DNA of 62,697 bases from Haplosporangium gracile. Lineage: Eukaryota > Mortierellomycota > Mortierellomycetes > Mortierellales > Mortierellaceae. The position numbers and the translations under genes were made by a program. The stretch lies in the NCBI GenBank assembly GCA_015499985.1, contig JAAAUF010000122.1:1-62697 (forward strand), written 5' to 3'. Position 1 is the first letter of the stretch. Each line of letters starts with the position of its first letter. Below are positions 1 to 62,697 of this stretch, piece after piece. Under the pieces are notes generated by a model. The model searched no databases. It was given only the letters and a program-made list of their open reading frames with translations, and was not told the DNA's origin.

Positions 1-717
1 TTTGGTCATTTCATACTCTTGGTCATTCATGACCCCTCTTTTTCACTCCTTTTTCCCATTCCTTGTCAGTGATCCGATTCGGATCGCAATTGCTACGAAC
101 ACAAGGTTCTACTTCCCCTTTGACTTCTCTGTCCCCTTTATTTCTCAAGGCTGAAATAAAAAGAAAAAAAATGAGTTTGAAGCTGAAACGGTTTGGAAAG
201 CTGGGGATAATTGGATCTGTTCCATCCCAGGCTACATGGTACCGGCCTGCTTCTCGTGCACTTTCTTTGTTCATCTTTTTTAAATTGGTTCAATGGGGTA
301 GTTTCAATGGGTCGACCCCTCTTTTCCCTTTTCCCCTTTTCCCCTTTCCTCCCCTACCTTCCTTTCTATTCCCGAAAGAATTGTTCTATGCATCCCTGCA
401 TCTATGCTTTTGTTTTTGTTTTCTTGTTCTCTTGTTGTTTGCTTTCTTGTTTTCTTGTTGTTTGTTTTCTTGTTGTTTGATAATGTGTGGATTGGGTTAT
501 CTTCTTTTCTTTTCGATTCTCTCTCTCTCTCTCTCATCCTCTACGCTCCGTGTTGTCCTTTCCATCGCCCCTTCTCATCAACCTCCCTTCCCCTTCTTGG
601 CAACAAGCCCGAAACAGCAATAAAGACAGCGATTATAATTTGATGACACTGCGCTAATATTGATTTATGGTACTCTTTTTTTTATTATGATGATGATGAC
701 TCGCCGGATATTATGCT
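1..717. other. Upstream region of the first gene, no gene recognised
   Basis: This stretch is pyrimidine-rich on the + strand (long C/T runs around 310-370 and 500-600), as is typical of fungal promoters and 5' leaders. Its longest open frames translate into Phe/Leu/Ser/Cys-rich low-complexity sequence with no recognisable domain, so I do not call them genes. It may hold an unrecognised 5' exon of the ABC transporter that follows. Confidence 0.5.
411..481. repeat. Imperfect TTTTCTTGTTGTTTG tandem repeat
   Basis: Several imperfect copies of a unit close to TTTTCTTGTTGTTTG follow one another. They lie in the presumed promoter or leader of the downstream ABC transporter gene. Function unknown; this is probably simple-sequence drift. 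Confidence 0.6.
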
Positions 718-3700
718 ATGATCTATCGTCCCACTACCGATAGGGAGGATACGACTGCCTGATCACAGGCCGTGGCGTGAGCAACCCCTCGGGACTATTG
801 TCCGGACGACACATCTGGTTCTGATCACGCTCGGTCTGGGCCTCCTGATCTCTGTCTCAAACCTGGTTGCTGTCGTGGTCTTGCTGATCAAGCAGGAGGG
901 TAAGTTTTTTGCATGAACACAGTACGACAACACATGGACGTCGGAGGCTGAAAAATAAGAACGGAAGGACAAAAAAAAAGGAAGTCTATAAAAGAAATGC
1001 TCATTTAAGATCCTATGACGCACATCCGTGCCCTCTCTCCCCAGTCAATCATCCTACTTTTCCTTCCGCTTCCAGCAATCCATATGGGGCCAAAAAAAGT
1101 ATTAAAAGATTCTTTTTGAATATCTAAAGACGCACGATGGAGTTTTAATCCTCTCTGCCCTTATGGCTACGGCCTTCTCTCTCTTTTTTCCTCCGTGCTG
1201 TGTCGCCCCTTAGGTAATCTATCTTTCCAATCGCGCGGACTGGGCTGGACCCTTTCCTCTGCCATCTGTTGTTGTCTAGCATGGGCCGGACAGACTTGGC
1301 TGGGATTTCAGGAACGCAACCGCCCTCGATTCTCAACTCCTCTGCGCCTCTTCTGGATTTGTTCGCTCATCCTCTCAACTGTTTCCTTTTCACTCTGGAT
1401 TCGTCACCGGTCAGAAACGGACCTTTACCTCGGCAAACCATTCGTTACCCTCAATCGCATCACCACCATCGCACGATTCGTTCAGAGTATCGGACTTGTC
1501 CTCTTGGGGCTCGCTCAGGAAACCCAGTTGCGAGCTTCACGGCCCCTGGACCTAACTCAGGATCGCGCACTATCCTCACAATCAAGTCGCGCCACGCTGG
1601 TTCAGGACAGCTTAGTTGGAGCAAGTGCAGCAACCTCCAGCAAGAAGGGCAAGAAGAAAAAATCTGGAACAGGACCAGGAGGGGCACAGTCAGCCTCAGC
1701 ACAAAAAGACTACAAGAGACCCACAACTTTCAAGGAGTTTTACGGGCACTGCACGCGCCTCCGTCCATACATCTGGCCATCCAACTCACGCAAGCTGCAG
1801 ATCCACATTCTCCTTTGTCTGGCTCTGCTGGTAATCGGACGCGTTGTCAACGTGCTTGTGCCCCAGCAGCTCGCAAAAGTCGTCAATGCGCTGAGACAGG
1901 TTTCAGACGGAGCCACAGACCAGAATGGAAACCCTCGATTCATCTGGATGGAGATCATGATTTTTATCGGCTTGAGGGCGCTTCAGGGCAGCATTGGCGC
2001 CGTTGATACGCTCCAGGGTTTGCTCTGGATTCCTGTGGGTCAGTTCAACACTCGAGAGCTGGCCGTCAAGATGTTTGAGCATCTCTTGAATCTTTCCTTG
2101 AGGTTCCATCTCAACCGCAAGACTGGAGAAATGCTTCGTGTCCAAGGTAACAGATCACTCCTTTGGCTTTAGTTTTTTACATGTCCCCTCTCAGTTTACT
2201 AACACTTGACTTCTTTCCTTTGGTAGATCGCGGTGTATCGTCGATTGTCACATTGCTCTCCTCGCTGCTCTTCAACATATTGCCTTGCCTAGTTGATATC
2301 GCAGTCGCATGCATCTTTTTGACACGAGCTTTCGACATTTACTTCGGAATCATTGTCTTTATTACAATGATGTGCTACATCTACGCGACCATTCTCATGA
2401 CGGACTGGAGGACACGGTATCGTCGCGAGTCCAATGCACTCGACAATGCAGTAGAAGCGCGAGCAGTCGACTCTTTGCTCAACTACGAAACCATCAAGCT
2501 GTTCGCCACTGAGGAATACGAGGTTGGGAAATACACTGATGCCATCCATGCCTATCAGAAGGCTGACCAAAAATCGCAGTACACCCTCGGTATTCTCAAC
2601 ACTACCCTGAACGTCGTTATCCAAGGAGGCCTGGCTCTGGGTTGTCTGCTTTGCGCTAAGCGAATCGCGCAAAAGGAGATGGAGGTGGATGACTTTGTGA
2701 TGTACTACGCCTACATCACCCAGCTCTACGGCCCACTCAATCTCTTTGGAACATCGTATCGATCTCTCCAGGTAAACATATATGAAATCGCACCTTTTGT
2801 TGCTGCTGTTATGCGCGAACGAGACCTAGTCATGTGCTGATCTGTTGGATGTTCTACTACATTGGGCATCTGACCTTCATAGAAAAACTTTATCGACATG
2901 GAAAAGATGCTTGATCTCTTCCAGGAGCCTGTCGAGATTCAGGATCTCCCCGAGGCAAAATCGCTTACGATGACAGGCGGCGAAGTCGTCTTTGGTAAAA
3001 GTTTGGTCATTTTATCACCGCTTTGATACTCGACTATTTTCGCCATAATTAACACGCCGTTTCCACTTAACAACATATAGAGAATGTGTCGTTCGGCTAT
3101 AACCCACAGAATCCAAACCTCAAATCTGTGTCCTTCAAGATCCCGCATGGCAAAAAGTTGGCACTCGTTGGACCATCTGGAGGTGGCAAGTCTACGATTC
3201 TCCGTCTATTGTTCCGATTTTATGACCCGACACAAGGCAGGATCTTGATTGATGGACAGGATATCCGGATGGTGACCCAATCCAGTCTGCGGCGAAAGAT
3301 CGGTATCGTGCCTCAGGACACCGCTCTTTTCAACGAGTCGATCGGATACAACATTGGGTATGGAAAAATCGGACAGGATCAGGCGCAGGTATTCGATCCT
3401 TCACGGTCGGCAATGCAAAGGCGACGCATCCAGTCTGGCGAGAGTTCCGGTGCCGAGTCAAGTCGTCGTGTGTTGTTGAGCGGCAAGCCCACCAAGCCAG
3501 CTGGTCGCGGACGAAAGAGCAAAAATGCATCGCCTCAATCCTCACCCGAGACTGCTGGCATTACCGAGGGCGACGAGGATGCAGATGTGGAGGGCGACGG
3601 AGGAGACTATGAAGATGATGAGGATTGGGAGGACGATGGTCGTATCCAGGCGGCCGCAGAGGCAGCACAGATCCACGAGATCATCTCGCGTTTCCCAGAA

Positions 3701-4573
3701 GCGTACGCAACGCGAGTCGGGGAGAGAGGCATGCGACTTTCAGGCGGGGAAAAGCAGCGCGTGGCCATTGCTCGGACGATCCTCAAGAACCCACCTATTC
3801 TTCTACTGGATGAGGCGACCAGTGCTTTAGATACACAGACGGAGCGGGATATTCAAAACTCGATCGAATCGATCTCTAAGGACAGGACTACGCTGATGAT
3901 TGCACATCGACTGTCGACGATTGTGGATGCGGACGAAATTCTGGTGATCCAGAAGGGAGAGATTGCAGAACAAGGCAGCCATGAGGAACTCATGCAGGCA
4001 GGAGGAATCTATGCTGCCATGTGGATGCAACAGCTTCGGGAGGATCGGACGCCGGCCGGAAGTAGCCATTCGAGTCAGAAGGATTCGTCCAAGGGCGAGG
4101 AGGAATCGGACGAGGACGATTCATCAGACGACGATGACAATGCTCGAGTTGGCAAGATCCGTATCCGCAGGAGCCACCACAACAACAGCAGCCGTTACCC
4201 GCGTGGAAGTGGAACTGGGACCGGGCGCTATGGAGATAATCGAGCGGTGATGTCATTCTCGCTTCCAGCGTATGGATCCAACTTTGGGTCAGGAACAGGG
4301 TCCAGCTCGGGTTCGAGTAGTGGCGGTGTTGGACCTTCGTCTTCATCAAGGCGAGGGTTCATGCAGGGAAGGCTTGACTGGCCAAGCATCAATACGACTA
4401 TGCAGCGGCCCAACCAACTGACGGTTCTTCCAGAGTCGGATAGTATCCAGGAGGTCTCTGACGAAAACAGCTATCACGATGATGCTATCGACGACCACTT
4501 GTCTGATTCAGGAGAGACCTCATCCAGGATACCAGCAAGAACATCCAAATGCACAGACAGTGATCTTTTCTAA
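718..4573 (+). CDS. HMT1/ABCB6-type ABC half-transporter, 5' end unresolved
   Basis: ABC half-transporter of the HMT1/ABCB6 class (family role: export of heme, porphyrin or thiol-metal conjugates across vacuolar or mitochondrial membranes; substrate not deducible here). Exons by frame: up to 899, 1130-2146, 2227-2771, 2883-2994, 3081-4573, about 1,115 aa. An extra N-terminal hydrophobic region precedes the six-helix ABC membrane domain, as in HMT1. The NBD shows Walker [11 protein letters not shown]-loop IVPQDTALF, signature LSGGEKQR, Walker [13 protein letters not shown] and H-loop AHRLST. A roughly 100-residue insert rich in Ser, then Asp/Glu, separates the Q-loop from the signature, and the tail is acidic and Ser-rich. 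The start is uncertain: the coding frame is closed by TGA at 719-721 with no in-frame ATG after it. The ATG at 718 is in another frame, so an upstream exon (acceptor near 768) or an indel is needed. Confidence 0.85.
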
Positions 4574-4653
4574 TCCAATCCGCCCGCTTATCTAACGGCT
4601 TACTATGAGTCTGAGATGACACACAAGCACACACGCACACAAACAAAAAACGG

Positions 4654-4659
4654 AATAAA
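4654..4659 (+). terminator. AATAAA polyadenylation signal of the ABC gene
   Basis: A canonical AATAAA lies about 80 bases after the stop codon of the HMT1-like gene, in the 176-base gap to the convergent carrier gene. Confidence 0.5.
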
Positions 4660-4749
4660 GTTTCCCACGGTCCAAAAGCAAAATGTATACATTTTTGAAG
4701 GAGAAGAAGCGGGATGAAAAAAAAGTGAGATGAAATGAATGGTGAAAGT

Positions 4750-6852
4750 TTATTTTTTCTGGTGCACCATGACCTTGAGCTGCTCGAGGACAATGAAGGT
4801 TACGATGGTGTGAGGGCCCAGACGCAAGAAGGCAGGGAGCCAGCCCTTGAACAAGGCTGCTGGACCTTCACTCTTGACAATATGGAAAAACATTTGTGTC
4901 GACGAGGTCTATTAAAAAAAGAAAAAAAAATGTTAATTTAAGACCATTTGTGTTGTGCTGAATCTATATTAGGGGAAAAAGTAAGACCCTTATTTATGCG
5001 AATGGTGTATGGGTGTATATATAAATCATGCGAATATTGCAAAATGACACAGCATACACACAAAGAGAAAGAAACAAAAATGCCAAAGAGGAGAGAAGAA
5101 AAGATTCCCGTAGACTTACACTTGATCCAGAAGAGTTCATGATTCTGGTCTTGAGCACATCCAATGGGGCACACACTGTCGTCGCAACGAGACCCTATTA
5201 TGCGTTATAAAAAGAAGAAAAAGAAAGGTATTGTATGAGATGTATGTCCCTTCCTCCTGTGAAAATCTGTTTGTCCTGCCGTTTTCTCGCTTTGTTGGGT
5301 TGGTTAGCCCTAAAAAAAATGAGTCGAATGACACATTCGCCCAAAAAAACTCCAAAAAAAAATAATAATAGCTGTGACAACGAATAAAAAGAAAAAAAAA
5401 AACTTACAGCAAGAAGCGACGAAGCAAAATGAGTAGCCAAGTTATCCTTGAACCAAGGGGTAGCCAACAACTGACGCTTAAATCCATCGTAGGAGACCAA
5501 TTGAGAGCTGGTCATCAGGATGGCTCTGTTCATGTTAGGTCCCAAACCACGCATCAACTGGGCAGGACCTTCCTCCTTGATGATCCTGAAAAGTCCATCA
5601 AAGGCATGCTTATAGTGTCTCTGTTGTTCCTTGGGTAGCTTGCCGTCGTTGACCATCCGGATGTTGACTACATCTGCTGGGTTTCCGAACCCACCACCGA
5701 CACATCCTGCCAAAACACCGCACACCAGCATTGTGCTCACGGGGATTCTGCCTAAAAGGAGAGAAGATACGAGGGAAAATGCAGCGGGTTTTAGTCAGTA
5801 GGTGACTTGAGTGGGTGCTGAAGTGAAATGCTCGGGATGTTAGTTGAATCTAATCCCCACCAACTCCGACCGACATCTGTCTTTGGGATAGAACAGGTAC
5901 GGTCAAGCCGTTTTTTTTCTTTCTTTCTTTTGAGATTAACATCGGCAGTAAATGATTGAACGAAACAAATACGAAACGGCAATCATGAATAGCCTCAGAT
6001 AGAATCATAGACTGAGGTAATCACATCAACAACAATAACAATAATAGTAACGATTGCACATGTCATAAAAGGCAAGCCAAGAGAGACTTACTTCCATCTT
6101 TGGGTCCGAACTTCTCCTTCAAAAGGTCGTAGGTTCCAAATCGGACGGTCGAATAAGTTCCTTGGCGGAGCAAACTGGCCGAGAGACCGGTATAGAGAGC
6201 AAAAAATCCTTCATGGCGTGCAACATTGATCATGGTTCCAATCATGCCCTGTTTGCTGGCTCCCTGCGTCGTCTGAAGTCTGACCTTGGTCAGATCGAAA
6301 GGGTGGGAGACGAATGCGGCAGCACAGGAGGCAGCACCTAAGAAAAAAAAGGTACATAAAAAAAAGGAGCGGATGAGTCAATTTTGTTGTATTCATTCAA
6401 AGAGTAAAAAAAAGCGGTCGAGGGTGCGAGCGTGGTTCGGTTCCGGCCTGTTTGTTGTTGTTGGGATACGTCCACTGTTTCTTGTAATGTTGTTGAGTGT
6501 CCTCAATGAGCCAGGTTCGGCTTGCTTGTTTGTTTGTTTTCCTTCATCCTTGTCCTTGGCCTTGTCCTTGGCCTTGTCCTTGTCCTTGTCCTTGTCCTTG
6601 TCCTTGTCCTTGTCCTTGTTCTTGCTGTAGGTGAACATGGCCCGGTCCTTAATCCCCTGTCCTGCTTCCGATGGATTTGCGAAGAGTCTATCTATCGGCT
6701 GGGCAAGGCAAGAAATTATACAACTGATATGCCATACCTCCGAGCCAAAAGGGGTCTCTTGGCTTGACGACAGCGACGGTGGCAGCCTGTTGGACCTGCT
6801 TTACCGCCTGGAGCTGCTCATGGTGTTGTACTTGTGTTGTTGCGGCGGCCAT
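4750..6852 (-). CDS. DIC1: Mitochondrial dicarboxylate carrier (SLC25, DIC1-like)
   Basis: Inner-membrane carrier of the SLC25 family, 312 aa, closest in pattern to yeast Dic1, which exchanges malate or succinate for phosphate. Exons on the minus strand: 6852-6738, 6337-6092, 5751-5408, 5194-5120, 4908-4750; all phases agree. The three SLC25 repeats carry signatures HPFDLTKVRLQ, NPADVVNIRM and APLDVLKTRIM. The NPADVVNIRM element and the context around ILMTSSQLVSYDGFKRQLL match Dic1 rather than the citrate, oxoglutarate or phosphate carriers. The N-terminus has about 35 extra residues, Gln/Ala-rich and without acidic clusters. The tail ends in Gln-Lys-Lys. The gene is convergent with the ABC gene at 718-4573. 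Substrate assignment rests on sequence likeness only. Confidence 0.88.
6548..6619. repeat. (TTGTCC)n hexanucleotide tract in DIC1 intron 1
   Basis: About twelve near-perfect hexamers TTGTCC/TTGGCC lie inside the 400-base first intron of the carrier gene (6338-6737). In the transcript the tract reads (GGACAA)n. It is likely length-polymorphic. Confidence 0.85.
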
Positions 6853-8176
6853 AATTATGTTGTAAGGTGAATTGTAATGTAATAAATAAGGAAGAGTGTA
6901 AATCGTTAACGAATGAGTGAATGAGTGAATGAAAGGAGGGGAGAAGTAAGGTTGCAGATTCGTCTATGTTGTTGGTGTGATGGGTATGAGTGATGCGAGC
7001 AGAAGGCAAGAAAAAGAGGGGAAAAAAAGAAGAGAAAAGTGGGTCAAAGCCAAAGACACCTTTTTATGTTTGTTGATACTTGAACCAACAAACAGTCATC
7101 ATTTTGCAGCCCCGATCTGCCGTGAACTGATTCATTGTTACTTCGTAACTATCAATGGATACATGTCACCCTTTCTCTCTCTCTTTTTCTTTGTCTCTTG
7201 CCACATCCATCTTCTACTCGGCAATACCCTCCCATCTCTCTTCCCCCGGAATCACATGTGCGAATATATGGCTCGTGTTTTATCCGAGCAAGCAAGCACC
7301 ATCAACAATCCATCTCCATAAGGAAGGTTGTGGAGAACAACATTCAGGGCAAAACAGAAAAAATAAAAAAAACTTTGTTCGCCAGGAGGAGCCACGTTTA
7401 GAACGGGCAACTCTCTTAGCCCGCTCTTACTCCATGACCTGTTCTATTCCCCTAGGTGGATAGATGGATCGAGCGTCCCAGACTCGGACACTGCCGGAAA
7501 GAAATAAATAGCGCCCCACTTTCCAGATATTGTTGACTTTTAACTTCAAGTCAAAACGTATCGAAACCCAATATAGCCCTATGCTCACACCAAGCCCTTT
7601 GCTCTCGGGCGAAAAAGGGAACAAGACCTACACAGACACAGTGGATGATATCTTGTCACACTTGTAGGACGGAAGGAAAGAGCGTCTACGGGATCCGAGC
7701 AAAATCAACGAAAAAAACAAAAACAAAACCACTCCTCGAATTGCCATAAACTGACAAAAGAAGGCCAGCTCGTCTTGACCCCAAGAGTTTTCTCCTGCCT
7801 CTAATGGTAGAAGCTGGGGAGGACAGCACCTCATGAGAAGAAGTAAAATGGCAAAAGTCGTAAGGGCAAGGACCCCTGAAAGGAAGGAAGGAATGCGAGC
7901 GTAAGCGCTCAAAAAGAAGGCCCATGAGTGAACGCGGCAGGTAATCCGTGCAGAGACTGAGTTTTGCAGCCACTTCAAGGACAGCGGTGATTGTTGTGCC
8001 GATAAATGACACTTTAGCGGTCTTTCAAGTGCTTTGAAAGACAGTATGTATACTGGTTTTCAGCAATCCAGCGAGGCACTTGATAGCAACGCGGGCATCT
8101 TTCACAAGAAGAGCTCTGGCATGACCTTTATGTTTTATTTGCTGGCAACGCGAAACAAAACCATCTCTCTACGTTT
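6853..8176. other. DIC1 promoter and carboxylase 3' region, no gene seen
   Basis: About 1.3 kb between two minus-strand genes. It should hold the promoter of the carrier (right of 6852) and the terminator of the carboxylase (left of 8177). Both-strand open frames here are short, show no domain and lack codon bias like the neighbours. No tRNA-like fold or repeat family was recognised. Confidence 0.5.
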
Positions 8177-10330
8177 CTACATACGCGAGACGCCATACAG
8201 GTTGCCGCCCTTGACTTCTGTATTGTAGCAGACCGAGAGACAAAAGCCGAGGATGGTGCGAGTCTCTCGAGGATCGATGACGCCATCGTCAATGCAGCGG
8301 GAACTAGTCCAGTAAACATCCGACTCGCTCTCGACCATCGCTTGGAACATCTCCATCGAAGCCTTGGCCATTTCCTCATCAATCACCTTGCCAGACTTCT
8401 TGGCGGAGTCACGCATCACAATATCAAGCACGCCCGTCAGTTGCTCGGCACCCATGACTGAGCACTTGCTATTGGGCCACGAGAACAGGAACCGAGGGTT
8501 GTAGGCACGTCCAGCCATCGCATAGTTTCCGGCTCCGTAACTGGCACCCATCACAATGGTAATACACGGGACCTGAGAATTAGAGACAGCGTTGATGAAG
8601 CGCGAGCCAGCCTTGATGATACCTTCCTCCTCGTACTTCTTGCCGACCATAAATCCGGTAATGTTGTGGAGGTACAAAAGCGGAGTGCTGCGCATGTTGC
8701 ACAGCTGAATAAACTGAGTCGCCTTGTTGGCCTCGGGCGAGAAGAGAACGTTGTTGTTGGCGATGATTCCGACAGGGATTCCATGGATGGTGGCCCAACC
8801 ACAGATCAAGTTGGGTCCGTACAATGGCTTGAACTGGGTGAATCGAGATCCGTCAACCAAACGAATAATGACCTCTATGGCGTCAAACGGGATACGGATG
8901 TTGGCACTGACAATGCCCAAGATCTCATCGGGATCGTACTGCGGCTGGTCAAACTGGCCCTTGAGATGACGAATTGGAAGCTGGCCTTGCTTGATCCAAT
9001 TAAGACCCGAGATGAACTCACGGGCCATGGCAATGGCATGGTACTCGTCCATTGCCAACTGGTCTGCAACACCCGATTTGCGACTGTGCATATCAGCGCC
9101 ACCAAGAGATTCTGCGTCGGTAATCTCTCCGGTAGCCATCTTCACCAAAGGAGGTCCACCCAGGAAGACTTGAGCTTTCCCCTAGGTATGTAGGATGTTA
9201 CAGAAGCACGGTTAGTTTGTTTTCTTTTGTCTGACTGTTTCTTTGAGAAAGTTCTCAAGTATCGCTAAGGCACATAGTTATTACCTTGACCATGACGACG
9301 TAGTCACTCATGCCAGGAATGTATGCACCACCGGCGGTCGAGTTTCCAAAGACGACAGCTGCGGAAGGAAGGCCTGCCTTGGATCTAGATATTCATTGAG
9401 CAGTATATCGGTAAGAAAGTGCTGAGGGTTTCAAGAGTTCAATTAGCCTTACTTTAAAGCTTTAGCATACCTCTCTGCCAAGTGGCGGAACCCAGCCCCG
9501 CCAGGGTGGAATACACGACTCTGCTGAGCAAGGTTCGCGCCAGCCTACAAAGTATTTTACGAACAACGGTAAAAAAATGTCAGCTTGGTCATCATTATCA
9601 GAAAAAGTCGCTGTTCTGCTTGGAGGTGCATGTTGTTCATTGTTGCAGGCGTACCGATTGAACAAGCTGAATATGGGGCAGGCGGTTGATCCATGCAATC
9701 TCGCTGATTCTTGAGCCTCGGGCCATGGTCGAAGCGTTCCAGGCACCGCCTTGAAGAGTGGGGATGTTGGCAGTAATCATACATTCGACACCGCTTTGAG
9801 CATGAGTTGGAAAGGGGTGCGTGTTAGCATAATGCTTGACAAAATGGTTTTGCACCCTATTCAGGTCGAATAGATCGGCTAACGTACCAGATAAGACCGA
9901 TTCCGGCCACCTGGGACCCTCCCACGGTCATGTCTTCCTGGCCATATCCAGCGAGAGGACAGAGTTCCATGAAAGGAGAATCATTATCTAGAAGTAGCTC
10001 AATGCGATCACGGGCTGCAATGAGGTTGTCAAGATACATCAAATAGTAAAGGTGAGTGTGTCTGTTCGTAGAATTGAAATGCCGAAGTATTTACGTCGAT
10101 AGAGATCGGCTGAGGTTGAGGTCAAAAGCTCTCTCGTTACCAAGGAGTGATCCGCGTTTGTGGTGCAAGGCTAAGAGTCTGTCCGAGCCCTGGAAGGTAG
10201 CCTCCTGAAGCTTTTCGTGTAGCTGGTCGACCAGAGCAAGCATCTCGTTGTAGTTAGCAAGATATTCCGGTGATTTTGTGTTCACTTTGGACTTCGTCGG
10301 CTTTGTCTGGTGACCGAGATGGGTCGCCAT
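8177..10330 (-). CDS. Methylcrotonyl-CoA carboxylase beta-like carboxyltransferase
   Basis: Biotin-dependent acyl-CoA carboxyltransferase, 544 aa, which moves carboxyl from carboxybiotin to an enoyl/acyl-CoA. Exons: 10330-10141, 10014-9888, 9793-9655, 9544-9471, 9384-9285, 9181-8177, in phase throughout. The N-half has the crotonase-like core with oxyanion motif [14 protein letters not shown]; the C-half shows [32 protein letters not shown] and [10 protein letters not shown], all typical of MCC-beta/geranyl-CoA carboxylase. The length matches human MCCC2 (563 aa) minus its presequence. Two oddities: there is no convincing mitochondrial targeting peptide (first 30 residues are Lys/Thr/Ser-rich, non-amphipathic), and the last three residues are SRM, which fits the peroxisomal PTS1 pattern. 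Leucine catabolism is the default role; an organelle-switched paralogue with another acyl-CoA substrate is possible. Its ATG faces the DOA10 gene. Confidence 0.87.
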
Positions 10331-10829
10331 GGTTTTCCTTTTCTTTTTTTTGAGGTGGAAGTTATCGGAAGGCAGAACGATGGGGGTTGTGAGAGGAGTA
10401 AGAGAAGTGAGAGAGAGAAAGTTAGATTCGTTGTTTTGATGAAGTGATGGAGAAAGATTGACAAGAAGGAATGGAAAGTGAATGCGAAGTGAACAAGCAG
10501 CAAGGAGCACGCGCTAATGTGTGCCTGGGGGCACGGCTAAAGTGAATGTGCAATTATGGAATATATCAGATATCTTTATTTGCATGTAATTTATTTCTCT
10601 TTAAGCACCTTTCTCTAAATGCAAACATTTTCCTTCGTCCGTGAATTTCGTCACTCTGTTTTCGCTTTCAACCTCTTTTCTTTTCACGACCAGCAACATA
10701 CTTCCCTTCCTCCCTCAACAACAACCTTGACCTCCATTGAAAACAGGACACCACACGCCACCGTTTTTAAAACTCTCATCAAAGACTGACAGGAGCCTGC
10801 TACCACGCAACGCCATCGCCACGTTCACG
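10331..10829. promoter_or_regulatory. Shared bidirectional promoter, carboxylase / DOA10
   Basis: The start codons of two divergent genes are 499 bases apart, so this interval must contain both promoters. The carboxylase side is purine-rich on the + strand (CT-rich in its own sense). An AT-rich stretch lies at 10555-10620. No clear TATA box was identified. Confidence 0.6.
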
Positions 10830-13800
10830 ATGGAAGAGGAAGAAGGTGCGAGATCCACCGACGCCTTCACATTTTCATTTGTCATTGTCCAACGCCACCC
10901 ACTCATCCTCTTTGATCTTGCACATCCGCAGAAACAAAGAACGACAGTCCACTGACCTCCAGAAAACATCGTCACCATAACAATAGAGATTTGCAGAGTC
11001 TGCCGATCCGAAGGCTCCCCTGAACAGCCACTGTATCACCCTTGCAAGTGTTCAGGAAGTATCCGCTTTGTGCACCAGGACTGGTAGGGCGTCACCATCC
11101 ACTCTGCCGCAGTGTTGTCACATCACTTTGCTCGATCGGTCGCCACCTTAAACCAATCTCTCACACCTTGTCTTTTTTCTCTGTTCTGCTCATTCAACTA
11201 GTTTACAACAATGGCTGGAACACAGCAACAAAAGGTACCACACGTTCAGGACAGTTGCCATCTCTATGCTGCTAGAAAGACTCGATTGTGAACGATGACA
11301 GAAAAAGAAGACGATGGCATATTAACAGGAATGAAACAATTGAAACCATTGACGATCATAGATACTGCGAACTGTGCAAGCACCCCTTCGTATTCTCACC
11401 AAGTAAGTCATTATGGACACCAGGATAGCATCATTGTTATCAAACGATGCAAGGAAAAGCCTGCACGAACTAAATTAACACAGAATCTTCTTTTATTGTT
11501 GCACTGTCGTCAAAAAAAAATAGTCTATTCGCCCGACATGCCCGACACCATCCCATTTTGGATTCTCGCCAAACGAGTCATCGATACCCTTGCCAAGGGA
11601 ATCAAGCTGGTACTTAGGGCGCTCCTTGTGGCCAGTATATGGCTCGTCATTCTCCCATACTTCACCATCTGGATCTGGCGCCTCTACTTTTGGGTGGGAG
11701 ATTGGTTCGCCTTTAGTGCCAACGGATTGGGCGTGCCAAACATGTATATTCAAAATGCCACAGCAGCAGCGGCAATCAATGCGACAGAAAAACTGGCGGC
11801 AAGTGGAAAGGTGACTGATGAACTGGGAAGCTTTGCTCGACTTATCCAGCAAACCATCCCTCCCGAGCACAAATGGCTCAGGTATGTTTACACCAAAAAG
11901 GGTTTATCATGTGGAAAACTGATGAGGGGCAAAAAAATAACTTAGCACATTGTCGTCGATCGATAATCGGCTCAGCTGGACACGTGGCATAGGGGTAAGT
12001 TCTAACGCATTACGTTGGCGGACCAATTTATTTATTTTTCAACCATAGCACACTTATTCTCGATTGCTTCGAAGGACAAGTTGTTAGCGCGGTGGTGGTG
12101 GTCGTGTTTGTTGCTATTTTCCTACTTCGCGAGTGGGTTCTTCAGAACCAGGATATCGACGATCAATTTGCAGAGGTACAGGAGCGTGCAGCGGAGAGAT
12201 TGCAACAATTGGATCAGGCTGAAATCGAAGGCGCTCTGGGATTGCTTGTAGCCGCTCAATTACAACGACAACAGCAGAATGCAGCAGTTGCTGCAGGCGC
12301 AGTTCCAGCAATGGCAGACCATGGACCACAACAGGGTCGCGCCGGTCGCCTCGATCCTCCAATTTTTGCACCTACTCTGGGTCGACCCAACGTTACGAAC
12401 CTCGGCCAAAATCAGGACAACATCTGGGCAGACGACTTTGATGTTTTTGATAACGAGGCCGATCCATTTCGAGATGTTCCAGAGCACAATCCCAGAGATG
12501 CATCCCTCGCCCCAGCAGAGACATCGTCATCAGCAAACAGACCAGGATATGTTTATGATCCTCTCAACCAGACGTATCATCCGTAAGTTTGTATCTCATT
12601 TTTCACTTTACGTGTATTTTAAGTGAGTTTGTCTCTACGTGCCAATAACACTTATTTTATTTTTTAAAATATCTTAAAGGGATTCACGCTGGGTTCAGGA
12701 GTCATCATCGCCTTTCAATAACCCTGACATTCATCGACAGGTTGAGTCATTGGTGGACAACAACGGAGAAGGTTCATCAACACAAAGGACCAGCGCCTCA
12801 GCATTGCTTGGAGGCGACAATATCATTTGCAGAAAGGATAATCGACCCCTGTACTGGAAGGCTGGCATTCCCTTAACGCTCGATAACGTATTCTTGAAGT
12901 CGGATGGTACTGAGATGACACTGGACGAGAAGATTGATCGATACGACACTCTGACCGAGACAAACCAGCTTTCTTTCAAGGACTCGGTCAAGCTTTTGGA
13001 ATGGAGAAACGGACAAATCGAGGCTCTATTCGACCAGTCTCAGGTTCGCCAGCCAGGAATGACAGTTGAAGAGAGACTAGAGGCACTTCAGCGATTGGAA
13101 GATAGAGCGCATCGCATGGTTCATCAGCGAGAGGCACTTGTGCGGCAAGCAGAAGAGCATTTTCAGGTTTCACCTCAGGGCGTAGCTGGATTCCATGATT
13201 TCCGGGTATTCGATCCTCCAGAGCCAGCCCCAGTCCCGGTTCCAGCGCGTCGACCTCCTGTTGTTGCAGCACCAGCGCCTGCGCCAATTTTGCAACAGGA
13301 TCCTCGGAATTTTGCCGCCGCACAGGAGGCTGCCGGAGCTGCCGGAGCTGCCGTGGTAAACGCAGGGGCAGGAGACATACCTATGGACGAATTGGACGAC
13401 ATGAACGTTGAGGATTGGGACGGTATTCTTGAGGTGATTGGAATGCGCGGAACCTACTGGTTGCTCCTTCAGAATTCGCTCCTCATGTCAGCACTTATTT
13501 GCGCCAGTTTGGGACTTGGTATTTGGGTTCCGTACATGCTCGGCAAAACAACGGTCCTTATGAACCCTCTCAATGTTTTGCGGATGCCTTTGCGAATTTT
13601 GAGCAGCTTGACCGACCCTATGACCGATTTCGTAATCGACCGCTTGGTGCCATTCTTTATCGCTGTGGTATCCAAGCCTTTTGTCGCAGTAGCATCTCGC
13701 ATCTTGCCCTATGTCAGTCCTGTCGCTGAATCGTATCTGGGGAGTAAGACGCTAAAGCCTTTTGTGGAGTTTGGTCAGGAGCACATTGTCCCTATCTGGA

Positions 13801-16796
13801 GCGCATTGGTTGGCGAGGCAGGAGCATTGGCACCTATGCAGGCTCAGGAGAATGTCCAGGAATCTGTGATATCGATACTCCCTAATGCCACTCAGATCCC
13901 TTTATCCGCTGGAGGAAAGTTGTATCAGGAAGCTATTACAAGATGGGCTGACGTCGCCTACGGTTCATCCCTCGACAACAAGGTCGTTCCAGTTGCTGTT
14001 GGATACGCTATTCTCTGCACAGTTGCAGCATGGTACATGAAGCGCCCACAACGAGTTCATAATCATACCATCGGGAGGCACGTCCGTGACATCATCCATC
14101 AATTGAGTCTCATTATCAAAGTAAGCGAGTGAACTTAGGATTATATTTTCAGTGCGGCCAATTGAACCTTCCTTCGAGACAAATGCTACGAATGTACTGA
14201 CTGACTCTGATAACTTTACTTATTTTACCATTCTAGATTGCATTCTTTGTTTCCATGGAGATGGTCGCCTTCCCACTGTTCTGTGGAATTGTCTTGGGTC
14301 TCACCACGCTGCCCCTGCTCCCTGGCGCTACCCTGGCTTCTCGATGGGCGTTCTACCAGCAGTCGCCTAATTGGTGTATCATTATGCACTGGCTTGCCGG
14401 CACGACATTCATGTTCAACTTTTCCATGTTTGTGAGCATTTGTCGAGGCGTCGTCCGCCCCGGTGTGATGTGGTTCATCCGCGACCCCAACGACGAGGGG
14501 TTCCATCCAGTGCGTGAGATTCTCGAGCGCCCGGTCTTCTTGCAGCTCCGCAAGCTTGGTACAGGAGCGTTGATGTATATCACCTTGATCGTTCTCGGTG
14601 TTAGTCTGACTACTCAGAGTGTCTATTGGGTCATGAACGGCGTCCTTCCACTCCGTTGGCCAGTAGAGTAAGTTTTATTGATGCTATTGTTGCTTTGTCA
14701 CCAGCACTCTTGCTTATTGGGGCCTTCAAGTATTATACTCATCGATTGCTGTATTTTTTATCATACTTTGCACTAGTGAGCCACTCTCAGATATCCCCAT
14801 CGACATGCTGCTTTTCCACCTTGCTGTGCCTTTAACCATTCGGTGGATGAATCCTGCAGACCGATTCAAGATTTTGTTTATCGGATGGTGGAAAAAGCTC
14901 GCCGAGACGATGCGGTTGAGCTCGTTCATGTATGGTAACGACGGTAAGCGGTATCCGGAGGAGGAGGGTCACATTGTCTACCGGACATGGAAGGCATGGT
15001 TTTTGCGGTACCGTCCCCCAATTCCCAATTTGGAGACGAATGGTGACGGCACAGTCGGCAGTGGCGAAGAGCTTGATGTCGATGCACCTGTCATCTTTGT
15101 ACCCGATGGTGGCCTCTACCGTGTTCCTAGTACGGATCGTGTTGTTCACTTGAAGAACAGGAGAGTCCTTGTCCCAGTTGATGCCGAAGGACGAGCATTA
15201 GATCCCAAGGAAGATATGCCTGCCGAAATCGACCCCTTGATGGAGATTCTGCCCCGAGGACGTGAACCAAGGCAACCGATTAACCCCAAGGACCATACCG
15301 TTGTTGTATACACGCCGCCCAACTTTAAGCGTCGATTAATCTCGTTTATCGTCATCATGTGGACCTCGACAATGTTTCTCCTCGCGTTCTCCATTGTTTT
15401 CCCATGTAAGTGTTCCTCGAACAATCCTTTATGTTTTGCTTCATTTTGCAGAACAATTAATTTATTTTATTTTTTTCTTACTAGTGGTCCTTGGAAGGTT
15501 TTTGATTACATTTATGACAGTGCGTCCTGTCCACGACGTATACTCGTTTGTTGTTGGCGTCTATGTTATTGGCATCGTTTGGCGCATTCAGGAGTGGCTG
15601 TCCATTGGCTATGGGGCTCTGAAGGCTGACGGAGTTCCTCGCTTCGATGTCCATGCACATTTGACGATCGTCCTGGAGACTGGAAAGATCGTTGCCAAGA
15701 CGGCCTTCTTTGGATTAGCATTCGGAGTTCTACTTCCTTTTCTCCTAGGATTCATGGTGGAACTGTTTTTGATTCTCCCTTTGCGAACTGCCCTTTGCGA
15801 GGACGTCAAAATAATCTTTGCTATGGTAATTGACTCCCACTTGCATTATTTTAAGAAGACTGACAATACCCCGAAGAAGGATCAAATGACCTAACACATG
15901 TTGCATTTGTCGCTTTGCTTCTACAATAGACTTGGGCCTTGGGCCTTCTTTACATGAGGATTGTTCATCAGGTTCTCGTCTCGTTCCCCACCAACCGCTT
16001 TGCCGTCGACATGAATGCAGTCTTTATCGGAGCAGATGTCAGGGAATGGCCTGTCGGACTGGCAGCTCGTCGCCTTGTCCTTCCAGCTTTGGGCATCTTT
16101 ATTGCTGCAATCGGCTGTCCTTTTGGTTTGGCTTGGACTGTGGCCAAGTCTCTCAACCTGGAGGGGGCTGCCAGAACTAACTTGTTCCGTACAGCGTACC
16201 CGCTGATGATGGTGATCTACCTGATTGTCTTTGGTGTTAAGGAGGGATATGTGGTTCTGAGTAGATGGAGCCAGTATATCCGCGACCTAGAGTATCTGAT
16301 TGGCCACCAGCTCCACAACTTGACGGAGGAGGAGGAGAATGCTGCAGCGGCTGAGGCGACTCAAGAACAGAAGCTGCAACAGCACCAGGAGTTTGGAGTT
16401 CATGCTGAACAAGCCGATGCTTTTCAAGACGAGGCAACTGCACCCCTACCACTTGCTCAGTCTGGACGACGGATATATGATCTGGCTAATCAAGGCGACG
16501 ACGAGATGCCAACGTTGGAGCCTGTGTTGGGCGATGATGAGGAGGACGATACGGCGTTTCGGACGAAGGATTATCGACTCGGAAAGGAGCCAGTGTATTC
16601 CGCCAGTTGGTTTGAGCGAGCAGGTCAGTCATCCAGCATAGAGGATGACGATATGTACACATACAGAGAGGGATCGATGAGGAGTGCGCTGGACGGGTTC
16701 TCGAATGAACAGGAGTCGGGTTCGAGTAGTAGTACGAGCCAAATCCGAAGGAGTCAGCGACTCCAAGCCATCCGGGACAACCAAGAAGATCGATAG
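10830..16796 (+). CDS. DOA10: ER/nuclear-envelope E3 ubiquitin ligase, DOA10/MARCH6 type
   Basis: Polytopic ERAD E3 ligase, 1,595 aa, longer than yeast Doa10 (1,319) and human MARCH6 (910). Exons: 10830-10845, 10987-11083, 11202-11234, 11363-11403, 11524-11881, 12049-12582, 12680-14120, 14237-14667, 14777-15405, 15485-15825, 15930-16796; phases close. The first four short exons encode the N-terminal RING-CH finger: [28 protein letters not shown] and [11 protein letters not shown] give the C4HC3 set. Then follow SPDMP as in MARCH6, many TM segments, a Pro/Ala/Gln-rich cytosolic loop (about residues 360-600) and conserved blocks such as [26 protein letters not shown] and [15 protein letters not shown]. 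The C-terminal tail (about 110 residues) is acidic and Ser-rich. Role from the family: degradation of ER membrane and acetylated-N-degron substrates with UBC6/UBC7. The first donor (GTGCGA) is weak, so the exact start is the least certain part. Confidence 0.9.
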
Positions 16797-17203
16797 GTCG
16801 ATTTCTTTTTTCCCGTTCTTTATTATTTTCCTTTTTCCTTTGCATGAATATTAATTAGCTTACAAGGGGAGGTCAGCGGTAGTGGCAGTGGGAGTAGGGG
16901 GTTTCAGGGACGATGGCAACAAAAAGGCACTCAATCGAAAAAAAAAATAAATTGAATGAAATATTGTTTATGTACAGATTATGACTAGGCCTTTAGTTTA
17001 TTATGGACGGACGTTTTGAAGAAAAAAATGTATGCATGCTATATGGACTGACTAGTGGGGGGACTTTTTTTTTTTTATAGATGAGGAGATTCGTCTTGAT
17101 TGGATCGAAAACATGCACAAGAGGAGTCGGAGGATGTGATTCTTGAGAGAAAGGGAACTCAAATGAATGTCAAGACAATAAGACGACTACGACTAACAGC
17201 TTC
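16797..17203. other. Convergent 3' region, DOA10 / LPMO
   Basis: Tail-to-tail intergenic space. Short A and T runs at 16939-16948 and 17066-17079 could serve as 3'-end signals. Nothing else seen. Confidence 0.5.
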
Positions 17204-19068
17204 TTAGTATACGCCGTTCATGTTGTCGTTGATCTCCTTGCGAGTAGGGCCCGAAGAGGAGCGGTGCTTGATGCCGTCGCCAACGGCGGTAACGCGCATG
17301 CGGTGGGGGCGGAAATCAACAATCTGAATAGACTTGGGGGGGAGACGAGCGTTCGTCTTGGCGCCTGTGAGACGGATGTCGGCGCAGTTCATGTACCACT
17401 GGGGGAGGATGTTTGCGGTCCAGGTCCAGACGAAGAGGCACTTGTTCTTCTCTGTGCAGGAGGGGACGTTGTCGGGGATCTTGACTGGCCACTGATAGTA
17501 AGCTGGTTTTTTGTTGGTAGGTGGAAGGAAGAGAGAAGGGTTGTTTGTTATGATTAAAGTCTGGACATTTGAGAAGGAATGGAGAAGGTGGACTGAACAT
17601 AATTATCGACAGAGCGTAAAAATAAAAAGAGATCTGATCACACGAAATATGTGTCGGAAATAGAAAAGACGAGAGGGTGGTGCTTCTGATTCGACTGATA
17701 AAAGCAGGTTGTGGCTGATGGGGGTGGTTGAATGACCGTGAGGGTTGGGGGTAGGAATGACCGTGAGGGTGTTAGTGTGATATTAAATAGCTGAGATACA
17801 AAAAAAAAGGCTTACCATCGGGGCAGGTGCGCGTGTAACGACCAATCAAATGGAAGGTCTTGCCGTTATCATACGAAAGCGAGAACTCGCACTGTTGAAG
17901 GATAAGGGAAAAAGTGAAAAATGACGGTTAATTATAAATGCCCGATGCATCATCCATACATGCAAAATTACAAAGGGAATGACCGCTGGGCGTAAAAAAC
18001 TAGTGCGTCCGTTTATGTTGCGTTCGTTTTTGCGCTGTATTACGGTCGGTCGGTCCGTCATGAGAAAAAAATGCAAGAAAACCAAGAAAAGCAAGAACAA
18101 GCGAAAGTAAGAGAGAAGGAGAGAAGAAAAAAATATTTTGCTCTCAAACATTTTGTCTCTGTATACTTTCTCGGTAATCACTCATGAACGCTCTTCTCAC
18201 CCTCATGTTGTTTTTTTTAAACTCGTGCAACAATAAACCCTGCTTTCTTCTTTTGCTTCTGTTGTCGCTGTTATGGTACTGCTGGTGTTTAGTTTTCTCA
18301 ATGCTCAATTTCTAGAGTCTACCATTTCAAGTTCTCTCCACACACCCAAATGAACGAATCAAACAGCCTCGGTCACACAAACCAAAATGTGTTACAAAGA
18401 ATCCTAGAAGTAGAAAATCAACAACCGAAAAGAAAGGAGAAACTTACCATGCCACCACCGTGACGGGCCTGGCTGAACTGGCGGTTGGGGCTGGTGGGTT
18501 TAGGCTGAGAGTGAATATCCTTGGCCTTCATGCCGGAGGCATAGAAGCGGACGTTAACGGTCTGGCCAGCGCGCATGTTAGTGACTGGGCCGGGGGCGTA
18601 TCCTCCGCAGGGGAAGCGCATGCTCCATTTGCTGTCCTTGTATCCGATGAAGGTCTATGATAGGGAAGGAGTGGAGGTGGATGAATTAATGAGTGCGGGA
18701 AGGGTATGGTATGAAGGGAAGTGTGCATAGATTGATTGGTGCGAGATATTTAGTGTGAGTTGTACGCACTATGTCTTATTCAGAACCATCTGTTTTTCCC
18801 ACTAGCATTATTTGGCAGGTGGCATCATTGATTGGATCAGAGGCGAGCAAAAGGAAGCAAAATAAAAAAGGGGACAGGGGAAGGGGAGAAGGAGAGCAAT
18901 GATGAGGTTGGTTGAGAAAGGAGGAGGAAGGTGTTGCCTTACGTGAACACGACCGTTGAATTGCTTGGTGCCGACACCACCGCGAGGGACAGGGGACAAC
19001 ATGGCCATATGGGCCGAAGCCATGGCGATGTAGGAGATGATCAAAAGAAGAGCAGCTGCCAACTTCAT
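17204..19068 (-). CDS. Secreted lytic polysaccharide monooxygenase (AA11-like)
   Basis: Predicted secreted copper enzyme that cleaves crystalline polysaccharide oxidatively; chitin is the usual AA11 substrate. Exons: 19068-18943, 18654-18448, 17891-17816, 17502-17204 (235 aa). Residues 1-19 form a signal peptide ending ASA, so His20 of HMAMLSP becomes the mature N-terminus, the first ligand of the copper histidine brace. The second His is probably H107 in ARHGGGM, and the Tyr in QWYMNCADI fits the axial position. CEFSLSYDNGKTF, YTRTCPD and paired cysteines match AA11/AA-type folds. No C-terminal carbohydrate-binding module; the tail after the LPMO core is basic and short. The intron between GGGM and CEF splits a conserved motif. 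The family number is less certain than the LPMO call. Confidence 0.78.
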
Positions 19069-19299
19069 TTTTGTATTAAAAATGTAGGGTTGTTGTTGTT
19101 GTTGTTGAGGAATGAGCTAGGGGTCGTTATGAAGGAGGAGGAAGAGGAGGGGTCGTAAAGAGGGATGTGCGTTTTAGTATCGATGGGAGGGATATGTGGA
19201 ATACTGTAGGATTGAGAGGGATGGGGGGTAGGGGAAAGGAAGAGGGAGTGAAGTAAAGAAAAAGAAAAAGAGAGGGAAAAGTGTAAAGACGGCGCTGCT

Positions 19300-19305
19300 T
19301 TTATA
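19300..19305 (-). promoter_or_regulatory. TATA box of the LPMO gene
   Basis: On the minus strand the sequence CCCTTTATAAAAGCAGC sits about 230 bases upstream of the LPMO ATG, a good match to a TATA element and in keeping with an inducible secreted enzyme. Confidence 0.5.
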
Positions 19306-21691
19306 AAGGGCTCTCGACGACTATCCAAACGGCGACTATCCATACGGCGATATAAGAAAACATACAAATACGCCGAAGGAGAGTAGGGGAATGAATGGGA
19401 AGGGACGAAACAAGCGCGTTGCCAATCGACACAATTAATTCGACGAGGATAATATAGCATGGTCAAAATCTTTTTTCCTGTATTCCTTCCCTCGGCCCCC
19501 TTGATTATGCCAAGATCTTAAACGAGTGGAATTGTGCGTGTATGTGTTTGTATTGGCGCATGTGTATAATAAATTTGTGTGGAAAGGAAGAGAGTTAGTG
19601 TCTGTGCCCTGTCCTCTTTGCCTCTGTGTGTCTGCGCTAGTTCAGAAGGCTGCTTCGGGAACAGTAAGAATAAAAAAAATAATCTCCTACAACTGTTTAA
19701 CAAAACGGAAGGCAGAGAATGTTTCGATAATTATACGTCTTTAATTGCACACTGAGATCTGTTCTCAGCGGCCTTGAGTAAAGGCACCTTCACCAAAGAC
19801 GAAGTAGAAGAAACGAAAGTAAAGTAACTCTAGGCGCCATATTTTTTCTGCTCCTGGATTCCATCTCAGGTTCACTGCACCTCTATCGCAGTCCAATGCG
19901 GCCACAGACCAACAAAGTATTTTATGCGTGTCCCGATCGCGTCAAATGGATCCACTTTCATCTATTTTCTTGATAGTTCACTGTCATTGGTGTTTGTGTT
20001 ACCTCCCAACCAGCATTGCATATGCAAAGTAAACAGAGAGCGAATCGAGAGATTTTAGGGAAGGGAAAAAAGAGGAAGCCGAGGGAGATTACATGGTCAG
20101 GTGTTACAACAGTCTCGGAAAGAGCATAAAAAATAATATAGATGAAGGCCATTCTGCTGGCATTTTCTCTTACTGCTCATTCCCGAGGCGGCGCATTATC
20201 TCTCTATTCCCTCCCGCGCCCTTTTAATGGGGCAGGCAGCAAGCCTTTTTCTTTATCTTTTTGATGCCTAATTTCCCCTCTCTAATGACTAAAGTAACCC
20301 TGCCTGATAATGATACTGATACTATTGAGAGCGTTTGGGCCAAGTTTCGCGAACAGTGTAGTGAGACGGGAAGCTGAAGACTGGTCTTTTATTTCATCAA
20401 AGGATATCATTAATTAGTTCAATGAGAACAAAGAAGAGGTAAGAGGAGGATACCTGAACACAGAGAGTGTGGGTGTTATATGAAGAAGCTACCTAGCGGT
20501 CAAATGTGGCGTATATCTCTGCGTAAGTATGTGGTCGATAGGCGAGGACGACCTAAGTCTTTGTCAGCTGTGAGGGGAAAAAAAGATAAAAAGAAAAAAA
20601 GAAACATTTGAATTTCAGTTGTGTCAATCTCAAGTCAAGGCGGAAAAATCAGCTCTCCGCTCTCTCCATAAAAAGGTGTGAGTGAGAAATCAATGTTGAT
20701 GATGATGCGTGTTGTTAAAGACAGAAGAGGAAAGAAGAAGGACAGAAAAGGAAAGAAGAAGGACAAAAAAAAAAGTTTCATTTCGGAAAGAAGCCCCAAA
20801 AAAAACAACCAATAAATGAACAAGTCTGTGCTTCGATGTGGAGGCATTATCCGATAGTATGTGTATGCTCCCGTTTCGTTTCTCGCCATTGCGGACATGT
20901 ATTCCCGCATGCTGCCATGCTTTATTACATGATGTTGTATACACTCCTCCGCATGCAACTGCATGTTTGATCCCGTGGCCCTGCCTGTCTCTTTTCCAAT
21001 GGTCTGTTATGATTTCTACCTCTGTGGCGTGGAAGAAAGGAACAACATCATGTTTGTTTTTTTTTGTTTCTCCTTTTCATTTTTTTTTCATCATTCAGGA
21101 ACAGGAGGGCAGGAACGAAGGAACATCATCACTCACTCCCTTTGTAGGCTCAATCAAGGGTGACCGTCATAGGTCATGTTCCACCCATCCGAGCCGTTTG
21201 AAGGATTTTAGATCCATTTTATTTCTGTTTGTAGGTTATTTTCATACATGGGTCAAACAAACTCAGAGAGGATGGGAGGAGAGAGCGAGGAATGAAAGAG
21301 GAGCAGGAATAACACAGGGAGAGTTAGAAAGCACAAAATAAAACAAAATAAGGGAGCCAGGCAGATCTGAGCCGGTGCCTGATGGGGAGGAGGATGAGGA
21401 TGGGGATAAGGAGGAGTGGCTTTCGATTTGCACCCAACTTTTTTTATTTTCTCAGGCGCAGAAGACAGACAGCACAGTCCACAAAAAGCACCATCTCTCA
21501 TTTACTCCATTACCCGCTCTCTTTACTCTACTCTGTTCTACACCAGTCCCACCTCATCCCACTCATATCTTCTTTCTCTTTACGACCACTACCACTATCG
21601 TTACGCCCATACCTTACCTGTCTTGACATATCCTTCCACTCATTCTTACTCTTTTTCATTCACTCCCATTCCGTCTCTCATTTCATTCACC

Positions 21692-21719
21692 TTCATTCAT
21701 TTATTCATTCATTCATTCC
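21692..21719. repeat. (ATTC)n tetranucleotide run in receptor leader
   Basis: TTCATTCATTTATTCATTCATTCATTCC lies about 165 bases before the receptor start codon, inside the pyrimidine-rich leader. Confidence 0.7.
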
Positions 21720-21884
21720 ACCTTTCTAACGACAATGAATTAATTTTTCAGTCCCTCAACTGATCTCGCATGACCCATTCAACATTCACCAAACTCTCCT
21801 CATTCCGAATCTCAACTTAGCTTCACAAATCCCTCGCCTTCCTCCTCTCACCCTTGATCCCTTACGATATCCAACAGAACAAAC

Positions 21885-24800
21885 ATGGGAGGCACGATAA
21901 TTTCATTACTAATAACCATAACAATACCTCGCCTACTTCTCCTCACATTCCTCCTTCTCTTCTCTCTACTCCATGCAATCAACGCGCAACAACCAACCGC
22001 AAGCACAGAGCAGGTACCCGCTCCACCGATGCCAACATATCCTCCTTCTATCGATCCAGGGTTCAGTAACTCAACGGAGGACTCGTACCAATGGCCCAAC
22101 TGCACAGATGCCAAAGGCAATCTCCGGATATCCCTTGTCACACACTGTAAGAGATTTTGCTGCTGCTCTCTCTTCCCTTCAATTTTTTACAGACGCGACT
22201 TTGGGCTCTCGAATCACCCCTTTCTCGGTCAAACAATTAACCATGCTGGATGTGCATGCACCTTTGAAAACATTCTTCTCCTACAATTACGCAGCCTCGG
22301 TTATCCTTTCAGCTGGCACAAAGCTGGACGCAAAAGCGATATTACCCCTCGCCGTATTCATCACAGACGTTCTCGCCGACACAGATTACAACCCTCAACG
22401 GATGAGCGATGCTATTTATAGTGCCATCAACGACTCCGTCGATGCTTTGATTGTCTCCATACCTGACTACGAGGCCCTACGGGAACCTATTCTCAAGGCT
22501 AAAGAGCATGGCATCCCTGTTATTGCAGTATACACTGGACTAGAAGCCGCAAAGGAGCTAGATATCCTTACCGTCATGTCGGACGAGGTACAACGACAAC
22601 AATTACTTTCACGAATGCACCTCTCGCACCTTTTTGCAAGTGCTCATGCTAACCATGGCTTCTTTTGTTTTCTTGCACATGTTTAGTTTGAAGGAGGAAA
22701 AGTTCTGGGTGGACAACTAATCCACCAGGGTGTCAGGGACTTTGTATGCATCGGCCCGAGTCTTAGAATACCAACAATGGCAGATCGTTGCGGCGGTGTT
22801 CTGCAGGCATTTCAAGACGCCGGGATTCATCTTTCGAGCAATGTTTCGACACGAATGCTTCACGTGAACAAGACACGCAACACGACTCTGGAAACACCTT
22901 TTCAGACCCTCAGGGATACTATTCTAGATATGGAGAGCGTGACGGGAATCGTGTACCTCACATCGCCAGACTTTGCCGAGACCAGTTTAAATCTGGCCTC
23001 AGCCTTGAATGGTACACGCGAGTTTGTGTATGCATCCTTTGATTTTAGTCCAGGAATGATGCCAGCTTTTGCTGCTGGTACACTTCATTACTCCGTTTCA
23101 AGTATGCTCTACTTGCAGACCCTCATTCCTATTATCTTACTCTATGTCCAGGTAAGACCTAAAAAACAACAGGCATACACGTAGAGCGTCAAGAATAGGA
23201 CACACCACTTATAATTGATTGTTCATTCTCGATTCATCACCTGTATAGCTCAACTTTGGTGAGATGGTGAACCAAGACAAGATCTTGACAGGCCCCAAGC
23301 TGGTCACCCCCCGCAATGCCAAGACCATGCTGATTCAGGAACAATGGACCGCCGCAACCTTCAAAGAATACGCCCTCAAATTCAGTGTCATGACTGGAAG
23401 GTAAACGCTCTCTTTTCAAAACAATCATAATCGCCGATTGCTTTATTGTGCTACAGAATTTAACGATTTTTTTCGCTTTACAATCGCATAGCTCGGCATC
23501 GGATGATCATTGGAACGCGCTTTCGACAGGAGCCAGAGATGCTGCAAAAGCCCTTGGATGGGCAATGACAGAGTACCGATATGGAAGTCCGATCCGGACC
23601 GAGGTTGTTAACTATAGCATCGACACGGCCTTGAACCACCCTAATACGCAGGGGTTGATTGTCAGTAATAGCCATTTCAGCAACGTCAACTACGCCGTCA
23701 TGAGGTCGCTCGACCAAGTGCCGTCTCGGACATCGTCCGCCAACAAAACAGAACAGCTCGGCTGCAACGACAGGAACAATAACAACAATATCAATACTCC
23801 GGGCATGGTTGACTGTAAGGCACTGATCCCATGGAACTACACCACCAACAAAGCCCTTCCGGTCCCTGTTGTCGGCATCGGTTTGCCTGTGACCAACCTC
23901 ACCGCATTCCAGCACCTGTCGTGGGTAGGCGAGACCGGATACATAGCAGGAAACGAGTATGCCGACGCGATCTTGGCGGACGGAGGCAGACGACCCATCT
24001 GCGTCGTATCCCTGGACGAGCCTGAGCAGCAGATGTTGATGTGCCATGGTTTGTATGACCGTATATTGGCGATTCTTGGCCCAAACAGCCTACCTGTCTT
24101 CGACACCTTTTGCGTTCGACTCGACATGACTGAGTTCCTGCAATCAGAGCAAAAGTTTTTCGAACTGTCTAAAGTGTACCCATACGACAGCCTTCACACC
24201 ACCTCGACAAATCTGTACGGATACGTCCGGAAATACAGCGCGGCGATCAACAACGTCTCGATCACGACTACAGGACGATCGACTTATGCTCTCTCTGATT
24301 TTGTGGAGGGCAAGGTCTCCAACCTGTGGTCCCAGCAGTCTTACCTCAATGGATTCATATCCGTCTTCCAGCTTGCCCTTTCGACAGTAGTTCAGGATAG
24401 CACCTGGAACTTTATCGAGACCGGGCCGGCGCGCGTTAACTACGTCTGCGCTAAGGGACAGATGTTTTCGTTGGGAAGCGATTCTCCCTCGCTCTTTTGT
24501 CGTCTGCCAAATGGAGCACATGTGGGCCAACCTTACTGCCATCCTTGTCCCGTCCAATATTTCAGTGGTTCCTACAACAGTAAAAACTGTACAGCCTGCC
24601 CGGACGGCACCTTCACCAACCAAACGGGATCGACCTTTTGCTGGAGCTGCGATGATGAGGGCCAATCGGCACCTGCTTGCCAGAAGTACTTCTTGTCGAA
24701 ACAACAACAGCAACAAGGTCACGACCACACGCTGGCGGTGTTCTTGCCAATTGGTCTGGTCATTTTTGCTATCGCTACGACCGCCATCTTCATGTACTGC

Positions 24801-27800
24801 TTTCAGAAGCGCGATAAGAACAGGAAAATTCTTGACGACTCGTGGCAGCTCTCGTATAGCAAGCTCATGGGCCAGGAACCGGATCCCATCCAGGATGACG
24901 ACGACGACTCTTATGGCAACGTCAGAGACAGTGGCAACACGGAGTCTAACATGGAAAAGGGACTTTTCCCTATTATCAAGAAGAACCCGTCGTGTGGAGC
25001 GCGTCCTACCAGTCGATTTCACCGAAGTCACTCAACATTCACCGTCGGTATGTCTGGCATCCGACCAATGGATGCCGCTGGGAATGCGATCGGCGTCTAT
25101 CGCAACCTGCCCGTTCTTATTCGCCGCATTGGAGGATCCAAGGTCAACCTGACGCGGAAGCTGAGGATCGAGATCATGGATGTGATGGAACTGCGGCACC
25201 CAAAGTTGGTTGAGTTGGTCGGTGTCTGTCTTCAACCCCCCAACATTTGCATAGTCTACGAACACTGCTCCAAGGGGACGCTGACCGAGGTTTTGGCCAA
25301 TCCTGACCTGAAATTCAACTGGCTCTTTAAGCTGTCGTTCATGAGTGACATTTCACGTGGCATGGAGTTTCTCCAGAACTCCAAGATTCAGTGCCACGGA
25401 GACCTACGATCGTCGAATTGTCTGATCACGAGCCGATGGGAGGTCAAGGTCGGAGGATATGGTCTTTCGGAGCTCATGGAGACTCAGCGAACGGGATACG
25501 GACGATTAACACCCACTGTTAGCACACCTACCGTTACAGGGACCGCAGTACAAGGAAAGAATGGCGCTGCAGCGGTTGACGGTGCGGGAGGACAGAGAAA
25601 CTCCGTCATGCGGGCTAGTACCGACAGTCGCGCTTTGAGTATCGGATCTGTCGTGTCACCACGCCCTGTTTCTATGATTGAAGAGGATGACAACGAAAAA
25701 GATGGATCCCCTTACTTGATTGCGAGCACTGAAGCCGAGATCCAGGCCAGCTTATGGGTCGCTCCCGAGAATATGATCCACAGAGGTCGCGTCTATCATA
25801 AAGTTGCCACCAAGTCTGGTGATGTCTTCAGTGCCGGTATTGTCTTCAACGAGATTATGACACGGACCTCACCCTACGCGAGCCAGCTCCAGGACATGGA
25901 CCCGGTCGATGGTCCCTTGCAGCTTTTGGATCTCATCAAGTACGACGGTCTGAGACCTGATCCTTTTGTTGACGACGAAAGGGATGAGGGTATCGCGTGC
26001 TTGAACAATTTGATCCGCAATTGTCTTCAGTCCGAGCCTCTGATGCGGCCCTCATTCGCCAACATCCAACATCGACTGCGACTCATCAGCCCGGACGGCG
26101 ACATGATTGGAGGCATGGCGGCTTTGCTCGAAAAGTATGCGAATGATATGGAGGAGTTGGTCAGGACAAGGACGATGCATTTGCAGACACGGACGGTTGA
26201 GCTGGAGGAGGAACGCCTTCGCACGGACGCGCTTTTGATCGATCTCAAACAGTCCAAGAACCAAGCTGAGGCAGCTGCAACTGCAAAGTCTAACTTTTTG
26301 GCCAACATGTCGCACGAGATCAGGTAATTCTTCTGTTTTGCATGTTCATTTTTTATTAGTTGATCATCATTTATGGATTCATTCTAATCACGCGACCTTT
26401 GTGTTTCCATTCGCCATTTGGAATAGAACGCCTATGAACGCTGTTATCGGAATGTCAAGGATCCTGCTCGAGTCGGATCTCTCCCCAGACCTGATGGATT
26501 GCGCCGAGACGATCGAGTCGAGTGGTAACCAGTTGATGGCCGTCATTGACGACATTCTCGATTTCAGCAAGATCGAGTCTGGCAACCTCAAGTTAGCGCC
26601 CGAGAAATTGGACCTCCCGCGTCTGTTGGAATCCGTATGCAACCTGGTCCTGATGCAGGCTGCCACCAAGGGGCTGGGCCTTACTTTTGTCATCCACCCT
26701 GATACACCTATTGAGATCCTGGGTGACTTGGTCCGTATCCGCCAGATCCTTTTGAATTTGTTGAGCAACGCGATCAAGTTTACGGAAAAGGGGAATATTG
26801 TTGTGAAGCTTGAGCCCAAGCCCAGGATGTCGAGGTCGTTCCACAAGGCACATTATGAGACAGATACTTCCGAGGAATCTTCATCGTCGCCGGAGCAAGC
26901 AGCAGTACCAGGAATTCATGAGTCGTCGCGACTGTTACCCAATGTCGAGTACGCTTCTAATTCCAGTCTTGGTCTAGCGGATTCCAGAGCGCGATCGAGG
27001 TGTGGTTCTGGGAGCGATACAGGGTACAGCACGTCGTCATCGGCACCAGCACCAGCGCCAGCACCAGGGGCAGAGAATTGGAATTCGAGTCGTAATCAGG
27101 ACAGTCTTGGCGACAACCATTCATCGTCGTCCTTGTCGTCGGACGAAAACCAAGTCGATCTGCTGTGGTCAGTGGCCGATCAAGGAGTGGGTATTCCTGC
27201 GCAGCGGATGCACAAGCTGTTCAAGTCGTTCAGTCAGGCCGACGACTCTGTTACCAGGAACTTTGGTGGTACTGGTCTTGGACTAGCTATCTCTAAGAAA
27301 TTGGTTGAGCTCATGGATGGTGAAATGGTAAGTATTTTTTTTTCTTTTTTTGTTAGTTGCATTCATGGCTATAGAGCAATGCAAGGGTCTAACTCAACCA
27401 TGGGGGGGTTTTTTTTACTCTATGCATTTTTTAAGTGGGCGGAATCTGAGGAGGGAGTTGGATCGACATTCTACTTCACGACCCTTCTTAGTTCTCCAAA
27501 GTCCAGTCAGACAGTGTCGCAGCAGCTGAACCTGGCCTTCTTCAAGGACAGGACTCTGTTGATTATTGACGACCGTAAAGTCACCAGAACCTCGTGGACC
27601 CATCAGTCATCTGCCTGGGGGTTCCAAAAAACCCTTGTGTTCAGTATCCAGAAGGGTCTTGATTACTTGAAGCAGCATCGTAATGAAGTCGATGTGATCT
27701 TGATCGATGTTGATCGGCCGCAGGCTAAGGTCAACCCTGGTCTGGCGATCCTCCAGCAGATCCGTAATATGCCCGCTCAGGGACAGGAGAATAACACCAG

Positions 27801-29409
27801 TGCTGAAGGATCGGTAGGTCTCTCGCCTCCTATTCCTCAACCAGCGGCGTCGCCATCATCATCGCCTGAGAAGCCCATCCCCTGTGTCTTGGTCTCATAC
27901 CATCGCCGCAACCACTCCGATCTCAGCCTTTATTCCATCTCGGTGCCCTCCAAGATCGTCACTCGTGATTGCTCCTCGCCCGTCGGCCCGATCTCGCCCA
28001 TATCCATGGGGTCCAACCCCCTTCCGGGCGGAGAAGGAGGGCCTGTAAGGGAGAGGAAGCCTTCCAAGGGTTCTGGGTCAAGCGACAACCTCCTTTCCGC
28101 GACAGAGTCTCCAGATTCTTTTGGCACTCATTCTCATTCACATACAGGATGCATGCCCAACACTATGAACAGCGGGATGCTGGTCACCAAGCCATGGAGC
28201 TTTCGCAAAGACCGGTCCTCGTGCTTCAATACGAGCCCTACCATTGGCAGCGGTGGTAGTGGCAACAGCAAAGGCGACACTGGTGGCACCGGCACTTTCC
28301 CGAAATGCAACTCCCCAACTTCCCCACATCACCCAATCCTGTCCGGTAGCCTTGCTGACCAACCGTCGTTTGATTCCCAGGAAGACTCCTCAGTCGGACA
28401 TCTCATCAAACCGGTGAAGCAGTCCAAACTCCTCCCGATGCTCCATGGACTCATGACAGGTTCTTGGCCCCTGGCTTGTTCGGCCACGGCCGATAACGAT
28501 GTCCGTAGCGACCAGCGCAAGAAGCAGATGGAGACGTTGGAGTGCCTTTTGGTCGATGATAACCCCGTAAATCAGAAGGTCATTACCAAGATGTTGAGTC
28601 GGATTGGGATCGTGCCAGAGCTTGCTAGTAATGGTCTTGAAGCTGTTGAGAAGTGTCGTGCTCGTGCTGAAGCTGTCGCTGCGGCTACCGCTGAAGGAGA
28701 CGATGGGTCGAAGTCGATATCCACCGGTACTGCCAGAGGAGAGGCCAAAAAGAACAGCAGCAAGAAGGTCAAGCAGTACGACATAGTCTTTATGGACATC
28801 TGGATGCCTGTCATGAGCGGCCACGAAGCGACCAAGGAGATCCGAGCCTCCGTGCCCGGAGTCACCGCCGCCTCTCCCCTAATCGTCGCCATGACTGCCT
28901 GTGTCATGCCGGGAGACCAACAGAAATGTATCGACAGTGGGATGAACCGGTACCTGTCGAAACCCATCCGCAAGGAAGAACTCTCCAAGACTCTTGAGGA
29001 TTGGTTGGATGAACGTGCGAAAATCGAGGAGGAATTGAAGCTTTCGAATCAACGAAAGTTGATTCAGAAGAAGAAGCGGGAGATTTTGCAGAAGCGTAGT
29101 TATTTGGCGGTTTTGACGAGTGGTGTTGAGTTTGGGCAGGTGGAGGCGGGGTTGGCTTCGGCGACGGTCGTTAATGCTGATGATGATGAGGATGATGACG
29201 AGGAGGTTGAGGACGATAGCGATGGCGGTCTGTTGGGACAAAGTGACGGAGGGCTGGAGGGTGTGCGCGAGGAGGACCTAGTCGACTCGAATGACGGAGA
29301 AGTCTTCCCCGGTGGGCATTCCAACAATGCCGATATCCAGCTTTCGCTTGAGAACAACCGTATCGCCGCCGCACGACAAAAGAGACGACAGCAGATTCGA
29401 TTTGAGTAG
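21885..29409 (+). CDS. Receptor hybrid histidine kinase: PBP1-PBP1-TM-KHD-HisKA-HATPase-REC
   Basis: Predicted plasma-membrane receptor, 2,326 aa. Exons: 21885-22146, 22193-22587, 22687-23151, 23249-23400, 23492-26323, 26427-27327, 27436-29409; phases close. Order: signal peptide (1-34); two periplasmic-binding-like lobed domains (about 85-400 and 415-720; first with GIPVIAVYTG, second with VPVVGIGLPV); Cys-rich GCC2/GCC3-like stalk (about 773-815); TM helix (about 838-863); kinase-homology domain (about 955-1280); coiled signalling helix (1290-1350); HisKA with phospho-His H1366 in NMSHEIRTPMN; HATPase with N1483, DQGVGIP at 1620 and GGTGLGLAIS near 1649; degenerate receiver; true receiver with D2123 in VFMDIWMPVMSG. 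The KHD lacks the VAVK lysine (VLIRR) and the DFG aspartate (GGYGL), but keeps HGDLRSSN, the receptor-guanylyl-cyclase pattern. Low-complexity inserts split the HATPase and first receiver. It presumably senses a small ligand outside and feeds a phosphorelay. Confidence 0.9.
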
Positions 29410-29710
29410 CGACCCGATGCTGATGAGTGACTCTGAGGGCGTCCTTGGTTGCTGTGATGGTGGTGGAGGCGGTCTCAAGGTGATCAGTGTGGGCGAGGAT
29501 GAGGTCCGGGCAGCTACGCGAGAGCGAAAGCAGCGTGGATCGAGGAGTCGTGGAGGATCGGTGTCGATCCAGGACCCCATCACTGGAGACATTGTTCTTG
29601 TCCAAAGTAATCGGTCCTTCGGCAGAGACGACTATGATGATGACTCTGAGGAAGAGGACGACGCGGATGATCATAGTGGTGATGACACCGGTGAGGTGGA
29701 CGCGCAATAG
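29377..29710 (+). other. Coding-like acidic extension in +1 frame after the receptor stop
   Basis: Directly after and overlapping the receptor stop codon, the next frame stays open to TAG at 29710. It encodes protein-like sequence with no low-complexity bias until its end: SDSEGVLG, SIQDPITGDIVLVQ, then an Asp/Glu-rich tail. The upstream receptor frame also turns acidic before it stops. A single-base indel near 29340-29380, an undetected small intron or a real stop with an untranslated remnant would all explain it. No suitable GT-AG intron of plausible length was found. Confidence 0.4.
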
Positions 29711-30002
29711 GCACGCACCGTCTTTGCGGAGGGCATTTCGATTGAACGACTCCTTTCCCAGACAACGATCGATTCCTTCCACATCGCCAACACACACACA
29801 TAACTCAGAAAGAACCTCAAGTCAACGAAGCAGTTTGCTGTCCAACTCTTCTAGCCTCCGCACAGTCCGCAGAATCTAGTCGAAGGATATTTTTCTTATC
29901 ATGTAACGCACATTCGAGCTATGCTTCACAGTATCATCCAACAAAGCCAGAAAACTTTGCAAAAAAGGAGTCTCTATTAAATTTTGAGCAACTTGTAGCT
30001 TT

Positions 30003-32105
30003 TTAAGCGGCCTTGGGCTTTGGTGGCTCGACACCAACACCTACAATACTGTCGCCCGACCGAATATTATTCAGGGCCTGGATCACGGGTACAGAGGGAC
30101 ATCCTGCGGGGGCAAAGTGGACAATGAAATCTCCCTGCTCGTAGAAGGATGGGAAGGTATTCATTATATGAACGTCCCTGTCAAAGAGGTACACCTATTC
30201 AATTAAAATTGACGCGCAATACATAATATATTAATATATAATAACCCCCCACCAGAAATGAAATATATACGTACAAAAGACAAAAAAAGAACTTACTCCA
30301 GAGGTCCAGAGAGGGTCCTGCATGACCTCCCAGATAGCGCCCTGCTCATAACTAGGTCGCTTATTATACCAAGTCTTGCGTCGCTGGACTTCATTCAAGA
30401 ACTTCCGACTCCAGTCCGTGTTCTTGATCAACATGACTCCCGCATTCAACATCACATCCCTCAACGGCCGGGCAACAATAATGCTAACCTCATTCTGCTT
30501 GTTCTCATTCAGCTCCTCCGCTTTTCGGATAATCTCCCTCACATCCTTGTCCAGATTCGCAACAATTGCATCCATATCCATCCATAGTAACCACTCGTAA
30601 TGCGGAAGTGTCTTCTGGATGGCCCCAATCTTGCCCCAGACCCGTTGGCGGTGTCGGAATTCCTCCTGGGCAAACTCGGCGGCGCGGGCAACGAAGTAGT
30701 AGCCGTGTTTTTCGGCATAGATGCGCTTGTTGTCGGTCGAAGGCAGGGCGGCTTCGGCCATACACATGTCGGCGTAGATGTAGGACGATGTCAGGACGGC
30801 AATATTCTTGTTCCGGTTCGGGTCGACTGCACATGGCGAGATGGGTTGTACAGCGATTCTCTGAGCAAGTGGGATCCAGTCCTCGAGCTGATGGACCAAT
30901 CCAACAACTGCAGCTGTTGTTGGGACTTGATCGATATCCCCTTGCCAGAGGGGCGACTCTCCCTGAACAACCTTGATAGTCTCGACAATCTGACTGTTAT
31001 AGTAAATAGTCGCAGCAGTGATTAAGTCCATAAACGTCCGGTTCTCCTCGATAATAGCCCGGTTCTTCAAGAGCTGTGTTGCGGCGGGGAAGGAGATCAG
31101 GGCTGCAAAGGGGTTGGTGGAGGTCTCGCCCCAGGTCATGAGTAATCCTGCTGTTCCTGCGGTGGTCTGTTTGGAAAGGGTCTCCAGCTTCTGAACATTA
31201 ACGAGTGAGGTCGAGTCAAAGAGGATGACCTTGTCCACCTTTATCTTTTCCTGAGGCACAAACGTGTTCACCTAATTGTTATGCAAAAAAAAGGGGGGGC
31301 GAAGATAAGGTGGAAAACCAAATTAGCGTACCATTCTGATCTGCCCCATGAGCAGTTGTCATAACAAAAATATTGCATTTTCGCTAAACCCTCACCAGTC
31401 TTCAACTATTCCAACAAAACTAGCCAACAAAAACGAAAATGTCAAGGAACAACTTACGGCCCAGTTCAAAGCATCGCCCCAGACGGCATGCCGGTTTTTA
31501 ACCGTCCGGTTCGTGAAATGCCAATCATCAAACTCCATAAACTCTCCATGAAGAGTCCGAACCTGGGCCTGCATATACTGTGCAGTATGAATCCCCTGTT
31601 TGAGCCAGGTTGACTGTCCATAGATATAAAACTTGTAGATGATATTGCCATCGTATCGGGCACAGGGTTCGAGGTTGTTTTTGATTCCAAAGAGTGTCTC
31701 GCGGACCCAGACACGATTCTGAAGTTGGGTCCAGCTGGTGGGGATGATGATTAGGCTGTCGTAGTGATTGGAGGTGTTGGGGACTGTCAGGGGTTTGAAG
31801 GATGTTGTTGATGGATTATTGGAATTATTGTCTAGGACGGCGGGGTCGCGGGTGTAGGGCTTTTCGAGTACTGGGGGACCTGGTGGCGGTTCCTTGTGTA
31901 CGTCTCCTCCTCCTCCTCCTCCTCCTCCTCCTCCTCCTCCTGGTGGAGGTTTTTGTTGTTGTTGTTGTTGTGAGCGTCCGGGTGGGAACTTGTTGTCGCT
32001 GCCACTGCTGTCGCCGTCGTTGGTATAGTTGCTCCTGCGGTGTGAGAAGACCAAAAGCATGAAGAAGACCAGGCCAATGGCCCAGTAGGTTCTTCTGATG
32101 GGCAT
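30003..32105 (-). CDS. Golgi double glycosyltransferase: GT31-like + GT34 (GMA12/MNN10)
   Basis: Type II membrane glycosyltransferase, 604 aa. Exons: 32105-31458, 31271-30297, 30194-30003, all phase 0. Short N-tail, TM anchor (about 8-22), then a Gln, Pro and poly-Gly stem. Residues about 105-300 resemble a GT31 beta-glycosyltransferase in layout (IIIPTSWTQLQNRVWVRETLFG, GEFMEFDDWHFTNRTVKN), but the GT31 DDD position reads DST, so this half may be inactive. The C-half (about 370-600) is a GT34 alpha-galactosyl/mannosyl-transferase: KHGYYFVARAAEF, VWGKIGAIQ, and the metal-binding DMD at 448-450 in LLWMDMDAIVAN, followed by NAGVMLIKNTDWS and DFIVHFAPAGCP. Likely adds alpha-hexose to N-glycans or cell-wall mannan in the Golgi. 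The exact sugar is not deducible. Confidence 0.82.
31903..31940. repeat. (CTC)n / poly-Gly codon repeat in the glycosyltransferase stem
   Basis: An almost perfect CTC trinucleotide tract that, on the minus strand, codes for about twelve consecutive Gly between the TM anchor and the first catalytic domain. A (TTG)n poly-Gln tract follows at 31951-31970. It serves as a flexible spacer and is prone to length change. Confidence 0.85.
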
Positions 32106-32915
32106 GGCGTTTTTATGTTGACTGGTATCCTTTTGCTTTGTCGATGGATGAGTTCTTATCCTCTGTCCGTCTGTTGGTGATAGGTTTAGGCTGGGCTGGA
32201 CCGAGGGTGAATGGGTGAATAAGGAAGCAGAAGTACAGAACAGAAGAATGAGAGAAGAAAAAGAAGGAGGGAAAGTAGGAAAAAGGGAGTTAAAAAGAAA
32301 AGAGATGGGAATGGGTCTAGGTCGGTGCACACACTCGAGGAGATTAAACGATACGAGGAGAGCAAGAAATTCTATTTTCGGCGGGGTGCATTGACTGTCT
32401 GTCTGTCTGGCTGTCCGTGATGTCCACTCTATCTCTCTCTCTCTCTGACCTTTGTCTCGCTGATACTGCGAACGGTGTCTGCATTGAATCGACTGGATCA
32501 GACTGGCTGGCAAACAGGCTGAGGACAAAGTGGAGTGGAGTGGCTATCTATCCATCTCATTATCATTACATCCAATGCACGCGTCAACAAGGCGTCCGCG
32601 CGGAGGTGTGACCTTACTTCCAGCCTCAGCCTCAGCTATGTACAATCAGTATCCAGGCACAGGTGCGCTTCGAAGGAAGAGATAAACCGTTAGCGACTGA
32701 TGGGCACTGACGAAACAACACACGCATCCAATTCAACCATCTCCTGGCTGCGCTTATTTTGTTCTAGTCCCAGAAAAAAAAAGCGTGGGCCTTGACCCTG
32801 AATGCCGTTTTCTGCATTCATTCGTTTTTTCTTTTAGCTTTTGCATTCACTCATTTCTCGCCTTTGCATCTCTCATTCATCACCCTTCAAATACCCTTCT
32901 TCAACTCAATCAACC
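32106..32915. promoter_or_regulatory. Divergent promoter region, glycosyltransferase / lipid kinase
   Basis: The two start codons lie 810 bases apart and point away from each other. The right part is pyrimidine-rich on the + strand, the left part purine-rich, consistent with two CT-rich leaders in opposite orientation. A (CT)n run lies at 32430-32446. No further element was recognised. Confidence 0.55.
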
Positions 32916-34070
32916 ATGGGCATCCTTTCTACCTCCGACAGATTCCCCGTCCTTGTCGTCCTCAACCCACACTCAGGACGCAAACAGGGTCTCGAGACCT
33001 GGGAAAATACCGTCAAGCCAGTCCTCAACACCGCCAACAAACCCTTCCGCCTCATCGAAAGCAACTCCCAGGGATATGTCATCTCTTACTTTATGGACAA
33101 TATCAAGCCCATCATCACCGACCTCGCTCAGTCTCTCAGCACCGTCACTACCTCAGGAGCCCCTGACGGTGAAACCATCGTATACCCAACATCTGCCAAG
33201 CTGCAAATCATAGTCCTGGGTGGCGACGGAACAGTCCACGAGATTGTCAATGGTATTCTGAAGGGTGTTGAAGGCACCGGTTTTGTGACGGATGCCTTCC
33301 GTCCCGAGGTTGAGTTCTCTGTTATCCCCACGGGCACAGGAAATGCCATCTCGACCAGCCTTGGCGTGACGAGCGTGCAGGACGCTGTCGATCGGTTTAT
33401 TGCTGGAAAGACAGTTCCACTCCGTCTTATGTCCGTTGCATCCCAAAATTCACAGCTCTACACCGCCGTCGTAAACAGCTATGGTCTCCATTGCGCAACC
33501 GTCTATGACTCGGAAGAGTTTCGCCATCTGGGCAACGATCGTTTCCGCCAGGCGGCCATGAAAAACGTCGAGAATCTGAAGCAATACGAAGGCAAGTTGT
33601 CGCTCTATGGTCCCACTCAACGTTATAACCGAACCTCCACCTCTCTTGTCGAAACTGCTCCCGCTGTCAGTAACATTGCGCAGGCTGACAACAAGAACAC
33701 CGCCGCCGCCACGCTTACTTTGCCAGGACCATTCACCTACCTTCTCATCAGCAAGCAAGCATCCTTCGAGCCAGGATTCACCCCAACACCCTTTGCAAAG
33801 ACATCCGACGATTGGATGGACGTCCTGGCCGTCCAGAATGTGGGCCAGGCCGAGATTATGCAAATGTTTGGATCCACAGCCACCGGAGCCCATGTGAACC
33901 AGGAACACGTCGAGTACATCAAAGCCAAGATCATTGAACTAGAGACTCCCACACAAGGACGGCTTTGCATTGATGGAGAGTTTTTGACCATCGAGGCCGG
34001 ACCTGAGGGCAAGATCCGCTTCGAGGTTACATCTGACCCCAACATTCAAATCTTTCATATTTTTGCGTAG
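32916..34070 (+). CDS. Sphingosine/diacylglycerol kinase-family lipid kinase
   Basis: Intronless, 384 aa, one DAGK-catalytic fold. Visible motifs: NPHSGR (17-22), nucleotide-binding GGDGT (102-106), PTGTGNAIS (about 138), and the C-terminal all-beta half ending with RLCIDGEFL, matching the conserved DGE of this superfamily. It should phosphorylate a long-chain base, ceramide or diacylglycerol. I favour sphingosine-kinase-like because of the layout and length, but specificity cannot be read. No signal peptide or TM helix is visible, so it is probably cytosolic and membrane-associated. Start chosen at CAACCATGG, a good context; an in-frame ATG 75 bases upstream would add a leader of low-complexity sequence. 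Confidence 0.85.
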   Translation: MGILSTSDRFPVLVVLNPHSGRKQGLETWENTVKPVLNTANKPFRLIESNSQGYVISYFMDNIKPIITDLAQSLSTVTTSGAPDGETIVYPTSAKLQIIVLGGDGTVHEIVNGILKGVEGTGFVTDAFRPEVEFSVIPTGTGNAISTSLGVTSVQDAVDRFIAGKTVPLRLMSVASQNSQLYTAVVNSYGLHCATVYDSEEFRHLGNDRFRQAAMKNVENLKQYEGKLSLYGPTQRYNRTSTSLVETAPAVSNIAQADNKNTAAATLTLPGPFTYLLISKQASFEPGFTPTPFAKTSDDWMDVLAVQNVGQAEIMQMFGSTATGAHVNQEHVEYIKAKIIELETPTQGRLCIDGEFLTIEAGPEGKIRFEVTSDPNIQIFHIFA

Positions 34071-34205
34071 TCTCGTCCTTCCCACACGCATGCGACGGAA
34101 TAGAATGCTACACATTCCCCCCTTTTCGTTATAAATATGCATCGACATCGTCGCCATTTTTTTTTCTATTTTTTTGTACGCTTGCCATTGAACTAATCTA
34201 CATCT

Positions 34206-34325
34206 TTAATGATATAACACAATCGCATCCCCATCAGCGACCATGGAGGTCCTTCTTTTCAAGGGTATCCTTCCACGCTGTGCAAACAATGGTGTATTTG
34301 ACATGGCGGTGATATATCCCGCAAA
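34206..34325 (-). other. Possible terminal exon of an unidentified small gene
   Basis: On the minus strand a CACTCACAG acceptor-like site precedes an open frame of 40 codons that ends in TAA at 34206-34208. It encodes a mixed-composition basic peptide (GRIPLKRRTSMVADGDAIVL) unlike the simple sequence around it. The matching upstream exon would lie beyond the N gap, where a GTAAGT donor occurs at 34509 on the minus strand, but no open frame in the right phase precedes that donor. I do not recognise the peptide. Confidence 0.2.
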
Positions 34326-34353
34326 CTGTGAGTGTTTTTTTTTTTTTTTTTTT

Positions 34354-34363
34354 NNNNNNNNNN
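34354..34363. other. Assembly gap (10 N)
   Basis: Ten N lie between a 19-base T run and an A-rich purine run. Such placeholders usually mark a gap of unknown true length, so distances across this point are unreliable. Confidence 0.95.
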
Positions 34364-35050
34364 AGAGAAAGAAAAAAAAAAAGGAAAAAGAACAAACATG
34401 TGAGCCTTTCTGTGTTTCTTTCTCAAAGCGGCTGTTGTGGTGAGTTGCCAATGCAAGGGAAACATTTTGTAATCCCGCATGGTAAAATTGAACACACATA
34501 CACACTTACACAGACAACGAGGCGTAATTAAATTGGGTGCAGCGTGCAACCAGGGCAAGGCAAACAATGATTGAGGCAGTGTAACTTCGCAAATCACAAT
34601 TCTAACAAACAAATAAACAGACGAACCAAACTGGTTTTTCTACCTCCGAGGTGGGTGGATTATTTGTCTTTCGTTGTGATTGTTCGTCGGATGGTGAGCA
34701 GCTTTTTTTTCTTTTTTTGTGATAAGAAAGTGCGGTCCGTTGTGTTGTGCCGTGTTGTGTTCGTTGTGTTTTTCCATGGTGTTCTTCGAAAGCGAAAGAA
34801 GTGAGCGTGTGAGCAAGTAAGAAGTCGAAGAAGGAAAAACGGTATTTTTTTGGTTAACATTAAGGTTTTACTTTCTCGCAACGTCCACCTTGCTTCCATT
34901 TTGATTCATGATAACACCATCATTCTCATTCACGAGAACACAACAACGGCAAGGGACAATACAACAGCCGGCCTTTTTGAGCACAAGTTGATAGATGATA
35001 TTATTATTATAGATACAATGAAATGAAAGTTAATGGTTTACTAAAGCGGT

Positions 35051-35779
35051 CTACTCCTCGATCTCCTTCTCCTCCTCTTCATCGGCGCCGGTGGACTGGC
35101 CGGTGATGGGGCACTTGAGGACGGAGGGGCTATTCTTGAGCATCTCGTTGAACAGAGCAGCGGGGTCATAAAAGGTCTCTAAGCTCTCGATCTGGAACTT
35201 GTCGTTGACGTGGGCAATGGTAACGCCAAAGATCTCAACGGTCTCGTTAGTAGGGTCTGCGATAAGCTTCTCGGTGTCCGAGACGGGGCAGCGGAGCTTT
35301 CCGCTGAACTTGCCCCAGTGACGCCACTTGAAGGCAACGACTGGGGGGCCAGAGTAGACCTTGAGGCACTCCCAGGCGAAACCTCCACGGATGGACTGCT
35401 TGAAGGTCAAGTGAGAGTCTTCGAATCCAGAGTTCTTGGAGGAGTAGTATTGAGTCTCGCCGAGGAGGGCATTGTAGGTTCCGACGCGGAGCATGTCCTC
35501 GACCGACTGCCAGCTGCCGCCATTGGTCGAGAACTTGTAGACTTTGTGGTCGATCGTGCGCCAGTCAACGGCCTCGGTCTTGAAGGAAGCCTCCTTTTCC
35601 CAGTTTTTGACAAGGTTTTCGACGAGGAATTCGAGCGATTCGGAGGGGTGGACTTGGGTGCGCTCGGCCTCGAAGAGGGCGTTGGGCTTGGTATAGTTAG
35701 GGGCCTTGCCTCCACGCCAGTTGACGCCCTGGTCGTTCAGGACGGCGTTGCGGTCGGTCATGTAGTCGGGGAGAGACAT
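35051..35779 (-). CDS. Plant-type pathogen-related protein, SnoaL-like fold
   Basis: Intronless, 242 aa. The sequence follows the barley/plant 'pathogen-related protein' family from end to end: NWRGGKAPNYTKPNALFEAE and RTQVHPSESLE near the start, VGTYNALLG in the middle, then GGFAWECLKVYSGPPVVAFK, RHWGKFSG and VEIFGVTIAHV, ending with the YDPAALF element. This family has a SnoaL/NTF2-like alpha+beta barrel. Its biochemical activity is unknown; in plants the gene is infection-induced. No signal peptide is visible, so it is probably cytosolic. The C-terminal twelve residues are acidic (Asp/Glu-rich). Upstream is a dense GAAGA purine tract that reads as a CT-rich leader in the gene's sense. Confidence 0.82.
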   Translation of the reverse strand: MSLPDYMTDRNAVLNDQGVNWRGGKAPNYTKPNALFEAERTQVHPSESLEFLVENLVKNWEKEASFKTEAVDWRTIDHKVYKFSTNGGSWQSVEDMLRVGTYNALLGETQYYSSKNSGFEDSHLTFKQSIRGGFAWECLKVYSGPPVVAFKWRHWGKFSGKLRCPVSDTEKLIADPTNETVEIFGVTIAHVNDKFQIESLETFYDPAALFNEMLKNSPSVLKCPITGQSTGADEEEEKEIEE

Positions 35780-35849
35780 CTTGTGAGTGTTGTGTTGAGT
35801 GGGGAGGAGGATGGGGAGGAGGATGGGACGAGAGTGAAAGAAGGCAGAA

Positions 35850-35945
35850 GAAGAAGGGAAGAGAAGAGAAGGGAAGAGAAGAGAAGAGAAGAAGAGAAGA
35901 AGAGAAAAGGAGAAGAGAAGAAGAGAAGAAAAAAGAAAAAAGCCG
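35850..35945. repeat. (GAAGA/GGAAGA)n polypurine tract
   Basis: Almost 100 bases of pure purine on the + strand, built of GAAGA and GGAAGAGAA units, 70-165 bases upstream of the PR-like start codon. In that gene's sense strand it is a CT-rich core-promoter or 5'UTR element, a common feature of highly expressed fungal genes. Confidence 0.8.
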
Positions 35946-36268
35946 AGCAGGTCAATCAATGTACTTCTTCCAAAAAGTCCGAGACTAAAAATTGCAATTG
36001 ATGGCAGACAGCATATGAGAAAGAGTATAGATGGGTTCTCGGGGAAAGGCGTCCGTTTTGAGAGCATTGGGCGACAAGGACAAGGTTACAACGGGAACCT
36101 TCCCCCTTCCCACCACTCGAACTCGCTCTCTTTCGCTCAGTTCACATTACAGGGGTATGCTATCCAGATGTCCGGGTCTACCTCCTTATTCTGAACAGCT
36201 AGGCACTCCACACTCCCGGATCCCATCTCCCATCTCCCAGCCAGGCTCTGATTAGAGAAACAATACAC

Positions 36269-36290
36269 AAACACACACACACACACACAC
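36269..36290. repeat. (AC)n dinucleotide repeat
   Basis: About eleven AC units, in the 3' flank of the second HMT1-like gene. Confidence 0.8.
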
Positions 36291-36417
36291 CAAAGCTTCT
36301 CTTTACAATGATGTTTGTATTATTTTATTCTCTCGTCAACACCAACCAGAGACACCTTCCCTTCTATTCTGGGAGTACGGCCCAGAGACAACGGCTGTGC
36401 ATATGTACCTGTCTATT

Positions 36418-39276
36418 CTATTCCTCCTTGCTGCTGACCTTGTCGCCCTCTGCACATGTCTCCATCTCGTTGTCGCCAACGGTCGAGTTGCTGCCGCCAT
36501 AGAACCTACCCGTCTGGATCCTCCACATCTTGTAGTACTCGCCCTGGCCCCCATCATCAATCGCTGCCTGGATCAGCTCCTCATGCCTGCCGCACTCAAT
36601 AATCTTCCCGTCTTTGATATAGAGGATCAGATCGGCATGCATGATAGTACTCAGTCGGTGTGCAACTGCGATGGTAGTCCGGTTCTCGGTCATTTTGTTC
36701 AAAGCCTGCTGGATATTACTCTCGGTCAAGCTGTCTAGCGCCGAGGTAGCCTCATCCATCACGATAATGGGTGGGTTCTTGAGGATCGTCCTTGCAATCG
36801 AAATGCGTTGTCGTTCTCCTCCAGAAAGCTTGGCTCCTCGATTTCCGACGGTCGTCTCGTATCCTTTCTCAAACTTCATGATAGTGTCGTGGATCTGGGC
36901 AATCTTAGCAGCTTCCTCGAGCTCTTCCCTGGATGCTGTTGTACGCCCATAATTGATATTGTATCCAATGGTGTCGTAAAAAAGAACCGGGTCCTGTGGT
37001 ATGGCTCCGATGTTCTCTCGTACGCTCAGCTGGGCAACCTTGGAGATGTCCTGTCCGTCGATTAGGATCCTACCAGCGGACGGGTCCCAGAGCCGGACCA
37101 AGAGACGCAGGATTGTCGACTTCCCTCCTCCGGTGGGTCCAACAATGCCGACGGTTTGACCCTTCTGAACCTTGAACGAGATGTTGGAAAGACCTCTCTT
37201 GTCAGGGCTGTACTGGAAGCTGACGTTCTCAAACTCGATCTCTCCACCTGACATGACCAATGGTGGTGCGTCCGGGATGTCATTGATAGTGGGCTCCAGC
37301 TTGAAGATCGCCATCATCTCGTCCATGGTAGCAAGGGTATTTCGCAAATGATCCGTCACCCAGCTTAAAGACTGGATAGGATACTCGAGCTGCTGCGAGT
37401 AGAGGACAAAGGTCATAAAACTTGCAGGGTCTCGCTGTCCGCTCGAAATCTCATGTGCGCACAGCAAACATCCTGCGAGTAGGTTCCATGTCCAGATGAT
37501 GGTTTGGATAATGGACAGGAACCGAGACTTGAATTGCAGGCCTGGACCCGATTTCCGCGAGCTTTCAATGGACTCTTCGTACCGCCCCACTTCGTATGCC
37601 TCGTTGGTGAAGTACTTGACCGTCTCTGCGTTCATCAGCGTATCTACCGGGTGACTCCTTGCGCCACCAGTCTGGATCATATCTCGATACACGCGCTTCA
37701 TCATTTTTCCATGGAGTTTACTGATGATAGTGATGAGGACTGCATTGGAGATGATCAAGGCTCCATACTTCCATCCCCAGACAATGGAAAAGTAAAGGAG
37801 AGTCACCGTAACATCGCACACCGTCGGCAGAAGGTTGAGGAGGATGATGCTGGAGACTTCGGTGACGGAATGAACGCCCTTTTCCATGATGTCAATAAGT
37901 TCATGCGCCTGCTTGTCCTGGTGGAACTGCATCGAGAGTGAGTGGGCGTGCTCAAAGAACCGAAGTTGCAGAGTCTCACGGATAAAAGAATTCAGTGGTC
38001 TCTCGGCCGCATTGTGCAGGAGGGATAGGATGCTTGAGTGCCGCTGCAGGTAGTTGTAAAAGACATAGAGCAGAACAGACCCGACATCAAACTTAGACAG
38101 GGTAATAGAACCATTGGTATTGCCTTCAGGGGAAAAGACCCGGAGGAGACGTTCTGTTTGAAGAGGAACAAGGATACGGAGGATTCTCTCGACGACCATA
38201 AGGGCAAATCGTAGCAGAAGCAGGAACTGAAGTCTCTTGTTGTTGACGGGGTACATCATCCGGATGGACATGAGGATCTTGGGTACCATGGACTTGAGTG
38301 CATTGGCTCGATACTGCTCGACGGTGTCATGCTTTTTGAGTTGTTCCTTCTTGTCGACCGACTCGGCTGCCAGTTTGACCTTTCGTGCTTTCTTGGCCGA
38401 TGGGTCCTTCAGCAGAGGGGCAGACAGCGGCAATGGATTGATATCCAACCCTCCGAATAACTGGATTGCCGAGAGGGTACTGATGGCTGACAGGAGACCG
38501 AGTCTGAGCGCAAAAGTTCCGATCACGACTCTCTCGAGACCATCCTCGGTCACCGATGGTAGTAACATTCGACAGCTCAGCCTGATGTCGGTTCGAAAGA
38601 GGTCACCGCTGAGGAGAGTTCGACTGCCGTAGGCAATATGGGGTGACACCGACACCAGGGCGCCGACAAGGGCAGTCCATGCAAGGAGGTGGTGGAGCAA
38701 GTGGGATGTACGGGACCTTGGCATCTTGGTATCGAGGGTCAAGAATATCCAGTTCAAGGTGAAAGCGCTCCATGCGGCAAGCTTGGCGGAGGCTAATGAC
38801 AGAGTGGCCGAATCTCTCTGATGGGCTTGAATGAGACGATATCCAATGACAGTCAAATCGAGGAGGTAGGTTGCCGACACCACCTGGTAAAAGCGAAGAA
38901 GTGCTTGATCCACAAAGGTTGGGTGTCTGAGCTCGCCAACGACACTATCCTGTAGGTTCTTTTTGTTTTTGTCGTCGTTGTCATCGTTGTCATCGTTGTC
39001 GTCGCTGTTATCTCGAAGATCGCCTTTGATACTTGTTGCTGTTGTTGATGTCGTGTCGGCTCTGCGGAACGAGGATCTTCGATAAACAAGACGAGATGTG
39101 AGCTGACTGAATAGGAGCTGTTTGATTTGGTCTAAGCGTGGGTGGAACTGTGAAGGAAGAGGAAGGAAGATGACATACTTTGGCAGGTAAAACGCAACAG
39201 CGAGGGTGAACAGCAAGAAGGGTAGACTGCCTTCTAGCGGGGCCTTGTCGATGTGGAAAACAGCAGAAGAAGCCAT
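36418..39276 (-). CDS. HMT1/ABCB6-type ABC half-transporter, intronless paralogue
   Basis: Single-exon 952-aa half-transporter. It has an N-terminal extra membrane region (about residues 15-290) broken by an Asp/Asn repeat (DNDDNDDNDD, near 93-105) that is encoded by a GTC/GTT/ATC microsatellite. A six-helix ABC membrane domain follows (about 340-650). The NBD is complete: Walker A GPTGGGKST, Q-loop AIPQDPVLF, signature LSGGERQR, Walker [13 protein letters not shown] and H-loop AHRLST. The layout matches HMT1/ABCB6 and the gene at 718-4573, but the two proteins are clearly diverged and this copy lacks introns and the acidic NBD insert. Family role: homodimeric export of metal-thiol conjugates or porphyrins across vacuole or mitochondrial membrane. 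Its start faces the complex I gene. Confidence 0.9.
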   Translation of the reverse strand: MASSAVFHIDKAPLEGSLPFLLFTLAVAFYLPKYVIFLPLPSQFHPRLDQIKQLLFSQLTSRLVYRRSSFRRADTTSTTATSIKGDLRDNSDDNDDNDDNDDKNKKNLQDSVVGELRHPTFVDQALLRFYQVVSATYLLDLTVIGYRLIQAHQRDSATLSLASAKLAAWSAFTLNWIFLTLDTKMPRSRTSHLLHHLLAWTALVGALVSVSPHIAYGSRTLLSGDLFRTDIRLSCRMLLPSVTEDGLERVVIGTFALRLGLLSAISTLSAIQLFGGLDINPLPLSAPLLKDPSAKKARKVKLAAESVDKKEQLKKHDTVEQYRANALKSMVPKILMSIRMMYPVNNKRLQFLLLLRFALMVVERILRILVPLQTERLLRVFSPEGNTNGSITLSKFDVGSVLLYVFYNYLQRHSSILSLLHNAAERPLNSFIRETLQLRFFEHAHSLSMQFHQDKQAHELIDIMEKGVHSVTEVSSIILLNLLPTVCDVTVTLLYFSIVWGWKYGALIISNAVLITIISKLHGKMMKRVYRDMIQTGGARSHPVDTLMNAETVKYFTNEAYEVGRYEESIESSRKSGPGLQFKSRFLSIIQTIIWTWNLLAGCLLCAHEISSGQRDPASFMTFVLYSQQLEYPIQSLSWVTDHLRNTLATMDEMMAIFKLEPTINDIPDAPPLVMSGGEIEFENVSFQYSPDKRGLSNISFKVQKGQTVGIVGPTGGGKSTILRLLVRLWDPSAGRILIDGQDISKVAQLSVRENIGAIPQDPVLFYDTIGYNINYGRTTASREELEEAAKIAQIHDTIMKFEKGYETTVGNRGAKLSGGERQRISIARTILKNPPIIVMDEATSALDSLTESNIQQALNKMTENRTTIAVAHRLSTIMHADLILYIKDGKIIECGRHEELIQAAIDDGGQGEYYKMWRIQTGRFYGGSNSTVGDNEMETCAEGDKVSSKEE

Positions 39277-39780
39277 CCTTGAGTGTGTGTGTGTGTGTGT
39301 GTTCGTCGGGCGAGTTGTGCGAGGGTTGATCGATCAGTGAGAGGGAGAAGGGCGATGTGGAGGAGGAGGGAGGATGATAAATTGGGAAAGGGCATGTCCC
39401 CCTTTTAAATAAGTGCCTTTGCCAAGATGGTGGCGGCGTATGCAACATGACATATGTTGTGGCGCAGACAATAGCGACTGGCCATGGTCCAAACTCCAAA
39501 GTAGACAACCGTCAAGAGTAAAAAGAAAACAGAAAATCCCTCCTTCGGTAAAGAGAGGGAAGGGGAGGATGTCTATCATGTCATCGACCATTCTTGGTAA
39601 GTCGCTAGCTCGCTTTTCAGTCTTCATGCAGCAGCTTGGCCACCAGAAGCATTTAGTATTTACTTTGGCGACAAATGTCAGAGACAAGAAAAGCACGTGA
39701 CCTCGACGGTCAACATGCCTTTCTCCGGACCTCCCTCCCCCGCTGTCGCTCTCCTTCAAAGATCATCTCTACCGCCACCC
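39277..39780. promoter_or_regulatory. Bidirectional promoter, ABC half-transporter / complex I 75 kDa
   Basis: Start codons of two divergent genes are 504 bases apart. The interval must drive both. It has a TG run next to the ABC gene and a CT-rich leader next to the complex I gene. Confidence 0.6.
39283..39302. repeat. (GT)n dinucleotide repeat in ABC leader
   Basis: Ten GT units immediately upstream of the start codon of the intronless ABC gene, reading as (AC)n in its 5' leader. Confidence 0.85.
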
Positions 39781-42600
39781 ATGCTTCGCGTGCTCTTCTC
39801 TAAATCCGCTGGTCGTGCCGTGCGCCAGGCAGGAGGTAAATAATAAGACCAACGCGCCTCATCGCACCTTCACCGGAGTCAACTTGCCAGGAGAAACACT
39901 GTTCTTGTCACACAACTCCTGATCCGCAACTCGGTCAAAAAAAACTTTCGGATCAGCTGGACTTCTCGGATTCAAGGTCATGTTCGAAGCAGGATTAACA
40001 TGCGTCCAATCACTTCAGGACACAGCACCCTCACCAACGCAGTTGTGGCTACCTTGGATCCACAATATCAAAGATGGAAGGCATACTCTTGCTGTAAAAG
40101 ACAGGAACACCAACAACAATGGAGAGGTCTAGCTCATTAAAGCAACTATTGATCATGCTCGGATATATAGCTTCTCGTCACTTCCGTACTTCAGCTGTCG
40201 CCAGGAATGAGGTCGAGGTCTTTGTTGACGGCAAGTCCGTCAAGGTTGAGGCTGGCTCCGCTGTTATTCAAGCTTGCGAGAAGGCCGATGTCCATATCCC
40301 CCGTTTCTGCTACCACGAACGCCTCTCGGTTGCAGGAAACTGCAGAATGTGTCTGGTCGAGGTCGAAAAGTCACCCAAGCCTGTTGCCTCGTGTGCTTTT
40401 CCCGTCATGCCCGGAATGAAGATCAAGACCGACACTACTTTGGTTAAGAAGGCTCGTGAGGGTGTCATGGAGTTCCTGTTGGCAAACCACCCACTGGACT
40501 GCCCTATTTGCGATCAAGGAGGAGAGTGCGATCTTCAGGACCAGTCTGTCCGGTATGGATCTGACCGCGGTCGTTTCTCGGAGGTTGTTGGTAAGCGTGC
40601 TGTCGAGGATAAGGAGCTCGGACCTTTGATCAAGACCACCATGACTCGTTGCATTCACTGCACTCGCTGTGTGCGTTTCGCCAACGAGGTTGCTGGGTTC
40701 CAGGATCTTGGAACCTCTGGACGCGGCAATGACATGCAGATCGGAACATACATCGAAAAGACCATGAACTCTGAGGTAACGTAGCCGATATAAGGCGACA
40801 CATCGTTCACTTTGTTCAGGCAAGGAGCTTGCTTGTATGGCATTATTTGCTAACCAATTGTCTCCTCGCTTCTAATTGACTTATTTCAACATATGTGGCG
40901 CATTACAACCATTGACATGGATATTTTGACGATAATTATTCACCTTCACCTCGGATAACAGATGTCAGGAAACTTGGCAGATGTCTGCCCTGTTGGAGCT
41001 CTTCTCTCCAAACCCTACACCTTTAACGCCCGTCCTTGGGAGCTGAAGAACACCGAGTCGGTCGATGTTCTTGATGCTCTTGGATCCAACATTCGCGTCG
41101 ACTCCCGTGGCGTCGAAGTCATGCGCATTCTCCCCCGTCTCAACGAGGACATCAACGAGGAGTGGATTTCCGACAGGACTCGCTCTGCATACGATGGTCT
41201 TAAGACCCAACGTCTTACTACTCCCATGATCCGCAAGGGTGATACCTTTGTTAACGTCAACTGGGCTGATGCCCTCCAAAAGGTTGCCTCTGAGATGAAG
41301 GCGGCTGGTCCCGGCATCAAGGCCATTGCTGGTCAATTGGCCGACGCCGAATCTCTCGTTTCCCTCAAGGATCTTGTCAACACTCTTGGATCAGAAAATG
41401 TCACTGTGGATAACCGTCGCCAGGATACCCCCGCTCACGGCACTGACTTCCGCTCCAACTACTTGCTGAACTCGACCATTGCCGGCATTGAACAGGCCGA
41501 CGCCCTCCTTTTGATCGGTACCAACCCTCGTCACGAGGCCTCCGTCATGAACGCTCGTATCCGCAAGGCTTTCGTCTACAACAGCCTCAACATCGGACTC
41601 GTTGGTGCCCCCGTCGACTTGACCTACGACTATGAGTACATTGGTGCTGATACAGCTTCGCTCGAGACTCTTGTCTCTGGCGAGCACGCCTTCTCGGCCC
41701 AGCTCGCTGAGGCCAAGAACCCCATGATCATTATTGGAAGCGGTGTCAACGATTTGCCTGACAGCGAATACGTCTTTTCGTCGGTGTCCAAGATTGTCAA
41801 CAAGCACAAGGACAAGTTTTTTCAGGAGAACTGGAACGGCTACAACGTACTCCAGCGCGTAAGTACCGGCTTCATTAAACACGGTTTAATTAATACGATT
41901 TACGTCGATGATGTCTTTTTTCACTAATTATTTCATGTACTTTTATTTTTGTACGGTATGGGACCTTTAGGCTGCCAGCAGAGCCGCTGCTTATGATATC
42001 GGTTTTGTCCCCCAGGTCAAGGAGATGGGAAAGACCTCGTTTGTTTACTTGCTCGAGGCCGACGAGATCTCTGCCTCTGATATTCCCAAGGATGCGTTTG
42101 TTGTCTACCAGGGCCACCACGGAGATGTTGGAGCCCAGTATGCGGATGTGATCTTGCCTGGAGCCACTTACACGGAAAAGAGCGCGACATATGTAAATAC
42201 CGAGGGTCGTCCCCAGCAGACACGCGCTGCTGTGCCACCACCTGGCGCTGCTCGTGAGGACTGGAAGATTATTCGTGCCATTTCAGAAGTTGCAGGAGCC
42301 ACTTTGCCATACGACGATGTTCATCAGGTCCGGGATCGTCTCCGTGATATTGCCCCCTCATTCGCCCACTATAATGTTATTGAGCCTAGCTCGGTGGCAG
42401 TAGCATCATTGGGTCTCTCAACATTGAACAAGTCGGGAGCCAAGTCGAGCAAGTCGGTGCTCACCCCTGTTATTTCAGATTACTACATGACGGATTCAAT
42501 CACCCGTGCATCGTCGACGATGGCCAAGTGTTCGGTAGCATTCTCGAAGGGCGCCCACCGCCCTGACGAATCCGAGTTTAAGATCGAGGCACATGCTTGA
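39781..42600 (+). CDS. NDUFS1/nuo-78: NADH:ubiquinone oxidoreductase 75/78-kDa subunit
   Basis: Iron-sulfur subunit of the complex I peripheral arm in the mitochondrial matrix, carrying electrons from the 51-kDa flavoprotein side toward quinone. Exons: 39781-39835, 40171-40775, 40962-41858, 41971-42600 (728 aa; human NDUFS1 is 727). The N-terminus ([16 protein letters not shown]) is a good matrix presequence. A 2Fe-2S ferredoxin domain follows ([20 protein letters not shown], then C in VASCAF), then the His/Cys 4Fe-4S ligand set ([18 protein letters not shown]) and a second cluster ([18 protein letters not shown]). The rest is the molybdopterin-oxidoreductase-like fold with [13 protein letters not shown]. 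The presequence is split from the mature domain by a 335-base intron. Rules out Saccharomycetaceae, which lack complex I. Confidence 0.97.
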
Positions 42601-43235
42601 GGATAAAAGAATGAGAAACAGAAAATAAAATTATAGAAATCCATTCAAAAAATGGTTGATAAGGAAATGATGGGTCAAGATGGAGAGTCGATCCTCTTTT
42701 TTATTGTTAGTGAAATTGAAACGCGAGAAGTCTCGAATAACCGAACATGTGTCACCGAGAGAGACGCTGTGATGAGTTTGGAGTGGGTTTGCTTGCGTGT
42801 TGTGGGGCTTGACAACCGGTCTAACTAAACAAAACACCACTGTAACCATTAAACAACCGCTTCTCTTTCTGTTGTTCTTGTTGTTATTGACGTTGACGTT
42901 GCTGGTAGCCTTGTTCATACCTTCATTCACTCCTTCATTCACTTCATCCACTTCTTCTTTCACTTCTTCATTCCATTTCTCCCCTCTCCTCCCTCCCTCT
43001 CTCTTGATTTTTTTGTACGTGTGTGTGTTCCCTTCTGCTCGCCACGGTGTCACAAACTTCCCTCCAGCTTCGCCCAGACATCAAGCATGCACTCTTAACC
43101 CTTTACTCTTACTCATCACTGTCCTCCCTAACCTCCCTTCATTTCCCTCCAGCTTCACCTCCTCAATACGCAATTCGCAACAAACAACAAACATTAACAG
43201 TAACTACACGATACCACAATTGAAAAGAGTTAGCA
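42601..43235. other. Complex I 3' end and ABCC promoter/leader
   Basis: Begins with an AT-rich 3'UTR (AAATAAAAT at 42623). From about 42840 to 43190 the + strand is pyrimidine-rich, the likely leader of the ABCC gene. No protein-coding feature recognised. Confidence 0.5.
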
Positions 43236-46200
43236 ATGTCCCAGTACACAGCCATGGCCAATCACACCGACACCGAAATGCGGCCGTCGGAGCAGGAGCT
43301 TATCGACGAAGAGTTCAAGGGGGTCAAGATCGACTCCTGTCCAGAAAAAGCGCCACCTCAACCACCACCTCAACCATCACCAACAACAACGAGAGTTAAA
43401 CGAGTCTCGACGCCAAAAAAGAAGCCCTTTATCCTGGGAGGCCGTTTCTTCCTGCTCAACTGGTTCTACCTCTGGATCTTTGAGCTGATCCACCGCTGTC
43501 GCGAACAAACGAATATCAAAAAGATCCTCCTCAAGTTGGCGAATGTGCTCACAGCCAAGACGAACGGAGAGGATCTGGATGTCAAGTGGTCGCAGGAGAA
43601 GGCCAGTGCTGCAGCTGCTTCTCGGTAAGGGACTTGCATTTAGAAATGGATTTCAAATGGAAGCAGCAACATGACGTACAAACTTTTTTCCTCCTGCACT
43701 TTGTTTACATGGTACGTTACACACAACCATACACACCCCCTTCTTTTCTTTTCCAACTCAACTGTGTGTAGGCAACCCAAGCTTATCAAGGCGCTATACA
43801 AGCTTTACGGCACAAAGTACATCCTCATCGGAGTATGGAAGCTTATCTGGGCTGCGTGCACCTGGGCAGGCGCGTACTACTTTCTTCGTGTCTCCATCGA
43901 GTTTTTGGAAAAGGCCATGCCGACAAGGACAGGTCACCTCTACGCAATGGGGCTGCTGTTAACGTCTCTTGGAAGCTCGATCGCCATCCATCAATTGTAC
44001 GGTCAGTGCACCGCTCTCGGCATCCAGGTAAGCATGCAACAAACGATTTGGTTTTTTTTCTCACGATCCGATGTTGATATGTCTGCAATTTGCACACACG
44101 GACAGGCGGACAGACAAAATATCCAAGAGGAGTTCCAAGCATACATTTTACATTAACTAAAGCAATGAATTTATTCTTGTCCGCATTGTCGATTTGAAAC
44201 CTCCTTCGTTTTTTTAATGCCCCATCTACCCTGCACCCTCCACTCAGGTCAAGGCTTCGATCTCCGTCCTGATCTACCGCAAAGCCCTCGTCCTGGCCCG
44301 CATCCGTGGTGGCGCCGGAGAAATTATCAACATTATATCGACCGATGTCGCACGCATCGTTGACGCGGTCACCAATTTTCATTTCTTGTGGTCAGCTATG
44401 GTCGAGACCATTCTCATCCTGGCACTGGCCTTCCCAACAGTCGGATGGGCTGCAGCCCTGACAGCCGTCATTCTTGTCCTGGTGGTCCTTCCTGTCCAAA
44501 TCTATCTTGGTCGACTTACTTCCAACATCCAGATCGAACAGACTGCAGTGACGACGGAGCGTGTCCACTTAATGAGTGAGATCTTGACCGCCATTAAGCT
44601 CATCAAGTTCTATGCCTGGGAGGCACCCTTTCAGGAGCAAGTCAACCAGGTTCGCGCCAGGGAGTTGGCGCTTTTCAAGAAGAACTTACAGGTTAAAGCA
44701 ATCAATATGGCTGTCGTCTTTGCGCTTCCCGTCATTGTCGCCGTCTCGTCTCTTGCTGTGTACAACAGCAAACGCTCAGGACCAATCGACAGCAGTGTTG
44801 TTTTCACTGCCCTCAGTATCTTTAACACACTCCGATACCCCTTCCTGATGCTGCCTATTGCCGTCAAGAGTACCTCTGGTAAGAATCTCTCCTCCTTTGC
44901 AATCGTTTCTTTCAATGAAATAGGATCGTTTTAATCAGTATATTGCAATTTTACTGTGTACTGTTTGCCACATAGGTGCCAGACTGGCACTGCGTCGATT
45001 AGACGACTTTTTGACACAGCCTGAAGTGGAGCCTCTGGAGGAGTACTCGGTCTCAGAGGGAGGAGACACTGCAATTGAGCTGGTCGATGGAGAATTCACT
45101 TGGGACGGCGATGATAACGGACCAGCCCTGCAGGGTGTCAACCTCAAGGTCAAGCGAGGAGAGGTCGTCGCTATCGTAGGAGACGTTGGTTCAGGAAAGA
45201 GTTCGTTCGTCGCAGCGCTTCTCGGGCAAATTCGCCAAACAGGCTCAGGACCTAAGCTGAAGTTGTACGGTAAATCTTCGTATGTCCCACAGGAAGCTTG
45301 GTTGAACAACTTGACCCTTCGCGAGAACATTGTCTTTGGAAAGGATTTCGAGGAGGAGCGATATAACATCACTGTCAAGGTCTGTGCTCTCGAGCGCGAT
45401 CTGACTCTTTTGGCTCATGGAGATCAAACTGAAATCGCTGAGCGAGGAACCAACCTGTAAGTTACTCTTTCGAGCGATATGACCATTGCTACAAGTGTAT
45501 CCTTCGTTCTTCACAATAGAAACTAACGGAGGTCTACGTTGTATTGCCCTAATATAGGTCTGGTGGTCAGAAGCAGCGCGTCTCGTTGGCAAGAGCTGTG
45601 TATCACAAGTCTGACATCGTGCTCATGGATGATCCCCTCTCCGCTGTGGACCAAAACGTCGGCAAACATATTTTTGACCAGTGTATCCGTGGTTACCTGG
45701 CCGGTCGCACAGTCATCATTGTGACCCATCAGCTGCAGTACCTTCACCGTTGCGACAAGATTGTCATGCTCCAGTCTGGAAAGATCGCATACCAGGGCAC
45801 ATACCAGGAACTCATGGCCAACGAGCCCACCTTCAATACCTTGATCAACACACATGTCTCGAGCGAGGACGCCGATGGGGATGACGATGGTCTTGGTCAT
45901 GACGTGGGCGCAGAGGACGATGGGGAGGCTGAAGAACCCGAGCTTACATTGGAGGAGCAGCTCAATGCGAACGAGAACAGCAACCAAGTCACCGCTTCAG
46001 GACCTAGTGCGTTGGCCAATATCATGCGTAAGAGCCTGGGTGCCGGACCTCGACGACACACCTTGCCTCCCGGAACCAAGGTTGGTGATGCTCCTGGAAC
46101 CGCTACTATTGTCAACCAAAACTACGTCACGATCACACCACAGGAACGTCTTCGCCTCTTGCAACGTCATCTTCCTCACATCAGCAAGAACAGTATCCTC

Positions 46201-49181
46201 GCCAGCACACTCGAGGAACACGTCAACATCAACTTTATTAATCGTGCTGGAGAAGGAGGAGGGTATTACTCACCCATGAGCACCGATTTCAGTCGTGCGA
46301 TCTACCGCAACGAGTTAACCATCTACTCTATCCCCGAGGGCGACATCTACGGACATCGGACTGCCAAGGACCGAAAGCGCAAGCAGATGCAGCAGCACCG
46401 TAAGTCTGTCTCTGGAGCGTCCCTTCGTCGCCATGCCACCCGGGCCAGTAAGAATGACAGCTTTGACTACAGAGATGGCGAGGGTAACAATTTCCACCAC
46501 CACCAGCATACCGCTTTGCCAGAGGGAGCGATCGAAGTAGAAGAGGATTCGGATAGCGACTCGGACGATGATGAGGAGAACCCTACAGCGTTGGTTGGAG
46601 AGGACAAGAGTATGGACGAGCTTGGATTCGCAGACTATGTCAAGTACTTCCGGGCGGGTTCTGGAATCCTGGTAACTCTGCTGTTGATCGCGCTGTTCTT
46701 TGTTGCTCACGGTATTCGTATCGGATCAGATTATTGGTTGCGTCTATGGGTCCCCAACACACTCAACACAAAAGATCAGACTTATTTGGGTGTCTATGGT
46801 GCCTTCATTGCTGCCTTTGCCATTGCGGTGCTTTTGAGAGGTCTCTGGTTTGCCCACGAGGCCACTCTAAAGTCCAAGGAACTCCACGATCGTGCCTTTA
46901 AGGTATGCGCAAATCACAAGTCTGCTAATGTTAGTATGGTTCGCAGTGATCAAAAGCATAATGTACTGACTACATCCTCTTCCTGGAAATAGTCGGTAAT
47001 GCGTGCGCCAATGTCATTCTTTGAGACAACATCTCTTGGACGCATTCTTTCTGCGTTCTCAAAGTGTATGTTCACCGTCGATGACACGCTTCCAGATGCC
47101 GCCCTCTTGTTCTTGCAGTACTTCCCTCTGGCTCTTGGTGCTTTCATGCTGATTGCCTGTGTGGTTCACTGGCAGAACGCTGTCACTGTTGTTGTCCTCT
47201 TACTCATCGCCCTCCTGATCATCTGGTACGGAAGTCCAGCAGACACTAAGCTCAAGCAACTTGAAGGTAACAAATCCCTAACCCTGGCGGTTGAAAATCG
47301 AATCGTCATGATAGCATACTTAAACGAGCGCCACCAATTTATTAATTCGGTCTTTCTTTCAATTGTTTAGCTTTGAGCAAACCCCCTGTCTTCCAGCACA
47401 TTACCACGACTCTCGAGGGTCTCTTCTCGATCCGCGCTTACAATGTCCAAAAGAGATTCGATGGCATGAACATGGACGTCCTCGATAAGAACCACGAGAG
47501 TCTCTATGCCATGATGACCAGTAAGTCTTGTTTCACCCAACCGTTGTATTCGATAAACTTTTTCTTATCCACCAACACATTCGCGTCCTATTTGCATGAT
47601 ATAGCCAAGACATGGACCGCGTTCTACCTCGACATCATCTCATCGTTCATGGTCTATAGTACCGCACTCTTCTTGGTCATCCACAGGAACTCTATCCACC
47701 AGGCTCCTTCAGTCGCTGGTCTGGCTCTCTCGAACGCTCTTCAGATGCTGGTCTTCCTCCAGTGGACTGTTCGCCAGATGGGTGATGTCCAGGCTCAAAT
47801 CTCCACTGTCGGTCAGCTGGACTATTACGGTCGCAAGATCGAGCCCGAGGCCCCCGCAGAGAATCCAGCCACGAAACCCGACGCCTCTTGGCCCCAGGAA
47901 GGTCGCATCGATTTCGACCACCTGGTTCTGAGCTACCGCAAGAATACCCCACCCGTCCTCAAGGATGTGTCCTTCACTATCAACCCCAAGGAGAAAATTG
48001 GAATCGTGGGACGAACGGGATCTGGCAAATCGACGCTGTTGGTCGGTCTGTTGCGTATTGTCGAGGCCACTGGTGGTGCGATTTTGGTCGACGGTATCGA
48101 CATTTCCAAGATTGGACTCAAGAACCTCCGTACCAAAGTCGGTATTATCCCTCAAGAGCCCGTTTTGTTTGTGGGAACCATTCGAACCAATTTGGATCCC
48201 TTCGGGCAGTATGAGGATAATGCGATCTGGAGAGCCCTGGATGCGGTTCACTTGGGCGACAAGGTCAAGGAGATGCCACTGAAGTTGGACTCACCCGTCA
48301 TCGAGCACGGCAAGAATTTTTCCCTGGGCCAGCGACAGCTCATCTGTATTGCTCGCTCGCTTGTCATTGGGTCCAAGATCATTGTGTTGGATGAGGCAAC
48401 GGCTTCGATTGATATGGTGACGGACCGGTTGTTGCAGGAGACGATCAAGAAAAGTTTTGCGGATTGTACCGTCTTGACGATTGCCCATCGGTTGAACACG
48501 ATCATCGAGTCGGACAAGGTCCTGGTCATGGATGGAGGAGTTGTTGCCGAGTTTGGAGAGCCCCATAAGTTGTTGCAGGATCCTAATGGTATATTTGCTG
48601 AGCTGGTGAGCCATGCTGGTGAGGCTGCGGCCAAGAAGCTGGCCATGATTGCGGAGGATGCCCACAAGGACCGCAATAATGGACTAGATTTGGTTATAGA
48701 GGAGACTGAGAATGAGGAACTATCGCCAGGAGCCACAGTCCAAATCGAGCCATACTCCTTCCCACCATCCGTCTCTGTAGCGGCAGGAGTATCACCATCA
48801 GCAGCTGCCGCCGCCGAGACCCCAGCGACGTTGCAAGTGCCTGGCGGAAGACTTACCGACTGCCCTGCAAAGGCCGAGACCGAGGGACTTGCCAAAGCTA
48901 AGGCGCATTTGCGCCAACTAAGCTCGACCAGTTCAACTAACACGGGCATGATTTCTAAGCCAACGCCATCTAACAATGGAGAAGCGGAGGGCTCGACTTC
49001 ATCAAAATCGCAGTCCAAGGGCGAGGCTGCAATCGAAAAGCAATTCCAAAGGTTGTTCCGGAACCCTGCGACGGGAGTAAATGCGCCCGATGGTAGCCCC
49101 GAGTTGAAGCCCCCGACCCCAACGACGACGGCGGCGCCATTTATGGAACTGACTAATGATATCAATCTCCCACGACCATAA
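43236..49181 (+). CDS. ABCC/MRP-type multidrug/conjugate ABC transporter
   Basis: Full-size transporter of the ABCC (MRP/YOR1-like) family without TMD0, 1,700 aa. Exons: 43236-43624, 43772-44027, 44248-44878, 44976-45456, 45558-46902, 46993-47266, 47371-47520, 47605-49181. Layout: cytosolic N-tail, TMD1, NBD1, long linker, TMD2, NBD2, long C-tail. NBD1: Walker A GDVGSGKSS, signature LSGGQKQR and Walker B VLMDDPLSAVD, where Asp replaces the catalytic Glu, as usual in ABCC. NBD2: GRTGSGKST, FSLGQRQL and VLDEATASID with an intact Glu. The linker (about 240 residues, acidic, with a His-rich patch) and the roughly 190-residue Pro/Ser/Thr-rich C-tail exceed the usual length. Expected cargo: organic anions or glutathione conjugates, at plasma membrane or vacuole. 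The 84-base intron 47521-47604 is in frame and stop-free. Confidence 0.93.
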
Positions 49182-49607
49182 AATATCTTGTATTCACCTT
49201 GATAATACACTCTTATTATTGTTCCTTTGTTCTCACTGTCGCGCTGTGTTACCGAGAAACTCAAACATCAAAAAAAGACAGGTGAGAGACATACACACAA
49301 GAACAAACAAATACCCTAAGGGTTGGGCGTTTATCTAGAAGAGTTGTGAATCTTCGGTAAAGAAAAACAGTGCTCGTTTGACCAATCGTATGTGCGCATG
49401 CGGCGCATAGACCTATGCCCACGCCACCTCGACTGGCCTTGTTTCTTTGCTCGCTCATAAATTGTTTGCTCACGCCGTTTCTTTTTTGATTTTCTTTTCT
49501 CTAACCTTCACCCCCATACTCTCTCGCACCACCATTGCCCGCTACTCCCATCACCCCTTTTTCTATCTTTTTCTTTTTCTTTCACGTTCACATAATATTT
49601 CCTCTCG
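49182..49607. other. ABCC 3' region and F-box gene leader
   Basis: Short intergenic region; the right part (49480-49600) is a CT-rich leader with a TTTCTTTTTCTTTC run. Nothing else seen. Confidence 0.5.
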
Positions 49608-51695
49608 ATGGCAAGAGTTATCACCGAAATGCACCCAGCCCCTCTGGCGGTGGGCTCCTCACAACTCTACCACCATCCACAACATCAACAACAACAGCCA
49701 TACCTCTTCCAAGAGATCCTCCCAACAGAAATCTGGCGCCTTATCCTCGCGCACCTCCCAACACTCGACCTCTTTAGTCTCTACAACACCTCCCGCTACC
49801 TCCGATCCCTCTCCGCCCCTTACCTCGTCCAAGCCATGGCCTCCAAATCCCTCCGTCTATACTTTTATCAAGAATATATCCGTCGTGTGGGTGTCAAGTT
49901 TGTGTTCGACTCGTTTGATCTTGAGAGGGATCGGGTTGTTTTTAAGCCGTTGGTGGCGGATAACCAGTATCGGTTCCGGGCGGGGATTACGTTGCAGAGT
50001 CCGCAGTTGGAGGAGGTTGCGATAAAGTCGTCGATGATGCCTGGACAGGAGATTGATATGGGGAGGGTTCAGTGTGATCAGGGGCGGTATTATACCATCA
50101 AGCCTGCTACTGTGCATTCGCCAGCACCGGCACTAGCAGCAGCAGGAGAAGCGTCACAGGATGTCACGCAGCAGTTGCAGGCGGATGGCGTGGGACTGGA
50201 GGCGGACGGGGACATGGAAGCAAACGTGGAACTGGGAGCGGATGGACCAGAGAGCCCAGAGGCAGCGGCTGTGGTGACAGAGACAGAGACAACAACAACA
50301 ACAGCTGATACCGTGACAAACCCTATAGTTATAACAGCAGCACCACAATCGATACAAACAATATCGGTGACAAGGAAACGAACAGCGGACGAGAAGAGCT
50401 ACCAGGGCACCAAGAACTTTCTGGACAAGTCATGCCCGGTCCCTGTGCGAAAGACGGGTGTCCGCAAGATGGATGGAACCCGATACTCATTCCTGCAGAC
50501 TTATCCGTGGTCACTAGAGTACCAGGTCGAGAGCGAGATTATGGGACCTCTTGTTGCTTTGGAGGGCGAGCGTCGATCGGGATATGACGGCAGCAGGAAC
50601 GGGAAGGGCAAGGCTGTTAACTATGAGGACGGAAGCCATATCAGCAACATCGGGAGCAGTACTTGCCGAGTTGGAGGAAAGGGTCAATCAACAACCGACA
50701 GTCAACGCCAATTCCCCCACCACCAGCGACCTCAGGGTGAGATTGAGTGTGCTACCCATCCGTATGAGCGCATGGACAGCAATGGCAGCAGCAGCAGCGG
50801 TGGAAGCAGGAGTGACAGTGGGAATATTCCATCACGCGATAAGGCCCACTCGAACGCAATAACAACAACAGCAACAGCAATATCCCGTCGCCGGGCCAAT
50901 TCTCCCGAGATGGCCGATAAATTTGCCAATAAATTCACTCGAGGCGTGAGCGCAAGGATGACACACCGTCAAGGCTCCGCAGGCATCAACAGCAATAGCA
51001 GCAACAATGGACCACGTTTTCTCAGGACACTCCGGTTCGAATGCAGCATGAACTTTCTGGACCCCAAACGTGCGACCAGGAGTGTGCTCGGACGGTGGTT
51101 GGAGGGCAAGATGTATCAGTGGAGTAAGGTTTTGGGTGGGAAGAAGACGTCGAGCGGCCAGTCGCATACCATTCAGTGGCAGTCCACCCTCAAGCAGCAG
51201 TCTCAACCTCAACCTCGGCAGCAACAGCAAAAGCAGCAAGAGAAACAGAAGGGCAAGCAGAAGGACTACAAGCAAAAGCAACCATCATCAGCATCAGCAT
51301 TGTATCGCCGACTGCAACAACAGGAGAAGCAAATACGACGATCGGACAGCACCGAGTCTAGAGGATCTGGCGCCACCTCTCCTCCTGTTGCTACTCCTGT
51401 AGCTCCTCCAAGGAGACGCGGTCGTGTCATTCGCGCGATCGATATCCTTCTGGGTCCGACTGACAGTGACGGGAGTAGCATCAATCACGAGAGGGTGCGC
51501 CAACACAGCATGAACAGCCCCTTCCATACTCAACCTTCAAGCCATAGTGGGTCAAGCGCGAGTCTGAGTCTGAGTCTGAGCCTGGGTTTGAGCCTTTCTC
51601 ACCAAGGCGATGCTTCGATTGCTGGAGGACGCTGCATGGTTCCCGCGATTGACCCAAACAAGATGGGGTCTTCCTTCACCTCTGCCACCTTTTAA
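49608..51695 (+). CDS. F-box protein with long disordered C-terminus
   Basis: Intronless, 695 aa. An F-box lies at about residues 33-80 (LFQEILPTEIWRLILAHLPT, then SLYNTSRYLRSL), which would bind Skp1 in an SCF ubiquitin ligase. A folded-looking segment follows to about residue 165 and another around 255-310 (VRKTGVRKMDGTRYSFLQTY); these resemble the extended F-box-associated region found in many Mortierella-type F-box proteins, but I do not recognise a substrate domain such as WD40 or LRR. The remainder is rich in Ser, Gln, Asn and Gly, with a (GAGTCT)n-coded Leu/Ser run near the end. A short conserved-looking stretch, RFLRTLRFECSMNFLDP, sits at about 465-480. Single-exon structure and a CT-rich leader. 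The target is unknown. Confidence 0.75.
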   Translation: MARVITEMHPAPLAVGSSQLYHHPQHQQQQPYLFQEILPTEIWRLILAHLPTLDLFSLYNTSRYLRSLSAPYLVQAMASKSLRLYFYQEYIRRVGVKFVFDSFDLERDRVVFKPLVADNQYRFRAGITLQSPQLEEVAIKSSMMPGQEIDMGRVQCDQGRYYTIKPATVHSPAPALAAAGEASQDVTQQLQADGVGLEADGDMEANVELGADGPESPEAAAVVTETETTTTTADTVTNPIVITAAPQSIQTISVTRKRTADEKSYQGTKNFLDKSCPVPVRKTGVRKMDGTRYSFLQTYPWSLEYQVESEIMGPLVALEGERRSGYDGSRNGKGKAVNYEDGSHISNIGSSTCRVGGKGQSTTDSQRQFPHHQRPQGEIECATHPYERMDSNGSSSSGGSRSDSGNIPSRDKAHSNAITTTATAISRRRANSPEMADKFANKFTRGVSARMTHRQGSAGINSNSSNNGPRFLRTLRFECSMNFLDPKRATRSVLGRWLEGKMYQWSKVLGGKKTSSGQSHTIQWQSTLKQQSQPQPRQQQQKQQEKQKGKQKDYKQKQPSSASALYRRLQQQEKQIRRSDSTESRGSGATSPPVATPVAPPRRRGRVIRAIDILLGPTDSDGSSINHERVRQHSMNSPFHTQPSSHSGSSASLSLSLSLGLSLSHQGDASIAGGRCMVPAIDPNKMGSSFTSATF
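51561..51585. repeat. (AGTCTG)n hexamer coding for a Ser-Leu run
   Basis: Four near-identical hexamers encode alternating Ser and Leu near the C-terminus of the F-box protein. Confidence 0.8.
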
Positions 51696-52286
51696 GCCTT
51701 TCACTCACTGGTTCAATAAAATATGGACTTGAAAAAAAGACGAATGCAGCCTTGAGCCTGGTTACCTACGACCAATGCATTCCTTGTTAGCTCGCCTGCC
51801 TCCCTTTTGTGTGTAGTGAAATATGTCTCGGCTACTTATTTTTGTCTACCGACAGACTAACTGGACCCAGGCGACAATACCTCTTCCATTCATTCTCGTA
51901 TCCTGGCTCCTACGAGAGCGTGTCAATGATGGTAATGCCAAGGTGCGCGTGGCATAGATGCTTACAATTCTGACACTCTTCTTACTCTTGGCACCAACAC
52001 GTGGCGATTGCTCTAGTATCCAGCAAACATGTTCGTGAACCCCTGCCGTAGTTCTGGAAGCAGTGCTGTCATGTCAGCGTGGAATTGTCTATCCACCAAT
52101 TGACGTTCAAGTCTCTTTACCTTGCATCTTTTTTTTTTTTCTTCTTCTGTTACTCCTTTTCTTCCTTTTTATTCCTTTCCTCATCATCGCCTTTTCCCCT
52201 TCTCACTTCTCATCGCCGCGCCCTCCGAACCTTTCACCACTTTACACCCTTCACTCCCTTCACACAACTCAACTCGAAAAAGCTTC
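51696..52286. other. F-box 3' region and DDHD gene leader
   Basis: AATAAA at 51715-51720 marks the F-box 3' end. The part from 52110 on is a CT-rich leader with a long T run at 52128-52140. No gene recognised between. Confidence 0.5.
51715..51720 (+). terminator. AATAAA polyadenylation signal of the F-box gene
   Basis: Canonical hexamer 20 bases after the stop codon. Confidence 0.5.
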
Positions 52287-55200
52287 ATGTTGTCAGTCTT
52301 TCAAAAGTCTAAACCCGACCCCGATCCCCTAGAAACTCCTCCTCCACCACCGCAACTTCCCATGCCCGAGTCAACCCCTGCTACTCCTGCTCCTCTAATT
52401 TCCTCAACCGACGTTGTCCCTGCTACTACCGCTAAGGAACATGTCCAGGAACATGAGGAGGATAACACTCCTGCCCCTCCCGAACCCGTACGTCCCCCTT
52501 CATTCCACAATGATACCTTTTTTTTTTTTTTGCATTCCTTCTTTTTGTTCAAAGGACAGTGCGAGGATGGTACCACAGCAACTACCATCTTGCCATGACC
52601 AAAGGAAAGTGCAACTCACCAACAATCGCCTCTAATGCTTCGATGCATAAATAGATTCGATGGTTCCATGCCGTTGACTCGCCGTTGACAAAGCCGAACG
52701 AACCCAAGAGGAATCCAAAGATCCCAGCACCTCCTAGGAAGCCCGCCGCCACCTGGGTTCCCTTCAGTATCCGCGACTCCAACGCACTCGAGCGTGCCTA
52801 CGCACTGACCCAACCTATCCGTGAAGAGAGGACACAACAACAGCCTGGCCAGGACGGCAAACGTATTTCGGAAGACCTCCCTCCACTCCCACAACAACAA
52901 CATCAACAACACAGCAGACAGGACCTGCCTTCAAGGCTTCAGATTCCTGATGCCAATGGACAATTCCAGACTTCGTCGATAGCAGCAACGACGACAGGAG
53001 CAGGCGGAGAGTCGATTCTGGTGAATGAGGATTATCTATTTGAGGTCAACATTTACAAGATGGAGATTAAGCCTGTAAGTGCCTCCTTTTTTTCGTTGTT
53101 ACTCGATACGATGCGTTCCTGACAGAAAAAAATGCCAGGACGAGACAAACCAATTGACTTGAAGAAACGGATAACTGAATGCCGGTCTTTCCTTACGCAA
53201 ATAGGTGTATTGGGTTGGACCAACTTATGAAGTCAGGCGTGCAGTGTGGTTCTTGCAGCTGGATGGCAAGTTTGTCCCCTGTGAGGTCAACCTCTCTCAA
53301 CAGATTGAATACGGATACAGGTACAGAAAAGTTTTGGCCTGATAAGGGAAAGAGTAAGAGGGTACATCAGATGTTCATGGGGAACGGGATGCACTGAAGT
53401 AGAAGAAACTGTCAACAAATCAAACAAAAAAATGTCACACGCCTGACTGACTGATGAGATATGTCTTTGCATGTGTTCTTGCATGTTCCACTGACAAATA
53501 GCAAGCATCGCCCTTGGATCGCACCTCTCCCACCTATATTGGATGCTACTGGAAAGGAGATCATTGAGGAGAAACCAGAGAAGAGCTGGGCGCTCCTCGG
53601 CAAATATATATCTCAATACGTCGTCTTTACAGACGCGCACCATGCGTGGTTGCTGAGGTATATATTGTATTTCGTGCTCATGCAGGGACTATGTACCCTA
53701 TGTACCCTACTGTACAGAGAAGTCTAATCCTAACTGGACTACCGTTTTAATTGACTATTGTAGCGACGATATCACAAGCAAAGTCGCCAAGTCTATCTTC
53801 ACAAAGGTCACCTGGAACGCAAACCTGGGTGGAGCACGCCTCATTCGTGGTTGGGATGAGGTCGAAAAGTTTGTTTCCAAGAAGGCATCAGAAGAAGCAG
53901 CACAGAAGAAGAAGGACGGAACGGAAACCAAGAAGAAGGATGGAACGGAGACCAAGAAGAAGGAGACGTCCGAGATTCAAAAGAAGAAGGAAGTCGCGGC
54001 TACTCTTAAACAAAAGACCAAGCGCCTGACGGAGGAGGAGAAGGACACCATCCAGGAATCACATGAGATTGGCGATTACGAAGAAGAGAACGAGGAGCGA
54101 ACCATTGACCATCTGGTCCTTGTCATTCATGGAGTCGGTCAGAAGCTAGGAGACAGGATGGAGGCTATCAACTTTATCCATGACGTCAATGTCATGCGTA
54201 GGACCATCAAGGACACTGCTGCAACATTCACTCCACCAGCACCAGGAACTTCGACGCCCACGTCAGGAATGGAGAGCAATGGTCGCGACACTCCCACCAG
54301 GAGGAGAGGGTCAACTGCCTCCAAGAACCCCTACGCAATACCTTCAGGATCTGGGGTTCAAGTTTTGCCTGTGGAGTGGCGTCGCCAGATTGTTTTTGGA
54401 ATGGCCAGCGACGATGACGATGATTTACAACGTGACTTGAGCACACCCGAGGCTGAGGAGGGCTGCCCGACCATGGACGACATCATGCTGGACGGTGTTC
54501 CCACCATCCGCATGCTCGTCTCTGATGTTCTCATGGATGGTATGTATTCGTGACATCAAAGGCTCGGCTGGAGGTTTGGTAGGTGTATTGCTCAAAGCTT
54601 TTGTTCACCCTTTTTCTGACGCGTTTATTTGTCTGCTTCGCATGAATTTAGTGCTACTATATATGACACCCAGCTACAAGCGCAAGATGATGGAGGTTGT
54701 CACGACCGAGCTCAACAAGGTCTACCAAAAGTTCATTTTCCACAACCCAGACTTTATCCGAAGAGGAGGCAAGGTTTCGATTCTGGGACACTCGCTGGGC
54801 TCATTGCTTGCACTGGACATTCTCAACCACCAACCCTTTAGCCCCAACCACTATCAGCCCATCCCGTCATCGCCTGTCTTTGAAAAGTTTATTTCATTCG
54901 ACCACGGATCTCATAACTCGGTCTCGCTGGACTTTCCTGTCACCAACTTTTTCGCACTTGGAAGTCCTATTGGCTTGTTCCTATTGCTCAAGGGTTGCAA
55001 GTTGGGTGCGAGATTGTCAGATTCCACTACCACGGGTGAATCTACCGCGGTGCCTTGCTTCCGGCCCGCGGTCGAAAACCTTTACAATGTTTTCCATCGC
55101 TCAGATCCTGTCGCGCATCGTGTCGAGGTAAGGCCCTTTTTGAGACTTTTATTACTGCATGGTGGACTCAGGAATCATCATTCAGTACGACTGATATTAA

Positions 55201-55888
55201 CGCGCGTATTTCTTGTTTTCTACAGCCCCTTATTTCGCGCTCATTTGGATCGACAAATCGACCTGCGTTGGTCCCTTACCACAAAGGAGGTTTGAAGGGT
55301 CTTCACCTTGGTATTCAGGACTTTGGAAACGACCTTGCCAACCGCGCCAACACGATGATTGAGTCTGTGAAGCTTGGGATTACCACATCTATGTTTACGC
55401 GTGCTCTTGGTTTCAAGACCAACCCCGTGAGCAATGCTGGTTTGATCCATAACAGCAAGCTGCAAGAGTCTGGTGGCGGGTCAGCATCGACAAGCGACAC
55501 GGAGATGGCTACTGTTGGCGATGCATCTGAACAGGCCGACGGTGCTACTAATGGAACTGCATCTCCGCGGTTGAACACCGAGACTAATAGCATCATCAGC
55601 AAGGCCAAGGTCAGGGCGTTGAACAAGACTGGTCGTGTCGACTGGTGTCTACAGGAAGGAGTCTTTGAGAACGCCTACATCTCTGCTCTTTCAGGTACGC
55701 ATACCACACTTTTTTTTTCACGCGTTATATGTATATATATTTGAACTAGGTTGTTGGATTTTGGTAAGAATATTAATATTTCCGCCTTTTTGTTCTTGCT
55801 TTACTCAATAGTTCACATGCAATACTGGTCTGATAGCGATGTTGCCGCGTTCATCATTCGCCAAACCTATGACATGGATACGAAATAA
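52287..55888 (+). CDS. DDHD-domain phospholipase (PA-PLA1 / Ddl1 type)
   Basis: Intracellular phospholipase A1-like enzyme, 896 aa. Exons: 52287-52487, 52655-53074, 53205-53320, 53502-53657, 53764-54539, 54652-55127, 55226-55694, 55812-55888; all phases close. After a Pro-rich tail comes the WWE-like entry segment (RWFHAVDSPLTKPNEP), then DHLVLVIHGVGQKLGDRMEA and the lipase nucleophile motif GHSLGSLLALDIL. The C-terminal DDHD domain carries FFALGSPIGLFLLLKG, FHRSDPVAHRVEP (Asp and His of the name), VDWCLQEG and a final HMQYWSDSDVAAFI. A charged Lys-rich insert (tandem KKKDGTET) lies before the catalytic part. Family role: hydrolysis of phosphatidic acid, cardiolipin or related lipids at ER/Golgi or mitochondria. 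The intron 52488-52654 holds a T run; the join to RWFH is inferred from frame and family pattern. Confidence 0.9.
53905..53966. repeat. 27-base coding tandem repeat in the DDHD gene
   Basis: Two to three copies of AAGAAGAAGGA(C/T)GGAACGGA, encoding KKKDGTET units ahead of the lipase domain. Confidence 0.75.
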
Positions 55889-56031
55889 TAAAATGGTTTC
55901 TCGTGTTCACATAAAACCTTAAGGCTTTAGCTAAGCCGCTTTTGAGTGTAAAAAATTCGTTGCATTTCTTTTGTTTCTTTTGCATTTCATTCTCAACTAC
56001 ACTCTTTTCTCCATTCACACCCTCACTCACC

Positions 56032-57345
56032 ATGGCGTCTGTTCCTAAACCCCCTTGCGTTGTATGCAAGACACCCTCGGTGACCCGTTGCTCTCGATGC
56101 AAGGTGGTTCATTACTGCTCAGAAGCCTGTCAGCGCAAGGATTGGCGCTCTCACAAGATCGCATGCACCCCTTCGACCGTGCCTTCCTCCTCCAGTGCAA
56201 AGGGAACGCCACCAACTTCTTCCTCTTCCACAAACAACAACAAGCAACCCACGCTCCCGGATCCCAGCAAAGTGTTAAACGTGACGGAACCAACACCCGC
56301 CAACAAGAGCGGAAAGCCTCCATTGCAAAAGCCCGCCCCGCAAAAATCTTCCACAAGTCTCAAGTTCAAGTACATCCCGTCAATCGACAACGTAGACGAG
56401 AATCTTGTGATGTTCTTCCACGGCTTGGGCGACAAGATCGAGCCTAATTTCACCAAGCTCGCTAGGAGTTTGCAGTTGCCTCAGACGGCTGCTGTCTGTA
56501 TCCAGGCGCCCACGCCTGTTCCTTATTTGGAGGAGGAAGGATACCAGTGGTTCCCGTCGTTCAACAACCTGACCGGTGATTGTACGTATTTATTTACTAT
56601 GACATTTTATTCTTTTATGAGCTTGCAACGCGATTCTTTACAATTGTCGTTTCTAAAAAAAATTGATCGCGCTTTGTTGTCGTTAAATTTTTTTTATTTA
56701 GTGTTGGGACCAGAGACACCGGAGAGGATTCTTCAGGTCAAGAACCTAGTCCGCCCGGAGCTAGTCAAGTTCCTGAAACATTGCGTCGACTACTGCGGTT
56801 TCAAACATCGCCAAATCGTTCTATTCGGATTCTCACAGGGAGCCGAGATTGCATTGGACCTGGCGGCATTTGGAGGAATGAACCTGCGGGCGGTGATCAG
56901 TATTGCCGGGTATATGATGGAAGAGTCTGCGAATGCGACGGCGGCGGTGAGTCCGTTGACAACCAAGCTTATGGTCGTCCAGGGGGATAAGGACGCGACA
57001 CGGACGGTGAAGGAGGCCAAGGAGCGGATTAAGCCTGTGCAGCGGATTTTTGGGAAAGCTAATGTTGAGCAGCGGATCGTTGCTGGTATGGGCCACGGTA
57101 TGCCCCGGGACGAGGTAAGAAAGATGAGGAGGGGCGAGGCTGGAAACAGGAGCAGAGCTGATTGCCTTTTGTTATTTGTGAATGTTGCCTACGAGTGTTT
57201 GATTGTTAATTTTTCTTCATGTTGATTACCTGTTATTTGTATTTAGCCGGGATGGAGGCCGTTGATGGAGTTTTTCGCAAACAATTTGGAGCATCGGTCT
57301 GTGACCCTGGAGAACATGTCAGATGTCTACGAGGTTCGAGGATAG
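56032..57345 (+). CDS. MYND zinc finger fused to acyl-protein thioesterase-like hydrolase
   Basis: 353 aa; exons 56032-56581, 56702-57114 and 57247-57345. Residues 9-45 form a full MYND finger (CVVC, CSRC, HYCSEACQRKDW, HKIAC). A Ser/Pro/Lys-rich linker (about 46-110) leads to an alpha/beta hydrolase of the carboxylesterase/APT/LYPLA family: FFHGLGD near the first strand, nucleophile GFSQGAEIALDL, catalytic Asp in VVQGDKDATRTV and His in GMGHGMP. APT enzymes remove palmitate from proteins or hydrolyse lysophospholipids; the MYND finger would bind a Pro-rich partner. The downstream exon supplies the last helix. Start chosen at CACCATGG, 90 bases into an in-frame open stretch with an earlier but low-complexity Met. 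Confidence 0.85.
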
Positions 57346-57582
57346 CTCCCTCTTGCAGGAGAAGGAGGAATAATCGATCATCACGCATGAATAATGCGAC
57401 TGAATATGAAAAAAAAAATAAACAAAGCGGTTTATTTTCGTGAATACAAAAGTATGTACAAATTGGAGTCGAGTTGACTGCAAAAAGGAGGAGTCGTGCA
57501 GATGTTTGATAAAAAAAACTGAACACAAAAGAGGCTGGAAGATTCAAGGTAAAGAGAGTGGGAGTAAAGGAGAGAAAGATCC

Positions 57583-57882
57583 TTATTGATACTTCTGATC
57601 ATAGATCCTCTCGGCTTCCTGACGAGCCTGCATCGTTGCCCGCTCACGATCCAAGAAATCCAGGCCTTTAGTCTCAAACAACTTGTCAGCCTCGGCGCCC
57701 GCCATGGCTGCAAAGACTTCTTTCGACAACTGGTGTTTGTCCTCGGGACGGCCACGTTCGACGGACTTCATGGCTTCGAAGGCGGCGGCACTGGCAATCA
57801 GTTCGTGGGACCATTCGGAGTGATGTGTTTGGCCACCGTAGACCTGAGCGTGGGCGTCTTCGTGGTCACCGAAACCGAACAT
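57583..57882 (-). CDS. CipC-like protein (DUF3759)
   Basis: Intronless 99-aa protein matching CipC, a small fungal protein first noted as induced by concanamycin. Shared features are the acidic N-terminus, HSEWSHELIASAAAFEAMK and FAAMAGAEADKLFETKGLDF, followed by the DRERATMQARQEAERIYDQ helix; these are the DUF3759 hallmarks. Largely helical, no signal peptide, no TM segment; molecular role unknown, expression usually stress- or host-related. Convergent with the MYND-thioesterase gene, whose stop lies 238 bases away. Confidence 0.85.
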   Translation of the reverse strand: MFGFGDHEDAHAQVYGGQTHHSEWSHELIASAAAFEAMKSVERGRPEDKHQLSKEVFAAMAGAEADKLFETKGLDFLDRERATMQARQEAERIYDQKYQ

Positions 57883-58844
57883 TTTTGTAAGTAATTTAGG
57901 TGTTGTTTTGGTGGCGGTGGTGGGTAGGTATTGAGGTCTTGAGTGGAAGAAAGAAAGAGTGAAGAAAAAAAGTGGTTATGAGGGGTCCTTTTTGTAGCCT
58001 TTTGAAGCGGATAAACTGCGTCCATTGTAGGGAGGACCTCCATGGTTGTGATGTCAAGGAGGATGGGGACCAATCCTTTAAGTGAGTTGTTTGTAATTGG
58101 GCTAAAAAGGACACACGAGAAAAAATTTCCTCGTATAGGAAAATGTTCGACTGGTCATGATAACATATGAACAGTGTCCAGGCTGTGTGGATATTTTTAG
58201 TGTTGCATGATACATCTTTCAATGAACTTTCGGAAAAAAGTATGGAAGCGACAAAGACCTTGAAAGCTGTTAGATTAACCTATGCATGGGTACGTAAACA
58301 AACACGAATATTTCCCTTTTTGCGCTGTGATTTTTTTTTATCATTGACGCCAAAGTTGTGCCGGCGTGCTAAACCTGACTAACCCAGGCCACTAAATGAA
58401 AAGAGGAGGTGTCAGCGTGACCGAACTGCCAGACAGACCCCCTGGGAGCCTGAATGCCTTTAGTTGCCTTGGTGTGGTCAGCACCGAGCCAGCTCTCCGC
58501 GACCGATGGTTCCTCTTTTAGTCGAGGTCTCGGGCCAATGATTTTATGCGACAGTCTCCTTTCCTTTCCATCAGGTGCAGCACGGTCCTGTCGTGAAAAT
58601 GCTCTCATCCGCTTCACTCTGACCTTCTTTTGGAGGGTCCCTTTTGCACTGTGATTTCGCGACCTGATTTCATCACGTGCGCCATCAGATTGTTTGACTG
58701 GCCTTTGGCCTTGGGCAAAGTGCAGACGCAAGCCCCGAACACGCAAGACTGTGAAGAGATAAAAAAGAGTACGTTTGAACGTCGTTTAAGTTTTCTCACA
58801 CTACAACACACATTCAGCACAATCAACCAACAAACAGGACAACC
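57883..58844. other. Divergent promoter region, CipC / small unassigned gene
   Basis: The two start codons face away from each other across 962 bases. Part of it (58370-58740) has higher G+C and more complex sequence than other promoters in this window, yet no long open frame with protein-like character, no tRNA fold and no repeat was recognised. Confidence 0.45.
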
Positions 58845-59870
58845 ATGATGATCAAGGAGCCTATCAGCGCTGAGAAAGAACCCCTCCCAACCTTCGAGTC
58901 AACCCTCGTGGTGGCATTCCCAGATGTGCTAATGGCAGGACCCAAGATTCTCTTGTCTGCAGCTCCTCACGCTGACTCCATCCCTGCCTGGTCTCATTTT
59001 TGCACAACACCCGCACCTACACTTAAGAAGAGCACTACAGCAACAGGGGCGGCATCATTGGCGAGTCAAAAGACGAAAAAGATGCTTGAGGCGAATGCGA
59101 TCCGGTATTCGACAGTATCCACAGGAGGACAAGGTGGGATTGGACTATTGACGATTGCGGTCGCGCCGCCTACGAACGAGCAAAGCTCGTACCTGTGTGA
59201 GGCGATTGTGAGTCAGGCCAAGGTGTCAGGTACACAGCGGATTGTGTTGGTTGCAGCTTCTAATTTCACTACCAAGATTCAGGATACCCATATCGTACAA
59301 CTTCATCAAGGTAACGGCCTGTTTTCTTGTTGGATCAAAAGTATCATTGTTTTCTTTCATTCATTATTGCCATAAGCGAAAACCAGCGGTGTAACTAACT
59401 GGTTGGTGTAATTGTTCACGTACTTGAAAAATAGAGGGACAGCTGGGACTTGCGACAGTACCCAAGGACGTGTCACTCGGCGATCATATCTTGAACACAT
59501 TCTTGACACTGTTGACATATATCGACATCCCAACCACTGCTCTTGTGCATCCGGCCAAGAAGGGTACCAATCTGCGGGAAACAAGGGTAAGGATTTTTAA
59601 TTACAATCAATTGGGCACTTGCATTGCAGTTCAGGAACGGATGCGATGATTGAATTATTTTTTGTACCTGATAGCTGACAGGAATTGACTTTCTAAATAT
59701 TTTGAACTTGCATATAGGCAATTATCGAGAGCTTGACACGCGCGTTAGGAGTGGCGATTGGGGGTGCGGCCTTAGCCTCGGGAATGTTATTCACGGCAGA
59801 CAAAGCGTTTGAGTACAACACGTCTACGACCGAGGAGGAGGCAAGCACCGAGAGCATGATGTATCTGTAG
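58845..59870 (+). CDS. Unassigned 256-aa protein, possibly proteasome assembly chaperone-like
   Basis: Exons 58845-59310, 59435-59586, 59718-59870; phases close. The N-terminal two thirds alternate beta and helix segments (STLVVAFPDVLM, GGIGLLTIAVAP, TQRIVLVAASN, TALVHPAKKG), a Rossmann-like or PAC1/PSMG1-like pattern: short strands, small residues, no catalytic motif. The C-terminal part has a helix (IIESLTRALGVAIGG) with a Gly/Ala-rich stretch and an acidic tail. I do not recognise a definite family; proteasome assembly chaperone 1 is a guess from fold-like pattern and length. No signal peptide. The ATG doublet at 58845 sits in good context (AACCATGATG). Confidence 0.7.
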
Positions 59871-60230
59871 TTTCTCGTTGATTTTTATGGACAAGTATAA
59901 ACAAAAAGTATTGAGGCTAACAATTCTCGACAAAGTGAAATATGTAATCGCAAAAAAGGAGGGGGTTGTGAGGAGTTGCAAAGGCACCAGGAGACAATAG
60001 GTATTTTGTAATGCCTTTTCAGGAAACGCAAAAACCGAAAACGCAAGGAAATTAAGGCAAGGATGGGAGGAGCGCAGGGGTTGCACTGTAACCCTTTGCC
60101 TTTTGGCTACTAAAAACGAACATAATAAAAAAACGCCCTCAAAAAGCGGGTCGCAATGGTGCGACAGGATTCTTATGATCACAAAAGGAAAAGAGGCAAA
60201 ATTGCTTCGCGTAGGAAAAAAAGAAAAACA

Positions 60231-60236
60231 TATAAA
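60231..60236 (+). promoter_or_regulatory. TATA-like element
   Basis: ACATATAAAGGGG on the + strand. If used, transcription would start about 1.6 kb before the Gln-rich protein, implying a very long leader. It may equally be chance. Confidence 0.25.
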
Positions 60237-60400
60237 GGGGAAGCGCGGAAGGACCATGTGAACACAAAAACTTAATTGATGTCCAAACCTAGCTGACCAC
60301 TCACTCTCGTTACTTGTCGCTAAACATTGATTCTCACGACTTGCCGTTTGTTGTCTGTTTTGAACTCATTTCTTCCTCTTCTGGCGTTACTAAAATGGTG

Positions 60401-60455
60401 ATCGATATGCCATGCGATGTGATCTCACGCGATGTGCGATGCGCGATATGCTGAT
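60401..60455. repeat. GCGAT-rich short repeat cluster
   Basis: Repeated overlapping GCGAT / ATGCGAT / GCGATATG words (six or more in about 55 bases) with partial dyad symmetry around CATGCGATG and TGCGCGATATG. It may be a cluster of binding sites or a decayed tandem repeat. Confidence 0.45.
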
Positions 60456-61855
60456 GAGATACATTTTACAAAGCAAGTAGGTAAACGAGAAGATAATCGC
60501 AGCCTTCCCCTCGTCCTCTCTATTCACCGGTGTTTTGGGTAGCTGCGTGGTTGTGGAAGTGGCGGCGATGCCAATGACGATGGACAGGCAACAAAGCGCT
60601 TGTGCAAGGTTGTGATTAGTCTTTAAGTCAAATAAAAGCTATTTTCCATTCGCTCGTTGCTCTATTCCTTCCACTCCTTCTCATCCTTCCCTTGTTCTTT
60701 AGATGAAAAATCCCGCCTTGACACTCAAAATCGCGGAAGCGCATCTTTTGTTTTATTTCCTCTCTCAAATTTCTTGTTGCAGGAGTTCCAGTCGCAACTA
60801 TTTAATCTTTTTCGCAAGCAGCAACAATGAATGCGGCAAGAAAGATGGACAAAGGGGGACCCTTTTTAATAAAGGATGATGAAGAGCTATTTGCCTGCTT
60901 CGCCTATTCATCCGTCCACAGAAAGCGATACCTTTTTGCCATGCTTGTTCTTGTTGTTCCTACCATCATTTTCTGTTTTTCAATTCTTGTTGACTTTTAC
61001 CATAAGATTTGTGTAACAAACGTAACTTGGGCGATTGCAGTCCTTCCTGCTGCATCCCTGGCTATTCCTCTCGCTCTCTGTCTCCTTTTTTTTTTTTTTT
61101 TGCCTTTCTTCCCTTCTCTCTCTCTCTCTTCCATGCTCTTGGTATTTGGACTATCAACAGGTCCTTCCCGTACAGCTTTCTCCGCCTTTTCCTTTGTTGT
61201 TATTGTTGTTGTTGTTTGTTTGTTGCAAAACCAGCAAAACCAGACCGCAGAAGATGTGATCTTCTTGTTTCTTAGGTCGAGCAATTGACTCTTCGCCCGG
61301 TGCCTGTATACCCTTGTAGGAACAACAATCTCTTCGTCTTCGTCTTCCCTCATTTACGCCTTTTGCGTCTTGCCAGCTCTCCTTCTCCTCCCTCTGTTAC
61401 TTCTTTTTTAGACTCCCTGCACCGTACCAGTCCTCAAGCGCCTTTTATATTTTGGATCGCAACTTTTTCATTTGATCCAACAAATCCCGCCCGAGCCAAA
61501 AACCTTTTTGTGTCGCTGTTCTCCTCAATCGCAGAATATTTTTTTCTTTTTGCCCCTCTTCTCTGTCCCTCCCTCTCTCTCTCTCCCTCTCTCGCTCCTC
61601 CCAAACTCTACTCCACTCCGTCACTTACACTCACTCTTTGACTTTCTTCACATCTTCCTCGACCCATTCACGCAGAGCGATCATAACACAGACCTACACA
61701 CTTTGTCGCATAACTCCATCATAAACAAACATCACTGAACGTGTTACTCAGTCCGACTTAATCGCCAGCAGCCCATCGTCGTCACTTCCCATCAACCCTC
61801 CGCCCTATTTCTGCCGCCACCTCTGGCCCGCCTCTCTCGCTTTCTTTCTTTTGCC

Positions 61856-62654
61856 ATGATCCCCCACCCGCACTCCATCTCGCCGAACACTTTCCCGGCT
61901 ATTTCTACTTCTACGACCCCCTCCCCTTCCGCTCCTTCCACTTCTACTTCTACTCCTTCTCCTTCTCACCCTAGCTTCGTTGCACTCTCGCTCACCGACC
62001 AGCCTATCATTGGACATAGCCCTCACCTGCAACACCACCCCTACCCACACCAGCAACAGCTCACTCGAGAACAGCAACAACAGTTTCAGCTCCAGCAGCG
62101 TCTCCTCCTTCAACAGCAGCAACAGCAAGCGCAGCTGCAGCTCCAAAATCTCCAGATCCGTCAAAAGAAGCAACTCCTCGCAGAGCAGCAGCAGCGCCTC
62201 CAGTCCTTACACCATAGATCCAGTTCTGCTTCGATTTCGCCCCCTATTCTCGTTCAAACAGTGCCCCCTCCGAGCACAGTCGTCGAGCCTGTATATTCCT
62301 CAAGTCCTGCCTTCCCTCCTCTACTAAAGCAAGAACTGCCTCTAAAGCCGCCAGGTGCCACCATCACCGCCACGACGGCGCCGACCAACGCACCTTTCCC
62401 CTCGTTTGCACACCCATACCTCAACGTAGTCCCAACGACCGCTACGACAAGCACAACGGCTAGAGTCCATACCACCAGCATCCGATCCAATCCTCCTAAT
62501 CTCCTTCGTGCCTCTGTGGCAACGACTGCATCAATGGATATCATGGCCATGGCCCCTTTTCCTCTTCACCAGCATCATTCTATTTCCTCAAACATGCTTT
62601 CTCTCCGACAGCCCATAGAACAAATCGCCACGCTGTCAATACAGGAACAACAGG

Positions 62655-62697
<43 letters not shown>
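61856..62697 (+). CDS. Gln-rich low-complexity protein, truncated at window edge
   Basis: Open frame of 280 codons from ATG at 61856 to the end of the window without a stop. Composition: Ser/Thr/Pro-rich start (ISTSTTPSPSAPSTSTST), then His/Gln-rich coiled segments (REQQQQFQLQQRLLLQQQQQ), a Pro/Ser/Thr middle and a run of more than ten Gln at the edge. Such N-termini are common in fungal transcription factors and co-regulators, where a DNA-binding domain often follows, but no domain is visible here. The long CT-rich leader and 2-kb upstream region support a regulatory gene. The start lies in TTGCCATGA, an acceptable context. Confidence 0.7.
62648..62697. repeat. (CAA)n repeat at the right edge
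   Basis: CAA codons repeat to the last base of the window (at least fourteen), coding poly-Gln. The edge may be where an assembler stopped in a repeat. Confidence 0.9.

Follow-up and report, generated by a model that had tools for sequence, protein, structure and literature searches.

The locus described here raises the question of whether a fungus can possess a receptor built like the animal receptor guanylyl cyclases (RGCs) but ending in a histidine kinase of bacterial style. One gene in the window (the whole stretch of DNA analyzed, 62,697 nucleotides from Haplosporangium gracile; Mortierellaceae, Mortierellales) encodes the predicted receptor. Our reading, to which we give a probability of roughly 0.7, is that its product is a hybrid histidine kinase receptor that crosses the membrane once and in which an RGC-type transmission cassette, consisting of a pseudokinase and a signaling helix, is joined to a His-Asp output.

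The exons of this gene are separated by GT-AG introns and join in frame without internal stops. A preliminary description had arrived at a 2,326-aa protein by using 22147-22192 as intron 1 and the stop at 29409 as the end; that model is mis-spliced, with about 34 spurious residues, and probably stops early. Intron 1 is instead 22147-22294, backed by the deposited protein BGZ47_001255 (P0239) and by relatives such as P0003, P0012, P0217, and P0223. P0239 (2336 aa) corresponds to residues 49-2384 of the corrected model, lacks the signal peptide, and continues to 29710 via a 25-nt "intron" (29360-29384), which is doubtful as the last exon joint. Relatives share a similar Gly-rich C-terminal tail, so the gene probably ends at about 29710; the stop at 29409 is an alternative end. 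The earlier intron 1 and stop are probably wrong without effect on the main finding. Beyond about residue 88, corrected residue numbers equal the earlier ones minus 34, and in that earlier numbering HGDLRSSNC, VLIRR, VGGYG, LLEKYANDMEELV, EEERLRTDALL, H1366, and D2123 are all located where they had been placed. The features of the gene are as follows.

21885..29710, + strand: whole gene, corrected model (exon joins and comparison with deposited protein P0239)
21885-22146, 22295-22587, 22687-23151, 23249-23400, 23492-26323, 26427-27327, 27436-29359, 29385-29710, + strand: exons of the corrected model
21885..21986, + strand: signal peptide (hydropathy; missing in deposited P0239)
22366..23133, + strand: first periplasmic-binding-protein (PBP) domain (Peripla_BP_4), spanning an intron (Pfam 4.8e-18)
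23399..24452, + strand: second PBP domain, spanning an intron
24447..24680, + strand: Cys-rich stretch (Cys positions)
24525-24638, + strand: Ephrin_rec_like match within the Cys-rich stretch (Pfam 3.6e-05, barely past the cut-off)
24732..24800, + strand: transmembrane (TM) helix (hydropathy peak 2.44)
25092..26096, + strand: kinase-homology domain (KHD), a pseudokinase (Pfam, PDB searches, trees, structural model)
26106..26300, + strand: signaling helix, RGC-type YANDMEELV followed by a fixed-length coil to HisKA
26283..26583, + strand: HisKA, with an intron just past NMSHEIR (Pfam 5.9e-20)
26313-26315, + strand: phospho-acceptor His within HisKA
26725..27483, + strand: HATPase_c with N box, G1, and G2 boxes, plus a long insert of low complexity (Pfam 4.4e-24; motifs)
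26755-26784, + strand: N box of HATPase_c
27526..27978, + strand: degenerate receiver-like stretch with DD and an acceptor-like Asp, a clear Lys being absent (by eye)
28528..28995, + strand: intact receiver with DD, Asp (28795-28797), and Lys in SKPIR (Pfam 2.6e-23)

Pfam matches follow the order Peripla_BP_4, Ephrin_rec_like, PK_Tyr_Ser-Thr, HisKA, HATPase_c, and Response_reg, within a full layout of signal peptide, two PBP domains, Cys-rich stretch, TM helix, KHD, helix, HisKA, HATPase, degenerate receiver, and intact receiver. Response_reg covers three stretches at a lax threshold only and one at 0.001. Apart from the signal peptide there is one strong hydropathy peak, which indicates a single membrane span; weaker peaks lie at residue 355 (1.68), inside the first PBP domain, and at residue 2142 (1.73), inside the receiver. 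In the structural model the KHD contains a low-confidence insert at about 25503-25727. Fungal hybrid histidine kinases are defined, in the available text of PMC5285503 and PMC4965123, by the fusion of HisKA, HATPase_c, and receiver; all of these are present and fused here, HisKA with its His and the receiver with its D-D-K residues. A single 944-codon exon (23492-26323) carries the second PBP domain, TM helix, KHD, helix, and H-box up to NMSHEIR without a break, and the joint between KHD and HisKA is therefore independent of splice guesses. This also bears out the earlier observation that the helix passes straight into HisKA.

The layout is not peculiar to this gene. The H. gracile genome holds three copies (C207, C410, and C815), and at least 122 family rows were found among the matches listed in two protein listings (one of 28, the other the best 120 of a longer set); 121 include at least part of the KHD or helix, and 112 span both. 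Named family rows among these matches come from Mortierellomycetes and Mucorales only, to which we take their genera to belong. Four representatives that were rescanned, including P0239, all show the order PBP, kinase, HisKA, HATPase, receiver, and two of the four have the Ephrin_rec_like part. Among the matches listed, many species have the layout within one predicted protein. Alignable histidine kinase cores of the family fall into a single clade (100/100), separate from seven bacterial rows and another H. gracile kinase, in keeping with a single histidine kinase fusion.

A coiled-coil signaling helix follows the KHD, and its YAN motif adjoins the KHD as in RGCs. Fungal LLEKYANDMEELV aligns with NPR1 RMEQYANNLEELV, both standing immediately after the kinase part. 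The distance from LVxxRT to ANMSHE is 42 residues, or six heptads, in 111 of 114 pattern-matching rows (three of the 114 being the window gene itself); two rows have 56 residues and one has 59. The structural model shows one 65-residue helix (343-407), whose pLDDT lies at 75-92 over most of its length and falls to 60 where it begins. Measured by eye, RT to ALL takes 21 residues in the fungus versus 14 in NPR1, one heptad more.

Which kinases is the KHD related to? Against the PDB, the window KHD plus helix matched NPR1 at 4.4e-39 and GC-C at 1.9e-24, with CTR1 as next kinase at 9.9e-17. A Mucor relative gave NPR1 at 2.6e-38, GC-C at 5.4e-20, and then the pseudokinase MLKL at 3.8e-14, and a 23-sequence family profile gave NPR1 at 1.8e-67, GC-C at 2.7e-40, and the next protein kinase at 5.9e-27; histidine kinases also score with this profile because it includes the histidine kinase part. 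Reciprocally, the NPR1 KHD found the window gene (3.2e-29) and its C410 paralog (8.2e-29) in the H. gracile genome ahead of another kinase (4.1e-15); the C815 paralog is split by introns and was matched in pieces only, the best at 1.8e-14, below three other kinases. No animal RGC was among the matches listed for fungal queries in a large protein collection, and the best 120 of 5299 hits for the NPR1 KHD there were vertebrate NPR1s, with no fungal protein; these searches count neither way, because their candidates were chosen by shared exact words. Foldseek on the KHD model placed GC-A at ranks 1-5.

Trees were built from the kinase part alone, with the helix excluded, and held 21 fungal KHDs and seven RGC rows (six vertebrate NPR1s and one GC-C fragment). 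Fungal KHDs and RGCs grouped together with 99/99 support when set against 18 rows of other kinases, which included five duplicates, and with 100/99 when set against 12, after removal of duplicates and three long rows and addition of ABL1 and BRAF; both trees have long outgroup branches, and the software warned that long branches meet. AU tests rejected RGC with ABL1 and fungal KHDs with kinases of their own genome (p 0.0006 and 0.003), the groups having been defined post hoc with the tree already seen. Of all the kinases tested, RGC KHDs are the closest to the window KHD. The preliminary description had proposed a middle domain of RGC-type protein-kinase fold; database and profile searches, the reciprocal search, trees, and structure all agree with it, and the domain does have the fold of a protein kinase.

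As to origin rather than function, the fungal cassette might have come from an animal by horizontal transfer instead of by descent from an opisthokont ancestor. The restriction of named family rows, among the matches listed, to two fungal groups fits such a transfer, as does the statement, in the available text of PMC6611643, that TK and RGC are exceptions among kinase groups thought to date from the early eukaryotic ancestor. Against it, NPR1 pairs with GC-C to the exclusion of the fungal clade (96/91 and 98/94), so that fungal KHDs are not nested among the sampled animal ones, the sample being six vertebrate NPR1s and one GC-C fragment. We consider transfer unlikely, though well worth keeping in view. 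Tentatively, and at somewhat less than even odds, we suggest that a cassette of PBP, TM, pseudokinase, and signaling helix predates the animal/fungal split and is output-agnostic, having been joined through a helix of mostly whole heptads to a cyclase in animals and to a histidine kinase in Mucoromycota-type fungi; the RGC kinase group would then not be an animal invention.

Alternatively, the domain could be an ordinary Ser/Thr or TKL kinase attached to a histidine kinase in the manner of fungal group X, with a resemblance to RGCs that stems only from the fast evolution of pseudokinases on both sides. Ser/Thr kinase domains occur in groups X and XVI according to the available text of PMC8510515, the kinase trees have long branches, and by VIA-align RAF, RIPK, and BTK score equal to or above GC-A, which is not top-ranked. 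Nevertheless, the next kinase is about 20 orders of magnitude worse in two queries (at least 13 for NPR1 in the second), the reciprocal search and the AU tests point the same way, and the common YAN-D/N helix directly after the kinase part lies outside the tree data. We regard this convergence as improbable.

The catalytic residues bear on whether the KHD could instead be catalytically active and phosphorylate either the receptor itself or a partner protein. They were counted in 112 fungal KHDs (one being the deposited copy of the window gene) and six NPR1s. The HRD Arg is replaced by Gly, and the DFG Phe by Tyr, in 108 of the 112 fungal KHDs and in all six NPR1s. All six NPR1s retain the DFG Asp, as do 21 of 112 fungal KHDs (79 have Gly). 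The VAVK position is Lys in 51/112 and Arg in 57/112, the HRD Asp is present in 49/112 (Asn or Ser in NPR1), and the downstream Asn in 81/112. The window KHD has Arg in place of the VAVK Lys and Gly in place of both the HRD Arg and the DFG Asp, and it retains the HRD Asp and downstream Asn; these changes mark the window protein as a pseudokinase, one that has decayed further than NPR1 at the DFG Asp. Loss of the DFG Asp, claimed earlier, thus extends to 91 of the 112 fungal KHDs; loss of the VAVK Lys, also claimed, stands for the window but not family-wide. Catalytic loss is not uniform across fungal members, since some keep the DFG Asp or VAVK Lys, and these residues, like the HRD Asp and Asn counts, speak for activity; the three window substitutions and the loss of the HRD Arg in 108, and of the DFG Asp in 91, of the 112 fungal KHDs speak against it, and we think activity highly improbable.

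That two adjacent genes, for a receptor pseudokinase and a histidine kinase, were misread as one has next to no weight with us: the model rests on gene predictions, and some database rows lack HisKA or kinase (e.g., P0012, P0019, P0022, and P0249), many being labeled partial, but TM helix, KHD, helix, and H-box share one open exon, most family rows among the matches listed span KHD and helix, helix-to-H-box spacing is constant in the rows counted above, and the complete order recurs in the four rescanned relatives.

The RGC cassette with a His-Asp output can now be set against known systems. Animal RGC ectodomains have PBP type I folds, like the fungal ectodomain; an ANF_receptor-type extracellular domain is usual in RGCs but not universal. 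With the animal proteins (NPR1/GC-A and GC-C) the fungal receptor shares a single TM helix, an RGC-type pseudokinase, and a YAN-D/N helix in the same order, but it has HisKA, HATPase, and receiver in place of a cyclase, and its ectodomain consists of tandem sugar-type PBP domains and a Cys-rich stretch. Pfam gave no ANF_receptor match in the window protein even at E 1, and no Guanylate_cyc match there or in the four rescanned representatives; PF00211 was not present in any family row among the matches listed. The ectodomain part of a family profile did not match NPR1. The first-PBP family profile matches the CUT2 sugar-binding protein 4ru1 (2e-36), and fold matches of the second PBP domain include XylFII and XylFII-LytS chains; the ectodomain structural model is of fair quality only. 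The RGC-like order first proposed therefore holds for TM helix, KHD, and helix but not for the ectodomain. In RGCs, by the definition in the available text of PMC1435932, the guanylyl cyclase catalytic domain follows the coiled coil.

A PBP type I ligand sensor feeding a histidine kinase is shared with bacterial PBP-linked kinases. These include XylFII-LytS, LuxPQ, and Bacteroides BT1754, in none of which do we know of a KHD; XylFII and LuxP are separate proteins, whereas the fungal protein is eukaryotic and has two PBP domains in tandem. SLN1-type (group VI) proteins are likewise transmembrane hybrid histidine kinases with a C-terminal receiver, and SLN1 receiver structures are among the PDB matches of the 23-sequence profile; to our knowledge SLN1 has neither KHD nor PBP. 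Its extracellular loop, moreover, sits between two TM helices (available text of PMC6944256). Hybrid kinase group XVI, like group X, has a Ser/Thr kinase domain ahead of the histidine kinase, and XVI is among the groups in which TM regions are concentrated; the description available in PMC8510515 mentions neither an RGC-type KHD nor a PBP ectodomain. The window protein has both the Ser/Thr kinase domain and the TM region, and the family may be group XVI. Early-diverging fungi, in a survey that includes Mortierella elongata, have unprecedented TM-bearing hybrid kinases (available text of PMC5285503). Database labels read "RGC/RGC protein kinase" on P0159 and P0230, "Receptor-type guanylate cyclase gcy-13" on P0009, and "guanylate cyclase" on P0159, P0165, and P0249. 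Given these labels and group XVI in print, the layout is partly registered already, which tempers the earlier statement that no fungal receptor of this exact layout was described; in the literature searched we found no description of a fungal histidine kinase that carries an RGC-type KHD, and as far as searched the evolutionary link to RGCs is unreported.

The mechanism that we infer would begin with an extracellular small molecule, perhaps sugar-like given the PBP homology, closing one or both PBP domains of a putative dimer. The movement would be relayed via the Cys-rich stalk and TM helix to paired KHDs, which by analogy with RGCs may act as a non-catalytic, conformational gate. The coiled coil, whose length is nearly fixed, might then set the phase of the HisKA dimer, and phosphate would pass from the autophosphorylated His to the Asp of the C-terminal receiver and from there to a YPD1-like Hpt. 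An SLN1/HOG-type cascade, as the preliminary description suggested, may lie downstream. The parts for this relay are encoded: the H. gracile genome includes a YPD1-like Hpt with HFLKGSSAALG, which we take to be the motif of such proteins.

The KHDs of RGCs are catalytically dead, and what exactly they do has yet to be settled. A pseudokinase and helix of this type attached to another enzyme offer an independent test of the idea that the cassette works by passing on a conformational change, not by chemistry. The "guanylate cyclase" database labels misstate the output, since the labeled proteins have no cyclase domain among their listed matches. The RGC pseudokinase would extend beyond animals, and early-diverging fungi, Mucor included, would gain a class of surface receptors with candidate sugar-type ligands.

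The deposited model of the receptor gene (BGZ47_001255; P0239, 2336 aa) differs from our corrected model at the 5' end. Its start lies 48 codons late, leaving out window positions 21885-22028, and it consequently lacks the signal peptide. Near the 3' end it uses a 25-nt "intron" (window 29360-29384); a frameshift or an assembly error near 29360 is possible. Inspection by eye of neighbouring frames in the window identified the following look-alikes, in none of which was a link to the receptor seen.

3071-4570: ABC transporter parts
30234-31271 (-): glycosyltransferase
40098-41924: complex I 75-kDa subunit
44218-49178: ABC transporter parts

Two relatives from the database listings carry extra residues in the signalling helix: that of P0007 is longer by 14 residues, equal to two heptads, and that of P0165 by 17, no whole number of heptads, an excess that may reflect a gene-model error. 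Five histidine kinase (HK)-type receptors (P0009, P0159, P0165, P0230, and P0249) are named guanylate cyclases or RGC kinases in databases; no cyclase domain is among their listed domains. P0249 and P0012 look like gene models that end ahead of the HK part.

Elsewhere in the H. gracile genome, two nearly duplicate loci (L038 on contig C629 and L039 on contig C408) have frames that, read by eye, contain LRR, PP2C-like, and class III cyclase regions, the order known from fungal adenylyl cyclases.

The receptor family includes a second clade, represented by P0009, P0172, and P0182, which carries HGRLTSMNC in the kinase-homology domain and YGNDMEELV in the helix. By HK core, the H. gracile copy on contig C815 (L037) is nearer to this clade, and the copy on contig C410 is nearer to the type of the window receptor.
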